From assembly GCA_017459795.1 (NCBI GenBank), contig JAFUCG010000024.1:1-54993 (forward strand): a DNA stretch of 54,993 nucleotides. Direction: 5' to 3'. This document shows, one piece after another, positions 1 to 54,993 of the stretch (positions are counted from its first letter, which is position 1; each line of letters opens with the position of its first letter). A program made the position numbers and the translations under genes. The DNA comes from Erysipelotrichaceae bacterium. Its GTDB lineage: Bacteria; Bacillota_I; Bacilli_A; Erysipelotrichales; Erysipelotrichaceae. The notes under the pieces are model-generated. The model made no database searches. It was not told the origin of the DNA and saw only the letters and a list, made by a program, of their open reading frames with translations.

Positions 1-632
1 TCTCTGCTTTCGATATGGATCGCATGGAATGGTATATCATTTTCTCTGGCAGTCTGCTCCAGCACTGGAACATACTTCGCATTGAACGGACACTGGCTGG
101 TGTAATACAGTACATAACCTTTTTCTTCTATGTGCGGATGCTTTGCACATTCCCTGAAATGAGGTTTGTCTGCATCCGTCACAAATGGCAAGTACCACAA
201 CTGAATGCCATTGTCCGCCTCGTCGCATACGGTAAAGCCCTTATATTTCAGAAACTTAGGATCGGCAAGGAACGGCTTCTTCTTCGCCGCTGCCAGTATA
301 CACAGCCCCTTCTTTCCCTTATCTTTACTGTCTTCGATACAGGCATCCAGTAATTCCGTTGAATACCCATGTCCCTTGAAGGATCCGGACACCCACAGAC
401 AGTCAATATACATATATTCATCGGCATTGATTGGAACCCATGCATTTTCAGCAGGAATATACTCAATAAAGCACTTCCCTCGCTCCACACTCTTGAGAAA
501 AACAAGCCCCTCATCAAATCTGTCTGCCAGCCAAGCCTTCTTAGAAGAAACCTGCACGTCCTTATTATTGGAAATGGCACAGCAGATATGCTCCTTTTCC
601 AGATTTTCCTTAGTAACCCTGATATACTCCAT
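1..632 (-). CDS. GNAT acetyltransferase with YoaP-like C-terminal domain (partial, runs off left edge)
   Basis: The frame is open from an ATG at 632 to the window edge, about 210 residues without a stop, so the C-terminus is missing. A good ribosome site (GAGGG) precedes the ATG. The N-terminal ~150 residues look like a GNAT acetyltransferase: a core strand followed by an acetyl-CoA loop of the type SFKGHGYSTELL. The C-terminal part contains YYTSQCPFNAKY, the thioredoxin-like start of the YoaP domain that often follows a GNAT domain in clostridia. The acceptor substrate is unknown. It is the last gene of a run that starts with the broken WYL regulator at 3124 and continues through the GyrI-like and radical SAM genes, all on the minus strand. 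Domain assignment is from recognisable sequence; function beyond acetyl transfer is not inferable. Confidence 0.8.
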   Translation of the reverse strand, partial: MEYIRVTKENLEKEHICCAISNNKDVQVSSKKAWLADRFDEGLVFLKSVERGKCFIEYIPAENAWVPINADEYMYIDCLWVSGSFKGHGYSTELLDACIEDSKDKGKKGLCILAAAKKKPFLADPKFLKYKGFTVCDEADNGIQLWYLPFVTDADKPHFRECAKHPHIEEKGYVLYYTSQCPFNAKYVPVLEQTARENDIPFHAIHIESR

Positions 633-649
633 ATGTTCAGCCTCCCTCT

Positions 650-1528
650 TTATAGGTCAAATATACTCATTTGCGGATATTTCTCCGGCAATTCACTCAT
701 AAACCGGAAACAGTCCTCTGGACTTGAGAGAATCCCGTTTCCCTTACAGATCCTTTGAAATATCTCAGTCAGTTCTCTAGCTTTTGGACTTGGCAGTTCA
801 TATGCATTTCCATACCTTTTGATATAGCGTTCCTTCATCCCCGGAAAATGCTTGTCCAGCGCGGCGTAATAATATTCCCGATTTCCTTCCCTGAGTGTCA
901 GCCCCATTCCAAAATCTATAATCCCTTTGACACCGACCCGAACGCACTCATGCAGGATAGATGTAATATTTTCTTCCGTATCATTGATGAACGGCAGAAT
1001 CGGAGTTATCCAAACCACAGTAGGAATTCCCCTTTTCTGCATTTCTTCCAGTACTTCTATCCGCCGCTTTGTATTGCAGACATTCGGTTCCAGTATCTGG
1101 CACAAGTCATCATCCCATGTCGTGAGTGTCATCTGCACCACACATTTCGCGGAGTGGTTGATCTCCCAAAGCAAATCAATATCCCGAAGGATACGATCCG
1201 ATTTCGTCTGTATTGCGACCCCGAAACCGTACTTCAGGATGATCTCCAAACACTTCCTGGTCAGCCGCAACTCTTCTTCACAGTGCATATAGGGATCCGA
1301 CATTGCACCGGTTCCAATCATGCACTTCTTTCTTTTTGAACGAAGAGCAGACTCTAAGAGTTCCGGAGCATTCTGCTTTACTTCTATATCTTCAAAAGGA
1401 TGCGTAAACTGATAGCACCTGCTACGGCTGTCACAATAAATACAGCCGTGGGTACATCCTCTATAAATGTTCATTCCAAAGTGTCCACCACTGCCGGTCA
1501 GAATCCCTTTTGCATCAACAAAATGCAT
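650..1528 (-). CDS. SPL-family radical SAM protein
   Basis: 292 residues. The N-terminus carries the radical SAM cluster motif with cysteines 25, 29 and 32 in YRGCTHGCIYCDSR, the form typical of the spore-photoproduct-lyase-like family (SplB/Rv2578c group), and later IGTGAMSDPY, also typical of that family. Such proteins bind a 4Fe-4S cluster and S-adenosylmethionine; most non-SplB members have no known substrate, and this one is shorter than true SplB and lacks its N-terminal extension, so DNA photoproduct repair should not be assumed. The ATG lies only 4 bases after the stop of the GyrI-like gene, so the two are surely co-transcribed. Codon use (many C/G-ending codons) differs from the core genes to the right. 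Confidence 0.85.
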   Translation of the reverse strand: MHFVDAKGILTGSGGHFGMNIYRGCTHGCIYCDSRSRCYQFTHPFEDIEVKQNAPELLESALRSKRKKCMIGTGAMSDPYMHCEEELRLTRKCLEIILKYGFGVAIQTKSDRILRDIDLLWEINHSAKCVVQMTLTTWDDDLCQILEPNVCNTKRRIEVLEEMQKRGIPTVVWITPILPFINDTEENITSILHECVRVGVKGIIDFGMGLTLREGNREYYYAALDKHFPGMKERYIKRYGNAYELPSPKARELTEIFQRICKGNGILSSPEDCFRFMSELPEKYPQMSIFDL

Positions 1529-1532
1529 TTTA

Positions 1533-2171
1533 TCAGCTCCCTTTTACTTTAATCGGATGCCTGATCACGGTTTTCAGTTTCTCAGGTGCAACCTTCCTGG
1601 CATCACTAAGATAAATCTCATGATGGAGGCGTTTATCCGTAATATCCAGCTCATATCCCTGCTTTTCCATTAATCTGTGCATCGCTACTACCGTGGCAGG
1701 CTCATCATCATAAGCCCCAATATGCATACACTGAACACAAATTCCTTCATCATAGGTAAAGAACTCGACTTTAGAGAAATCCTGTTTTTTCTTTGCTGTA
1801 GCTTCTCTGACAGCCCAATCGAAATCATCCTTCGTCACAAAGTCAGGCAAACGAATGACGGATATCCACTGAAAAGAATCTTTATGTGAATAATCAACTC
1901 CGGCCACTCCATCCTGCCACCAGAACCCTTCCAGCGGAGGAACCACATAATCAAAGTATCTTTTGATTTGATGATCACCCTTCTTACTCATCTTGATCGT
2001 AAAGGCAATTCCATACAGTAATCCAATAGCCTGCTTGTATTCGCCGTCTTCATCATTTGGATTCCCACTTCCACGTACCGCAATATAATTCATCTTCGGA
2101 ACAGTCACAATGGATGGCGTTCCCTTAGGCATATAGAATTCTTTATATTCCTTCTTATAATCAAACGTCAT
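1533..2171 (-). CDS. GyrI-like small-molecule-binding domain protein
   Basis: 212 residues, no signal peptide or membrane segment. The opening (FDYKKEYKEFYMPKG, then VPKMNYIAVRGSGNPND) and the later FDYVVPPLEGFWWQ are characteristic of the GyrI-like/COG4832 family, stand-alone versions of the effector-binding fold found at the C-terminus of BmrR/Rob regulators. Members bind or hydrolyse small hydrophobic compounds; no DNA-binding domain is present here. It sits between the broken WYL/HTH regulator (2211-3124) and the radical SAM gene, with a 39-base gap upstream and 4 bases downstream, suggesting one operon once controlled by that regulator. Ligand unknown. Confidence 0.8.
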   Translation of the reverse strand: MTFDYKKEYKEFYMPKGTPSIVTVPKMNYIAVRGSGNPNDEDGEYKQAIGLLYGIAFTIKMSKKGDHQIKRYFDYVVPPLEGFWWQDGVAGVDYSHKDSFQWISVIRLPDFVTKDDFDWAVREATAKKKQDFSKVEFFTYDEGICVQCMHIGAYDDEPATVVAMHRLMEKQGYELDITDKRLHHEIYLSDARKVAPEKLKTVIRHPIKVKGS

Positions 2172-2210
2172 AACCTTTATTCCTCCATCATAGCCTTGTT
2201 TTCTTGCGGC

Positions 2211-3124
2211 TTATTCCAGTGACCGATATATTTTTAATGTTTCCTCCGCATTTCTCCGGATAATGTCCCGTGCTTCTACAGGCTCTACCACCTCTGCTTT
2301 TGCCCCAAAGGTCATAAGCCAGGTCACAAGGTTTTCCATGTCCGTATAATCAGCTGAAAAGAGCAATCTTCCATCATCCACTTCGGTAAAGCAATGCGGT
2401 CCGAAGTCCTCGATCAGGCGCCATTTCATATCCGGTGCGAATAACGCCTTGACCTTAATTTCACCCGGAAATATCTTTTCAGTTGAAAGATCCGGCATAG
2501 GTGCATCTCGACAAACAAATTCCTTATCCGTTTCTGTAACGCGATCCATACGGTTCAGCTTAAACAATCTGTAATCCTTACGATCTATGCACCAGCCCCA
2601 AAGGTACCAGCTCGACCATCGAAACACCAGATAATAGGGTTCAACCATCCGCTCGCTCTCGCCAGATGGGGCATAATACCGGAACCGGACCAGATGCCTA
2701 TCTCCGATCGCGTTCTGGATAATCTCTATCTTCGGAGTCAGCGAATCCCGATACCACGATGACAGATCGATCAAAATGGAATCCCGTCCACTGATGAACT
2801 CAGAGGATCCCGCCTGAATTTTTTCCATCAGCTGACCATAATAACTGCTTCCGCTCACGCTGTCCAGACTCCGCAGTCCTGCAAGAATCATCTGCATGTC
2901 CTTTGATGTTAGGATTGTCCTGTCCATCCGGTACCATCCATAATACTGATTCCGCCGCCAGTGCCCTGTACTGTACGAATAGGAATACCAGCCTTGCAAA
3001 GATCTTCAATATCCCGGTTTATCGTCCTGCGTGATACCTCAAACCTTTCTGCCAGTTCAGGAGCTGTTGTCTTGTCTTTCTGCAATAAGATTGACAATAT
3101 TCCTATCAGCCTGTCTATTTTCAT
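2211..3124 (-). pseudogene. HTH-WYL (YafY-type) transcriptional regulator, frameshifted
   Basis: Two overlapping minus-strand frames together make one normal regulator of about 305 residues. The first (2909-3124) holds the DeoR-like winged helix: LIGILSILLQ, then FEVSRRTINRDIEDL and the loop TVQGTGGGISIMDG. The second frame resumes at YRMDRTILTSKDMQ and runs to 2211 with the WYL domain (VRFRYYAPSGESERMVEPY, then WYLWGWCIDRKDYRLFKLNRM). The two match the family exactly if one base is restored near 2930-2937, around the GGTACC sequence. As written, the product would be a 71-residue HTH fragment. This is either a real one-base deletion or a sequencing error. Intact members bind nucleic-acid-derived or small ligands and regulate neighbouring genes, here probably the GyrI-like/radical SAM operon. 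Confidence 0.85.
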
Positions 3125-3159
3125 GTTCTCTTACGCTCCATGTATATTCTAACACATAT

Positions 3160-3183
3160 AACATGTCATCTATATGTCATGTT
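3160..3183. promoter_or_regulatory. possible operator upstream of the WYL regulator
   Basis: An inverted repeat AACATG-12 bases-CATGTT lies 36 bases upstream of the regulator's ATG, and the heptamer ATGTCAT occurs twice in direct orientation (3163 and 3174). Position and symmetry fit autoregulation by the HTH-WYL protein. This is inference from pattern only. Confidence 0.3.
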
Positions 3184-3278
3184 TATTATATCAGTTTCGA
3201 AATACATATAAATAAAAAGCAACCGATGAAACGATTTTCTTCCACAGATTGCTATTTCTATGATATTTCGATATTGCT

Positions 3279-3605
3279 TTATACTATCATCTGGAAATGT
3301 TTCAAGGCTTCCTTTATGGCTTGCTCCTTCTCTTCCGGACATCCGGGCTGTCAGCTATCTTCAGACTTAGGTTTGTTATAATTCTCCCGTTCAATAATCC
3401 GGTGCTTTCGTTTCACCTGTGCGATATTAAGGTGTGTCACATGGAACCCGTACTTCTCCTTCACCCACTCCTGGATCTCCTGATAGGTTGCCTTGCTTTC
3501 CGCCGCCTTCACATCCATCTCATCCATATCGACCTTCACACTGATATGATTCTTTGCATCAGAAAGTTTAGACAATGCACATACCGTCTCGACGTGCCTT
3601 GGAAC
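3279..3605 (-). pseudogene. detached 3' end of an rlmD/rumA gene, with internal stop
   Basis: In the minus frame starting near 3605 the sequence reads PRHVETVCALSKLSDAKNH and continues to NIAQVKRKHRIIERENYNKP. This is the C-terminal extension found on many clostridial 23S rRNA uracil methyltransferases (RlmD/RumA). A TGA at 3351-3353 interrupts it, probably from an arginine CGA; beyond the stop the frame continues as family-like sequence (QPGCPEEKEQAIKEALKHFQ) to a TAA at 3279. No catalytic domain is present upstream, so this is only a tail. An intact rlmD on the same strand ends at 5621. The 3606-3767 stretch upstream holds a short open frame I do not recognise; it may be a fragment of the element that separated the tail from its gene. 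Confidence 0.8.
3580..3596 (-). repeat. putative attachment-core copy in the rlmD tail remnant
   Basis: The plus-strand sequence CATACCGTCTCGACGTG matches CATACAGTCTCAACGTG at 5685-5701, inside the intact rlmD, at 15 of 17 positions. Both encode the HVETV motif near the end of RlmD. The 3' end of rumA/rlmD is a known integration site for conjugative elements in Bacillota, so these may be the two sides of an old insertion. Homology of the coding sequence alone could also explain the match. Confidence 0.4.
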
Positions 3606-3767
3606 TCTCGTTTCCGTGTCCGATATGACTTGACCGTTCAGGGGAATAAGTCAAAAAAGACAGCGCATACAAGGGAACAAGTCTAGAATTGTCCTGTTCA
3701 CTCATCCCGCCGCCGATGATGGTAGTGTGGAAGCCTTTGTTTATCCTTCCAAACAGGAAGTTATCTG

Positions 3768-4685
3768 CTAATTCAATTTTTCATATATGCTTTTACTGTT
3801 AACGACTATTGCTTCGTTCCAATCTTCAAGTCCAGTATTCTTCAAATAACCCTGAATTGTCTGCAAGGCGAAACTGCGATCACCATATAACTCAATAAAA
3901 CCGCAAATCTGCTGAAGAAGATTTGCTCTTGCAAAGACTGAGTCTTCTTCAATGATCTCAAAGGGCATAACAATATAACGTTCATAAGACTCCATACGTC
4001 TTTCAGAACGCTGATAAAAAGCTGATTCTGCATCTATGAAGCCGATAACCGTGAAAGATCTTCGATCTCCAATATAATATGCTTCAAACGTGTCGCCCAA
4101 ATGTAAAGACTCATGGTAGGCCTTTCCCAGAATTACAGGAATAGGATCTGAATAATGACGATCAAAATCCGTTGACTGAAAACATCTTCCATCCGTTATT
4201 TTCAAAGGAAACAGCGTAAAAAAGTTTTCCGATACCTGAATCGCTTCAGCTGCCGTTATGTTTTCCCCATTGATGACATATTTTGATTCCGCCTCAAATT
4301 CTGTATCGTAGTTTACAATACATATCTCAGGTATCTCGCTGTTTATGACTTCTACAAAGTTGTTGCAATAGGCATAGAATTCAAATTCGGAACTTTCGGC
4401 CAACCGACGTCTGAACTCAAGAAGACTATTAAAAAGACTTCCATCATCATTCATATATTCATCATACTGCTCCTCACTAAGGAATTCAGAAAACTCATAG
4501 ATATTATTGTATACACTCCTGTTTGTATCAACGGTATTATGATTATTCTCGGCATTATCTATTTTTGATTTTCCGCATCCGATCAGGATTGTCATTGCCA
4601 TAATAGAAAGCAGAAGAATGAATGCCGTTAGACGTTTTTCCTTTATCATATTCCTGTAAATTCCCATTTCTTTTTCATTTTTCAT
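3768..4685 (-). CDS. lipoprotein with MacB/FtsX-type extracellular domain (orphan permease fragment or stand-alone)
   Basis: 305 residues. A hydrophobic segment at about residues 19-36 ends in LIGCGKS, a plausible lipobox with Cys37. The rest is soluble and resembles the extracellular MacB periplasmic-core-like domain of ABC permeases: PIPVILGKAYHESLHLGDTF followed by FTVIGFIDAESAFY is the usual pattern before the membrane helices. The three or more C-terminal helices of such a permease are absent: the frame stops at YEKLN and no FtsX-like sequence follows downstream. No ATPase gene is adjacent. It is therefore either a truncated permease remnant or a free-standing lipoprotein of that fold. 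It lies in the accessory region between the rlmD tail remnant and the P-loop gene. Confidence 0.6.
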   Translation of the reverse strand: MKNEKEMGIYRNMIKEKRLTAFILLLSIMAMTILIGCGKSKIDNAENNHNTVDTNRSVYNNIYEFSEFLSEEQYDEYMNDDGSLFNSLLEFRRRLAESSEFEFYAYCNNFVEVINSEIPEICIVNYDTEFEAESKYVINGENITAAEAIQVSENFFTLFPLKITDGRCFQSTDFDRHYSDPIPVILGKAYHESLHLGDTFEAYYIGDRRSFTVIGFIDAESAFYQRSERRMESYERYIVMPFEIIEEDSVFARANLLQQICGFIELYGDRSFALQTIQGYLKNTGLEDWNEAIVVNSKSIYEKLN

Positions 4686-4711
4686 TCAGACATTGAAACT
4701 ACAGTTACAGT

Positions 4712-4820
4712 CCCATTTGACAGCAGGACAAGAGTCTCAATCTTTCGAAAACCCTTAAATGACAACAATCCGATAGTCTCAATCTCCGATTTTTGCCTTT
4801 GACAACGACACGGGGAGTTA
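4712..4820. repeat. three degenerate ~41-base direct repeats
   Basis: On the plus strand TGACA recurs at 4718, 4760 and 4800, each followed about 10-15 bases later by AGTCTCAATC (4733 and 4775, identical) or the diverged AGTTACAGC (4816). The unit length is 40-42 bases, with two conserved blocks and a variable middle. The whole 4686-4963 gap contains no convincing gene; a minus-strand frame across it is a by-product. Candidate roles are binding sites for a recombinase or replication protein of a lost element. Too few and too diverged for a CRISPR array. Confidence 0.45.
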
Positions 4821-4963
4821 CAGCAACAAATTTGTCCAGTTGTCCTCTCTCGCTCTGTGAAAACTTATCCACGCTTCGCCAGACGGTCAAATCCTGCAAG
4901 CGCCCTTATTTCAAGCCTTTTTCCTCCCCTTAGTCTCATTTCCTTGTCAGCATAACAACCGTT

Positions 4964-5617
4964 TCAACTGGATTTTGATTGTACTACCTGCAAACCGAAG
5001 GCCTTTTCTACCATTTCCAGTGTTTGCTCAATGCTTCGGTTTTCATTCCTGATTATCACATGAAATCCAGAATGTAAATAGCGGTCATAGTTTTCCTGCG
5101 AATTGATCAGCATGAGCCCTTTCCGATAATTCTCCATCGCCTTCTCTGGATCAGGTTCATCCATTATCAGCCGATATAAGAACTGTTTTTCCCGATCTGG
5201 CCTTTCAAAAAAACGCCGCACAGATATTTGAGGATCCGCCAGCATGACCAGCACATGATCTTCTGGAGCAATACTTTTCAGTGTCTCTATCGAAATATTT
5301 GTATCAACAAATACTGGTCTGCCCTGGTCTTTAAGGCCATCCAGAAGCCTGAGTTCCAGTATCTCACACTCGCGAGACACGCCGTCAATCCATGCCTTGT
5401 ATTCCTCTGGGGTCCTTCTAATGAAGTCATGCCAGTCCTCCAGATCACGGGTATAAGTCAGAAAAGGAAACTCTGTACTGTCAAGTCCTGGCAACAGCTG
5501 GTCATGATAATTCTCTTCACACAGGATACCATTATATTTCTCTGCAAGCAGTTTTACCATGGTTGATTTGCCTGCATAGGCCGTACCAGTAATAAAATAC
5601 GCGTTGTCAAATCTCAT
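4964..5617 (-). CDS. P-loop NTPase, nucleotide/small-molecule kinase-like
   Basis: 217 residues, soluble. The start YFITGTAYAGKSTMV contains a Walker A motif (GTAYAGKST, residues 11-19) in the position usual for adenylate- or shikimate-kinase-like enzymes. Further on, VFVDTNISIETL resembles a Walker B strand and ADPQISVRRFFERPDREKQF an arginine-rich lid. No specific family is recognised, so the phosphate acceptor is unknown. GGAG sits 6 bases before the ATG, and the start follows the rlmD stop by only 3 bases, so the gene is now co-transcribed with the pcrA-ligA-rlmD run. Its codon use resembles the accessory region to its left rather than rlmD, suggesting the junction of acquired DNA is near 5620. 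Confidence 0.65.
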   Translation of the reverse strand: MRFDNAYFITGTAYAGKSTMVKLLAEKYNGILCEENYHDQLLPGLDSTEFPFLTYTRDLEDWHDFIRRTPEEYKAWIDGVSRECEILELRLLDGLKDQGRPVFVDTNISIETLKSIAPEDHVLVMLADPQISVRRFFERPDREKQFLYRLIMDEPDPEKAMENYRKGLMLINSQENYDRYLHSGFHVIIRNENRSIEQTLEMVEKAFGLQVVQSKSS

Positions 5618-5620
5618 ATC

Positions 5621-6994
5621 TTACTCCACATTCTTCGGCTCATACGGCACGGAAATAAAGTCTTTCATTTGGTGGTACAAGCAACATACAGTCTCAACGT
5701 GGTAAGTATGAGGAAACTGATCAACCGGCTGAATGACCTTTATTTCATAACCATTATTGCTTAAATACAGTAGATCCCTTGCCAATGTAGATGGATTACA
5801 GGAAACATATACCAGCCTTTCAGGGCTCATAGTGACGATGCTGTTCAAGGTTTCTTCACTGCACCCTTTTCTTGGCGGGTCAACGAATATGACATCAGGT
5901 CTGATGTTTTCTCTGACAAAATCAGAAGCTATTTTCTGTGAATCACCGCAGATGAAGGATGCGTTTGTAATGTTGTTTAATGCCGCATTCTTTCTGGCGT
6001 CCTTAATGGCTTCTTCAACTATTTCTACCCCAATGACCTTACCGGCTTTCCTGGAAGCTATTAAACCAATTGTTCCAACCCCACAATAAAGATCCAGTAC
6101 CAGATCATCTTTTTTAAGTTCACCTAATTCAATTGCCTTGTTATAGAGTACTTCTGTCTGAGTTGTATTGATCTGATAGAAGGAATAGTCTGATATTTCA
6201 AATTTCAGGCCACACAGTTCATCCATCAGATACCAGCTGCCATATAAAAGATAATGCTGCTTACCCAATACAACATTAGTCTTATCAGAATTAACATTCT
6301 GAATGACACTGACAATGTTCCTATCATTCTTAACTAATTCCTTAGTAAACTCATCAAGTCTGTTTATCTTCTTACGGTCAGTTACCAGAACTACCATCAT
6401 CTGTTTCGTCTTTGGCAGATCCCTGATCATAACGTATCTGACATAGTCATGAATGCTGAAGCGATACATTAGCAGTTTTATTCTTCTTACCGTTTCATTA
6501 GCCTGTTCACTCTGTAAGTAACATTCACTTACCGGAATGATCTCGTGAGAGTTATAACGGTAAAAACCGGTAACCGGCATGTCATTCTTGTCTTTTCCAA
6601 CGGGCAGTATGACCTTATTACGGTAACGGTATGGTTCATCCATCATGATGATCTTATTTACCGGCAGATCGATCTTGCCAATGTTCTTAAGCGTACTTTC
6701 AACATGGTGCTGCTTGAACTGTGCCTGACCTTCAGTATTCATGTGCATTAACTGACAGCCACCGCACTGTTTGCTGATTGAGCATACCGGTTCGCATCTG
6801 TATTCAGACGGTTTTTCCAGTTTTAACAAGCGGCCGTAGCCGTAATCCTTCTTTACGGAAGTAATAACTATTTCCCCTGTTTCACCAATGACCATGTCTT
6901 TGACAAATACGCAAAAGGTGTCATATTTAACGACACCTAATCCATTATACGTGTAATCGGTACAAGTACCTGTAAAAATCTGATTCTTCTGCAT
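5621..6994 (-). CDS. rlmD: 23S rRNA (uracil-C5)-methyltransferase RlmD/RumA
   Basis: 457 residues, the usual length. A TRAM-like N-terminal domain is followed by four cluster-binding cysteines (67, 71, 77, 80, in CEPVCSISKQCGGCQ), then the SAM-binding core (DLYCGVGTIG) and catalytic signatures VDPPRKGC and SCNPSTLARD with Cys399 as the likely nucleophile. The enzyme makes 5-methyluridine in 23S rRNA (m5U1939 in E. coli numbering; paralogues with other targets exist). It overlaps the upstream membrane-protein gene by one base. The last ~20 residues after HVETV are unusual and differ from the long tail seen in the remnant at 3279-3605, which makes a tail swap by insertion plausible. Confidence 0.93.
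   Translation of the reverse strand: MQKNQIFTGTCTDYTYNGLGVVKYDTFCVFVKDMVIGETGEIVITSVKKDYGYGRLLKLEKPSEYRCEPVCSISKQCGGCQLMHMNTEGQAQFKQHHVESTLKNIGKIDLPVNKIIMMDEPYRYRNKVILPVGKDKNDMPVTGFYRYNSHEIIPVSECYLQSEQANETVRRIKLLMYRFSIHDYVRYVMIRDLPKTKQMMVVLVTDRKKINRLDEFTKELVKNDRNIVSVIQNVNSDKTNVVLGKQHYLLYGSWYLMDELCGLKFEISDYSFYQINTTQTEVLYNKAIELGELKKDDLVLDLYCGVGTIGLIASRKAGKVIGVEIVEEAIKDARKNAALNNITNASFICGDSQKIASDFVRENIRPDVIFVDPPRKGCSEETLNSIVTMSPERLVYVSCNPSTLARDLLYLSNNGYEIKVIQPVDQFPHTYHVETVCCLYHQMKDFISVPYEPKNVE
5685..5701 (-). repeat. putative attachment-core copy inside rlmD
   Basis: Plus-strand CATACAGTCTCAACGTG, encoding HVETV near the end of RlmD; the partner copy is at 3580-3596 (15 of 17 bases the same, same orientation). 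Downstream of this point the reading frame changes from family-like to unfamiliar sequence. Confidence 0.4.
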
Positions 6995-8130
6995 TATCCT
7001 TCTACATCATCAGCAGCCATGTTATTTTCGTTTGGCTCTGCTGATTCTTCTGTTGGAGTTTCTTCTTCCTCAGTCTCTTCTTCAGGATGATCACGTTCAT
7101 ATCTCTGTTCTTCTCTTAACTGCTGCAGTTCATCAGCGATTTCCTGATTGACAGCTGTAGTAATGGTCTGAACATTGAATTCTTCCATCTTTGAGTTCTT
7201 ATTCAGTAAGACGATTCTTAAGTCATCTGACTCCAGATCATCATATGAATAGATTTCCAGATCGTATTCCTTATAATCGTTATGCTGAGTAAAGTATGAA
7301 TCAACAGGTAATACTTCATTTACGATGTCATATGCCTGAGAAAGAATGTTTCTCATGTCTTCTTCAGTCAGGTCATCGTTAACGTTGATCTTGATTCTCA
7401 ATGTTTCAACGATAAGATCACTGTTGCAGCCTTCAACACCTTCAATGGTCTTGATTCTTGAATTGATGTTTTCAACCTGCTCAGTTTGAATTACTGTTTC
7501 AATTTCACTGTTGATTCTGTCACCGACAATTGGAATGTGTGTTTCCTGATATGCACTGTAGATCAGGTACAGGAAATAACATACCGGAACCAAAATGATG
7601 ATGAAGCTGAGCCAGAAGAACCAGTTAAATCCCAGTCTGTCCTTCTTTACTTTTACTTTCTTAGTCTTAGTCTTCTTTGTTGCCATCTTATCCTGCTTCC
7701 CTATGTTGGTTGTATCAAAAGTTGAAACTTCCGTAACATTGTCACCCGGATCAGCTATTGTTGTTGAAACAACATCTGAAGAAACTTCAGTTTCTGCTTC
7801 CTGTGACTCTTCCTTTTTTTCTTCTGCATTTTCATTAATGTTTTCTGCCCATTCACTCATTTCCTGGCCGAGTGATTCACCATTTTTGCCAAGATCACCA
7901 GCTGCTTCTTCAACAGCTTCAATGTTTTCACTGGCGGTTTCAGTTATTTCGGTAGCTTCATCTGAAACCTGCTCAATAGTCTCATTGACTTCTTCAGCAG
8001 TCTGTTCGATGTTCTCACTGACGTTTTCAACAACATCACTGATGTCTTCTGTTTTTTCTTCTACGACATCGATGATGTTTTCATCATTTTCTCCAAATTT
8101 ACCGAATAACTTTCTCTTCTTTTTAGCCAT
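6994..8130 (-). CDS. acidic single-pass membrane protein of unknown function
   Basis: About 378 residues. The start at 8130 is chosen because AGGA lies 10 bases upstream; a GTG three codons earlier is too close to it. The N-terminus is basic (MAKKKRKLFGKFG), followed by ~100 Glu/Asp/Asn-rich residues in a repeating pattern like ENIEQTAEEVNETIEQV, probably helical or coiled coil. One membrane helix lies at about 167-192 (FNWFFWLSFIIILVPVCYFL), preceded by a lysine-rich stretch, so the acidic part is cytoplasmic. The outside domain (~190 residues) has no recognised family and ends in an acidic low-complexity tail. It sits between ligA and rlmD in the same operon. I do not recognise its function. 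Confidence 0.8.
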   Translation of the reverse strand: MAKKKRKLFGKFGENDENIIDVVEEKTEDISDVVENVSENIEQTAEEVNETIEQVSDEATEITETASENIEAVEEAAGDLGKNGESLGQEMSEWAENINENAEEKKEESQEAETEVSSDVVSTTIADPGDNVTEVSTFDTTNIGKQDKMATKKTKTKKVKVKKDRLGFNWFFWLSFIIILVPVCYFLYLIYSAYQETHIPIVGDRINSEIETVIQTEQVENINSRIKTIEGVEGCNSDLIVETLRIKINVNDDLTEEDMRNILSQAYDIVNEVLPVDSYFTQHNDYKEYDLEIYSYDDLESDDLRIVLLNKNSKMEEFNVQTITTAVNQEIADELQQLREEQRYERDHPEEETEEEETPTEESAEPNENNMAADDVEG

Positions 8131-8185
8131 GTATATCACATCCTACTCACTATTCTACATAATATAACAGGATATTTCCACTTTT

Positions 8186-12338
<4,153 letters not shown>

Positions 12339-12389
12339 AAAACCACCTAAGTAATTATACCATCCTTACCCCTCCAAGTTAATGGTGAA

Positions 12390-12427
12390 AGCATCTGACA
12401 ATTCATGTTATAATTGTCTAAAGGTGG
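12390..12427 (+). promoter_or_regulatory. promoter and ribosome site of the RlmI-like gene
   Basis: TATAAT at 12409-12414 with a weak -35 candidate (GTGAAA) about 18 bases upstream, and a strong ribosome site AAAGGTGG at 12420-12427, 6 bases before the ATG. The -10 lies inside an inverted repeat GACAATT-8-AATTGTC (12398-12419), which could be an operator or merely AT-rich chance. Confidence 0.5.
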
Positions 12428-12433
12428 TTTTTT

Positions 12434-13306
12434 ATGGTAGTACTAGCAGATAAATGGGAAGATTATGAACTGATAGATGCAGGTGGAAAAGACAAGTTGG
12501 AGCGTTGGGGAAACGTCATTTTAGTGCGTCCTGACCCACAGACCATCTGGCAGAAATCAACTGATGGCCGTTGGAATAAATACGATGCCATTTATCACCG
12601 TTCCAATAAGGGCGGCGGTAACTGGGAATTCAGAAAGAAATTACCAGAAAACTGGACAATCAATTACCGTGACCTGACTTTCAAGGTTGCGCCAACCAAC
12701 TTCAAGCATACCGGCTTGTTCCCGGAACAGGCTGTTAACTGGGATTGGCTCAAGGAGATTATCGAAAGTCATCCAGACAGAGAAATAAAAGTCCTTAACC
12801 TGTTTGCCTATACGGGAGGCGCAACCATGGCCTGCAGTAAGGCTGGCGCCAAGGAAGTAGTACACGTAGACGCAGCCAAGGGCATGGTAGCCTGGGCTAA
12901 GGAAAACATGGCTCTAAATCATCTGGAAGACCATACGATCAGATACATCGTTGACGATGTATTGAAGTTCATTCAGAGAGAACAGAGAAGAGGCAACAGC
13001 TATGACATCATCATCATGGATCCACCAAGTTATGGCCGCGGTCCTAACAATGAGTTATGGAAGCTGGAAGACCAGCTGGAAAACCTCATCGTTGAAGCTT
13101 CAAAGATACTTTCTGATAAGCCACTGGCATTTCTGGTAAATGCCTATACCACAGGTTTCTCACCAATTGTCTTAAACAACATCATGTCACAGCACTTATT
13201 GAAAAAACATCCTGATAGCAAGGTCTATACCATTGAATTGGGAATACCGACAACTGACCGTAACATCATTCTGCCTTGTGGCATATCAGGCAGGTTTGAA
13301 GGCTGA
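12434..13306 (+). CDS. class I SAM-dependent methyltransferase, RlmI/RlmK-like
   Basis: 290 residues. The SAM-binding signature LNLFAYTGGATMACSKAGA (residues 121-139) and the catalytic NPPY-like motif MDPPSYGRG (Asp196) place it with the COG1092 rRNA cytosine-C5 methyltransferases (RlmI and the RlmK half of RlmKL). It lacks the N-terminal PUA domain of RlmI; the first ~90 residues form a short beta-rich entry domain (WGNVILVRPDPQTIWQK). The rRNA position modified cannot be told from sequence. The stop overlaps the start of the pseudouridine synthase at 13306, so two RNA-modification enzymes are translationally coupled. Confidence 0.85.
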   Translation: MVVLADKWEDYELIDAGGKDKLERWGNVILVRPDPQTIWQKSTDGRWNKYDAIYHRSNKGGGNWEFRKKLPENWTINYRDLTFKVAPTNFKHTGLFPEQAVNWDWLKEIIESHPDREIKVLNLFAYTGGATMACSKAGAKEVVHVDAAKGMVAWAKENMALNHLEDHTIRYIVDDVLKFIQREQRRGNSYDIIIMDPPSYGRGPNNELWKLEDQLENLIVEASKILSDKPLAFLVNAYTTGFSPIVLNNIMSQHLLKKHPDSKVYTIELGIPTTDRNIILPCGISGRFEG

Positions 13307-13971
13307 TGAACATCATTTATGAAGACAACCACTTACTGGTTGTTGAAAAGCCGGTAAACATACCTGTACAGGCCGATGACAGTAATGATCCAGATCTTTT
13401 AACAATGTTAAAGGATTACCTGAAGGAAAAGTATGACAAGCCAGGCAATGTATATCTTGGTCTTGTACATCGTTTGGACAGACCCGTTGGCGGTGTCATG
13501 GTCTTTGCCAAGACCAGTAAGGCTGCTTCACGTCTTTCCAAGGTCGTCGCTGAAAGAAAACTGCAGAAAACCTATCTGGCAATCGTTGAAGGAAATAACA
13601 TCAAGAAGAAAGACACTCTTGAAGATTACCTCATTAAAAACAGTAAGACAAATACCGTTACCGTAACCTCGCAAGATAAGGGAAAACACGCCAGCCTTGA
13701 TTACGAATTATTAAATACCAAAGATAATCTCAATCTGGTAAAGGTAAATCTTCATACCGGCAGAAGCCATCAGATCAGAGTTCAGTTCTCCAGCCGTAAC
13801 ATGCCTTTATGGGGAGATCAGCGTTATAATAAGAACGCCAAGATCCACCAGCAGATCGCCTTATGGTCACACATCCTGAGTTTCCCTCATCCAATCACAA
13901 AAGAAGTTCTGACTTTTACCTCAGAACCTCCAAACAACTATCCATGGAACGAATTAATGCCTGACAAATAG
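13306..13971 (+). CDS. RluA-family pseudouridine synthase
   Basis: 221 residues. It contains the family active site VHRLDRPVGGVMVFAKT with the catalytic Asp58, and the later motif KVNLHTGRSHQIRVQ. No S4 domain precedes the catalytic domain, as in the short RluA/TruC/YlyB-like members. These enzymes isomerise uridine to pseudouridine in rRNA or tRNA; the target here is unknown. It is coupled to the RlmI-like gene by a one-base overlap and ends in a hairpin terminator shared with the convergent ABC exporter. Confidence 0.92.
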   Translation: MNIIYEDNHLLVVEKPVNIPVQADDSNDPDLLTMLKDYLKEKYDKPGNVYLGLVHRLDRPVGGVMVFAKTSKAASRLSKVVAERKLQKTYLAIVEGNNIKKKDTLEDYLIKNSKTNTVTVTSQDKGKHASLDYELLNTKDNLNLVKVNLHTGRSHQIRVQFSSRNMPLWGDQRYNKNAKIHQQIALWSHILSFPHPITKEVLTFTSEPPNNYPWNELMPDK

Positions 13972-13985
13972 TCAGGCATTTTCTT
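13956..13985. terminator. bidirectional rho-independent terminator
   Basis: AATGCCTGAC-AAATA-GTCAGGCATT followed by TTTTCTTTT on the plus strand; it lies between the convergent pseudouridine synthase (stop at 13971) and ABC exporter (stop at 13986). The plus-strand gene's stop codon is within the hairpin. Confidence 0.85.
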
Positions 13986-15863
13986 TTAATCTAATTCAGC
14001 AGCGCCGGTATACAGCTTGTAGTAACGGCCTTTCTGTTTTAATAATTCATCGTGGTCACCACGTTCAACGATCTGACCGTGTTCAAGAACGATGATGGCA
14101 TTACTGTTACGGACTGTAGAAAGTCTGTGGGCAATGACAAATACCGTTCTGCCCTGCATTAACTTATCCATGCCCTTTTCAATGACCTTCTCGGTATGAG
14201 TATCGATTGATGAAGTAGCTTCATCAAGGATCAGTACCGGTGGGTTTGAAACAGCAGCTCTGGCAATGTTAAGTAACTGTCTCTGTCCCTGGGACAGGTT
14301 AGTACCGTTAGCTGTCAACATGGTGTTATAGCCATCAGGCAGTCTCTTTATGAAACTGTCGGCATTGGCCAGTCTGGCAGCCGCAATGCATTCCTCATCT
14401 GTTGCGTCTAACTTACCGTAACGGATGTTATCCATTACCGTACCGGAGAACAGATTTGTGTCCTGCAATACCATGCCAAGAGAACTTCTCAATGAGCTCT
14501 TCTTGATCTTGTTTACCGGGATGCCATCGTAAGTGATCTCACCTTCCTGAACATCATAGAATCTGTTGATCAGGTTGGTAATGGTTGTCTTACCAGCACC
14601 GGTAGAACCTACGAAGGCGATCTTCTGACCAGGCTTTGCATATAATGAAACATCTCTTAATACAACCTTGTTAGGTACATATGAGAATGTTACATGGTTC
14701 AGTCTGATATCACCCTTTAACTCAGTCAAGTCACCGGTCTTTGGATCTTTCCAGGCAAAGGTTCCGGTTCTTTCCTTTGTTTCAATCAGGCCACCTTCTT
14801 CGTTTATTGCGTTAACAAGTTCGATCTTGCCATCGTCAACTTCAGTTGGCGTATCAATTACGCCAAACACTCTTTCTGCACCGGCAATTGACATCATGAT
14901 GCCGTTGAACTGCTGAGACAGGTTACTGATAGGACCGGCTATCTGTCTGGTATACAGTAAGAAGCTGGCAACAGCACCTAAACCCAAGGTTCCGTTAATG
15001 CAGGCCTGGGCACCCATTACGGCAACAACCGCATATGAGATATATGACAGGTTGGCATTGATTGGCATCAAGGTCTGAGCAAACATGTTTGACTTAATTG
15101 AAGCATCCATGGTTGCGTCATTGAATACAGAGAAATCTCTGACAGATTCCTTTTCGTGACAGAAGACCTTTACTTCCTTCTGACCGGCAAACAGTTCTTC
15201 AACATAACCGTTGATGTCACTTACTGACTTCTGGATCTTAACAAAGTACTTTCTGGAATACTTACCGATGAATAATGAGATAAGTAATACCAGTACCAGT
15301 AATGTCAAAGTGATCATGGTCAATGATGGTGATAACACAAACATCATGACGATTGAACCAACCAATGAAATGATGGTATTCATCATCTGAGGCAATGAAT
15401 CACCAATCAGAGGTCTGATGGCGTCAATGTCATTTGTGTAATAGTTCATTAACTCACCGTTTGTGTGAGTATCATAATACTGAATGGCCATGTCCTGCAT
15501 GTGGCTGAAGAGATCCATGCGCATGTCATGTAAGATGCCTGTTGTGGTAACGCTCATAATCTTACGGTAAATGTATGAAGCTGCAACACCAGAGGCAAAT
15601 ACTACGGACATGAAGATCAGCTGATTAATGAATCCTGATAAATCAGCACCCTTCTGACCAATCAACGGTACGATATAGTCATTGATCAGCGGGGTAAAGA
15701 AATATGATGAAGCAACGTTTGTGAGTGCTTCTATGATGATACAGATAAATACGACAACCAGCTGCAGTTTATAAGCAGACAGGTAAGAGAATATTCTCCT
15801 GATGGTGGCTGGGATGTTGTCAGCTTTTGATCTTCTTATCTGACGATAATTAGTTTCGCTCAT
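13986..15863 (-). CDS. heterodimeric ABC exporter subunit with the canonical catalytic residues
   Basis: 625 residues: six-helix exporter membrane domain (about 1-340) fused to an ATPase domain. Walker A GSTGAGKTT starts at 419, signature LSQGQRQ at 523, Walker B VLILDEATSS with catalytic Glu548, and switch His579 (IAHRLST). Between the domains is a ~50-residue insertion (about 345-390) before DIRLNHVTFSY, common in the consensus half of TM287/288- and LmrCD-type exporters. The start overlaps the partner's stop by one base. Such pairs export drugs, lipids or peptides; the substrate is unknown. The signature LSQGQ is a minor variant of LSGGQ. Confidence 0.92.
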   Translation of the reverse strand: MSETNYRQIRRSKADNIPATIRRIFSYLSAYKLQLVVVFICIIIEALTNVASSYFFTPLINDYIVPLIGQKGADLSGFINQLIFMSVVFASGVAASYIYRKIMSVTTTGILHDMRMDLFSHMQDMAIQYYDTHTNGELMNYYTNDIDAIRPLIGDSLPQMMNTIISLVGSIVMMFVLSPSLTMITLTLLVLVLLISLFIGKYSRKYFVKIQKSVSDINGYVEELFAGQKEVKVFCHEKESVRDFSVFNDATMDASIKSNMFAQTLMPINANLSYISYAVVAVMGAQACINGTLGLGAVASFLLYTRQIAGPISNLSQQFNGIMMSIAGAERVFGVIDTPTEVDDGKIELVNAINEEGGLIETKERTGTFAWKDPKTGDLTELKGDIRLNHVTFSYVPNKVVLRDVSLYAKPGQKIAFVGSTGAGKTTITNLINRFYDVQEGEITYDGIPVNKIKKSSLRSSLGMVLQDTNLFSGTVMDNIRYGKLDATDEECIAAARLANADSFIKRLPDGYNTMLTANGTNLSQGQRQLLNIARAAVSNPPVLILDEATSSIDTHTEKVIEKGMDKLMQGRTVFVIAHRLSTVRNSNAIIVLEHGQIVERGDHDELLKQKGRYYKLYTGAAELD

Positions 15864-17608
15864 TATTCACCCACCCCCTGCATCTGTGTTTCATATAAGT
15901 CATGATATACAGCGTTACGGGCCATCAGTTCATGATGCTTGCCGATATCTTCAATCTTGCCATCATTCATGACAATGATCTTGTCAGCGTCCATGATTGA
16001 GGAAATACGCTGTGCAATGATGATTGTAGTCATGCCAGACAGTCTTTCTCTTAAGGCCTTTCTGATTCTCTTATCAGTATCAGTGTCTACGGCACTGGTA
16101 CTGTCATCCATGATGATGATCTTAGGTTTCTTCAATAAGGCTCTGGCAATGCAAAGTCTCTGCTTCTGACCGCCTGATACGTTTACGCCACCCTGACCTA
16201 AATCTGTTTCATAACCTTCTGGGAATGATGATACGAAATCATCAGCCTGAGCACACTTGGCAGCTTCAACTACTTCTTCATGAGTAGCGTCAGGATTACC
16301 CCACTTCAGGTTTTCTTCAATGGTACCGGAGAACAAAACGTTCTTCTGTAATACCATGGATACGTCTTTTCTTAAACTCTTCAGCTTGTATTCCTTGACG
16401 TTATGTCCGCCAACCAATACTTCACCTTCAGTTACATCATATAATCTAGGCAATAACTGTACCAAGGTAGTCTTACTAGAACCGGTTGCTCCGATGATGC
16501 CGATCATTTCACCTGACTTGATGTCCAGGTTAATGTTTTCCAAGGCAGCCTTATTGGCATTTGAAGAATACTTGAAAGATACGTTTCTGAATGAGATTGA
16601 GCCGTCTTCAGGAATGAGTTCAGGGTCACAATTATCATCAGTAATGTCGATCTTTTCATTTAAGATTTCATTTGCTCTGTCAACTGAAGCCTGAGCAAAT
16701 ACGATCTGCATTAAGGCAAATGATACCATCATAAGGCCAAACAGAATGCTTCTTAAATATGAGAGGTAACTCATGAAGTCACCGGTTGTCATCTTGCCCT
16801 GAATGATGAAATTACCGCCATACCATGAGATGGCGATCATGCAGGCATACATTACCAGGTTGAAGAACGGGCTGTTAAGAATGACCAGACCTTCAGCCAT
16901 TCTCTGCTGCTTGCGGACATTCAATGAAGATTCTTCAAACTTCTTCTTTTCAAACTTTTCTCTGACGAATGTCTTTACAACTCTGATGCCGATGAAGTTT
17001 TCTTCTAATGAAGAGTTCATTGCGTCAAATTTCTTCATTAATACTCTGAACATTGGATGAGCATAGTGAGAAATCAGATACAGTCCGATACCCAAAACAG
17101 GAATGGCAATTAAGAAGATCTTTCCTAATTCCTGATCAATGGTAAATACCATGATCGTAGAACTGATGAGCTGTAACGGTGATCTTATCAGCATTCTAAC
17201 GATTGCCAGATAAGCCATTCTTAATTCTCTCATGTCCTTGGTCATACGAGTAACCAAGGAAGGAACCTCAAACTTGTCCATGTTAGCAAAGCTGAAGTTC
17301 TGAACCTTCTCATACATTGCGAGACGGAGGTTATGAATAAAACCACTGGAGGCAATAGCTGATAACATGCCGCTGACGGCGCCGAATACCATGGCTATCA
17401 CCGAGTATAAAACCATCTTTCCACCAAGCTTATATATCAAATCCATGTTTGCACCGCCAGGACCGTTAATTCCCTGGTCTATGATAGCTGCCATTGTTTT
17501 TGGAATGTACACTTCAAAGATAACTTCCAAGGCAACGAGAATTGGTGCAAGTATGGCTGCCCATTTAAATTGCTTAGTATATTTGAGCACTAATTTAAAC
17601 AATTCCAT
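15863..17608 (-). CDS. heterodimeric ABC exporter subunit with degenerate ATPase site
   Basis: 581 residues, membrane domain (about 1-320) plus ATPase domain. Walker A is GATGSSKTT (from 373), the signature is canonical (VSGGQKQR), but the Walker B catalytic glutamate is Asp502 (IIMDDSTS) and the switch histidine is Gln533 (IIAQRISS). These are the hallmark changes of the non-hydrolysing half of heterodimeric exporters, so this protein and the one at 13986 form one transporter with a single active ATP site. The start is the ATG directly after an AAAGGAGG site. Upstream 17609-17732 is AT-rich and should hold the operon promoter; no regulator gene is adjacent. Confidence 0.92.
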   Translation of the reverse strand: MELFKLVLKYTKQFKWAAILAPILVALEVIFEVYIPKTMAAIIDQGINGPGGANMDLIYKLGGKMVLYSVIAMVFGAVSGMLSAIASSGFIHNLRLAMYEKVQNFSFANMDKFEVPSLVTRMTKDMRELRMAYLAIVRMLIRSPLQLISSTIMVFTIDQELGKIFLIAIPVLGIGLYLISHYAHPMFRVLMKKFDAMNSSLEENFIGIRVVKTFVREKFEKKKFEESSLNVRKQQRMAEGLVILNSPFFNLVMYACMIAISWYGGNFIIQGKMTTGDFMSYLSYLRSILFGLMMVSFALMQIVFAQASVDRANEILNEKIDITDDNCDPELIPEDGSISFRNVSFKYSSNANKAALENINLDIKSGEMIGIIGATGSSKTTLVQLLPRLYDVTEGEVLVGGHNVKEYKLKSLRKDVSMVLQKNVLFSGTIEENLKWGNPDATHEEVVEAAKCAQADDFVSSFPEGYETDLGQGGVNVSGGQKQRLCIARALLKKPKIIIMDDSTSAVDTDTDKRIRKALRERLSGMTTIIIAQRISSIMDADKIIVMNDGKIEDIGKHHELMARNAVYHDLYETQMQGVGE

Positions 17609-17732
17609 TCCTCCTTTTCCCGTAAAGCAAAAAAGAGTATTCTCTTTTTCTTTTAGTATTTTATATTATTAATATTATTATTTCAACAAAAATAATTAAC
17701 CGATTAACTAAATTTGTACACAATATTTCTGC

Positions 17733-17763
17733 AAAAAAGAAAAACCGGTGGAAATCCACCGGT
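17733..17763 (-). terminator. rho-independent terminator of the PPi-phosphofructokinase gene
   Basis: ACCGGTGG-AAAT-CCACCGGT (17744-17763); read on the minus strand it is followed by TTTTCTTTTTTG, 19 bases past the stop of the gene ending at 17782. Confidence 0.85.
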
Positions 17764-17781
17764 AATCGCATTGAATTAAGA

Positions 17782-18993
17782 CTATCTCTTTCTCATATAG
17801 AATGGAGGCATCTGCATTGGAATACCATTTTCCATTACAAGTTCAGGTTCACCTAAGATAAGAGGCTGAACATAATCGTAGAATTCCTTGGTCATTCCTC
17901 TGTAATCATCAAGGATCCATTCACTTGGTACATGCTTAACGAAGTTAGCTACCTGATTAGCATCTACTGCGAAATATGTTGGATCATATGGTCTGCCTTC
18001 TTCTCTCTTCAAAGCAACCATCTTGCCTGTGAATGTTGGGTCCATTGAATGCATGTGAGCACTCATGCCTAACTTATAAGATTCTTCAACATCTGTCTTT
18101 GACTGCATGGCGATGTTACAACGCTGTAATGTTGACATGTCCTGAACCTTGGCTCTTTCACAGATGCCAGCTTCCAGAAGCATGTTCTTTAATGTCTGAC
18201 CGGCGCCACCTAATACCGCATGTGCGAAACCGTCGTTCTTAGCTTCACCAGCTGCCAGATATGTGCCATCAGCGTACTTACAGCCTTCTGAAATAACGAT
18301 GTAGCACTTATTCTTTTCAGCAATGACCTTCTTAACTTCTTCGAAGAACTTTTCCTTTTCGAATGGTACTTCAGGTAATACAACCAGGTCAACGATTCCT
18401 GATAATACTGTAGAAGCAGCTAACCAGCCTGCATCTCTGCCCATTGTTTCAAGAATGAATACTTCCTGACGGGTATAAACGTTTAAGTCTAACCATGTAA
18501 CCTTTGCTGTTGTTGCCAGGAACTTAGCTGCTGAAGCGAAGCCTGGGCAATGGTCAGTAATGACTAAGTCATTGTCGATTGTCTTTGGACAGCCAACGAA
18601 ACGGTGATTTGTAATATTATGTTCTGCAGCATATTCACTTAATGCAGCTACGGTATCCATTGAATCGTTACCACCAACATAGAACATTGTATCAACATTT
18701 AACTGATCAAGAATAGCCATCAGCTTTTCGAAATCCTGAATGTTTTCTCTCTTTAATTTATAACGACAGCTTCCTAATGCACTTGAACAGGTCTGCTTTA
18801 AGATCTTGCACTGGAAATCTGTTAAATGTGTTAAGTCAACGATACGACCATTTAAAATACCTTCAACACCATTTAAACCACCATAAACGTGATCATAGAT
18901 TGGATTCATCTGATTTGCTTCGATGATGCCGGCAACTGTTGCGTTAATAACACTTGTTGGACCACCGGACTGAGCTACTAAACAATTTCCCAT
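17782..18993 (-). CDS. pfp: pyrophosphate-type 6-phosphofructokinase
   Basis: 403 residues, group II phosphofructokinase. The phosphoryl-donor loop reads VGGNDSMDT with Asp110, and the catalytic loop reads PKTIDNDL with Lys137. An Asp in the first motif and a Lys before TIDND are the residues that exclude ATP and select pyrophosphate in this family (ATP enzymes have Gly at both). It would carry out reversible fructose-6-phosphate phosphorylation with PPi. Donor choice is therefore a prediction from two residues. The gene is monocistronic: its own promoter candidate upstream, an AAGGAGAG site before the ATG, and a strong terminator. A CBS-domain pyrophosphatase is encoded at 42403-44022, which would compete for the same PPi. 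Confidence 0.9.
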   Translation of the reverse strand: MGNCLVAQSGGPTSVINATVAGIIEANQMNPIYDHVYGGLNGVEGILNGRIVDLTHLTDFQCKILKQTCSSALGSCRYKLKRENIQDFEKLMAILDQLNVDTMFYVGGNDSMDTVAALSEYAAEHNITNHRFVGCPKTIDNDLVITDHCPGFASAAKFLATTAKVTWLDLNVYTRQEVFILETMGRDAGWLAASTVLSGIVDLVVLPEVPFEKEKFFEEVKKVIAEKNKCYIVISEGCKYADGTYLAAGEAKNDGFAHAVLGGAGQTLKNMLLEAGICERAKVQDMSTLQRCNIAMQSKTDVEESYKLGMSAHMHSMDPTFTGKMVALKREEGRPYDPTYFAVDANQVANFVKHVPSEWILDDYRGMTKEFYDYVQPLILGEPELVMENGIPMQMPPFYMRKR

Positions 18994-19020
18994 AATATTT
19001 TCTCTCCTTTTTTTTAGCTA

Positions 19021-19048
19021 TAAATATAATAGCATTTTGCCATTTCAA
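19021..19048 (-). promoter_or_regulatory. candidate promoter of the PPi-phosphofructokinase gene
   Basis: On the minus strand TTGAAA (19043-19048) precedes an AT-rich -10 region; TATATT (19023-19028) lies at 14 bases and TATTTA (19021-19026) at 16. It is in the 58-base gap between the YgjP-like gene stop and the kinase start. Confidence 0.45.
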
Positions 19049-19051
19049 ATT

Positions 19052-19732
19052 CTATGTAATTGTGAATGATTTGGACTTTTTTAAGCCAACCTTAAAGTTT
19101 GGATCAAGCTGGGCAAGATGACTGTAGAAGTCCTTGCTGTGGTTACCCACGGACAAATGAGCAAGTTCATGATAGAACACATACTTAATGGCTTCTTCTT
19201 CCATGGCAATACAGTAATAATTCATTACTACTTCCCTTCTTCTGAAGAAACAACATCCCCATCTGCTCTTGTAAAACCTGTATTTCAATGTGTAGTCACC
19301 TACATCATAATGTAATTGATTTCTGAACTTATCAAGCAATTCATCAAGCAGGTTTTCCACATAATTCTTATAGGCATTTAACCATGACTTTTCTGAAGGG
19401 CCATAAATGAAGCACGTATCACCTGACAATTCCATTTTGCCCCTGCCTGAATTAACTAATTGAAGTTTGTATCTTTTTCCCAGAACATAGATGTCTGAAC
19501 CGTTCTCAAAGTCAAATGAAGCTCTGATCTTCGGATTTTCCAGATGCTTCATTATCCAGTTTTCCTTTTTATACAAGGCTTCATAAATGTAATCAGTAGG
19601 ACACTTAAGCCAAGTAGTCACATATACCTTGCCATCTCTGATCTTAAAGGAAATGCTACCTCTTCTCTTTTGCGAACTCTTAGTGACATTTACCATCATG
19701 CCATTCCAGATGATGACCATATCATTGTGCAT
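19052..19732 (-). CDS. YgjP/M48-like zinc metallopeptidase-fold protein (DUF45)
   Basis: 226 residues. The zinc motif YHELAHLSVGNHSKDFY gives His188, Glu189, His192 and a third ligand His198, the exact spacing of the YgjP family, and YRFYKSRWGCCF matches its conserved strand before the motif. E. coli YgjP has been reported to hydrolyse UTP, but peptidase activity for the family is unproven. The start overlaps the stop of the ABC-F gene by 11 bases, so they are co-transcribed. No signal peptide, so it acts in the cytoplasm. Confidence 0.87.
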   Translation of the reverse strand: MHNDMVIIWNGMMVNVTKSSQKRRGSISFKIRDGKVYVTTWLKCPTDYIYEALYKKENWIMKHLENPKIRASFDFENGSDIYVLGKRYKLQLVNSGRGKMELSGDTCFIYGPSEKSWLNAYKNYVENLLDELLDKFRNQLHYDVGDYTLKYRFYKSRWGCCFFRRREVVMNYYCIAMEEEAIKYVFYHELAHLSVGNHSKDFYSHLAQLDPNFKVGLKKSKSFTIT

Positions 19733-21575
19733 ACTGTTCCCACTCCTCCATCAGATGAGCGATTTCATTATGCTTATCATCAATCTCTTCATCAAGCTGC
19801 CGCATTTTCTGATAGTCATGATAGTATTCCGGATCAAAGCGAAGTTCTCTTAAGGCCTCTAATTCCTCTTCAGCCTTGCTGATCATTCTTTCCAGCTGAA
19901 CCGTACGCTTGGTGTTTTCCCTTTGCTGCTTGGCGTTAGAAACAGGTGTCTGTTCCACAACTTCCTTAACAGTATTTACATTAACACTTCTGCCGTTTAT
20001 CTTATCAAGGTATTCATTGTAGTTTAAAGCATAGTACTGGGTCTTATCACCCTCAATATAGAGAATGTTGGTTGCCAGTTTCTGAATGAAGTAACGGTCA
20101 TGGGATACAAAGATAACCGTACCGGTATACTGGCTTAAGGCATCTTCCAAAGCTTCCTTACCCATGATGTCCAAATGGTTGGTAGGTTCATCAAGAATAA
20201 GCAGGTTGGCCTTCGATAACATGATCTTAGCCAGGGAAAGTCTAACTTTTTCCCCACCGCTTAATACATTACATGACTTATATACATCATCAGCCGTAAA
20301 CATGAACTGGCCTAATATCTTTCTGATGGCCGTATGGTCATACTCAGGATATTCGTCCCATAACTCTTCCAATAATGACTTATCCGTTGTTACCTCAGCT
20401 AAGGTCTGATCAAAATATGCCACATCGATCTGATGGCCATACATGAATTCACCGGACAATGGCTGTACCTGACCAATCAGGGTCTTCAACAAGGTACTTT
20501 TCCCAAAGCCGTTAGGTCCGATAATGGCCAGCTTCTGACCGCTTCTGACATTAAAGTTAACTTTACATAATGGTTTGTCATAACCAATGGTCAGATCATC
20601 TACCGTAAGAACACTCTGCCCGCCTCTTAACTTGGCATCAAACTTCAGTTTGAAGTTATGAGTATCTTCTCTCGGCTTTTCAATTCTGTCCATTCTTTCC
20701 AGATACTTGAGCTTGCTTTGGGCAAAGGCTGCCTTGTTCTTCTTATAACGGAACTTTTCTACCTGAGCTTCCAGTCTTTCAATTTCAGCCTGTTGACGGC
20801 GGTAAGCGGACTGCTGGCGCTCAAACATGATCTTCTTCTGTTCAACATAAGAAGAATAATTACCGCTGTAATGATTCAGCTTACCAAATTCAAATTCATA
20901 GACTTCTGAAACGATCTTATCCATGAACATGCGGTCATGAGAAACTATTACGATTGCCTTTGGATACTTCTGCAGATAGCCTTCAAGCCATTCAATGGTA
21001 GCCATGTCCAGATGGTTGGTCGGTTCATCAAGCAGTAATAAGTCAGGCTGCTGCAGTAACAGCTTTACAAATGCGATCCTGGTTTTCTGACCGCCTGAGA
21101 AAGTTGAAAGTGGTCGGAAAAGATCTTCAACACTGAAACCAAACTTGGTAAACAGGGTTATCTGTTCCTGATTATAGTTATAACCGTTACCAGCCTCATA
21201 TCTGTTCTGCAAGTCTGAATAACGCTTTAACAGATTTTCATCATAATCGCTTTCCAGTTTAAGAGATATCTCATCCATCTCTTCCTTGATTTTTAATAAC
21301 TGAGCAAATACCTTATCAAATTCCTGCTGAACGGTAATGCTCTCATCTTCAAAGGCTTGCTGGGAAAGATAGCCTATCGTCATGTTACTGTTACGAATGA
21401 TCTGCCCTTTGTCCAACATTAAAAGACCACTTATTATCTTTAATAAAGTAGTCTTTCCGCATCCGTTACGACCTATTATCGCAACTTTTTTTCCTTCTTT
21501 TAATTCTATGTGAATGTCCTCAAACAGCACCTCGCCCGCAAAGTCCTTGGTGCCGTTACTGACCTGTAAAAGCAT
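19722..21575 (-). CDS. ABC-F family ATPase (ribosome-associated)
   Basis: 617 residues, two ATPase domains and no membrane helix. First domain: Walker A GRNGCGKTT, signature FSGGQKTR, Walker B LLLDEPTNHLD. Second: GPNGFGKST, LSGGEKVR, LILDEPTNHLD. The linker between them (about 230-320) is long and charged (RRQQAEIERLEAQVEKFRYKK), the part that reaches into the ribosome in ABC-F proteins, and a C-terminal coiled coil follows (about 545-617). This architecture fits the YdiF/Uup-like group. Whether it protects against an antibiotic or is a housekeeping translation factor cannot be told. Starts 12 bases after the amidase-like gene. Confidence 0.9.
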   Translation of the reverse strand: MLLQVSNGTKDFAGEVLFEDIHIELKEGKKVAIIGRNGCGKTTLLKIISGLLMLDKGQIIRNSNMTIGYLSQQAFEDESITVQQEFDKVFAQLLKIKEEMDEISLKLESDYDENLLKRYSDLQNRYEAGNGYNYNQEQITLFTKFGFSVEDLFRPLSTFSGGQKTRIAFVKLLLQQPDLLLLDEPTNHLDMATIEWLEGYLQKYPKAIVIVSHDRMFMDKIVSEVYEFEFGKLNHYSGNYSSYVEQKKIMFERQQSAYRRQQAEIERLEAQVEKFRYKKNKAAFAQSKLKYLERMDRIEKPREDTHNFKLKFDAKLRGGQSVLTVDDLTIGYDKPLCKVNFNVRSGQKLAIIGPNGFGKSTLLKTLIGQVQPLSGEFMYGHQIDVAYFDQTLAEVTTDKSLLEELWDEYPEYDHTAIRKILGQFMFTADDVYKSCNVLSGGEKVRLSLAKIMLSKANLLILDEPTNHLDIMGKEALEDALSQYTGTVIFVSHDRYFIQKLATNILYIEGDKTQYYALNYNEYLDKINGRSVNVNTVKEVVEQTPVSNAKQQRENTKRTVQLERMISKAEEELEALRELRFDPEYYHDYQKMRQLDEEIDDKHNEIAHLMEEWEQYAQ

Positions 21576-21587
21576 AAATCCTCCAGT

Positions 21588-22922
21588 TTAGTTGTTGCTT
21601 AAATACTGTTCGAATCCCTCAACAATGGCGCTGGCTACAGCTTCCTTACGTTCATTCCACTTGGCAACACTGGCAGAATCCCAGATGTTGGTGGTTACGA
21701 TCTTAACAGTATTAACACCGTAGATGTTATTGGCAGCGAATGATGCGTTACCAGCTGATGATTCAGAGTACTTGCCGGCACCTAATACCTTGCCGCCCAT
21801 TTCTCTGATTTCATATTCGGTATCGAATTCGCCATCATTAGAATAGTCACTTGTTTCCATTACACATGGATACAGTTCAGCTGATCTGTCACCATCGAAT
21901 AATCCAGCTGTTACCAGCTTGTCATAGATGGCAGTCTGTAATGTACCTGCTGCGTATCCTGAATACTTAACGCCTAAGTCTGCGTCATAGTTTGTCATGT
22001 CAAGATAGATCATGTACTTGGCCTTTGAGTTGTATGCCTTATTGGCAACACCGTTACCGTTATAGAACAGAATGTTCTGATCCATGGCATCCTTCATGAC
22101 CTTTACTCTATAACCCTTTTCAGATAACTGTGAGCTGATCTGTAAAGCGACATTGTATAATTCTTCTGCTTCAACGATTCCATTTGCGCTTTCACCTACC
22201 AGTGATACACCGCCCTGAGTTAAGGCAGGAGCACTGAAGATTACGACATCGTAATCAGTTGAGGTAGCTTCTTCAGCCTTTTCGCTGGTTACGTTCAGAT
22301 ACAGATAGTTCTTATCAAGCTTGCTTTCCTCATCCTTTTCAGTATCGAAGTAAGTTCTGTCAGCTACTAATTCGACCTTCATACGCTGACCGTTTCTTAA
22401 TACTGAATAAATGGTATTGTTGCCTCTGATGGCATTTGACATGAAGACTCTGGTATATGTTTCAGCGCCTTCTTCGCCAGTCTGAATGTATACTGAGTAG
22501 AAGCCAGGAGTTAACTTGCCGATGTTGATCTGACTGTCAACAGCGCTGTTGATGTCGAAAGTGATCTTGTTGTCACTGCACATGTCTATTAAGGCAATTT
22601 TCTGACCTGACAGACTGTTAGATTCAACAGTTGTACGGCTGTAAGCGTCATAGTAAAGATTCAATGATTCGCCATAGAAATTGTAATCCTTGATTTCTAC
22701 TGTCTGTTCTCTGTTTTCATTCTCCAGGGCTTTCATGGTCTGCTTGTTATTCAGTGTACAGATGGTTACCTTGGTTGTATCATTATTCTTATTTCCGCCG
22801 CCTTCACTGTTTGGATGGAAGATCAGACTGATCAGTAATGAAAGTACCAGATATATAACCAGAACTACCAATATAAAAAGTGGAATTACTCTTTTCCATG
22901 CTATCTTGCTTCTTCTTGCCAT
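21588..22922 (-). CDS. membrane-anchored amidase_3-like protein, probably catalytically dead
   Basis: 444 residues from the ATG at 22922, which has GGGAGGTG 7 bases upstream; an earlier in-frame ATG lacks a site. A basic start and one helix (residues ~12-36) anchor it outside the cell. After a beta-rich middle (about 60-220), the C-terminal ~200 residues follow the N-acetylmuramoyl-L-alanine amidase pattern: a strand, a helix (ELYNVALQISSQLSEKGYRVKVMKD), then KAYNSKAKYMIYLDMTN and a late strand VKIVTTN. The usual first-strand zinc motif (PGHGG) is replaced by SAPALT and the second histidine (SIHAN) by YLDMTN. I infer a pseudo-enzyme, perhaps a peptidoglycan-binding or regulatory protein. Fold assignment is by eye only. 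Confidence 0.65.
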   Translation of the reverse strand: MARRSKIAWKRVIPLFILVVLVIYLVLSLLISLIFHPNSEGGGNKNNDTTKVTICTLNNKQTMKALENENREQTVEIKDYNFYGESLNLYYDAYSRTTVESNSLSGQKIALIDMCSDNKITFDINSAVDSQINIGKLTPGFYSVYIQTGEEGAETYTRVFMSNAIRGNNTIYSVLRNGQRMKVELVADRTYFDTEKDEESKLDKNYLYLNVTSEKAEEATSTDYDVVIFSAPALTQGGVSLVGESANGIVEAEELYNVALQISSQLSEKGYRVKVMKDAMDQNILFYNGNGVANKAYNSKAKYMIYLDMTNYDADLGVKYSGYAAGTLQTAIYDKLVTAGLFDGDRSAELYPCVMETSDYSNDGEFDTEYEIREMGGKVLGAGKYSESSAGNASFAANNIYGVNTVKIVTTNIWDSASVAKWNERKEAVASAIVEGFEQYLSNN

Positions 22923-23020
22923 AATAAACACCTCCCAGCATTTATTCATAGTTATTATACTACATATTAAATGATGTTAAAACAGGAAGAGTCTTAATTT
23001 GTTGGAAATACAACCAAATT

Positions 23021-23057
23021 AAAACAGTAACCAAACCACCCTTTCAGTTACTGTTTT
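23021..23057 (-). terminator. rho-independent terminator after the DUF624 gene
   Basis: AAAACAGTAAC (23021-23031) pairs with GTTACTGTTTT (23047-23057); on the minus strand the stem ends in TTTTAATTTGG. It overlaps the stop codon at 23048 and closes the importer operon. Confidence 0.7.
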
Positions 23058-23698
23058 TTCCTTTTTTCACGCTGGTATGTAGCGTTACCTTTCTTAAACT
23101 TATACTTCTTTAACAACTTAGGTATTATTAACCAGCTGACATACGCTATTACTCCCGGTAATACCAATAAGAATCCAGGTAATAACAGTGCACTTAACAG
23201 TGGTACGCCAATGTTAATGATCAATAATGACAATGTTTCCAATAAGCAGGTAAAGGATATATCCAATGCCTTCTTAAAGGCTTCCCAAGGTGTTGTTGCC
23301 ATGTCCTGGGATATTACAACAAATACCATCAGCATTTCAAAAATGATCACGGCCATCAAGGTAAAAATACCTGCCTGACCCAAGATGTCCAAGGTTGTAT
23401 CCCCACCCTTGTAATACAGATAGTCAAGAACCAGTATCGCAATGGCCAAGGCATGTACCAGCCATACTATGGTTGATATCTTGAAGTATTTCTTAAATGA
23501 AGCGAAGAATATTTTCAATGTCTTATCGGCATCATATAACACATACTGACTCATCGCATCATGCAATGCCGTCATGCTGGCACCTAACGTTACGATCGGT
23601 AATGAGAATAATAATGCGAAAAAACCAAGCAGGACGATGTTGGTTAACCGTCCTGCTAATTTATTCAAAAATCCTTCGAACTTATCCTGCCCGTTCAT
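23048..23698 (-). CDS. DUF624 (YesL-like) membrane protein
   Basis: About 216 residues with five or six hydrophobic segments (for example NIVLLGFFALLFSLPIVTLG and WLVHALAIAILVLDYLYY) and a lysine-rich tail. The opening GRLTNIVLLGFFALLFSLPI followed by TLGASMTALHDAM is the signature of the DUF624/YesL family, which in Bacillota is commonly encoded beside carbohydrate ABC importers. The ATG at 23698 is chosen; a TTG three codons upstream overlaps the ATPase gene. It is the last gene of the binding protein-permease-ATPase operon. Its role is unknown, but the company it keeps argues for a sugar-type substrate. Confidence 0.8.
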   Translation of the reverse strand: MNGQDKFEGFLNKLAGRLTNIVLLGFFALLFSLPIVTLGASMTALHDAMSQYVLYDADKTLKIFFASFKKYFKISTIVWLVHALAIAILVLDYLYYKGGDTTLDILGQAGIFTLMAVIIFEMLMVFVVISQDMATTPWEAFKKALDISFTCLLETLSLLIINIGVPLLSALLLPGFLLVLPGVIAYVSWLIIPKLLKKYKFKKGNATYQREKRKKQ

Positions 23699-23699
23699 G

Positions 23700-24815
23700 T
23701 TATTCAATGATTTCCAGAGAACCTAAGCAAATCTTTTCCTCTGTTTCCCTATCGAATAATACGTAACGGTTTCCTTCAAAGTTGAAGCGAACAGTTGAAT
23801 CCATTGCGAAGTCAATGCTGCCGAATGCTACTGCTGACAAGACGATGTCATCAACAGCCAGTGCCAGTGTTGTTTCCATGCCTGATGGTAATGAAGAAAC
23901 AACTCTTGCTTCTACGCCTTCATCAGATACATGAATGAATTCAGGTCTGATACCTAATACATACTCATGTTCAGGCTGTAATTCAACCTTTTCATTAGGT
24001 GTAAAGATAACCTTGAACTTTTGAGTATTAAGTACTACATGATTACCTTCAGCCTTACCATGACATTTAACAAAGTTCATGCTTGGATTACCCATGAAGT
24101 CTGCACAGAAGATATTGTTTGGTTCACCATACAGCTGCAGTGGTGGACAGTACTGCTGTAACAGACCTGTCTTGATCAGGGCAACCTTAGTTGACAAGGT
24201 CATGGCCTCTGACTGGTCATGAGTAACATAAACGAATGTTGATCCTGTTGTTAAGTGCAGTCTCTTTAATTCAGCACGCATGTCATTTCTTAACTTGGCA
24301 TCCAGGTTACTTAAAGGTTCATCCATCAACAGTACCTTTGGATTTGGTGCCAAAGTACGGGCGATGGCAACACGCTGCTGCTGACCGCCTGACAGTTCGG
24401 CCGGATATCTGTTGATGTATTCTTCAATACGCATTGTCTTACAGATTTCCTTTACTCTGGCATCAATCTTTTCCTTAGGCCATTTCATGTTTTCCAAGCC
24501 AAAGGAAATGTTCTTATAAACTGTCATATGTGGCCATAATGCATAGTTCTGGAATAGGAATCCGATATTTCTCTTATCAGGTGAAAGGTTTATGCCCTTT
24601 TCATCTGAAAATACACATTCGTCATCAAAATATATTTCACCTTCTGTTGGTGTTTCAAGACCGGCAATCATTCTCAGAGTTGTGGTCTTGCCACAGCCTG
24701 ATGGGCCTAACAAGGATACGAATTCGCCATCCTTGATTTCCATATTCAGATTATCTACGGCTAATGAACCCTTACCAAACTGTTTTGTTACATTAACTAA
24801 TTTAATTGTTGGCAT
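23700..24815 (-). CDS. ABC importer ATPase (FbpC/AfuC/PotA-like)
   Basis: 371 residues. Walker A GPSGCGKTTTLRMIAGLE, Q loop FLFQNYALWPHM, signature ELSGGQQQRVAIARTLA, Walker B LLMDEPLSNLD, switch YVTHDQSEAM. The C-terminal ~130 residues form a TOBE-like regulatory domain (VLGIRPEFIHVSDEGVEAR). This is the ATPase type of the iron/spermidine/phosphonate/sugar-phosphate importers. It follows the permease gene by 3 bases. Confidence 0.93.
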   Translation of the reverse strand: MPTIKLVNVTKQFGKGSLAVDNLNMEIKDGEFVSLLGPSGCGKTTTLRMIAGLETPTEGEIYFDDECVFSDEKGINLSPDKRNIGFLFQNYALWPHMTVYKNISFGLENMKWPKEKIDARVKEICKTMRIEEYINRYPAELSGGQQQRVAIARTLAPNPKVLLMDEPLSNLDAKLRNDMRAELKRLHLTTGSTFVYVTHDQSEAMTLSTKVALIKTGLLQQYCPPLQLYGEPNNIFCADFMGNPSMNFVKCHGKAEGNHVVLNTQKFKVIFTPNEKVELQPEHEYVLGIRPEFIHVSDEGVEARVVSSLPSGMETTLALAVDDIVLSAVAFGSIDFAMDSTVRFNFEGNRYVLFDRETEEKICLGSLEIIE

Positions 24816-24818
24816 ATT

Positions 24819-26615
24819 CTAGTTTCCTCCTACACCCTTTTCAATTGATGCACCGGTCAGTTTTTCAACAGTGAAGTTGATTACCAATACAACAATGATG
24901 ATCAATAAGTTAACTGCGTTAGAGAACTGAGTGAAGCCCTTCTCATCATAGAACAGCAGTAATGAGGTAAGCACTCTGTTATTGGCAGTTATCAGAATAA
25001 CAAACAAACTCAATTCACGCATTCCGGAAATGAACGGTAACAGATATCCGGATACGATCGTAGCTTTTTCAATAGGAATAATGATCCTTGTCATTCTCTT
25101 TATCCAAGGAACACCCATGATAATTCCGGCTTCTTCAATTTCCGGTGACAGCTGCAGCATTGAGTTGACACCGCTTCTTGAAGCCATTGGCAGATACTTG
25201 ATCGTACCTATCAGAGCCAGAATAGTGAATGTACCGTAAAGTGAAGGAATAATGCCCCTATTTGTTGAGAACATTGACAGATAAATGGCAGCTAAAGCCA
25301 TTGACGGAATCAGGTAAGGTATGAAGGTTAAGTCTTCAACAACCTTTGATAGCCAGCTTCCTCTTCTTCTGACGATGCTGTAGCCAGCCAGGAAACCAAG
25401 TGTACCTGCACCAATGGCACAGGTGAATGACAGTTTCAAGCTGTTAAACAGGGTTCTGTATACTTCCGGATTAAGCAAGATACCAGGCTGGTCCTGAATC
25501 GAGTTATGCCCCTGAGACTGACCGACCCAGAAACTTAATGTCATGTTAGATAACTTGTACACACCCGTTTGCATCATGACTGATTCCAAAGCGAATGTAA
25601 TCAAAGGAATTACCGACATGCACAGTACTATAAATGTTGTAAGAATTGATATTGGAAGCCTGAAACCTCCTAAATGGAAAACTGAAATGTTTGCGCTCTT
25701 ACCTGTTACGGTAGCGTATGACTTTCTGGTACCGATCATCTTCTGGTTAATGAACATGATAATGATACTTAACACGATCATTACCAATGCCAGAATATAG
25801 CCAACGCCAGGATTTGTGCCGTTTATCGCCGCATACAATTCAGTTGTTAATACAAAGTATCGTACCGGTAAACCAAGGAACTGAGGTGTTGCGAATGATG
25901 CCATTGCGCCTGAGAATACCAGGATGATCGTACTCAGAACAGCCGGCATTACGATTGGAATTGTTATTCTCAAAAACATTCTTAGTCTCTTGGTTTTCAG
26001 GATTATCGCTGCTTCTTCCAGGTTTGCGTCCATGTTATGCAGAATTCCGCCTATTAAAATATAAGCAAATGGAGCATAGTGCAGACCGGTTACTACGATG
26101 ATTGGAAATTCACCATAGCCGAACCAGGTTGGAACCTGTAATCCAGTTAAGGCTGTAAAAATGCCGTTTGAACCAGTTATCTCAACACTCTTAAAGAAGT
26201 TCTTCCAGGCTAGGGCCAACGTCCAGGAAGGCATTATGTATGGGAAGATGAACAGCTTCGTTAAAGCCTTCTTCCACATCATGTCACTTCTGGAAACTAA
26301 CCAGGCAAAACTACCACCAATTAAAATGGCAACTACGCAAGACCAGATTGAAGTAACGATACTGTTACGGATTGGATCCCATAATAATGATTTACTGAAG
26401 CTGCTTGCGAATGCCCTGAGCCAGTGGTATGTAGTAAAGGTACCAACAGCCTGGTGCACTCTTGATTTCTCAGATGGATGAACAATGAACGTATCCCTTA
26501 CGATGGAAATCAATGGAATGACTACTAAGAATGTCAGCATAATCAGGAACAGAACTAAAAGCACATTATATGGCTTGCTGAAAAATGTTTTTATCTTATT
26601 CCATTTTTTCTTCAT
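24819..26615 (-). CDS. ABC importer permease, two-domain (FbpB/AfuB-like)
   Basis: 598 residues with about twelve membrane helices arranged as two tandem binding-protein-dependent permease domains. The ATPase-coupling loops are seen as EEAAIILKTKRLRMFLRITIPIVMP in the first half and EEAGIIMGVPWIKRMTRIIIP in the second. This fused layout is typical of the FbpB/AfuB/HitB and phosphonate-type permeases, which work as one polypeptide rather than a dimer of two. The gene lies 88 bases after the binding-protein gene, separated from it by a terminator hairpin. Confidence 0.9.
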   Translation of the reverse strand: MKKKWNKIKTFFSKPYNVLLVLFLIMLTFLVVIPLISIVRDTFIVHPSEKSRVHQAVGTFTTYHWLRAFASSFSKSLLWDPIRNSIVTSIWSCVVAILIGGSFAWLVSRSDMMWKKALTKLFIFPYIMPSWTLALAWKNFFKSVEITGSNGIFTALTGLQVPTWFGYGEFPIIVVTGLHYAPFAYILIGGILHNMDANLEEAAIILKTKRLRMFLRITIPIVMPAVLSTIILVFSGAMASFATPQFLGLPVRYFVLTTELYAAINGTNPGVGYILALVMIVLSIIIMFINQKMIGTRKSYATVTGKSANISVFHLGGFRLPISILTTFIVLCMSVIPLITFALESVMMQTGVYKLSNMTLSFWVGQSQGHNSIQDQPGILLNPEVYRTLFNSLKLSFTCAIGAGTLGFLAGYSIVRRRGSWLSKVVEDLTFIPYLIPSMALAAIYLSMFSTNRGIIPSLYGTFTILALIGTIKYLPMASRSGVNSMLQLSPEIEEAGIIMGVPWIKRMTRIIIPIEKATIVSGYLLPFISGMRELSLFVILITANNRVLTSLLLFYDEKGFTQFSNAVNLLIIIVVLVINFTVEKLTGASIEKGVGGN

Positions 26616-26641
26616 ATTCTTCTCCTGTCTATTAATTAAAG

Positions 26642-26680
26642 AAAGGAAGGCTAAGCATAATATCTTCAGAGCCTTCCTTT
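26642..26680 (-). terminator. intra-operon terminator between binding protein and permease
   Basis: On the minus strand AAAGGAAGGCT (26670-26680) pairs with AGCCTTCCTTT (26642-26652) and is followed by CTTTAATT. It sits after the binding-protein stop and before the permease start, so it probably reduces read-through and keeps binding protein in excess over permease. Confidence 0.75.
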
Positions 26681-26703
26681 TATTTGATTATACTTAAGAT
26701 TAA

Positions 26704-27933
26704 TTACTTAATTGTTAAGATGAAGTCTTCAACGTTAGCTCTTTCAGCAGCTGCCTGTTCAGCATCTTCCTGAATTAAGATCTTCTTCCATTCCTTAACT
26801 GGTAAGTCGCCGTCAACAACTGGATTTGCCTGGTTGCCGCTGTAGTCGCCGAATCTGCCAGACATGCCCTTGTATACTGAGCCGTCCTTAATTGTTAATG
26901 TGCCATTGCCCTTCCAGCCTTCTTCTGAATATAACCAGATTAAGAATGCCTTAGCTAATTCTGGGTTGTCAGCGTTCTTTACCTGTAAACCATAGATTGG
27001 GTAAATGAAGCCGGCAACTGGATTAACATCCTGTGCGAATGACATGTTGTCAGTGCCGTCGTCACGCTTGCCGAGATTCTTCTTATATTTGTTCAGAGTG
27101 ATCAGAGCGCTCATCTTCTTATCAGCAGCAGCTGTATCCTTTGCGATAGTGCCATCTGATGAACCTAATACGACACCGTTCTTGTACATCATCTTAATGA
27201 ACTGGTAACCAGCATTTGGACAGTCAGCATCTAATGTGATGTCCTTGCCATAGTATGCCTTATAAGCTTCAGCTAATTTAGCAGCGTTTTCTTCGCTTGT
27301 CAGGTTAACTAAGAAGTTCATGTTAACGCCTTCGCTTGAAGGATCCTTCAAGCATAATGCGCCAGCGTACTGTGGATCTGTACAATACCAGATGTTATTG
27401 ATTTCGCCGTCTGCAAATGAGTTTTCGCCATTGTTAACGTTGTAGATGAATACCTTGTTACAGTAATCCCAAACTAATAATGGTTCGCAATCTTCGCCAA
27501 CTAAGTCTAAGATTTCCTGGTTGTACCAGTTGTAAACATAGCCTTCTTCAACTAAGTCTGTTAATACACGTCCGCCATCCTGAATGAAGATGATGTCAGC
27601 GCCATCAACACCCTGAGCAACTTCTGTAGCTACCTGAGTGATCTGGTTTGTATCACCGATCTGAGTTGAGCTGTATTCGATCTTACCATCTAATTCATAC
27701 TTAATCATGAATGCTTCGATAGCATCATTGATAACTGAGTGAGTTGTATAAATTGTCAATGGTTTGCCGTTGGCCTTGCCAGCTTCTAATAATTCTTCAA
27801 AAGTGGCCTTGTCAACTTCTGTGGCAGGTGTTTCTCCGCCACCCTGTTCTCCGCCTTCCTGGCCTCCGCCTGAACAACCGAACATTGTCAGACACATTAA
27901 GGCTGAGAGAAGAACTGCTAATAATTTTTTCAT
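26704..27933 (-). CDS. extracellular solute-binding lipoprotein of an FbpA/AfuA-like importer
   Basis: 409 residues. Signal peptide MKKLLAVLLSALMCLTMFGC with lipobox MFGC (Cys20), then a Gly/Glu-rich linker, so a lipid-anchored surface protein. The mature part has the type II periplasmic-binding fold of the FbpA/2-aminoethylphosphonate/AfuA group: LTIYTTHSVINDAIEAF near the start, WNYQEI-like hinge sequence and KAFLIWLYSEEGWKGNG near the end. The tyrosines that bind ferric iron in FbpA are not obvious, and AfuA-like members bind hexose phosphates. A cre-like site at the promoter argues for a carbon source rather than iron. Substrate remains a guess. Confidence 0.88.
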   Translation of the reverse strand: MKKLLAVLLSALMCLTMFGCSGGGQEGGEQGGGETPATEVDKATFEELLEAGKANGKPLTIYTTHSVINDAIEAFMIKYELDGKIEYSSTQIGDTNQITQVATEVAQGVDGADIIFIQDGGRVLTDLVEEGYVYNWYNQEILDLVGEDCEPLLVWDYCNKVFIYNVNNGENSFADGEINNIWYCTDPQYAGALCLKDPSSEGVNMNFLVNLTSEENAAKLAEAYKAYYGKDITLDADCPNAGYQFIKMMYKNGVVLGSSDGTIAKDTAAADKKMSALITLNKYKKNLGKRDDGTDNMSFAQDVNPVAGFIYPIYGLQVKNADNPELAKAFLIWLYSEEGWKGNGTLTIKDGSVYKGMSGRFGDYSGNQANPVVDGDLPVKEWKKILIQEDAEQAAAERANVEDFILTIK

Positions 27934-27962
27934 AAATGTTTTCCCCTTCTTCTAGCGTTATC

Positions 27963-28013
27963 TGTAAACGCTTTCGCCATTACCATTTTATTACAATATG
28001 TATACCCATGCAA
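27963..28013 (-). promoter_or_regulatory. promoter with cre-like (CcpA) site for the importer operon
   Basis: On the minus strand TTGCAT (28008-28013), 17 bases, then TAAAAT (27985-27990) makes a good sigma-70-type promoter. Just downstream of the -10, 27963-27976 reads TGTAAACGCTTTCG on the plus strand, matching the cre consensus TGWAANCGNTNWCA at all but the last base. A cre overlapping the transcription start usually means catabolite repression. No CcpA gene is in the window. Confidence 0.65.
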
Positions 28014-28055
28014 GTTTTACGCTATATCAAATTTGCCTAAATTGACACAAAACCT

Positions 28056-28084
28056 AAAAAAAAGAGCCAGTCTTTCGACCGGCC
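28056..28084 (-). terminator. terminator, duplicated asnS-type, after the zinc-ribbon gene
   Basis: On the minus strand GGCCGGTC-GAAA-GACTGGCT followed by CTTTTTTTT. It is a diverged copy of the asnS terminator at 29472-29502 and now terminates the XRE/zinc-ribbon pair. Confidence 0.75.
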
Positions 28085-28160
28085 TCTGATTATTAGAAGT
28101 CCAGATTTCTTGGTGTTCTTGGGTAAGAATGCACATTCATGACTTTTATATTCCTGTAAT
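28064..28160 (-). repeat. duplicated 3' end of asnS (remnant copy)
   Basis: Positions 28064-28129 match 29480-29545 without gaps at 60 of 66 bases, and all six differences are transitions. The copy includes the terminator and the last codons of asn[12 protein letters not shown] plus stop. Weaker similarity continues to about 28160 (ITGI codons) but with a frameshift and a stop, so this is not a working gene. The 28161-28201 stretch shows nothing further. Confidence 0.85.
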
Positions 28161-28201
28161 CATTAATTAGCATTTACGATTCTGGCTAATTGCAATTCTT
28201 A

Positions 28202-28513
28202 TCATTCTTTTATGAATTTTCTGATAACGAACTTATTAATGAATAATTCAAAGCCTGCTGTTAATAGTCCGATTACGGCAGTTACTATTAATATGGAGAT
28301 CCAAAAACTGCCTGGCTTATTAAGAGTATTATTAATAATATATAGATTCAATGGCCCTGCAACCAGCAGAACATTAAATAGATATATTGAAAACAGTAAG
28401 TTATACTTCTTGTTTACTTTATATCTGGTCTTACATTTTCTACATTCAAATGAAGTGCCGTTCGATGTTCTGGTTATCTCTCCTCCACACTTTTCACAGC
28501 GATAATATGTCAT
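28202..28513 (-). CDS. small zinc-ribbon membrane protein
   Basis: 103 residues from the ATG at 28513, which has AAAGGAGA 7 bases upstream; an earlier in-frame start has none. The N-terminus YYRCEKCGGEITRTSNGTSF then ECRKCKTRYKV gives two CxxC knuckles, a zinc ribbon. Two membrane helices follow (about 39-60 and 70-95), with a short basic tail. No known family beyond the generic zinc ribbon is recognised. It lies 33 bases after the XRE-membrane regulator and the pair is bounded by the two asnS 3' ends, so they probably form one small transferred unit. Confidence 0.7.
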   Translation of the reverse strand: MTYYRCEKCGGEITRTSNGTSFECRKCKTRYKVNKKYNLLFSIYLFNVLLVAGPLNLYIINNTLNKPGSFWISILIVTAVIGLLTAGFELFINKFVIRKFIKE

Positions 28514-28546
28514 TAACGATCTCCTTTCATTGTTCACCAGTAATAG

Positions 28547-29383
28547 TCACTGGTTATTATTTCTCATTACTCTTTTTCGTGTGATAGTAATAATTTGTGG
28601 AACTATAAAGCACATCAGCAGTACTTTCCTGCCAAAGTCGGAAATATAGTATATTACTGCACTATCGAACATGTAACCGGTAATTGTCTGGCTGAAGTTT
28701 CTGTATAATTCAAATAAGTATAGCTGTGTTTGAATACCACATGCTAGCAACACATATTTACTCTTACAATAAGCTGTATTTAAGAAGTAAACAGCCATGC
28801 ACACCATGATCAGTAATGATAATACACAATCCAGCAAATCAAACCAGCTGATTACTGAGGCAGTAATAGTGTCAGTAACAGTGTTTACCAAATAGCATCC
28901 ATAATTAATTATCAAGACGACAAGCACTGTTTTTTTGGTGATTTCATTATTGAAGGACTTATATATGCAATAACCAAGGACAAGAATTGAAGCTAATTCA
29001 ATGACAGTTTTAATTAACATTCCAATACTAATAGCTCCGTTTTCGCTCAGATAATTAAAATAATTACCCAATTGAAACATACAGCATATTATGTTGAAAA
29101 TGAATATTCCCGTTAAGAACATCCCCTGGATAGTTATTTCAGGGTTCTGCTGCAGGATCGGTTCTACTTCCGGCATCTTCTTAACATCATCATCACTGAA
29201 TAATGAATCCACACTGACGTTAAACAGCTTTTTCAGTGCATCCATTTCCTGATAATTAGGATATCTTGTACCATTTTCCCATTTGGAGATAACAGTCCTG
29301 GTAAGATACAGTTTCTCAGCCATTTGACGCTGGCTTAAACCATACTCCTCTCTTATTTGCTTTATCCTTTCCCTGAATTCCAT
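28547..29383 (-). CDS. XRE-family HTH protein with C-terminal membrane domain
   Basis: 278 residues. Residues 1-60 are a classic XRE helix-turn-helix: IREEYGLSQRQMAEKLYLT then RTVISKWENGTRYP. After a ~25-residue linker there are about six or seven hydrophobic segments (for example GMFLTGIFIFNIICCMFQLG and FDLLDCVLSLLIMVCMAVYF). DNA-binding proteins tethered to the membrane this way are known in Bacillota but poorly studied; the membrane part may sense the envelope or bind the zinc-ribbon partner. The promoter region 29384-29471 is AT-rich. Neither target genes nor signal can be deduced. Confidence 0.8.
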   Translation of the reverse strand: MEFRERIKQIREEYGLSQRQMAEKLYLTRTVISKWENGTRYPNYQEMDALKKLFNVSVDSLFSDDDVKKMPEVEPILQQNPEITIQGMFLTGIFIFNIICCMFQLGNYFNYLSENGAISIGMLIKTVIELASILVLGYCIYKSFNNEITKKTVLVVLIINYGCYLVNTVTDTITASVISWFDLLDCVLSLLIMVCMAVYFLNTAYCKSKYVLLACGIQTQLYLFELYRNFSQTITGYMFDSAVIYYISDFGRKVLLMCFIVPQIITITRKRVMRNNNQ

Positions 29384-29471
29384 AATTATTCCTTCTTACA
29401 CTTTCATACTAAATCAATAATTCTTTTTTTCAAGAAACAAGTGGCTTTATGCCGGTTCCAATTTGGAACGC

Positions 29472-29502
29472 ATAAAAAAGGGCCAGCCTTTCGACCAGCC
29501 CC
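29472..29502 (-). terminator. asnS terminator (parent copy of the duplicated end)
   Basis: On the minus strand GGGCTGGTC-GAAA-GGCTGGCCC followed by TTTTTTATG, with a GNRA-type loop, 7 bases after the asnS stop. Plus-strand 29480-29545 is repeated at 28064-28129. Confidence 0.8.
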
Positions 29503-29508
29503 TGGTTA

Positions 29509-30891
29509 TTAGAAGTCCAGATTTCTTGGCGTTCTTGGGTAAGAAAGTACATCTCTGATGTTTTCAATGCCTGTAATGTACATTAACAGTCTTTCAAATC
29601 CTACACCAAATCCTGCATGCTTGCAGCAGCCAAACTTTCTTAAGTCAAGGTACCACTGTAATGATTCCTTGTTAACACCCATTTCATCCATTCTCTGAGA
29701 AAGAACATCATATCTTTCTTCTCTCTGAGAACCGCCGCATAATTCGCCAACTACCGGCATCAACAGGTCTGTAGCTGCTACAGTCTTGTTATCGTCATTT
29801 AATCTCATGTAGAAGGCCTTTGATTCCTTTGGATAGTTCATGACGAATACAGGTCCCTTGCAGATGACATCACACAGATACTTTTCATGTTCTGTCTGAA
29901 TGTCCATGCCCCAGAATACCTTGTTTTCAAACTTGTCTTCAACCTTCTTTAATTCCTTTAAGACATCGGCATATTCCATTCTGGCAAATGGCTTTTCCAG
30001 AACAGCCTTTAATCTGTCAACGATGCCCTTATCGATCATGGTATTGAAGAAGTTCATTTCTTCAGGACAGTTGTCAAATACTTCGTTGATGCAGAACTTG
30101 ACCATGTCTTCCATTAAGTTCATGTCATCTTCCAGATCAGCGAATGCGATTTCAGGTTCGCACATCCAGAATTCGTTGGCATGCTTCTTGGTATTTGAGT
30201 TTTCAGCTCTGAAGGTAGGCCCAAAGGTATAAACATCTCTGAAAGCCAAAGCGTATGCTTCAACATGAAGCTGACCTGAAACAGTCAAAGAAGCTCTCTT
30301 ACCGAAGAAGTCCTCATCATACTTGTCATCCTGACGGGTTGTGACTGTAAATACTTCACCGGCACCTTCAGCGTCGTTTCCGGTTATGATTGGTGTATGA
30401 ACATATACGAAGCCCTGATTCTGGAAGAATTCATGAATGGCCATGGCTAATACGCTTCTTACTCTGAATACTGCTGAGAAGGTATTTGTTCTAGGTCTTA
30501 AATGAGCAATTTCTCTTAAATACTCAAATGAGTGACGTTTCTTCTGTAATGGATAATCAGGTGTGCATTCACCTTCTACTGCAGCTTCCGTAAGATGAAG
30601 TTCAAATGGCTGCTTCATTTCCGGTGTTAAGACAAACTTACCGGTAACTGTTAAAGCTGTACCTGTAAGACACTTGCTTAACTCATCAAAATTAGCCAGT
30701 TCAGGTGTGTAAACCAACTGACAGTTCTTAAAATATGTGCCGTCATTCAATTCAATGAAAGCTACCTGTCCATTGCTTCTGTTGGTTCTGATCCAACCCT
30801 GCAATTGAACATATTCAACGCCATCCATTCTCATTGGATCATTTGACCTAACCATTTCATATAGTTCTCTGATAGTCATAAACTCAAACAT
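29509..30891 (-). CDS. asnS: asparaginyl-tRNA synthetase
   Basis: About 460 residues, full length class IIb synthetase. N-terminal OB fold ([19 protein letters not shown]), then motif 2 ([20 protein letters not shown], with the AsnRS-type residues) and motif 3 ([15 protein letters not shown]), ending NLDF. It charges tRNA-Asn. The ATG at 30891 is preferred because AGGAGG is 9 bases upstream; an ATG two codons earlier is only 3 bases from it. The gene is controlled by the T-box leader immediately upstream and lies downstream of rex. Confidence 0.96.
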
Positions 30892-30903
30892 AATCATAAC
30901 CCT

Positions 30904-31118
30904 CCTAAAAATAAATAAAACGCTCCATGAAAGGAGCGTCTGTAACGCGGTACCATCCTTAATTTGGTCTCTTGTCAGTTAACGCCTTGATTACGTGGCC
31001 GTCTACTCTGTTCTCCAGCCCGACTCCCAGACTGTTACAATTTAACCCGAACCTGAAACGCTCTCACCACCGGTTTCTCGCTGTTAAGTTCGTAAACGTA
31101 AATTGCTTTCTGTTCTAC
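30904..31118 (-). ncRNA. T-box riboswitch of asnS
   Basis: The minus strand at 30946-30960 reads AAGGATGGTACCGCG, the conserved T-box that pairs with the tRNA acceptor end. It is followed by a terminator hairpin ACGCTCC-TTTCAT-GGAGCGT with TTTTATTTATTTTT (30904-30940). Upstream, a structured stem I region fills the space to the rex stop. A codon AAC (asparagine) in GGAGAACAG, 31010-31012, is in the right place for the specifier; that choice is by eye. Uncharged tRNA-Asn would favour antitermination and asnS expression. Confidence 0.88.
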
Positions 31119-31120
31119 GT

Positions 31121-31756
31121 CTATTTGAATTTTTTCAATGTGTTTGTCTCAAAGACAAGTTCCTGAATGTTAGACACGATATCGATTTCCTTTAATATCA
31201 TGCCCTTTGGAACACTGATGTGCTGATGAGTAAAATCAATTAATCCCAGTACTCCACATTTATATAATCGATCTACAACATCTTGGATGTCAGTTGACGC
31301 GGTCAGGATCGCTATACGACAATCCTTTGGAATTTTCTCTTCCAACTGGTCAATGTGATAAACAGGTATACCCTTTACTTCGCCAATCAGATCCTCATCG
31401 ATCTCGAAGGCCATTACGATTTCACCGACCACGTAATTCCAACGGTTATAGTTTAACAAAGCGTGACCTAAATTGCCAACCCCTATTAAAATAATTTTTT
31501 CATCGAAACCGGTTCCCAGTTTTTCATTAAATACCTGAATCAGTTTCTCAACGTCATAACCATACCCCTGTTTACCAAGACAACCGATGAATGACAAGTC
31601 TCTTCTGATTGTCGTGGCAGCTATATTAACTAGCTCACTCAATTCTGATGACAGTACCCTGCTCACGTTCTGAGAATGCAGCTTGCGCAATGCTTTCAGG
31701 TAAATAGGATACCGTTGCATTGTTGCCTTTGGCACAATACTGTACTGTTGTTGCAT
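31121..31756 (-). CDS. rex: redox-sensing transcriptional repressor Rex
   Basis: 211 residues. N-terminal winged helix (VPKATMQRYPIYLKALRKL, then VSRVLSSELSELVNIAATTIRRD and the Rex-type LGKQGYGYDVEKL), followed by the NAD(H)-binding Rossmann domain with IGVGNLGHALLNY. Rex senses the NADH/NAD+ ratio and represses fermentation and respiration genes when NAD+ is high. Its usual position beside the tsa genes is kept here. The gene is transcribed with, or just ahead of, the asnS T-box. Confidence 0.96.
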   Translation of the reverse strand: MQQQYSIVPKATMQRYPIYLKALRKLHSQNVSRVLSSELSELVNIAATTIRRDLSFIGCLGKQGYGYDVEKLIQVFNEKLGTGFDEKIILIGVGNLGHALLNYNRWNYVVGEIVMAFEIDEDLIGEVKGIPVYHIDQLEEKIPKDCRIAILTASTDIQDVVDRLYKCGVLGLIDFTHQHISVPKGMILKEIDIVSNIQELVFETNTLKKFK

Positions 31757-31819
31757 GATTATTCACCGCCTATATGGATATTCTAGCACAAATGTGTCTC
31801 GAATGATACAGCAGAATAT

Positions 31820-32824
31820 CTACATTTCCAAAGATGGATCGGCTTCTACATCAAGGTCACAGAAGATTCCTTTTTTATATGCAATGTAGCCGCTGGCCCC
31901 TATCATTGCCGCATTATCGGTACAACATGATAATGGTGGAATGATGTAGGAAACGTTCTTTCTCTGGCTCATTTTCTCCGTGCATATTTCTCTTAAACGG
32001 CTGTTTGCGGCAACCCCGCCTGCCAATACGACCTGCTTTACATCGTATTCATCAAGTACGCTTTCAACTCTTGACCATAAGTGGCCTAGTGCAGCTTCCT
32101 GGAAACTTGCGCACATGTCTGGAACACTCAGCTCCTCACCATTTCTCTCCAGTCTCTTGATGCTCTGAAGTACTGCTGACTTTAAGCCGGAGAATGAGAA
32201 GTTAAGTGGGTTATCAGTATGGACTTTCGGTAACTGATATCTTGGTATTCCCTCTTTGGCAAGCTTATCAACCTTTGGTCCGCCCGGATATGGTAAGTTA
32301 AGTACTCTTCCTACCTTATCATAGGCTTCACCAATGGCATCGTCCTGAGTTGTGCCGATTACCTGGAAGTCATAGTCTTCCTTCATCAATACAAGTTCAG
32401 TATGGCCCCCTGATACAACCAAGGCCAGTAACGGGAACTGTAAATCACCGACAAAGGCATTGGCATAGATGTGTCCGGTCAAATGCTGAACCGGTATCAA
32501 TGGCTTATGATATGCCCAGGCCAATGTCTTGGCTGCCAATAAACCAATGTGCAGTGAACCGATCAGGCCGGGACCAACCGTAACCGCAATGCCATCTACA
32601 TCATCCATGCTGATGCCTGCTTCCTCAATGGCTTCCTTGATGATGATACTGATGTTTTCAATGTGAATTCTGCTGGCTACTTCCGGTACGACCCCGCCAT
32701 ATCTGGTATGTACATCGATCTGGCTGGCAACCTTACTGCTTAATATCTCCTTGCCGTTTCTTACTATTGCACAAGCTGTTTCATCACAGCTTGATTCAAG
32801 TGCTAAAAGAATAACATCTTTCAT
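31820..32824 (-). CDS. tsaD: tRNA threonylcarbamoyladenosine synthase subunit TsaD
   Basis: 334 residues, normal length. ASKHA-fold signatures: LALESSCDETACAIV at the start, the metal-binding HLTGH, VVSGGHTELVL, and PYPGGPKVDKLAKEG. TsaD transfers the threonylcarbamoyl group to A37 of ANN-decoding tRNAs, working with TsaB and TsaE, all of which are encoded just upstream. It begins one base after the rimI stop. Confidence 0.97.
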   Translation of the reverse strand: MKDVILLALESSCDETACAIVRNGKEILSSKVASQIDVHTRYGGVVPEVASRIHIENISIIIKEAIEEAGISMDDVDGIAVTVGPGLIGSLHIGLLAAKTLAWAYHKPLIPVQHLTGHIYANAFVGDLQFPLLALVVSGGHTELVLMKEDYDFQVIGTTQDDAIGEAYDKVGRVLNLPYPGGPKVDKLAKEGIPRYQLPKVHTDNPLNFSFSGLKSAVLQSIKRLERNGEELSVPDMCASFQEAALGHLWSRVESVLDEYDVKQVVLAGGVAANSRLREICTEKMSQRKNVSYIIPPLSCCTDNAAMIGASGYIAYKKGIFCDLDVEADPSLEM

Positions 32825-32825
32825 A

Positions 32826-33266
32826 CTATATTCCTTTCATCATGCGGTAAGCGTCCTCGTAAGTGCCATTGCTCTTATAATAGCCAGGCTTGGTATTGAT
32901 TACCGAAAAGCCCTGACTTTCATAAAGCCTTATGGCATCTGCGTTTGAAACTCTGACTTCCAGCCCAATGGTCTCACAACCGTTTTTCATGGCCTTCTGT
33001 TCCAGGTGCTTCATTAACTGCTTACCATATCCCCTGTGCTGGTATTCAGGTAATACCGCAATGTTTGCGACCTCAGCCTGTTCAAAGGTGACCCAGAGAT
33101 CATAGTAACCTATGACTTTGTCATCTACTACCAATACCCATAGCTGGGCATAGGGATTGTCATTTATCTCATATTCATAATCCTTTCTCTTCCAGGCATC
33201 ATGGAAACACTTTTCTTCGATTTCCATTACCTGGTCAAGATCAGAATGTCTTAACTTACGGATCAC
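32826..33266 (-). CDS. rimI: ribosomal protein S18-alanine N-acetyltransferase RimI
   Basis: 146 residues, a single GNAT domain: IAVLPEYQHRGYGKQLMKHL is the acetyl-CoA loop and GLEVRVSNADAIRLYESQGF the motif B region typical of RimI. Its place between tsaB and tsaD is the standard arrangement in Bacillota and supports the assignment. Actual substrates in Bacillota may be broader than S18. Overlaps tsaB by 4 bases. Confidence 0.92.
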   Translation of the reverse strand: MIRKLRHSDLDQVMEIEEKCFHDAWKRKDYEYEINDNPYAQLWVLVVDDKVIGYYDLWVTFEQAEVANIAVLPEYQHRGYGKQLMKHLEQKAMKNGCETIGLEVRVSNADAIRLYESQGFSVINTKPGYYKSNGTYEDAYRMMKGI

Positions 33267-33856
33267 TTCAGGTATTCCTCGTTTTCCTTGAGGTATACCG
33301 GTGTCATCAGATCAACATTCTCAACCTTCTGCCAGAATGGCTTCAGATCAACAAAATGCTGACACAGATCACCATAAACATCATCCTTACCAAACAGATG
33401 CAGATCACCGATTACATTCTGTCCGTCATCAATGATAGTCTTCATTTTCTCATTGGTATAGATGGTATCATCCATTAAGGCCTTACCATCCTGATACTTA
33501 CCAACATATACTCTCTTGGCTCTGGCATCCATGATGACGTAGCAGTCATCCAGACCGGCATATAACTGTAAGGTGCTTAAGGTATAAACTTCCTTATTCA
33601 TTAAACTGCCGGCAACCTTGGCTAAAGTCATGCCGATTCTTACACCGGTATAACTGCCAGGTCCCTTGGCAACAACATAGCTGCCGATGTCAGAAGCATC
33701 AAGATCATGTTTCCTTAACAGTTTGTCTACTTCCGGTACAAGATATTCAGACTGATGCTTGAAACAGTCCAACTGTACTCCCTCAACTAATTCATCATCC
33801 TTGATCAGCGCAACTAACAAGAACTGATGAGATGTATCTATTCCTAATGTGTACAT
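33263..33856 (-). CDS. tsaB: tRNA threonylcarbamoyladenosine synthase subunit TsaB
   Basis: 197 residues. ASKHA fold with LGIDTSHQFLLVALIKD at the start and the family motif VAKGPGSYTGVRIGMTLAKV. It is the inactive scaffold paralogue of TsaD in the t6A complex. It overlaps tsaE by 13 bases and rimI by 4, so translation is coupled. Somewhat short at the C-terminus but within the family range. Confidence 0.94.
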   Translation of the reverse strand: MYTLGIDTSHQFLLVALIKDDELVEGVQLDCFKHQSEYLVPEVDKLLRKHDLDASDIGSYVVAKGPGSYTGVRIGMTLAKVAGSLMNKEVYTLSTLQLYAGLDDCYVIMDARAKRVYVGKYQDGKALMDDTIYTNEKMKTIIDDGQNVIGDLHLFGKDDVYGDLCQHFVDLKPFWQKVENVDLMTPVYLKENEEYLK

Positions 33857-34302
33857 AACTTATCAAGTACCTCCTCATACTTACTTCCCCTTGCTCTGAA
33901 GATGATTGTTCTTGAGTCATCATCATTGATGGTCAGATCAATGTTCAGATATTCATCAGGAAGTACATTTTCAATGAAGTTTGCCCACTCAATGACACAG
34001 ACTCCATCACCATCTATGTATTCTTCAAAACCCAGATCCTGATCAATGTCTTCCAGGCGGTAGGCATCGATGTGATAAAGCGGCAGTCTGCCCTTATAGT
34101 TCTTCATCAGGGTAAAGGTTGGTGAAGTAACATTGCGGGTTATTTCCAAGCCCTTGGCCAAACCCTGAGTAAAAGTAGTCTTACCTGCTCCCAGTTCCCC
34201 AGACAAGGTGATCAGAAAACTCTCTTCAATGTTTCTTCCCAGCTTTTCAGCCAGGCTTCTGGTTTCTTCAGCTGTATTTGTAATAACTTTTAATTCCTTC
34301 AT
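33844..34302 (-). CDS. tsaE: tRNA threonylcarbamoyladenosine synthase ATPase TsaE
   Basis: 152 residues. Walker A LSGELGAGKTTFTQGLAKGL, then VTSPTFTLMKNYKG and LYHIDAYRLED, all family signatures, and the Walker B-like CVIEWANFIEN. The ATPase resets the TsaBD complex during t6A synthesis. First of the tsaE-tsaB-rimI-tsaD run. Confidence 0.95.
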   Translation of the reverse strand: MKELKVITNTAEETRSLAEKLGRNIEESFLITLSGELGAGKTTFTQGLAKGLEITRNVTSPTFTLMKNYKGRLPLYHIDAYRLEDIDQDLGFEEYIDGDGVCVIEWANFIENVLPDEYLNIDLTINDDDSRTIIFRARGSKYEEVLDKLCTH

Positions 34303-34353
34303 ATTATCACCACATCTAATTATTATATTCCTTTAGGGAAAATAATCTACTTT

Positions 34354-34815
34354 TTACCAGATTTCTTTTCCACTCTCCATGTTCAGAAGATATTTCTTAA
34401 TGTCCAGATGACTGCCATAGCCGCCAATTGAACCGTCTGAGTTAATAACTCTGTGACAAGGCACTACGATCATGATCGGATTGAAGTGCATTGCCTGACC
34501 GGTTGCCTGAAAGCCTCTGCGGTTACCGGCCATGAAGGTAAGATCTCTGTAACTTACCGTTGAGCCGTATGGCACATTTAACAGTGCTTCATATACTCTT
34601 TTTCTGAACTCTGTCGTATTGAACTTCAAAGGCAGATCAAAACTCTTTCTCACTCCTTTGAAGTATTGTTTTAACTGTCTTACTGCTTCAGATGTTATTT
34701 CATTTCCTCTGTTATTTTCATTAGCGTCACTGATTTCAATGGAAATGATGGCTTCTTCATCAGCCTTAATGACTAACTGTCCTATCGGACTTTTGATGGT
34801 TTCAGTATGGATCAT
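34354..34815 (-). CDS. ogt: methylated-DNA-protein-cysteine methyltransferase
   Basis: 153 residues. The active site IVVPCHRVINSDGSIGGYG carries the alkyl-accepting Cys120, and VPYGSTVSYRDLT with the GNRRGFQATGQAM segment gives the helix-turn-helix. It takes O6-alkyl groups from guanine onto itself and is used once. It overlaps the isomerase-like gene upstream by 4 bases and is 52 bases ahead of tsaE. The conserved GNPxA region reads GNRRGFQATG, a mild variant. Confidence 0.93.
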   Translation of the reverse strand: MIHTETIKSPIGQLVIKADEEAIISIEISDANENNRGNEITSEAVRQLKQYFKGVRKSFDLPLKFNTTEFRKRVYEALLNVPYGSTVSYRDLTFMAGNRRGFQATGQAMHFNPIMIVVPCHRVINSDGSIGGYGSHLDIKKYLLNMESGKEIW

Positions 34816-35600
34816 GCCTTATCAAACATTTCAGCCAGTTTCATTCCTCTGGCATAACCTTCCTTATAGAATTCTTTAACACTCATTTTTTCAACATAAT
34901 CACGGTGATATACGATCTCCAGGGTTAACGGTCCTGAATAGCCTGACTTCTTTAATTCACTCATAGCCCACTGCCAGTCGAGATTACCGTCAAATGGCAG
35001 TAAGTGCTCATCCTTTACACCGAAATTATCATGCAGGTGAACACTGGTGATCCTGTTCTTGAAGAATTCAAAGTCAAATTCATCCTTTAAGTGAGCGTGA
35101 CAATGGCCAAAGTCCAGGCAGATCCCAGCCTTGCCCTTAAGATTCTTTAGCAGGTACTTCTGATAACCAGGCACCTTGGTGTTTTCAAAACCGATCTCAA
35201 CACCAATTTCATTGGCATAATCAACAACTTCTTCAAAGCGGCTCAGGCCTAATTCATTTGGATATGGCGGTTCAAACTTACTGCAGGCATGCATCATTAC
35301 CATTGGGATGCCGTTTTTCTTAACATCATCCAGATCCTTCTTGTATCTTTCCACAAACTGACTGCCAATTTCCGTATCCAGCCAGATGTCATTAATGCTC
35401 TGATAGCCAAGATGGGCAAAGACTATTTCCAGGCCAAGCTTCTTACAGTAATCAACCTGAGCCTGCTGGTCTGGGCCATCCCATTGCTTGTCATACCACT
35501 GCACAAAGACCTTCTTGAAGCCGGCCTCCTTAATGGCATCGATGATTTCATAAATGCTGCTTTTGCCATCATTACTGACACATACTGCTAATTCTGCCAT
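34812..35600 (-). CDS. sugar phosphate isomerase/epimerase-like TIM-barrel protein
   Basis: 262 residues of the xylose-isomerase-like AP-endonuclease-2 superfamily. Metal-ligand strands are seen: VEIGFENTKVP (Glu), GICLDFGHCHAH (Asp/His), TSVHLHDNFG (His/Asp) and PLTLEIVYHRDY (Glu). Such proteins are sugar or inositol-derivative isomerases, epimerases or endonuclease IV relatives; this one has no signature pinning its substrate. First gene of the run through ogt to tsaD, with a divergent promoter region toward the PAP2 gene. Confidence 0.83.
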   Translation of the reverse strand: MAELAVCVSNDGKSSIYEIIDAIKEAGFKKVFVQWYDKQWDGPDQQAQVDYCKKLGLEIVFAHLGYQSINDIWLDTEIGSQFVERYKKDLDDVKKNGIPMVMMHACSKFEPPYPNELGLSRFEEVVDYANEIGVEIGFENTKVPGYQKYLLKNLKGKAGICLDFGHCHAHLKDEFDFEFFKNRITSVHLHDNFGVKDEHLLPFDGNLDWQWAMSELKKSGYSGPLTLEIVYHRDYVEKMSVKEFYKEGYARGMKLAEMFDKA

Positions 35601-35728
35601 AATATCACCTCTTGATATGACAATTATAATGATTTTGAATTTCAGTTTCCACTCTGCCCATTAATATATAATGATATATTTTTTAAATATTATAGTGTTA
35701 TAATACTATGGTAAAAAGGAAGATCATT

Positions 35729-36397
35729 ATGAAGACAAAGAATTATACAAATTTTCTGGTACTGTTACTGGTTACAGTCATATTCTCATTATTGGTATGC
35801 TTCGTTGACAAGAGTGTCATCGGACCAGCCAATACCTCAGTAGGTTTCTCACACATCAATGCCTTTTTCAGAGATCTGATCGGCACTAACATGGCACTTT
35901 ATACGATAACCAACATCTTGGGTTATCTGGCCATACTGGTATGTTGTGGTTTCGGTTTCATCGGCTTAATGCAGCTGATCAATGGCAAGAGTCTTAAGAA
36001 GGTTGACAGAAACGTCATCGCTCTGGGAATCTTATATGTCATAGTCATTGGTCTGTATGTTCTTTTTGAAAAGGCTGAGATCAATTACCGTCCGATCATC
36101 ATGCCTGGTGAAACTGCTCCAGAAGCCAGCTTCCCATCATCACATACAATGCTGGCACTGGTTGTTTTCTGCAGTGCTCCACCAGTATTAAGAAGATACC
36201 TTAAGGATGCTTCAGTAAGAAAAATCGTAAGCATCATATTCTACGCCTTAGCCATCATAACCGTTGTTGGAAGACTCTTATCAGGAGTTCATTGGGTAAC
36301 TGACATCATCGCAGGCGTACTTATCAGTGCAACCTTATTATCAGGGTTCAATATTGTCCTAAAGGCCATAAAACCTAAGAAAAAGACAGCTCAGTAA
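35729..36397 (+). CDS. PAP2-family phosphatase, integral membrane
   Basis: 222 residues from the ATG at 35729, which has AGGAAG 7 bases upstream; the earlier ATG at 35708 has no site. About six membrane helices. The phosphatase motifs are present: PEASFPSSHTMLALV (motif 2, catalytic His) and VGRLLSGVHWVTDIIAG (motif 3), with a weak motif 1 (KAEINYRP). Likely a lipid phosphatase acting on undecaprenyl-diphosphate or phosphatidylglycerol-phosphate at the outer face of the membrane. Monocistronic, with its own terminator. Confidence 0.88.
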   Translation: MKTKNYTNFLVLLLVTVIFSLLVCFVDKSVIGPANTSVGFSHINAFFRDLIGTNMALYTITNILGYLAILVCCGFGFIGLMQLINGKSLKKVDRNVIALGILYVIVIGLYVLFEKAEINYRPIIMPGETAPEASFPSSHTMLALVVFCSAPPVLRRYLKDASVRKIVSIIFYALAIITVVGRLLSGVHWVTDIIAGVLISATLLSGFNIVLKAIKPKKKTAQ

Positions 36398-36401
36398 CAT
36401 A

Positions 36402-36428
36402 AAATGAAGCAATCGCTTCATTTTTATT
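36402..36428 (+). terminator. rho-independent terminator of the PAP2 gene
   Basis: AATGAAGC-AATC-GCTTCATT followed by TTTATTTG, a few bases after the stop. Confidence 0.8.
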
Positions 36429-36483
36429 TGTTTATTTTTTATTTATCTTGAAAAGGCCTCGTTTTTTATGATAAAATCCAACT

Positions 36484-36641
36484 TGGTTGAGGGAGTAGTT
36501 AACTCTTCACAAAAGAGTGATATGTCAACAACACTGGCCTTAAAAAGCCCTGGCATATCTTAATTAACGAGACTCATGTACAGTATTATTTCACTGTGCA
36601 TGGCTGATTAATTCCAAGCATGGTGATGTTTGGTTTTTTTA
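36484..36641 (+). ncRNA. yybP-ykoY (Mn2+) riboswitch with expression-platform terminator
   Basis: The 260-base leader of the P-type ATPase gene holds GGTTGAGGGAGTAG at 36484-36497, ACGAGACTCATGTACAG near 36568-36584 and TGCATGGCTGATTAATTCC at 36597-36615, the conserved blocks of the yybP-ykoY class. An intrinsic terminator follows: CCAAGCAT-GGTG-ATGTTTGG plus TTTTTTTA (36614-36641). This class senses Mn2+ and turns on exporters by antitermination. The identity is by motif recognition; no covariance model was run. Confidence 0.85.
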
Positions 36642-36657
36642 TGTTAAGGAGGAAAGA

Positions 36658-39357
36658 ATGAACTTTTATTTAAAGAGTGTCGATGAGACCCTTGAGGAAG
36701 TCAAATCCACCAAGCAAGGTCTATCGAGCGCTGAAGCAACTAAACGATTAGAAACCAACGGTAAGAACAAACTGGCAGATCCGCCAAAGAAAACATTCAT
36801 TCAGAAGTTCATTGATTCTATCAAGGATCCAATGATTATCATGTTACTGGCAGCTGCAGGATTATCTACCATCACAACTGTTTATCAGAATGTCGTAAAT
36901 CATGCAAATGAATCTTACGCAGACCTGATCATAATCCTGTTTGTTGTAATCGTTAATACTCTCTTAGGCATTATTCAGGAAAGCAAGGCTGAAGAAGCAA
37001 TTGATGCCCTGAAGGAAATGACCGCCGCTACCAGCAAGGTCTTGAGAGATGGCCAGCAGGTAGTATTGAAGTCAGAAGACTTAGTTGTCGGTGATGTAAT
37101 TGTCATTGAAGCCGGCGACGCCGTTCCAGCTGACTGCCGTATTCTGGAAAGCCATTCATTAAAGGTTGAAGAAGCTGCCCTGACCGGTGAAAGCGTTCCT
37201 GTTAATAAGATCATGGATATCTTGATGTTACAGGAAAATGCCTTAGACATTTCATTAGGTGACCGTACCAACATGTTATACAGCGGTTCAACAATCGTAT
37301 ACGGCCGTGGTACTGCTGTTGTAGTAGCTACAGGCATGGATACTGAAATGGGTAAGATTGCTGATGCCTTAATCGAAGCTGATGATGAAAAGACACCATT
37401 ACAGAAGAAGATGGAAGAACTCTCTGGTGTTCTCACAAAGTTAGTTGTCGGTATCTGCGTATTCGTATTCCTGTTTGGCGTAGGCAGAGAATTAGTCTTC
37501 CCTACCGGCGCTAACATGTTCGATTTAGTATTAAACACATTCATCATGGCAGTTGCCTTAGCTGTTGCCGCAATTCCTGAAGGATTACCGGCTGTTGTAA
37601 CAATCATCTTATCAATCGGTGTTACAGCCATGGCTAAGAGAAACGCCCTGATCAGAAAACTTACAGCTGTTGAAACATTAGGTTGTACTCAGATCATCTG
37701 TTCAGATAAGACTGGTACATTAACTCAGAATAAAATGACTGTTGTTGACCAGTTCACCAGTGATTTACCATTACTGGCAACCGGCATGGCATTATGTTCA
37801 GATGCCAAGATTGAAGAAGGCGAAACCGAATCTACTGGTGAACCTACTGAAGCAGCATTAGTATACTACGCATTCAAGAATAACCTGCCAAGATGGCAAC
37901 TGGTAATTGACCAGCCACGTGTTGGTGAAGCACCATTCGATTCAATGCGTAAGATGATGTCAACAGTTCATAAGAAAGGTAACACATACATTCAATACAC
38001 TAAAGGTGCTACCGAAATATTGCTTGAACATTGTACTCATTATTTAAATGAGAAACATGAAATTGTCGAATTAACAAATGAACACAAGAAAGAAATCCTG
38101 GCCGGTGTTAAGTCATACGCCGATAGAGCATTAAGAGTCTTAGGCTGTGCATATCGCGAATATGACCAGTTACCAAAGAACTATGATGCAACTACATTGG
38201 AAAACAACCTGACATTCATCGGTTATGTTGGCATGATCGACCCTTGCCGTCCGGAAGTATATGATGCTATCAAGGAATGTCGTGCTGCTGGAATCAGACC
38301 TGTAATGATTACAGGTGACCACATTGACACAGCTGTCGCAATTGGTAAGGACTTAGGCATCATTACAGACGCCAGCGAAGCAAGAATCGGCGCTGACATG
38401 GAAACAATGAGTGACGCTGAATTAGTTGAAACAGTTAAGCATGTATCTGTCTGGGCAAGAGTTCAGCCAGAACATAAGACAAGAATTGTCAGAGCATTCA
38501 AGAGCATGGGTTATGTCGTAGCCATGACTGGTGACGGTGTAAATGATGCTCCTAGCATTAAGGCCGCTGACATTGGCATGGGCATGGGTATCACAGGTAC
38601 TGATGTTACCAAGGGTGTCAGTGACATGGTACTGGCTGATGATAACTTCGCTACCATCGTAAACGCTGTTGAAGAAGGCAGAAAGATTTACGATAACGTA
38701 AGAAAGGTATTACAGTTCCAGTTATCAACAAACATGTCAGAAGTATTAGTAGTATTCGCTGCTTCTGCAATGGGTATTGAAGTATTGTCAGCTGCTCATC
38801 TGTTATGGGTCAACATGGTTACTGACAGTGCTCCAGGTTTGGCATTAGGCATGGAAAAAGCTGAAAGTGGAATCATGAAGCGTAAGCCTCGTAGTTCAGA
38901 TGAATCAGTATTTGCCGGCGGTGCTGGTGTAGACATGGTTTTACAGGGCATATTCATGGCAGGCCTGATCTTAGCTTCATTCTTCATTGGTGACTACATG
39001 GAAAAGGGCTTCATCGATTTTGCCGACATTCAGGCCAACGGTTCAGCCGACGGTATGACAATGGCTTTCTTAACATGTAACTTCGTTGAAATGTTCCATG
39101 CCGTAAGCATGCGTACACAGCGTGGTGCATTATTAAAAATGAAAACCATGAACTGGTGGCTAATTGGAGCCTTAGCCTTAACCATCGTATTAACATGCGG
39201 TGTAATATATCTGCCGTTCTTTACAAATCTGTTTGGCTTTACAGCTGTCAGTTTCAAGGAATTTGCAGTTTCATTCGGACTTGCCTTCTTGGTAATTCCG
39301 GTACTCGAAATCGTAAAGTGGTGCTTCAGATTAGCCGCTAAAAATAAAAGAAAATAA
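36658..39357 (+). CDS. P-type cation ATPase (PMCA/SERCA-like), probably Mn2+ or Ca2+ exporter
   Basis: 899 residues. N-terminal cation-ATPase domain (TKQGLSSAEATKRLETNGKN), actuator motif LTGESVPV, membrane motif AAIPEGLPAVV (metal site in helix 4), phosphorylation site CSDKTGTLTQNKM with Asp350, ATP-binding KGATEILLEHC, and the hinge MTGDGVNDAPSIKAADIGM. It is 899 residues, as expected for type IIA/IIB. By sequence alone it would be called a calcium ATPase; the Mn2+ riboswitch in its leader points to manganese export instead, as for YoaB-type ATPases in lactococci. Strong ribosome site AAGGAGGAAAG. Followed by a terminator. Confidence 0.93.
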   Translation: MNFYLKSVDETLEEVKSTKQGLSSAEATKRLETNGKNKLADPPKKTFIQKFIDSIKDPMIIMLLAAAGLSTITTVYQNVVNHANESYADLIIILFVVIVNTLLGIIQESKAEEAIDALKEMTAATSKVLRDGQQVVLKSEDLVVGDVIVIEAGDAVPADCRILESHSLKVEEAALTGESVPVNKIMDILMLQENALDISLGDRTNMLYSGSTIVYGRGTAVVVATGMDTEMGKIADALIEADDEKTPLQKKMEELSGVLTKLVVGICVFVFLFGVGRELVFPTGANMFDLVLNTFIMAVALAVAAIPEGLPAVVTIILSIGVTAMAKRNALIRKLTAVETLGCTQIICSDKTGTLTQNKMTVVDQFTSDLPLLATGMALCSDAKIEEGETESTGEPTEAALVYYAFKNNLPRWQLVIDQPRVGEAPFDSMRKMMSTVHKKGNTYIQYTKGATEILLEHCTHYLNEKHEIVELTNEHKKEILAGVKSYADRALRVLGCAYREYDQLPKNYDATTLENNLTFIGYVGMIDPCRPEVYDAIKECRAAGIRPVMITGDHIDTAVAIGKDLGIITDASEARIGADMETMSDAELVETVKHVSVWARVQPEHKTRIVRAFKSMGYVVAMTGDGVNDAPSIKAADIGMGMGITGTDVTKGVSDMVLADDNFATIVNAVEEGRKIYDNVRKVLQFQLSTNMSEVLVVFAASAMGIEVLSAAHLLWVNMVTDSAPGLALGMEKAESGIMKRKPRSSDESVFAGGAGVDMVLQGIFMAGLILASFFIGDYMEKGFIDFADIQANGSADGMTMAFLTCNFVEMFHAVSMRTQRGALLKMKTMNWWLIGALALTIVLTCGVIYLPFFTNLFGFTAVSFKEFAVSFGLAFLVIPVLEIVKWCFRLAAKNKRK

Positions 39358-39364
39358 TACAACT

Positions 39365-39393
39365 AAGCCGTGATTGATATCACGGCTTTTTTA
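39365..39393 (+). terminator. rho-independent terminator of the P-type ATPase gene
   Basis: AAGCCGTGAT-TGAT-ATCACGGCTT followed by TTTTA, 8 bases after the stop. Confidence 0.88.
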
Positions 39394-39451
39394 ATCATTT
39401 TTTAATGATTCACGATCCATCAATGATATATAATTTAACTGGAGAACAGGT

Positions 39452-40150
39452 ATGAGGCATTACGAGCAATTATCAAAGAAGCAACAGAAGATCATCCTCA
39501 TTTCTTTCATATTGCTTTTTGCGGCCCTAATGTTTCTGATAAGCTACTTTGTCGGCAGACCCCTCATTCAATATGCCCAGCAGCCTGAACTATTCAAGCA
39601 GTGGATAGATTCCTATGGCATCTGGAGCAAGCTGCTCTATGTACTGATAGTTGCCTTGCAGGTAATAGTAGCCATCATACCGGGGGAACCGTTTGAAATT
39701 GCCGGTGGATACTGTTTCGAGTTTGTTGAAGGAACACTATTATGTTTAACCGGCATCATTCTGGGAAGTGTCATCATCTTTGCCTTTGTCAGAAAATACG
39801 GTCATTTCTTCATTGAAATATTCTTTAAGAAGGAAGATCTGGATAAGCTGGAATTCATTAAGGATCCTTCCAAACTGAACTTTCTCACCTTCCTGATCTT
39901 TGCGATTCCAGGTACGCCAAAGGATCTTCTGACCTATGCCGTTGGTCTTACGGACATGGACATTAAGACCTGGATCCTCATATCATTCTTTGCCCGCATT
40001 CCTTCAGTAATTACTTCTACATATGCGGGACACACCTTAGGTGAACAGAATTATAAAAGGACTGTAATGATCTTTGCGGCCACAATGGTCATAAGTATCA
40101 TCGGTGTCCTCATTTACAATAAGCATTCAAAAAACAAACAAGAGGGTTAA
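39452..40150 (+). CDS. TVP38/TMEM64 (VTT/DedA-like) membrane protein
   Basis: 232 residues, five or six hydrophobic segments. The central motifs PGEPFEIAGGYCFEFVEGTL and FAIPGTPKDLLTYAVGLTDM are the re-entrant loops of the VTT (SNARE-associated/DedA) superfamily, and FFARIPSVITSTYAGHTLG is the late conserved helix. Relatives include phospholipid and undecaprenyl-phosphate flippases; this branch has no proven substrate. GGAG 6-7 bases before the ATG and a TATAAT just upstream. It ends in a terminator shared with the convergent flavodoxin-like gene. Confidence 0.87.
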   Translation: MRHYEQLSKKQQKIILISFILLFAALMFLISYFVGRPLIQYAQQPELFKQWIDSYGIWSKLLYVLIVALQVIVAIIPGEPFEIAGGYCFEFVEGTLLCLTGIILGSVIIFAFVRKYGHFFIEIFFKKEDLDKLEFIKDPSKLNFLTFLIFAIPGTPKDLLTYAVGLTDMDIKTWILISFFARIPSVITSTYAGHTLGEQNYKRTVMIFAATMVISIIGVLIYNKHSKNKQEG

Positions 40151-40163
40151 ACCTCTTGTTTTC
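40137..40163. terminator. bidirectional terminator
   Basis: ACAAGAGG-GTTAAA-CCTCTTGT followed by TTTC, between the convergent TVP38-like and flavodoxin-like genes; stops of both overlap it. Confidence 0.75.
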
Positions 40164-40794
40164 ATAATCCATCACTGAAGTTGGTGATCTTACGCGGCTC
40201 CTTTTCAAATAAGCCATACTTTTCTTCACCCAGTTTTAATGATCTCATTAAATGAATCATGTTTCTGGCCAGTACTCTCATTGACTGTAAGCCTTCCAGA
40301 TCCTTTTCGACATCTTCCTTGGTATAGCCGAAAACGTTATTCCAGTAAACACCAGCGGCTATAGGCATTTCAGAAACCAGGAAGTACTGATTCAGCTGTT
40401 CAAAGGTAAAGGTATTACCGGAACGTCTGGCACTTACAACACTGGCACCAACCTTATAACGCTTATCAAAGGTATAACGGGTACTGTAGAATAATCTGTC
40501 TAAGAAGCTTACCATTGTGCCAGCCGCTGAACCCATGTAGACAGGAGAACCAATTACCAACCCGTCAGCCTCTTCAAATTTCCTGGCCACATCATTAACA
40601 ATATCATTATCCAGGGCACATCTTTTCAGATACTTACACTGCTTACAGCCAACGCAGCCATGGATCATTAACTTGCCTACCTGGATCTTTTCGTATTCTA
40701 CTCCCTCTTTTTCAAACACAGAGATCATTTCATCCAGGGCACGGTTAGTACACCCATCCACGTTTGGACTGCCATTAATCAGCAATACTTTCAT
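40162..40794 (-). CDS. flavodoxin-like FMN-dependent oxidoreductase
   Basis: 210 residues from the ATG at 40794, which has GGAGG 8 bases upstream. MKVLLINGSPNVDGCTNRAL is the flavin-phosphate loop, IHGCVGCKQCKYLKRC is the cysteine cluster of iron-sulfur flavoprotein-like NADPH FMN reductases, and DGLVIGSPVYMGSAAGTMVSF is the second FMN loop. Expected to pass electrons from NAD(P)H to quinones, azo dyes, nitro compounds or metals. Physiological substrate unknown. Monocistronic. Confidence 0.88.
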   Translation of the reverse strand: MKVLLINGSPNVDGCTNRALDEMISVFEKEGVEYEKIQVGKLMIHGCVGCKQCKYLKRCALDNDIVNDVARKFEEADGLVIGSPVYMGSAAGTMVSFLDRLFYSTRYTFDKRYKVGASVVSARRSGNTFTFEQLNQYFLVSEMPIAAGVYWNNVFGYTKEDVEKDLEGLQSMRVLARNMIHLMRSLKLGEEKYGLFEKEPRKITNFSDGL

Positions 40795-40870
40795 TATTAT
40801 TTCCTCCATTATTATTTGTATGTATATACTTATATTCTAAAACAATAATCATGGTTTTTAATAATGAAAT

Positions 40871-40898
40871 GCATAAGAAAAGAGGTTTTCACCTCTTA
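40871..40898 (-). terminator. terminator of the M32 carboxypeptidase gene
   Basis: On the minus strand AAGAGGT-GAAA-ACCTCTT followed by TTCTTATG; the stem overlaps the stop codon at 40896. Confidence 0.65.
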
Positions 40899-42398
40899 TT
40901 TCTTTATGCCGTATAATCTTGAATACTTATTCTTCAGATAACCGATGTAATAACGAGGATTGAAGTCTTCACCTGTTGCGATCTTTATCTGTTCAAGCGG
41001 TGTATTCAAACCGCCGTATTTATGAATGTGTTCCTTTAACCATTCCTTGATCTTGATGAATTCATTGTTTCTCATGCACTCATCAATGTTGATGTCTTTG
41101 CTCATGGCTCTGACAAACTGGGCTGCGTAGCCGCTTCCCAAGGCATATGTAGGGAAATAACCGAAGCTTCCACCTGACCAGTGAACATCCTGTAAAATGC
41201 CTTCTGAAGCCTTCTGAGGCCTTACACCGAGGTACTCTTCATACTTGTTGTTCCAGATATTCTCTAAATCATTAACATCGACCGTACCATCAAATATGCC
41301 TTTTTCAATTTCATATCTGATGAGGATATGCAATGGATAAGTCAGCTCATCTGCTTCCGTTCTGATGAGTGAACATTCAGTAGCGTTGGCGGCCTTGATG
41401 AAATCACTCTGACTGACGTCATTAAGCTGTTCAGGGAAAAGTTCCTTCATATATGGGAATAAGTTATCCCAGAATGAACTTCTTCTGGCCAGATAGTTTT
41501 CCATTAGGCGTGATTGCGATTCATGCATGCCGCTGCTCATGTTATCGAACAGATATGTTTCTGCCAGTTCATCAGATACCTGATAGTTATATGTTGCGTG
41601 ACCTGCCTCATGTACTACTGAGAAGATTGAACTTAACAGATTGTTCTCATAGTAATGAGTCGTAATACGGTTGTCTCCCTTACTGATGGAATTGGTAAAT
41701 GGGTGTTCAGTTTCAGAAATCAGACCGGCTTCCAAATCAAAGTTCATGTATTCAAGGATCTTGTTCATCATCTTGCGTTGAATTTCAGCCGGATAGTTAC
41801 GGTAGACAAAGTCATTTCTGATCTTTTCCTTACCGCTTATTTCCTTGATGAGAGGAACCAGTTCCTTCTTGATGAGATCAAAGAACTCATCATACTTCTC
41901 AATGGTCATGCCCGGTTCATAGTCACCGAGATAGACATTGTAGCCTTCAACATCACTGTGACGGTATTCAAGCAGTTTCTTGCTCATTTCAATGATTCTT
42001 AAAAGATAAGGTTCAAACATCTTATAATCATCATTGTTCTTGGCCTTTTCCCAAGCCTGACTTGATTCAAGAGCCAGCTGACTGTATTCAACATACAGAT
42101 CCTATGGCACATATCTGATGGCTTCCAGATCCTTTAGCTGCCATTTGATCGTTCTGGCCTGTTCAAAGCTCAGGTCTTCTCTTCTGCTTAACTCTTCCAG
42201 TAATTCGATGAATTCTGGAGCAGTCTGTAGGGAAAACATTTCACCGTAAAGATATGAAACTCTTGGGTTACGGTAAGCATCTCCCTTAACAGGTGCAATT
42301 GTCTCAGCATCAAATTCAACTGTGCTCAAAGCCAGTTTATAAGCTGAAATCTTAAACATTTCAGCTTCATACTTTTCCCATAATTCTCTTGTTTCCAT
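40896..42398 (-). pseudogene. M32 metallocarboxypeptidase, interrupted by one in-frame UAG
   Basis: Read through, the frame gives a 500-residue protein, the normal M32 length. It is cut by a TAG at 42102-42104, after AIRYVP, into a 98-residue N-terminal part and the remainder; the 27 codons between the TAG and the next ATG continue in the same frame with family-like sequence (DLYVEYSQLALESSQAWEKA). The catalytic region is intact: VVHEAGHATYNY with the HExxH zinc motif and MHESQSRLMEN with the third ligand. An AAG, CAG or GAG to TAG change would explain it. M32 enzymes trim C-terminal residues from cytoplasmic peptides. Either a recent null mutation, a sequencing error or read-through. The stop of the upstream pyrophosphatase gene is 4 bases before its ATG. 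Confidence 0.88.
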
Positions 42399-42402
42399 GT
42401 TG

Positions 42403-44022
42403 TTATTTCTCCTCTGCCACCTTTGTCAGTACAGGAATGATCTGCAGTTTTCTGCTCATTACCTTTGGTAAGAACAGATACCCGTCAACATTAACTGCTT
42501 TATCTTCAAAGGCATAATCGACAATTGTAGCTTCTACCCCGCTTCTTAATACATATGATCCAGTGCCGTCAATTAATGAGAATACCATCATGCAGATGTC
42601 AAAACCATTGGCCTTGGCATACTGATCCAGATGCTTATTCATCTTATCTTTCAGGGCAATGATGTCTTCAAAATGAACGATGTTGATCTGACCTACTGCT
42701 ACTCTGAGCTTGGCTATTTCAAACTTCTTAAGGTCATGATTCAGAATGGATTCAACACTCTTATTAGCCAGATTTGCTCCAGCACTTAAGATCTTCGGTC
42801 CTAGTTTTTCAATGTTCAAACCCGCGATCTTTGCCAGCATGTTGGCCTTTTCGATATCAGTCTGTGTGCATGTTACACTCTTGAAGTTAAGTGTATCGGA
42901 AATGATGGCGCAACATAGTAAGCCTGCCAGATCATCAGGAATCTCTACATTATTCTCTTCAAATATCTTGGTAATGATCGTTGCACAGCTTCCGGTCTGT
43001 TCCGTACGGAAGTATACCGGTGAGCTGGTCTTTATGCCGCCGATTCTGTGATGGTCAATGATTTCCAGAACATTGGCATTCTCAGCCCCATCAATACTCT
43101 GAGCAAATTCGTTATGGTCAACCATGATCAGATTACGGTTATTGTGCTGGAAGATGTGGAATCTTGATAACATGCCGATGACATGATCATTGGTGTCAAT
43201 TATAGGATAACTACGGAATCTTGAACGGTTGATCTTAACCTTGACATCATCAATGTAGTCGTCATATCTGAATGTAGTTGTATTGGTTGTCATTAACATG
43301 CTGACAGGAATTGCCAGGTCGAGTTCTCTGTTTACATCATAAATGTCAAAGTCAGTCAGAAGAACCGTACACTGCTTTTCATGTGCCATTTTTATGATGT
43401 CTTCACCACAATCCTTGCCGACGATGATCATCATTCTGGCTCCTGCCTCAATGACTTCTCTTTCTCTTTCCGGGTTGTCAGAAACAACGACGATTCTGTC
43501 CTGACATTCCAGGTTATGATAGCTTGCTACATAAACCTTGCCGTTTGAAGTGTTGCCATAATCAACGACTATTTCCGCATTCAATGCTCTTACAATGTAG
43601 TCCAACGGTGTCTTGGCTAATAGAATGTGCTTGTAGTGACGGTCTAATATGGCCGGTTTACTGATATCTGATAAAGTAACAACACCAAGTAAGTGACGGT
43701 CCTTATCTGTTACCGCAATTACCTTCTTACTGTTGGCTATCATCAGATCAAGAACCTTTCTCAAGTCGTCTTCAGGCCTACATAAAACAACATCGTCAAA
43801 GTCGATGTCTCTTACACAGGTTCTGATGTCGTTAGCCAATGGTGGTGCGAATTCGTTAAATAAGTTCAGAATATATTCTGTTTCTGGATTTACTGCCCCC
43901 GCTCTTACTGCTATGGCATCATAGCCCATCTGCTGTTTGAAATAAGCATAGGCCATCGCTGAAATAATAGCATCCGAGTCAGGGTTCTTATGTCCTGTAA
44001 CGTATATTGTTTTTCTTGCCAT
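42403..44022 (-). CDS. ppaC: manganese-dependent inorganic pyrophosphatase with CBS-DRTGG insert
   Basis: 539 residues, much longer than plain family II pyrophosphatases (~310). DHH domain: VTGHKNPDSDAIISA at the start, EIIDHHRIGG and CAIISDTLNFKS later, and the DHHA2 domain at the C-terminus. In between lie two CBS domains (about 70-130 and 240-300) around a DRTGG-like domain. Relatives are inhibited or activated by AMP, ADP and diadenosine polyphosphates through the CBS pair. The enzyme hydrolyses PPi to phosphate and needs Mn2+ or Co2+, which links it to the PPi-phosphofructokinase and to the manganese genes nearby. Co-transcribed with the M32 gene. Confidence 0.93.
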   Translation of the reverse strand: MARKTIYVTGHKNPDSDAIISAMAYAYFKQQMGYDAIAVRAGAVNPETEYILNLFNEFAPPLANDIRTCVRDIDFDDVVLCRPEDDLRKVLDLMIANSKKVIAVTDKDRHLLGVVTLSDISKPAILDRHYKHILLAKTPLDYIVRALNAEIVVDYGNTSNGKVYVASYHNLECQDRIVVVSDNPEREREVIEAGARMMIIVGKDCGEDIIKMAHEKQCTVLLTDFDIYDVNRELDLAIPVSMLMTTNTTTFRYDDYIDDVKVKINRSRFRSYPIIDTNDHVIGMLSRFHIFQHNNRNLIMVDHNEFAQSIDGAENANVLEIIDHHRIGGIKTSSPVYFRTEQTGSCATIITKIFEENNVEIPDDLAGLLCCAIISDTLNFKSVTCTQTDIEKANMLAKIAGLNIEKLGPKILSAGANLANKSVESILNHDLKKFEIAKLRVAVGQINIVHFEDIIALKDKMNKHLDQYAKANGFDICMMVFSLIDGTGSYVLRSGVEATIVDYAFEDKAVNVDGYLFLPKVMSRKLQIIPVLTKVAEEK

Positions 44023-44159
44023 AGCGATACCTCTATATAAAAATTTTAACTCACAAACAGTAACTTAACAACTTAATATTTCCCCCTTGAAGGCAAAATA
44101 GTGCATTTAATAATTCATTAATTTATAATGTTTTTATAGGGATTACGAGGATTTTGAAA

Positions 44160-44990
44160 ATGTCTAATAAAATAGCTATAATGTATGACTTTGACGAAAC
44201 ACTGTGTACTAAGAACATGCAGGAATATACACTTTTACCAAATCTTAATCTTGATCCTTCAGAGTTCTGGGGCTCAGTAGTAAAGCTTGCCAAGGACTCC
44301 AACATGGATCCAACACTGGCATACATGTATCTGATGTTAAAGGTTGCCAGGGAAAAGAACTATCCTATCAAACGTGAAGAATTCCAGAAACAGGGCAGAA
44401 GTATTGAATACTACCCTGGTGTGGAGGATTACTTCAAGAACATAAATGCCTATGGAAAAAGTGTCGGGGTAGAAATTCAGCATTTCATCATTTCATCAGG
44501 CACCAAGGAGATCATTGAAGGCTGTTCCATCTACAGGGAATTCAAGAAGGTATATGCCAGTGAATTCCATTATGATGAAAACGGCAACGCTGACTGGCCG
44601 GCATCAGCCATTAACTATACCGGCAAGACCCAGTTCCTGTTCAGAATAAACAAGAATGCTCTTGAAATCTATGACAGTAACAAGGTAAATACCAACATTG
44701 CCCCAAATGAAAGAGACATTCCATTTAACCACATGATCTATTTGGGAGATGGAATGACAGATGTGCCATGCATGAGACTTGTAAAGGCAAACGGCGGTTA
44801 TTCCATTGGCGTATATTTCAGGGAAAAGAAGTCAACCGTAAGAAGACTTCTTGAAGAAGACAGAGTAAACTTTGCCTTACAGGCTGACTACCGTGAAGGC
44901 AGTGAACTTATCAATACATTACATAACATCATCGATAAGATCGTAGCAGAAGACAAGATAACATATTACAATAACAAGCTGCTGGACTAG
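44160..44990 (+). CDS. HAD-superfamily phosphatase
   Basis: 276 residues from the ATG at 44160, with GAGG 9 bases upstream. Motif I is IMYDFDETLCTKN (Asp nucleophile and DxD), motif II is FIISSGTKEII, and motif III/IV is IYLGDGMTDVPCM. The shape matches cytosolic HAD phosphatases with a cap between motifs I and II. Substrate cannot be deduced. Followed after 7 bases by a membrane-anchored helical-repeat protein, so the two are one transcript. Confidence 0.87.
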   Translation: MSNKIAIMYDFDETLCTKNMQEYTLLPNLNLDPSEFWGSVVKLAKDSNMDPTLAYMYLMLKVAREKNYPIKREEFQKQGRSIEYYPGVEDYFKNINAYGKSVGVEIQHFIISSGTKEIIEGCSIYREFKKVYASEFHYDENGNADWPASAINYTGKTQFLFRINKNALEIYDSNKVNTNIAPNERDIPFNHMIYLGDGMTDVPCMRLVKANGGYSIGVYFREKKSTVRRLLEEDRVNFALQADYREGSELINTLHNIIDKIVAEDKITYYNNKLLD

Positions 44991-44997
44991 GAGAAAA

Positions 44998-45789
44998 ATG
45001 AAAATTGGAGACATGTTACTGGCTTTTTTCCTTATCATAGTTGCTCTGGTCATTAATAACCCAGAAGGCTTTACTTTGGAAAATGTCATTGCCTTTGGCA
45101 TAGTTGCCGGTATCGTGTCCGTCATAGCCATCGTAGTAATCAGAGACTATACCCCTTTGTTAAAGCTGAGGAAAGCTGAATCTGAGTACGCTGAAACATT
45201 GGATGATGACAAGATGTTCAAGGCCATTCAGGAATTCAAGCAGACAAACAAACTGCTATCCTACCAATACCGTGCATACATGATGGAAGCCCAACTGAAC
45301 CTTTATAAGGCAGCGTTCACCGATGCCTTAGATTGCTTATTGTATTGCGATAAGAAGGACATGGATTCATCATACAAACTGCATTTTTTGATCTTAAAGG
45401 CTAGAATAATGTCCTTCATGGACATCATTAATGACAATAAGGACATCTTCAAGCAGATCGCTGATTCTTCCAGTAACATGACCTTAGCTGACCGCTTCGG
45501 TTACCTGTTAACCAGAGGTTACGCAGAAGCTAAAGAACACGACTATGAAGCAGCCAAAAAGAAGCTGGCCATCATGAACAAGATCATGGAAGACAGCTCA
45601 TATAAATCTGTTATCTTACAAAATGAAATAAGATGGCTCGACAGTGTCATCAAGGTACTGGAATCACAGGATCCAATTGTATACAACCAGCGATATACGC
45701 TTTTAAAAACCATGAACTGCAAGCCATACATAATGAATAACTTCCAGAAGCTTAAACCAATAGAAAACAAACCTGAAATCACTGCCTGA
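44998..45789 (+). CDS. membrane-anchored helical (TPR-like) protein, function unknown
   Basis: 263 residues. Two N-terminal hydrophobic segments (about 5-22 and 28-48) are followed by a ~200-residue alpha-helical cytoplasmic part with TPR-like pairs: SYQYRAYMMEAQLNLYKAAFTDALDCLLYCD, then LLTRGYAEAKEHDYEAAKKKL. I do not recognise a family. The seven-base gap from the HAD phosphatase and a shared terminator suggest a joint role. Confidence 0.75.
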   Translation: MKIGDMLLAFFLIIVALVINNPEGFTLENVIAFGIVAGIVSVIAIVVIRDYTPLLKLRKAESEYAETLDDDKMFKAIQEFKQTNKLLSYQYRAYMMEAQLNLYKAAFTDALDCLLYCDKKDMDSSYKLHFLILKARIMSFMDIINDNKDIFKQIADSSSNMTLADRFGYLLTRGYAEAKEHDYEAAKKKLAIMNKIMEDSSYKSVILQNEIRWLDSVIKVLESQDPIVYNQRYTLLKTMNCKPYIMNNFQKLKPIENKPEITA

Positions 45790-45803
45790 TTTCAGGTTTT
45801 TAT
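45769..45803. terminator. bidirectional rho-independent terminator
   Basis: AAACCTGAAATC-ACTGCCT-GATTTCAGGTTT followed by TTTATTTATT, between the convergent helical-repeat and SpoIIE genes. Confidence 0.85.
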
Positions 45804-47147
45804 TTATTTGATCTTTATCGCCAACATCGTTATGTCATCAAACTGTTCATAGCCGGCAACGAATTTTTCAACATCCTTATTTACTGCGTTTATGATGTCA
45901 TCAGGACTGCCATCACTGGCTTTATTCAGGCACTTTAGAAGTCTTTCTTCACCAAACAGTTCATTATTCTTATCTGATGCCTCACTTACCCCATCAGTGT
46001 ACAGATAGATCACATCACCCTGACTAAGCTGAATGGTGTTCTCGTTATAAGCAGTTCCTTCCATTCCCGCTAAGATAAAGCTCTTCTTAAAACTCATGTA
46101 TTCTGCCTTGCCGTCATGAACCATTATTGGTGGGTTATGACCGGCACTGACATATTTAAGTGACATGTCATCAAGGTCCAGCATGCCGATCCATGATGTA
46201 ACGAACATGCCCGCTTCATTGTTTGTACAGAGGCTTTCATTTGCCCTTTCCAAAGCTTCAGGCAGGCTTCTGAAATCTCTTAAGCTGTTCTGTAAGGACA
46301 TCTTGGCAGTTGACATGAATAAGGCGGCCGGGATTCCCTTACCGGAAACATCGGCGATCAGAAACGCAAATCTGTGGTGACCAACAAAGAAGAAGTCATA
46401 GAAATCTCCCCCTACCTTCTTGGCCGGTTCCATGTATGCCGCAATGTCAAACTTATAATCGGCGTGCTTACTAGGATATTCTTCATTGATTGGCGGTAAT
46501 AATGACCTCTGAATGGTCTTGGCAGTCTCAAGCTCAGCGTCAACTCTGCCGCTTTCAGCGACCATTTTCTTCTGCTGGTCAATGAAGTACAGTACAGCGA
46601 TCATAATGGAGAAGCCCAGGGCATTTACCAGTATGAACGGTATGGCAATTGTCGTAACGATGTCCAGGGCCGTATCAAAAGGCTGAACAATTAGCAGAAC
46701 CATCAAAAGATGGAACATTTCTAATGATGCGCCAAGCCAGAACGCTTTCCAGACCTGTATTTTCTCTCCTTTTCTGTTTTCAAAATAAAAGCCACTGAAA
46801 AAGCCGATCAGACAGGTTGCAGCGATACAGGCTGTAGCTGTAATGCCGCCCATGAAATAACGGTGGATCCCACATATGATACCGGCTATTATTCCTCCGA
46901 AAGGGCCGGCAATATAGCCGGCTATCATTGGGCCGGTATCACGTACCGTAATCATGGCTCCATTGTATTCTATGCCTGTGAGATTAGCGTAAATGCCAAA
47001 CAAACCACCCACTATTCCGGTAACGACATACTGTTGCCAGGTGCTTTTGGCCCCTATTCTCTTATAGAGCTGACTACCGCTTAATATTTCCGTAATTACC
47101 AGTATTATTGCTAATGTACCGATAAGATCTGTGAATATCTCAGTCAT
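45804..47147 (-). CDS. LytS-like 5TM receptor with SpoIIE/PP2C phosphatase domain
   Basis: 447 residues. About six membrane helices at 1-190 with the 5TMR-LYT signatures ITVRDTGPMIAGYIAGPFGG and GIICGIHRYFMGG. A coiled-coil linker (VDAELETAKTIQRSLLP) leads to a SpoIIE-type phosphatase: PAKKVGGDFYDFFF, LIADVSGKGIPAALFM and FDDITMLAIKI, with the metal-binding aspartates present. Such fusions dephosphorylate anti-anti-sigma-factor (STAS) proteins in partner-switching systems; no STAS or anti-sigma gene is in the window. The signal may be murein- or lipid-related, as for LytS. Confidence 0.9.
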   Translation of the reverse strand: MTEIFTDLIGTLAIILVITEILSGSQLYKRIGAKSTWQQYVVTGIVGGLFGIYANLTGIEYNGAMITVRDTGPMIAGYIAGPFGGIIAGIICGIHRYFMGGITATACIAATCLIGFFSGFYFENRKGEKIQVWKAFWLGASLEMFHLLMVLLIVQPFDTALDIVTTIAIPFILVNALGFSIMIAVLYFIDQQKKMVAESGRVDAELETAKTIQRSLLPPINEEYPSKHADYKFDIAAYMEPAKKVGGDFYDFFFVGHHRFAFLIADVSGKGIPAALFMSTAKMSLQNSLRDFRSLPEALERANESLCTNNEAGMFVTSWIGMLDLDDMSLKYVSAGHNPPIMVHDGKAEYMSFKKSFILAGMEGTAYNENTIQLSQGDVIYLYTDGVSEASDKNNELFGEERLLKCLNKASDGSPDDIINAVNKDVEKFVAGYEQFDDITMLAIKIK

Positions 47148-47244
47148 AATAATCTCCTATTATGTATGATAATATGTGCTGTTAAATAAACATTATCATT
47201 AATTATCCATATATTCAAGAATTTAACAAGCAAGCCCGCTCATG

Positions 47245-47270
47245 AAAAAACTACTGTGTGACAGTAGTTT
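47245..47270 (-). terminator. terminator of the DJ-1 gene
   Basis: On the minus strand AAACTACTG-TCACA-CAGTAGTTT followed by TTTCATG, overlapping the stop at 47269. Confidence 0.78.
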
Positions 47271-47802
47271 AATACAATACCCTTTCCTTTACCTGCCTGC
47301 ACAGTTCTGCAGAGCCAAGCACTTCAATTAGCTTAAAGCCAAACTCTATTGAAGCAGCCATTGCCCTGGCTGTGATGAGCTTACCGTCAGTAACAACGTA
47401 CTGATCAACATATTCACCACCAAAATCCTCATTCATTGGCGTAAAGCAGGTATATTTCTTATTCTTTAATAATCCCAGTCTTCCTAAGATAGTTGGTGCA
47501 GCACATATAGCCGCAACATACTTGCCATCATCAGTAAACTTCTTAATGTATTCAATGACTCTTTCATCAGCTTCCAATAACTTATGACCCTTGCCACCCG
47601 GCAACATCAGACACTGGTATTCATCATAGTCAACATCACTTAATAACTTATCCGCAATCACTCTGGTCCCGTGTGATCCAGTGACATTCAGGTCATTAAG
47701 AGCACATAAGTCAACTTCAAGGCCTGCTCTTCTCATCATCGCTACAGGAGCCAAGGCTTCTACATCTTCAAAGCCATCGGCTAAGACACACAGTACTTTC
47801 AT
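47269..47802 (-). CDS. DJ-1/PfpI family protein
   Basis: 177 residues. Cys100 in VAAICAAPTILG is the nucleophile-elbow cysteine and Glu15 in GFEDVEALAP its partner, as in DJ-1/YajL. Members act as deglycases, chaperones or glyoxalase-like enzymes; the exact activity is debated. It starts one base after the lipoprotein gene, so both are in one transcript. Confidence 0.9.
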   Translation of the reverse strand: MKVLCVLADGFEDVEALAPVAMMRRAGLEVDLCALNDLNVTGSHGTRVIADKLLSDVDYDEYQCLMLPGGKGHKLLEADERVIEYIKKFTDDGKYVAAICAAPTILGRLGLLKNKKYTCFTPMNEDFGGEYVDQYVVTDGKLITARAMAASIEFGFKLIEVLGSAELCRQVKERVLY

Positions 47803-47803
47803 A

Positions 47804-48292
47804 TTACTTAAACGTTACCTTTCCAGCGTAGTCGAGGAATGAGTTTTCCATCTTTTCGCGGTCCTTTGCGAAACATACGAAGTTAACAATATAGAACTTG
47901 TCATTGTTCTCATAGTTGGCGATCATGTAGTAGTATTCATCTTCTTCAACCTTGGCAACATATGAGAATACCTCACAATTGCTTAGGGTCTTTCTTAAGA
48001 TGACTTCATCGCCACCTATTACCTGTTCGGTAAATCCTTCAAGATCAAGATCCTCCCAGCCATATCCCTTAAGTTCTTCCTTGGTAATTGAAGAAACATA
48101 AACGATGAGATCATCATTATTCAGAGTATATTCAAAATCACCGTCACTGGTTGTTTCCTTGACATCAGACGGCAGTTGCAGAACTATGTCACCATTGGTA
48201 TATTCCTTTAATTCCACTGTCTTATTTCCAGCACAACCCACTAATGACACTAACATTAAAAGGCTACACAACATGATCATTATCTTCTTCAT
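47804..48292 (-). CDS. small lipoprotein of unknown function
   Basis: 162 residues. Signal peptide with lipobox LVGC in MLVSLVGCAGNK (Cys20). The mature ~140 residues are beta-rich (ITKEELKGYGWEDLDLEGF, then CEVFSYVAKVEEDEYYY) with no recognised domain. Upstream of and co-transcribed with the DJ-1 gene. Confidence 0.8.
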   Translation of the reverse strand: MKKIMIMLCSLLMLVSLVGCAGNKTVELKEYTNGDIVLQLPSDVKETTSDGDFEYTLNNDDLIVYVSSITKEELKGYGWEDLDLEGFTEQVIGGDEVILRKTLSNCEVFSYVAKVEEDEYYYMIANYENNDKFYIVNFVCFAKDREKMENSFLDYAGKVTFK

Positions 48293-48376
48293 TATCTTTC
48301 CTCCAGCTTCATGTAATCATTGTACTCTTTTATTAGCGCTATTTCCACTTCAGCAGTCATGATACCGGTCATATGC

Positions 48377-48405
48377 TTGAATATTTCCTGCTTTGTCGGT
48401 ATAAT
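48377..48405 (+). promoter_or_regulatory. promoter of tRNA-Leu
   Basis: TTGAAT (48377-48382), 17 bases, TATAAT (48400-48405), ending 17 bases before the tRNA. Near-consensus sigma-70 spacing. Confidence 0.8.
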
Positions 48406-48422
48406 GATTTAGCGAAAGAAAT

Positions 48423-48505
48423 CCGGATGTGGTGGAATTGGCAGACACGTATGATTTAGGCTCATATGCGCGAGCGTGCAGGTTCAAGTCCTGTCATCCG
48501 GACCA
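48423..48505 (+). tRNA. tRNA-Leu (anticodon UAG)
   Basis: 83 bases including the encoded CCA. The acceptor CCGGATG pairs with CATCCGG, the D arm is GTGGAATTGGCAGACAC (leucine type), and the anticodon loop TTTAGGC sits between ATGA and TCAT. There is a long variable arm (class II) and a T loop TTCAAGT. Decodes CUN. Confidence 0.96.
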
Positions 48506-48513
48506 TAGCTAAG

Positions 48514-48541
48514 AAAAGCACAGAGTGATCTGTGCTTTTAC
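48514..48541. terminator. bidirectional terminator
   Basis: AAAAGCACAG-AGTGAT-CTGTGCTTTT, with TACTTTC after it on the plus strand and TTTTCTTAG on the minus strand; serves the tRNA and the ABM gene. Confidence 0.85.
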
Positions 48542-48864
48542 TTTCTTATGAACTTTTCATCTGCCTCATTATTGGTGAAATCCGTATATCTTTCAACCGT
48601 CATGTTCAGATCGTATTTCTCTCTTAAGGTCATGATACTCTTCATCATTTCAGAAGCATGATGTTTGTCAATGGCTTCCTGATTTTCCCAGCTGTCTATT
48701 AACAGAACTGTTTCAGGGTCATCAACTGACTGATAATACTCATAGCGGATGTTCCCTTTTTCATTTCTGATCTTTTCAACAGTTCCTGATTCTATCATTT
48801 CCTTAGCAAACTTCATGGCGCTGCCATCCTTGCCCGTATAACGTAAGTTTACAGTAATTGGCAT
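48538..48864 (-). CDS. ABM-domain putative quinol monooxygenase
   Basis: 108 residues. A dimeric alpha-beta ferredoxin-like fold of the antibiotic-biosynthesis-monooxygenase family: ITVNLRYTGKDGSAMKFAKE, RYEYYQSVDDPETVLLIDSW and AIDKHHASEMMKSIM, with the His pair typical of YgiN-like members. Possibly oxidises quinols or small phenolics without a cofactor. Located 2 bases after a HAD gene. Confidence 0.85.
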   Translation of the reverse strand: MPITVNLRYTGKDGSAMKFAKEMIESGTVEKIRNEKGNIRYEYYQSVDDPETVLLIDSWENQEAIDKHHASEMMKSIMTLREKYDLNMTVERYTDFTNNEADEKFIRK

Positions 48865-48866
48865 GA

Positions 48867-49532
48867 TTATCTCTCCCCCAACAAATCAAGCACCTGACTT
48901 ATTTTAGTGATTCTGGTAACAGGTGTGTTGCACGCTCTTATTGGGTCATGCCAGATCCAAACAGCCTTCATGCCGGCATTATAAGCGCCATAGACATCAT
49001 TTGAATAGGTATCACCAATGTACATGCACTCTTCAGGCTTCAAGCCTAACTTATCACTGGCGGCCAGAAAGATCCTCTTATCCGGCTTTTCAAAGCCAAC
49101 GTCCTGTGAAACCATGATCAGCTCAAAATACTTTTCAATACCCGTTAATCTGATCTTATTCCATTGAGAATAATGAGTGCCGTTGGTAATTATGCCAAGA
49201 CGGTACCTGCCCTTTAATGCTTCCAATGTTTCCAGGGTATCGTCAGAAAGACAGGTATGTCTGCTCATGTTCAGATTCCACCATTGCTTATAGTCTATGT
49301 CCGGCATCTTGATACCATACTTGTTGGCAACAAACTGAGCCGCATAACCAAAGCCGGCATTACCAAACTGGTGGGCAGTACATAAGTCCTGCTTGATTGC
49401 TTCTATGAAAGCCTCGTCAGTTAACTCAGGCATTTCTTCTCTTATGAAGTCACCGTATGCATCATAGGCATACTGCTGACGGTTACCTAAAGTATCATCA
49501 AAATCAAATAAGACAGCTTTAATGTTTTTCAT
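48867..49532 (-). CDS. HAD-family hydrolase (YjjG-like)
   Basis: 221 residues. Motif I AVLFDFDDTLGNR, motif II LGIITNGTHYSQWNK, motif III EKPDKRIFLAA and motif IV MYIGDTYSNDVYGAYNAGM. An alpha-helical cap lies after motif I, as in the YjjG/phosphoglycolate phosphatase group (pyrimidine nucleotidases and similar). Substrate unknown. The start follows the ZIP gene by 7 bases, so it lies in the ZIP-HAD-ABM run. Confidence 0.88.
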   Translation of the reverse strand: MKNIKAVLFDFDDTLGNRQQYAYDAYGDFIREEMPELTDEAFIEAIKQDLCTAHQFGNAGFGYAAQFVANKYGIKMPDIDYKQWWNLNMSRHTCLSDDTLETLEALKGRYRLGIITNGTHYSQWNKIRLTGIEKYFELIMVSQDVGFEKPDKRIFLAASDKLGLKPEECMYIGDTYSNDVYGAYNAGMKAVWIWHDPIRACNTPVTRITKISQVLDLLGER

Positions 49533-49539
49533 AGTTCTC

Positions 49540-50217
49540 CTATCCCAGGGCTACATCGAGTATCATCATTAATACGAAGCCAACTGCTACTCCTATTGTA
49601 GCATAATCTGAGTGTTTTCCTTCCTGTGCATCAGGAATTAATTCCTCTACAACGACATAAATCATTGCGCCAGCCGCAAAGGCCAGGATATATGGCAGTA
49701 ATGAATCAATTAAGCCCGTCATTAAGATCGTTAATAATGCGCCTATCGGTTCTACTATTCCCGATAAGGTTCCGTATAAGAATGACTTGCCCTTGCCGCC
49801 ACCGGCTGCTGCAAGCGGCATGGATATTACCGCACCTTCTGGAATGTTATGTAAGGTAACAGCCAGGATCATCATTGTCTTTTTCTGCAAGGCAGCCTTG
49901 AAGCCCTCCGGTTTTTCATCCTGCACGTGTAAGTGAGGAATTATCTTGTCTAATACCAACAGAAAGATGATACCGGTCATGAAACCAATGCTGGCAGGCA
50001 GCCAGCCAATTTTGCCCTGCTCTTGCGCCATTTCAATTGAAGGAATAAGTAAAGACCAGACAGATGCCGCAATCATTACCCCGCTGGCAAAGCCAAGCAA
50101 TACCTTTTCTACAGCCGGTTTCAGTTCATTCTTTAATAAAAATACAAATCCCGAGCCTAATGTTGTTCCCAGAAATGGGATCATCAAGCCTAGATATAAC
50201 AACATTTTTTCACTCAT
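49540..50217 (-). CDS. ZIP-family metal transporter
   Basis: 225 residues from the ATG at 50217 (GGAGG 7 bases upstream); earlier in-frame starts lie inside the palindrome and lack a site. About seven or eight membrane helices. Metal site VTLHNIPEGAVISMPLAAA with His-Asn-x-x-Glu, and a second GTLSGIVEPIGALLTI, are ZIP (GufA/ZupT-like) signatures; a His-containing loop (PHLHVQDEKPEG) lies between helices. Moves Zn2+, Fe2+ or Mn2+ into the cytosol. Divergent from the HMA gene, across a palindrome that may be a metal-regulated operator. Confidence 0.9.
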   Translation of the reverse strand: MSEKMLLYLGLMIPFLGTTLGSGFVFLLKNELKPAVEKVLLGFASGVMIAASVWSLLIPSIEMAQEQGKIGWLPASIGFMTGIIFLLVLDKIIPHLHVQDEKPEGFKAALQKKTMMILAVTLHNIPEGAVISMPLAAAGGGKGKSFLYGTLSGIVEPIGALLTILMTGLIDSLLPYILAFAAGAMIYVVVEELIPDAQEGKHSDYATIGVAVGFVLMMILDVALG

Positions 50218-50238
50218 TGCAATACCTCCATGATAGAG

Positions 50239-50262
50239 TATAATTATATTAGCATATGCTAA
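50239..50262. promoter_or_regulatory. palindrome and overlapping divergent promoters, ZIP/HMA
   Basis: A perfect 14-base palindrome TTAGCATATGCTAA (50249-50262) stands between the ZIP gene (left) and HMA gene (right). A TATAAT-like box abuts it, on the plus strand at 50239-50244 and on the minus strand at about 50242-50248, so a bound repressor would block both. The sequence resembles operators of DtxR/MntR-type regulators but is not an exact match. No regulator is nearby. Confidence 0.5.
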
Positions 50263-50274
50263 CTTGAGGTTCAA

Positions 50275-50529
50275 ATGATTAAATCCACATTAAATATTGA
50301 GGGCATGGCCTGCAACATGTGTGAAGCTCACATTCAGGATGCCATCAGAAGAAACTTTAACATAAAAAGCGTAAAGGCCAACCATAAGAAAGCCATTGCG
50401 GAAGTCATATCAGAAAATGAACTTGATGAAAACAAGCTTAAGGAAGTAATTGATGCCACCGGCTATGAGTATAAGGGCATGAAAAAAGAGCCTTACGAAA
50501 AGAAAGGACTCTTCTCATTATTTGATTAA
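50275..50529 (+). CDS. heavy-metal-associated (HMA) domain protein
   Basis: 84 residues. MIKSTLNIEGMACNMCEAHIQDAI carries the GMxCxxC metal site, like copper chaperones CopZ/Atx1, and a C-terminal extension (KKEPYEKKGLFSLFD) of about 15 residues. Probably binds Cu+ or Zn2+ and passes it on; no copper ATPase is in the window. Ribosome site GAGG is 5 bases before the ATG. Confidence 0.9.
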   Translation: MIKSTLNIEGMACNMCEAHIQDAIRRNFNIKSVKANHKKAIAEVISENELDENKLKEVIDATGYEYKGMKKEPYEKKGLFSLFD

Positions 50530-50533
50530 AAGA

Positions 50534-50555
50534 AAAAAGCACTCAGGTGCTTTTT
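50534..50555. terminator. bidirectional terminator
   Basis: AAAAAGCAC-TCAG-GTGCTTTTT between the HMA gene and the convergent DUF4956 gene. Confidence 0.8.
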
Positions 50556-51219
50556 ACATTCCAAAATCGTTATTGTAGCTTACCAGGTTAATGTTCTTGA
50601 CGCCTTCTACAGCCTGAATATTGCTCATTAAGCCATCAGTTGTCTTGCCGTATTCAATTTCGTAGGTTGCTTCAATGATTCTCTGGTCACTTAATGACTT
50701 GCTCTTTAACTTCTTGCTCTTGATGGCGCCTAAGGCTGTCTGTACTGCTTCTTCAGCAACGTCGTGATATCTGATAACCAATAGATACTGTGACTTGGCC
50801 TTACTGCCAACCAGATAGAATGCGTAATAGGCAATGCCTAATAATAATGAACCAACAATGGAAATGACATATAAGCCAGCACCTGACATGATACCGGCAG
50901 TGATTGCCCAGAACATGAAGGCTGTATCAACAGGTTCCTTGATGGCTGTTCTGAAACGGACGATTGACAATGCACCAACCATGCCAAGAGAAAGAGACAG
51001 GTTGGAATTAATTGTTCTTATGATCATTGCGGTTACCATTGCCAGTAACATGATGCATAAGGTCATTGTTCTGTTATAAACGATACCTGAGAATGTCTTG
51101 CGGTAAACGAATATGATGAACAGTGATACAGCGAACGCAACTAACAAAGATGTGATTATCATAGTTACCGTAACCGGTCCATTGAACTGTTCTAATAATA
51201 AATTCATGATAGATTCCAT
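50554..51219 (-). CDS. DUF4956 membrane protein
   Basis: 221 residues. Several membrane helices at 18-140 and the conserved block LGMVGALSIVRFRTAIKEP, diagnostic of DUF4956. The C-terminal ~75 residues form a cytosolic alpha-beta domain (LLVIRYHDVAEEAVQTALGAI, then EATYEIEYGK). Function unknown; the family is regularly found beside VTC-domain and CotH proteins, as here. The GTPase-like name has no support. Last gene of the CotH-VTC-DUF4956 unit, 14 bases after the VTC gene. Confidence 0.88.
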   Translation of the reverse strand: MESIMNLLLEQFNGPVTVTMIITSLLVAFAVSLFIIFVYRKTFSGIVYNRTMTLCIMLLAMVTAMIIRTINSNLSLSLGMVGALSIVRFRTAIKEPVDTAFMFWAITAGIMSGAGLYVISIVGSLLLGIAYYAFYLVGSKAKSQYLLVIRYHDVAEEAVQTALGAIKSKKLKSKSLSDQRIIEATYEIEYGKTTDGLMSNIQAVEGVKNINLVSYNNDFGM

Positions 51220-51233
51220 ATTTAGCTCTCCTT

Positions 51234-51923
51234 CTACTTAATACTGCGGCATAAAGCAAACTTGCTGACCGCCTGTCTTACCATCGGCACTGAATTTAAT
51301 ATGCTTAATATGTGTGCCGGAATAAACTCATTGCACTTAACTTCCAATACCTGCTGACCGTCATCCAATACATCATAGGTCATCATGTTTTCATCAAACA
51401 GACTGACATTGTAACGGCCGCTTCTGATCTCGCTGTCAAAAGTTATTCTGACATCACTGACCGGATAGACAAACGCCAGTCTCTTGTAATCTACTATTAC
51501 ACTTGGTCTTAAATTCTTAACAGTTGCTTCAGCAAGGAAGCGGTTTAAGAAGTCGTTATTGGTTTTAATTGCCCCATACTTGCCATCAAGAATGGCTTCA
51601 ATCAATTCCCTCTTTAACGTGCAGTCTTCCTTGTAAGTCATGTTTTCATCCTTATGCTTACATTCAAGTTTGATCACACTGTCGTCACCGTTATAGTATC
51701 TTATTCTGTACTTGCTGCGGTATTCTACCCCATCCAGTTTATCGAAATATGCATTGGAATAAATGTCATCAAAGTACAGACTTCTTATCTTGTATGAATA
51801 TTCCTTGCCTACAGAATGTTCATCAAGATCCATTACCTGTTTCAACTGATTTTTAAGTAACTCTGCTACCTGATCAGATATTACAAACTTCAGTTCATAT
51901 CTGTATTCTACATCTCTTACCAT
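51234..51923 (-). CDS. VTC-domain polyphosphate-polymerase-like protein
   Basis: 229 residues, soluble. Opening YRYELKFVIS, then YKIRSLYFDDIYSNAYFDK, RSKYRIRYYNGDD, IKLECKHKDEN, DYKRLAFVYP, VRITFDSEIRSG and VLEVKCNEFIP: the full row of charged tunnel residues of the VTC/CYTH superfamily, which in yeast Vtc4 makes polyphosphate from ATP. Alternating Arg/Lys/Glu suggest an active nucleotide-triphosphate tunnel. It overlaps the CotH gene by 7 bases and lies just ahead of the DUF4956 gene. Activity as a polymerase is inferred, not shown; bacterial VTC proteins are little studied. Confidence 0.88.
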   Translation of the reverse strand: MVRDVEYRYELKFVISDQVAELLKNQLKQVMDLDEHSVGKEYSYKIRSLYFDDIYSNAYFDKLDGVEYRSKYRIRYYNGDDSVIKLECKHKDENMTYKEDCTLKRELIEAILDGKYGAIKTNNDFLNRFLAEATVKNLRPSVIVDYKRLAFVYPVSDVRITFDSEIRSGRYNVSLFDENMMTYDVLDDGQQVLEVKCNEFIPAHILSILNSVPMVRQAVSKFALCRSIK

Positions 51924-54808
51924 AAGTCACCAAACAATTCCGTCATTCTGGCATCGCTTAAGCCAAAGAAGCTTTTGGTAGAGGCTAACAGATAGTAAGT
52001 TCTTCTGCTGGCATAGCCACGAAGATCTTCAACATTGCTTTCCCACCAGTCAACAGTCAGGCCCCATTCAGCCTGGTTACGCGGCATTTCAGGCAGTAGT
52101 TTGTCGTGTAACATGTTTATCGTATTTACAACATTCTCTTCATTGAAAATGTTCTTAACAAGGTATGACAGTCTTTCAAGCCACATTTCACAGAATTTGT
52201 CACTCTGGAATACAGCTCTCAATATATCATTTTCAAAGGTTGCCCCATCTCCTATACCTTCCCAGTTAACCAGATAATTAGTATAGTAATTCATTCTTGA
52301 ATTATACCAGGCATAGTCAGAATCATATAGTATCCAGCGCCATCTGCCTTCATTGTATTCATCGGAAGACCAGAATCGGCAGTTAACAATGTCGTTATTT
52401 GTCGTATAGGATACGGCGATCCAGTAATCGATGAAGTTATCAATGTCGATCATTGTACACAGTTCATCAAAGTTAGCTTCATTTGCCAGATTATGGGTAT
52501 TACAGAAGTATCTTACCTGCTGGTAACCGTCATAACTGCCACTGGTAACGTCATAGTCAATTCTGACGATGTTGATTCCATCTTTGTTAATGTGGAAGTT
52601 CTCACTGAACATTGCCGGATTTATCTTTTCTCTGATGTTGTACAGTCCCCAGTATTCACCGTTTATGTATACGACACAGATCTTATAGTCCTGTACGTCA
52701 ATATTTGTCTTGCCGTCAACTAATTCCGTTGTCAGAATGTCTCTAATGTAGGCAACATCCCAGTCATTGGAACCGGTTCTTAAGACAAGAGATTCATAAA
52801 CACTGTTGTCTCTTTTATCAAATAAAGGATATTCAAGACGTCCGGCACCATATTCATCCTTGAATCTTAAGGCATATGACTTCTTGGCATGTGATCTTGT
52901 ATTACCGCCGAAACAAGCCATGGAACATGGAATGGAGAAGGAATTATCTTCTTCATATAACTCGGCATAAGCCGGTACTTCCAGGCCAATGACATCGGCA
53001 TTGTTATTGATGTAACGGAAGTCTGAATAATCAAGTGAAACAGACATTACCGGAACGGTGTGATTTTCATTAATGATATATGAGGCACAACCCATTGTAC
53101 TGGTAACTGAGCCGCTCTGATATGCCTTTGCCTTTACAACTGAAGTGCTGCTTAAGGTAATTGGTTCAGAATAAACAGGATCATAGGTTGTAGGCATTGA
53201 ACCGTCTGTAGTGTAATGGATCTCTCCCTCACCAAGTATTTCAACGGTAATGCTTTCTACATCATTATAAACACCTGCTTTAACTGAAAAGGCAGGTGTG
53301 CTTGTTACTGATCTGTTTCCTGATTCATTGTCACTCCATGGTGATGGCGATGACATGTAGAAGAAGCCGTTTTCACTGCCTCGGCCATAACTGTACCCAT
53401 ACGGTATGTTGGCAAAGAACATTGAATCGATTATCGTGCCATTCTTATATAAGTATATTGAATCAGCCTGTCCAAGTTTGAAGTCGGTATGCTTATAACT
53501 CTGGTTTGACAGGTTAACGTTACCTGAACACATGATGATGTAATACTCACCGCTTGCCAGTTCTACATCAGGCAATGTGAATGTATTTGCCCCATTCGCA
53601 TTCTTGCCAACTGAATACTGTGACAGATTTATGGTTTCAGAAGAATTGTTTCTGAATTCGATCCAGTCATAGTACTCGGTACCGTTTTGTACCATGTAGC
53701 TGTCATTCTGATTCATGATCTCATTGATGACCAGGTCATTTGGCGTACTCATGAACTTCTGCTGGAACTGGTTAATGCCATCAACGGTATTCTGATAGCC
53801 AGGAGAAACTGCACAGTCCTGAGAATATGAACCGTCATCGTTTCTGATCATGGCCATGCCGTTTGGTAAGTTTTCATAAGAAATTTCCTGAATGATCTTA
53901 CCCTGCTTGCTTAATATGATCGTTCCGTTCTTACTTACGAAATTAAAGCCGATGTATTTATCATTCTTTACCTTGCCCGTATAGAAAGAATATACTTCTC
54001 CAGCAGCCAGCTGAATCTTATCCAAAGTATACTGGAAAGGTACTTCAATACTGTCACTGATGCAGTATTCATTCAGATTAACGACATGATCTGAAACATT
54101 CTTGAATTCAATGAAGCCATCAAAGCTTCCTTCTTCACTTCTGAAGTTACCTTCATTACGAACAAGCAATTCATTTACGACAATGTCTGAACTTCCTTCA
54201 GCCAGAAGTGAATCATGGTATTTCTGTAAGCCGGCTTCGTTATTGCCATAACCAGGAGTACCATATTCGCTGACAAACCAATTGCCGTCCTTGTCACGCA
54301 TCATGGCGTTGTTCTTGCTTAAAGCTACAGTATCAACAGCGTCAATTACCTTACTGCTTGAGTTAACAATCATAACGGTTTCCTGACCCTTTGAACTTAA
54401 CTTGAAAGGGGCATTTAAACCGGCTTCCAGTTTTCCCGTCAAGGCAACAACCAGGTACTGACCCGGTTCAATGCTTGTATTGCTGAAAGCCCACTTAATT
54501 GTGTTTACCTTATCTGAAAGGCCATAACCATCTAACTTAATGGTCTTGCCTGTACCGTTATATATTTCGACGTAGTCAGTTGCTTCATTGTTGCTGTTGA
54601 CATATACGCCATCGTTATTGCTCATGATTTCAGAAATGACCAGTTCATGAATGTTATTCTCTTCATCAGCAGGTAATGGCATCGGGTTTACGGCTGATTC
54701 ACTTTGCTTTGCCAGGAAACTTACAGCTGTAAGTGCCACAATGAAAACAAGCACTACTGCGATAAATAAGAAATCAGGTTTTTTTCTGTTAACTGTTGCA
54801 CTTTTCAT
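51917..54808 (-). CDS. large surface protein with lamin-tail domains and a CotH kinase-like domain
   Basis: 963 residues. One N-terminal helix (about 12-32, FLFIAVVLVFIVALTAVSFL) anchors it outside. Then three lamin-tail-like domains: about 55-190 (LVISEIMSNNDGVYV), about 205-340 (IVVNELLVRNEGNF) and about 355-490 (LVINEIMNQNDSYMV). Then a chitobiase-like/FN3-type module (GEIHYTTDGSMPTTYDP, about 520-570) and a CotH domain (about 595-900) with LVLRTGSNDWDVAYIRDILT, YINGEYWGLYNIREKIN and WRWILYDSDYAW. The conserved Asp/Glu residues of CotH atypical protein kinases are present. CotH phosphorylates spore-coat proteins in Bacillus; here the enzyme is at the cell surface of a probable non-sporulator and may modify surface proteins. 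Confidence 0.9.
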   Translation of the reverse strand: MKSATVNRKKPDFLFIAVVLVFIVALTAVSFLAKQSESAVNPMPLPADEENNIHELVISEIMSNNDGVYVNSNNEATDYVEIYNGTGKTIKLDGYGLSDKVNTIKWAFSNTSIEPGQYLVVALTGKLEAGLNAPFKLSSKGQETVMIVNSSSKVIDAVDTVALSKNNAMMRDKDGNWFVSEYGTPGYGNNEAGLQKYHDSLLAEGSSDIVVNELLVRNEGNFRSEEGSFDGFIEFKNVSDHVVNLNEYCISDSIEVPFQYTLDKIQLAAGEVYSFYTGKVKNDKYIGFNFVSKNGTIILSKQGKIIQEISYENLPNGMAMIRNDDGSYSQDCAVSPGYQNTVDGINQFQQKFMSTPNDLVINEIMNQNDSYMVQNGTEYYDWIEFRNNSSETINLSQYSVGKNANGANTFTLPDVELASGEYYIIMCSGNVNLSNQSYKHTDFKLGQADSIYLYKNGTIIDSMFFANIPYGYSYGRGSENGFFYMSSPSPWSDNESGNRSVTSTPAFSVKAGVYNDVESITVEILGEGEIHYTTDGSMPTTYDPVYSEPITLSSTSVVKAKAYQSGSVTSTMGCASYIINENHTVPVMSVSLDYSDFRYINNNADVIGLEVPAYAELYEEDNSFSIPCSMACFGGNTRSHAKKSYALRFKDEYGAGRLEYPLFDKRDNSVYESLVLRTGSNDWDVAYIRDILTTELVDGKTNIDVQDYKICVVYINGEYWGLYNIREKINPAMFSENFHINKDGINIVRIDYDVTSGSYDGYQQVRYFCNTHNLANEANFDELCTMIDIDNFIDYWIAVSYTTNNDIVNCRFWSSDEYNEGRWRWILYDSDYAWYNSRMNYYTNYLVNWEGIGDGATFENDILRAVFQSDKFCEMWLERLSYLVKNIFNEENVVNTINMLHDKLLPEMPRNQAEWGLTVDWWESNVEDLRGYASRRTYYLLASTKSFFGLSDARMTELFGDLW

Positions 54809-54858
54809 AAAAATTACCAGTAAAATAATAACACATTACAAACAACAATAACAAATAA

Positions 54859-54993
54859 TTATTCGCTTCTTAACGCTGTTACCGGATCACACTTCATGGC
54901 CATTCTTGAAGGTATCAGTCCTGCCAGCATTGTCAGTACTACACTTATGATGACTAATCTGATGCCGGTGTTCCAAGGCAAATATGCCGTCAA
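54859..54993 (-). CDS. FtsX/MacB-family ABC permease, C-terminal end (partial, runs off right edge)
   Basis: The last 44 residues plus stop are in the window: a membrane helix (RLVIISVVLTMLAGLIPS) followed by RMAMKCDPVTALRSE, the standard ending of FtsX-type permeases. It lies 50 bases before the CotH gene on the same strand, so it may belong to the same transcript. Function beyond that is out of view. Confidence 0.85.
   Translation of the reverse strand: MTAYLPWNTGIRLVIISVVLTMLAGLIPSRMAMKCDPVTALRSE

Follow-up and report, generated by a model that had tools for sequence, protein, structure and literature searches.

Gene content of the locus

Three minus-strand ORFs were found in a tight row by ORF calling in the window, i.e., the whole 54,993-nucleotide stretch of DNA analyzed. 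The DNA belongs to a MAG of an Erysipelotrichaceae bacterium from the rumen. The features of the locus, all on the minus strand, are as follows:

54859..54993, minus strand: last 44 codons (3' end) of a gene for an ABC/FtsX permease (from translation; the gene is complete in locus L036)
51917..54808, minus strand: surface protein with lamin-tail domains (LTDs) and a CotH domain (LTD-CotH), 963 aa (ORF and Pfam)
54704..54766, minus strand: predicted N-terminal membrane anchor, ~aa 15-35 of the CotH protein (read from the sequence)
51989..52912, minus strand: CotH kinase domain, aa 633-940, with D806 (NxD), D829/D831 (DxD) and E727
51234..51923, minus strand: VTC-domain (triphosphate tunnel) protein, 229 aa (ORF and Pfam)
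50554..51219, minus strand: DUF4956 membrane protein, 221 aa (ORF and Pfam)
50534..50555, minus strand: terminator-like hairpin that closes the unit (consensus match only)

The first-pass annotation of this DNA described three tightly packed, same-strand genes of these families, and the ORFs, the 7-bp overlap of CotH and VTC, the 14-bp gap between VTC and DUF4956, and Pfam matches that exceed curated cut-offs for all three proteins agree with that description. As read from these matches, the unit would encode a kinase-like protein anchored at the cell surface, an enzyme that probably makes polyphosphate, and a membrane partner. A promoter scan performed no better than shuffles. Terminator-like sites numbered 6 against 3.1 +/- 2.2 in shuffles, so the hairpin after DUF4956 is weak by itself; it may also serve the convergent HMA gene.

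An FtsX-type permease gene had also been reported to end just upstream, and its tail indeed lies 50 bp from CotH. Since the window is a whole contig, the genes further upstream are visible only in relatives. In L036 (98% identical), a MarR-type regulator gene precedes a 1054-aa ABC-ATPase+FtsX fusion that likewise ends 50 bp before CotH. The ABC/FtsX gene is probably co-transcribed with the CotH unit in this genus. Only the nearest relatives (L036, L037, L039, and L040) keep the permease, together with MarR, in this upstream position, and the permease is outside the core of the unit.

Conserved features of the three proteins

The LTD-CotH protein consists, in order, of an N-terminal signal anchor, three lamin-tail domains, a CHB_HEX_C/Fn3-associated domain and the CotH kinase domain. 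Pfam matched LTD (three stretches, 3e-38), CHB_HEX_C_1 and CotH (3.2e-37), and the same four Pfam families were present in 16/16 aligned relatives. The anchor sequence suggests a topology with a short basic cytoplasmic side and the remainder outside. A CotH profile matched the Bacillus cereus CotH structure 5jd9 at 3.2e-39, and D806 and D829, the equivalents of the catalytic Asp (B. subtilis D228) and the metal-binding Asp, were invariant in an alignment of 21 divergent CotH domains. In B. subtilis, CotH D228Q is inactive (PMC7821199).

The VTC protein matched its Pfam domain at 5.2e-39 (134.6 bits vs. a cut-off of 23), and a profile built from 37 relatives matched yeast VTC4 at 2.2e-16. K12, R73, R75, K89, K98, R148, and R159 were invariant in these 37 proteins and correspond, in the profile alignment, to VTC4 K200, R264, R266, K281, K294, R361, and R373, while E194 and K196, the equivalents of E426 and K428, were each at least 90% conserved. 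Three of the VTC4 positions are altered in the R264A/R266A/E426N mutant used for the VTC complex structure (PMC9911596). K221 lies in a conserved SK[FY] motif at the expected place of catalytic K458, with the HMM alignment ending short of it. The first-pass annotation had staked its proposal on the survival of kinase and tunnel residues in alignments, and both sets are retained.

Residues of TTM enzymes were mapped using the ExExK pattern and the VTC4 alignment. As in VTC4, basic residues (R8 and K196) stand where TTM phosphatases have two of their acidic-patch glutamates (PMC4641920); these positions, equivalent to Glu-2 and Glu-171 of metal site 2 in AtTTM3, are thus basic, with R8 invariant and K196 at least 90% conserved. 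However, the equivalent of AtTTM3 Glu-4, an acidic-patch glutamate that VTC4 lacks, is E10, which is invariant. An AlphaFold model of VTC from a single sequence reached a pLDDT of 38 and is the basis of no fold claim. Neither an SPX domain nor a VTC1-type subunit was matched by Pfam in the three proteins. In the literature searched, we found no activity for any bacterial VTC-DUF4956 pair and no function assigned to the widespread bacterial VTC proteins.

The DUF4956 protein matched its Pfam family at 3.2e-9 (37.2 vs. a cut-off of 30.6 bits), as did 37/37 aligned relatives. Five predicted membrane helices, with the motif SLGMVGALSIVRFRTAxK, are followed by an ACT/ferredoxin-like domain (aa 144-215) that would lie in the cytosol. 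Aligned with real MgtC, the DUF4956 profile scored 89.9% in hhalign (E 1.7e-6), compared to 0.2-0.5% for two unrelated membrane proteins; Pfam MgtC was matched by 20/37 relatives (best 9e-6, with matches accepted up to E = 1), whereas the NCBIfam MgtC score of 26.9 was far below the cut-off of 214. A structure model of moderate quality (pLDDT 65) gave no Foldseek match at E<=0.001, a search that barely tested the helical part. Only the C-terminal domain of the model matched ferredoxin/ACT folds, including the MgtC C-terminal structures 7qa5 (Z 10.3, rmsd 2.8, 83 aligned) and 2lqj (Z 9.9, rmsd 3.0, 82 aligned), which were tied with other ferredoxin-like folds. By profile, DUF4956 resembles MgtC, to which it may be related, and its model shows an ACT-like domain. 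In Salmonella, MgtC regulates ATP synthase and phosphate uptake (cited in PMC12345266).

Distribution and partners of the VTC-DUF4956 pair

The first-pass annotation had called for mapping of DUF4956 gene neighborhoods and had regarded co-occurrence across genomes as essential to its case. Among 148 genomes of the order, VTC was present in 75/75 genomes with DUF4956 (Fisher p=3e-39), and DUF4956 adjoined 91/97 VTC matches on the same strand, starting 98-243 bp after the VTC domain in 89 of those 91. VTC and DUF4956 are therefore an almost obligate pair, and linkage of the unit genes is far beyond chance. Complete trios numbered 47, of which only three lie beside PelG, a gene present in only 4/148 genomes; CotH is absent from the neighborhood of many pairs. 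Which third partner is present depends on the clade: it is LTD-CotH (as in the window), a short CotH accompanied by SigI/RsgI-like regulators, Pel, or a carbohydrate-binding lipoprotein of the Cthe_2159 type, and several VTC-DUF4956-CotH units are preceded by SigI/ECF and RsgI-type regulators. These partner-specific clades required 10 and 9 label changes in the VTC and DUF4956 trees, compared to ~20 in shuffles, and the LTD-CotH clade was recovered in both (98/95 and 96/96). Outside the order, CotH was also present in 27/33 genomes with VTC, and members of the three families all occur in Corynebacterium glutamicum.

Dependence of extracellular CotH on VTC for a donor is unsupported: in genomes that lack VTC, most CotH proteins were likewise called as secreted lipoproteins by a simple hydropathy scan, so VTC is not required by all extracellular CotH. 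PPK enzymes are the usual explanation for polyphosphate in bacteria. Since VTC presence was independent of PPK1 in the order (42/36/34/36 of 148 genomes, p=0.62), VTC is not simply a PPK substitute, and we rejected a role as PPK1 replacement, though this genome and a genus-mate are without PPK1. A virus-borne unit was rejected as well: peptide patterns found no VTC relatives in IMG/VR, nothing matched at E<=0.001 in a viral fold search, and one VTC-DUF4956 pair carried by a provirus contig sits in apparent host DNA between miaB-like and mutS genes. Three unannotated 'phage' contigs carry DUF4956 and offered nothing to follow.

Gram-positive loci for Pel, a biofilm sugar, have been described with the trio's families as accessory genes (cotH-PPP-DUF4956-DUF4832), adjoining pelDEADAFG in streptococci, clostridia, and bifidobacteria (Whitfield 2020, PMC7112168). 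In Streptococcus intermedius, the trio SIR_1592-1594 was knocked out (Raju 2025, PMC12345266); deletion of the DUF4956 or CotH homologue altered aggregation and the amount of Pel, and no aggregation change was reported for the VTC homologue, SIR_1593. The earlier view of the unit as the best candidate for an undescribed system consequently does not hold, since the trio was already published, with knock-outs. The S. intermedius authors found no such synteny outside Pel (PMC12345266); our counts correct that statement, as the trio is common outside Pel in this order. In many relatives the trio has no Pel genes beside it, which allows its function to be examined independently of Pel, and a near-obligate pair, usually off Pel and with clade-specific surface partners, makes a clean, testable unit.

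Possible functions and comparison with known systems

We tentatively propose, with slightly less than even confidence, a polyphosphate-type polymerase that is coupled to the membrane and works with an exported protein of the surface matrix; both activity and export are what we infer. Judging from its conserved tunnel residues, the cytosolic VTC enzyme would most likely polymerize ATP gamma-phosphates into polyphosphate, and the MgtC-like DUF4956 would hold VTC at the inner membrane face and sense a ligand through its ACT-like domain, while its basic loop, with the conserved residues RxRxxxK, may lead the chain to the membrane or across it. Outside, exported LTD-CotH could modify surface proteins or exopolysaccharide, either as a kinase or as an enzyme derived from one, and set cell-surface cohesion. 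A VTC/DUF4956 membrane polymer synthase is a plausible hypothesis. If polyphosphate is made and exported here, bacteria would have a VTC-like vectorial polymerase, which could account for kinases acting outside the cell without ATP. A more elaborate version, in which DUF4956 passes polyphosphate made by VTC through the membrane and surface CotH uses it, or a co-exported nucleotide, to phosphorylate surface proteins or exopolysaccharide, is quite unlikely; if true, bacteria would possess a system that phosphorylates extracellular targets with a phosphate donor that it exports itself.

Because E10 is kept, phosphatase or other TTM chemistry must also be weighed. VTC would then be a TTM enzyme that hydrolyzes tripolyphosphate or processes nucleotides, and DUF4956 would read its output through the ACT-like domain. 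The two would form a signaling or ion/phosphate-homeostasis pair, with CotH and the other partners as regulated surface outputs. We consider this a minority possibility, consistent with the MgtC likeness and ligand-type ACT fold of DUF4956 and with the regulators that precede several units, but opposed by the VTC4-like basic residues R8 and K196 at metal site 2. It is unlikely that CotH lacks catalytic activity and is a surface adhesin or scaffold in an adhesion or matrix-anchoring cassette, with VTC-DUF4956 serving secretion, energy, or matrix charge. The LTD and CHB_HEX_C-like domains do resemble binding modules, the Cthe_2159 lipoprotein is an alternative third gene, and ATP is not expected outside the cell; however, invariance of both catalytic aspartates across such divergent CotH domains argues for catalysis. 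That the trio is simply a Pel accessory set, and the window a Pel locus or remnant, is very improbable. The same families do stand beside Pel genes in other Gram-positives (PMC7112168) and in three genomes of the order, but this genome, an incomplete MAG (95.8%), yielded no PelG and no DUF3492 (PelF) match, PelG is far rarer than the trio in the order, and the window type forms its own clade, so that a Pel locus is largely refuted.

The polymerase model can be set against several known systems. With the Gram-positive Pel accessory set, the unit shares three contiguous families, an MgtC-like membrane domain with an ACT domain, and a secreted CotH (predicted in the window); it differs in a genome without a PelF or PelG match, a CotH about twice as long with three LTDs, a separate clade in both trees, and no adjoining DUF4832 gene. 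In NELoc-2 of Clostridium perfringens (VTC-'tubulin'-VTC-'tubulin'-CotH-HEAT-glycosyltransferase; PMC2879425) and on the Planococcus plasmid NZ_CP059541, where the copy is annotated VTC-DUF4956-CotH, VTC also adjoins CotH with a 222-226-aa membrane protein, and size and position suggest that the 'tubulin' genes are DUF4956. Unlike the window unit, these loci have the order VTC-DUF4956-CotH, a short CotH, and a linked glycosyltransferase cluster. The spore-coat kinase CotH (B. cereus 5jd9) has the kinase domain and catalytic aspartates in common with the window protein, whereas the latter is membrane-anchored, predicted to be extracellular, multi-domain, and without spore-coat context. The eukaryotic VTC complex (VTC4/VTC1/VTC3) shares a homologous TTM domain, conserved tunnel residues, and a cytosolic enzyme paired with a membrane protein, the bacterial pairing being a putative complex; the bacterial unit is without SPX, and its membrane partner is MgtC/DUF4956-like rather than VTC1-type. 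Finally, MgtC/SapB and DUF4956 have in common the membrane motif GxxGA and a C-terminal ferredoxin/ACT-like domain, while the conserved RxRxxxK/D loop is DUF4956-specific.

Gene organization and conservation of the trio

The window, which makes up the whole of contig C61 in a 2.0-Mb assembly of 212 contigs, carries three genes on one strand, with a 7-bp overlap between CotH and VTC and a 14-bp gap between VTC and DUF4956:

54808-51917, minus strand: CotH/LTD gene (three LTD stretches, CHB_HEX_C_1 and CotH)
51923-51234, minus strand: VTC gene
51219-50554, minus strand: DUF4956 gene

All Pfam matches exceeded curated cut-offs, and both the tight unit and the family assignments of the first-pass annotation were reproduced. 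A hairpin with a T tail lies 3' of the DUF4956 gene. In the closest named match, a goat-jejunum Erysipelotrichaceae MAG (98% in VTC), a MarR-type regulator and then an ABC/FtsX fusion of 1054 aa stand upstream of the trio, the fusion ending 50 bp 5' of CotH. Since these upstream genes also occur at related loci L037, L039, and L040 and are absent at L041, L043, and L047, they are a local addition outside the core unit. Elsewhere in the window, an M32 carboxypeptidase ORF (40896-42020, 374 aa) matches its profile only from position 120 of 489, the L037 counterpart in the same place has 500 aa, and the gene is possibly frameshifted or truncated; a DHH/DHHA2 protein with CBS and DRTGG domains (42403-44022) is probably a regulated inorganic pyrophosphatase.

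Among 148 genomes of the order, DUF4956 occurred in 75, VTC in 78, and CotH in 51. VTC was present in every DUF4956 genome (Fisher p=3e-39) and in 47/51 CotH genomes (p=4e-13), bearing out the expected co-occurrence. DUF4956 adjoined VTC on the same strand for 91/97 VTC matches, starting 98-243 bp past the VTC domain in 89 of the 91 pairs; four of the six unpaired matches run off a contig end, going by coordinates. The arrangements were VTC-DUF4956 by itself (43, and one further case with two DUF4956 genes), VTC-DUF4956-CotH (30), CotH-VTC-DUF4956 (16), and CotH-DUF4956-VTC (1). The core is therefore VTC-DUF4956, which CotH commonly joins as a third member. At phylum level (295 genomes), 40 genomes had both CotH and VTC, sometimes unlinked, and 18 and 14 had one only (p=1e-23, kinship ignored). 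Trios were also found on Pseudobutyrivibrio and Planococcus plasmids, and a local HMM search placed the pair in Paenibacillus and the trio in the actinobacterium Nonomuraea.

Two further loci were observed. On an IMG/VR provirus contig (L079:2745-8224), the pair lacks CotH and is flanked by mutS and a miaB-like gene, in what looks like host DNA beside a prophage. CotH matches at G390:C1:138891-142229 contain many in-frame TGA codons, which suggests that this genome reads TGA as an amino acid.

Predicted properties of the proteins

The VTC family profile matched yeast VTC4 at 2.2e-16. With numbering anchored on R264/R266 and K281/K294, equivalents of VTC4 K200, R264, R266, K281, K294, R361, and R373 were invariant in 37 VTC sequences; for E426 and K428, the equivalents were conserved at >=90%. 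This agrees with the charged tunnel noted earlier. TTM phosphatases bind a second metal through glutamates missing from VTC4 (PMC4641920). Since the window protein has R8 and K196 at two of these positions, with one glutamate (E10) kept, the sequence favours a polymerase-like over a phosphatase-like active centre.

The CotH domain profile matched B. cereus CotH (5jd9) at 3.2e-39, and both catalytic aspartates were invariant among aligned relatives, so the kinase residues are indeed kept. The N-terminus comprises a short basic stretch and a single hydrophobic segment, which predicts an extracellular kinase domain.

The DUF4956 profile matched an MgtC/SapB-type protein from locus L063 (hhalign 89.9%, E 1.7e-6; unrelated membrane proteins, 0.2-0.5%), and 20/37 members gave weak Pfam MgtC matches. 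In an AlphaFold model (11 sequences, pLDDT 65), five helices are followed by a C-terminal domain of ferredoxin-like fold. C-terminal domains from two MgtC proteins are among its matches, on a par with other ferredoxin-like folds. The S. intermedius homologue was independently read as MgtC+ACT (PMC12345266). A loop specific to DUF4956, with R88, R90, and D98 invariant and K94 nearly so, is placed on the cytosolic side by charge distribution.

Partners of the VTC-DUF4956 pair

Five kinds of partner accompany the pair:

(a) ~965-aa LTD-CotH proteins, the type in the window
(b) ~465-aa CotH proteins, with sigma factors and RsgI-type anti-sigma genes upstream (directly 5' of VTC-DUF4956-CotH at L063:6390-8833 and L064:5535-8233)
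(c) pel operons: epimerase-domain protein, DUF2194, DUF3492/PelF, PelG, CotH, DUF4832
(d) Cthe_2159 carbohydrate-binding lipoproteins in CotH's place after VTC-DUF4956 (L072:7323-9098, L073:10458-11891, L074)
(e) an exopolysaccharide cluster on a Pseudobutyrivibrio plasmid

RsgI proteins of cellulolytic clostridia are polysaccharide sensors. The LTD-CotH group, which takes in two loci with the order VTC-DUF4956-CotH, formed a single clade in maximum-likelihood trees of VTC (support 98/95) and DUF4956 (support 96/96). Partner labels changed 10 and 9 times in these trees, respectively, versus ~20 in shuffles; some deep branches are weakly supported and the L073 branch is very long. A second VTC gene in the window's genome (C62:49-531, locus L058), broken off by the contig end, resembles the divergent VTC of L073 from the same genus. 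At L073, DUF4956 and then the Cthe_2159 lipoprotein lie downstream of VTC; the genus thus seems to carry two VTC systems.

Possible function and relation to Pel

VTC and DUF4956 are paired. In the preferred model, VTC would act as a polyphosphate-type polymerase coupled to the membrane, with DUF4956 as its MgtC-like partner, and both would be coupled to an exported surface protein, CotH; the product, export and the CotH reaction are putative. Whether extracellular CotH in general draws its phosphate donor from VTC was examined through secretion of CotH proteins from VTC-less genomes; since these are mostly secreted lipoproteins, such a general rule was not supported. Inside the trio, VTC may still play this part. 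VTC presence was independent of PPK1, and since PPK1 was not found in the window's genome or its genus-mate, these two could rely mainly on VTC for polyphosphate.

To call the trio the best candidate for an undescribed system, as the first-pass annotation did, was too strong, since it is known in outline as Pel accessory genes (PMC7112168, PMC12345266). In streptococci and clostridia, cotH, a polyphosphate polymerase, DUF4956, and DUF4832 adjoin pelDEADAFG, with a bifidobacterial variant (Whitfield 2020; PMC7112168). Raju 2025 (PMC12345266) deleted the trio homologues in S. intermedius: in one medium, aggregation fell to less than half on loss of SIR_1592 (DUF4956-like) or SIR_1594 (CotH), Pel being raised by the former loss and lowered by the latter, and the SIR_1593 (polyphosphate polymerase) mutant retained aggregation. 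The same authors report no finding of trio synteny outside Pel. PelG exceeded the cut-off in only 4/148 genomes of the order, and since just three of these hold Pel-linked trios, 44/47 trios of the order are not Pel-linked; PelG and PelF had no match anywhere in the window's assembly. These data show that Pel linkage is the exception for the trio in this order. The window represents a distinct clade away from Pel.
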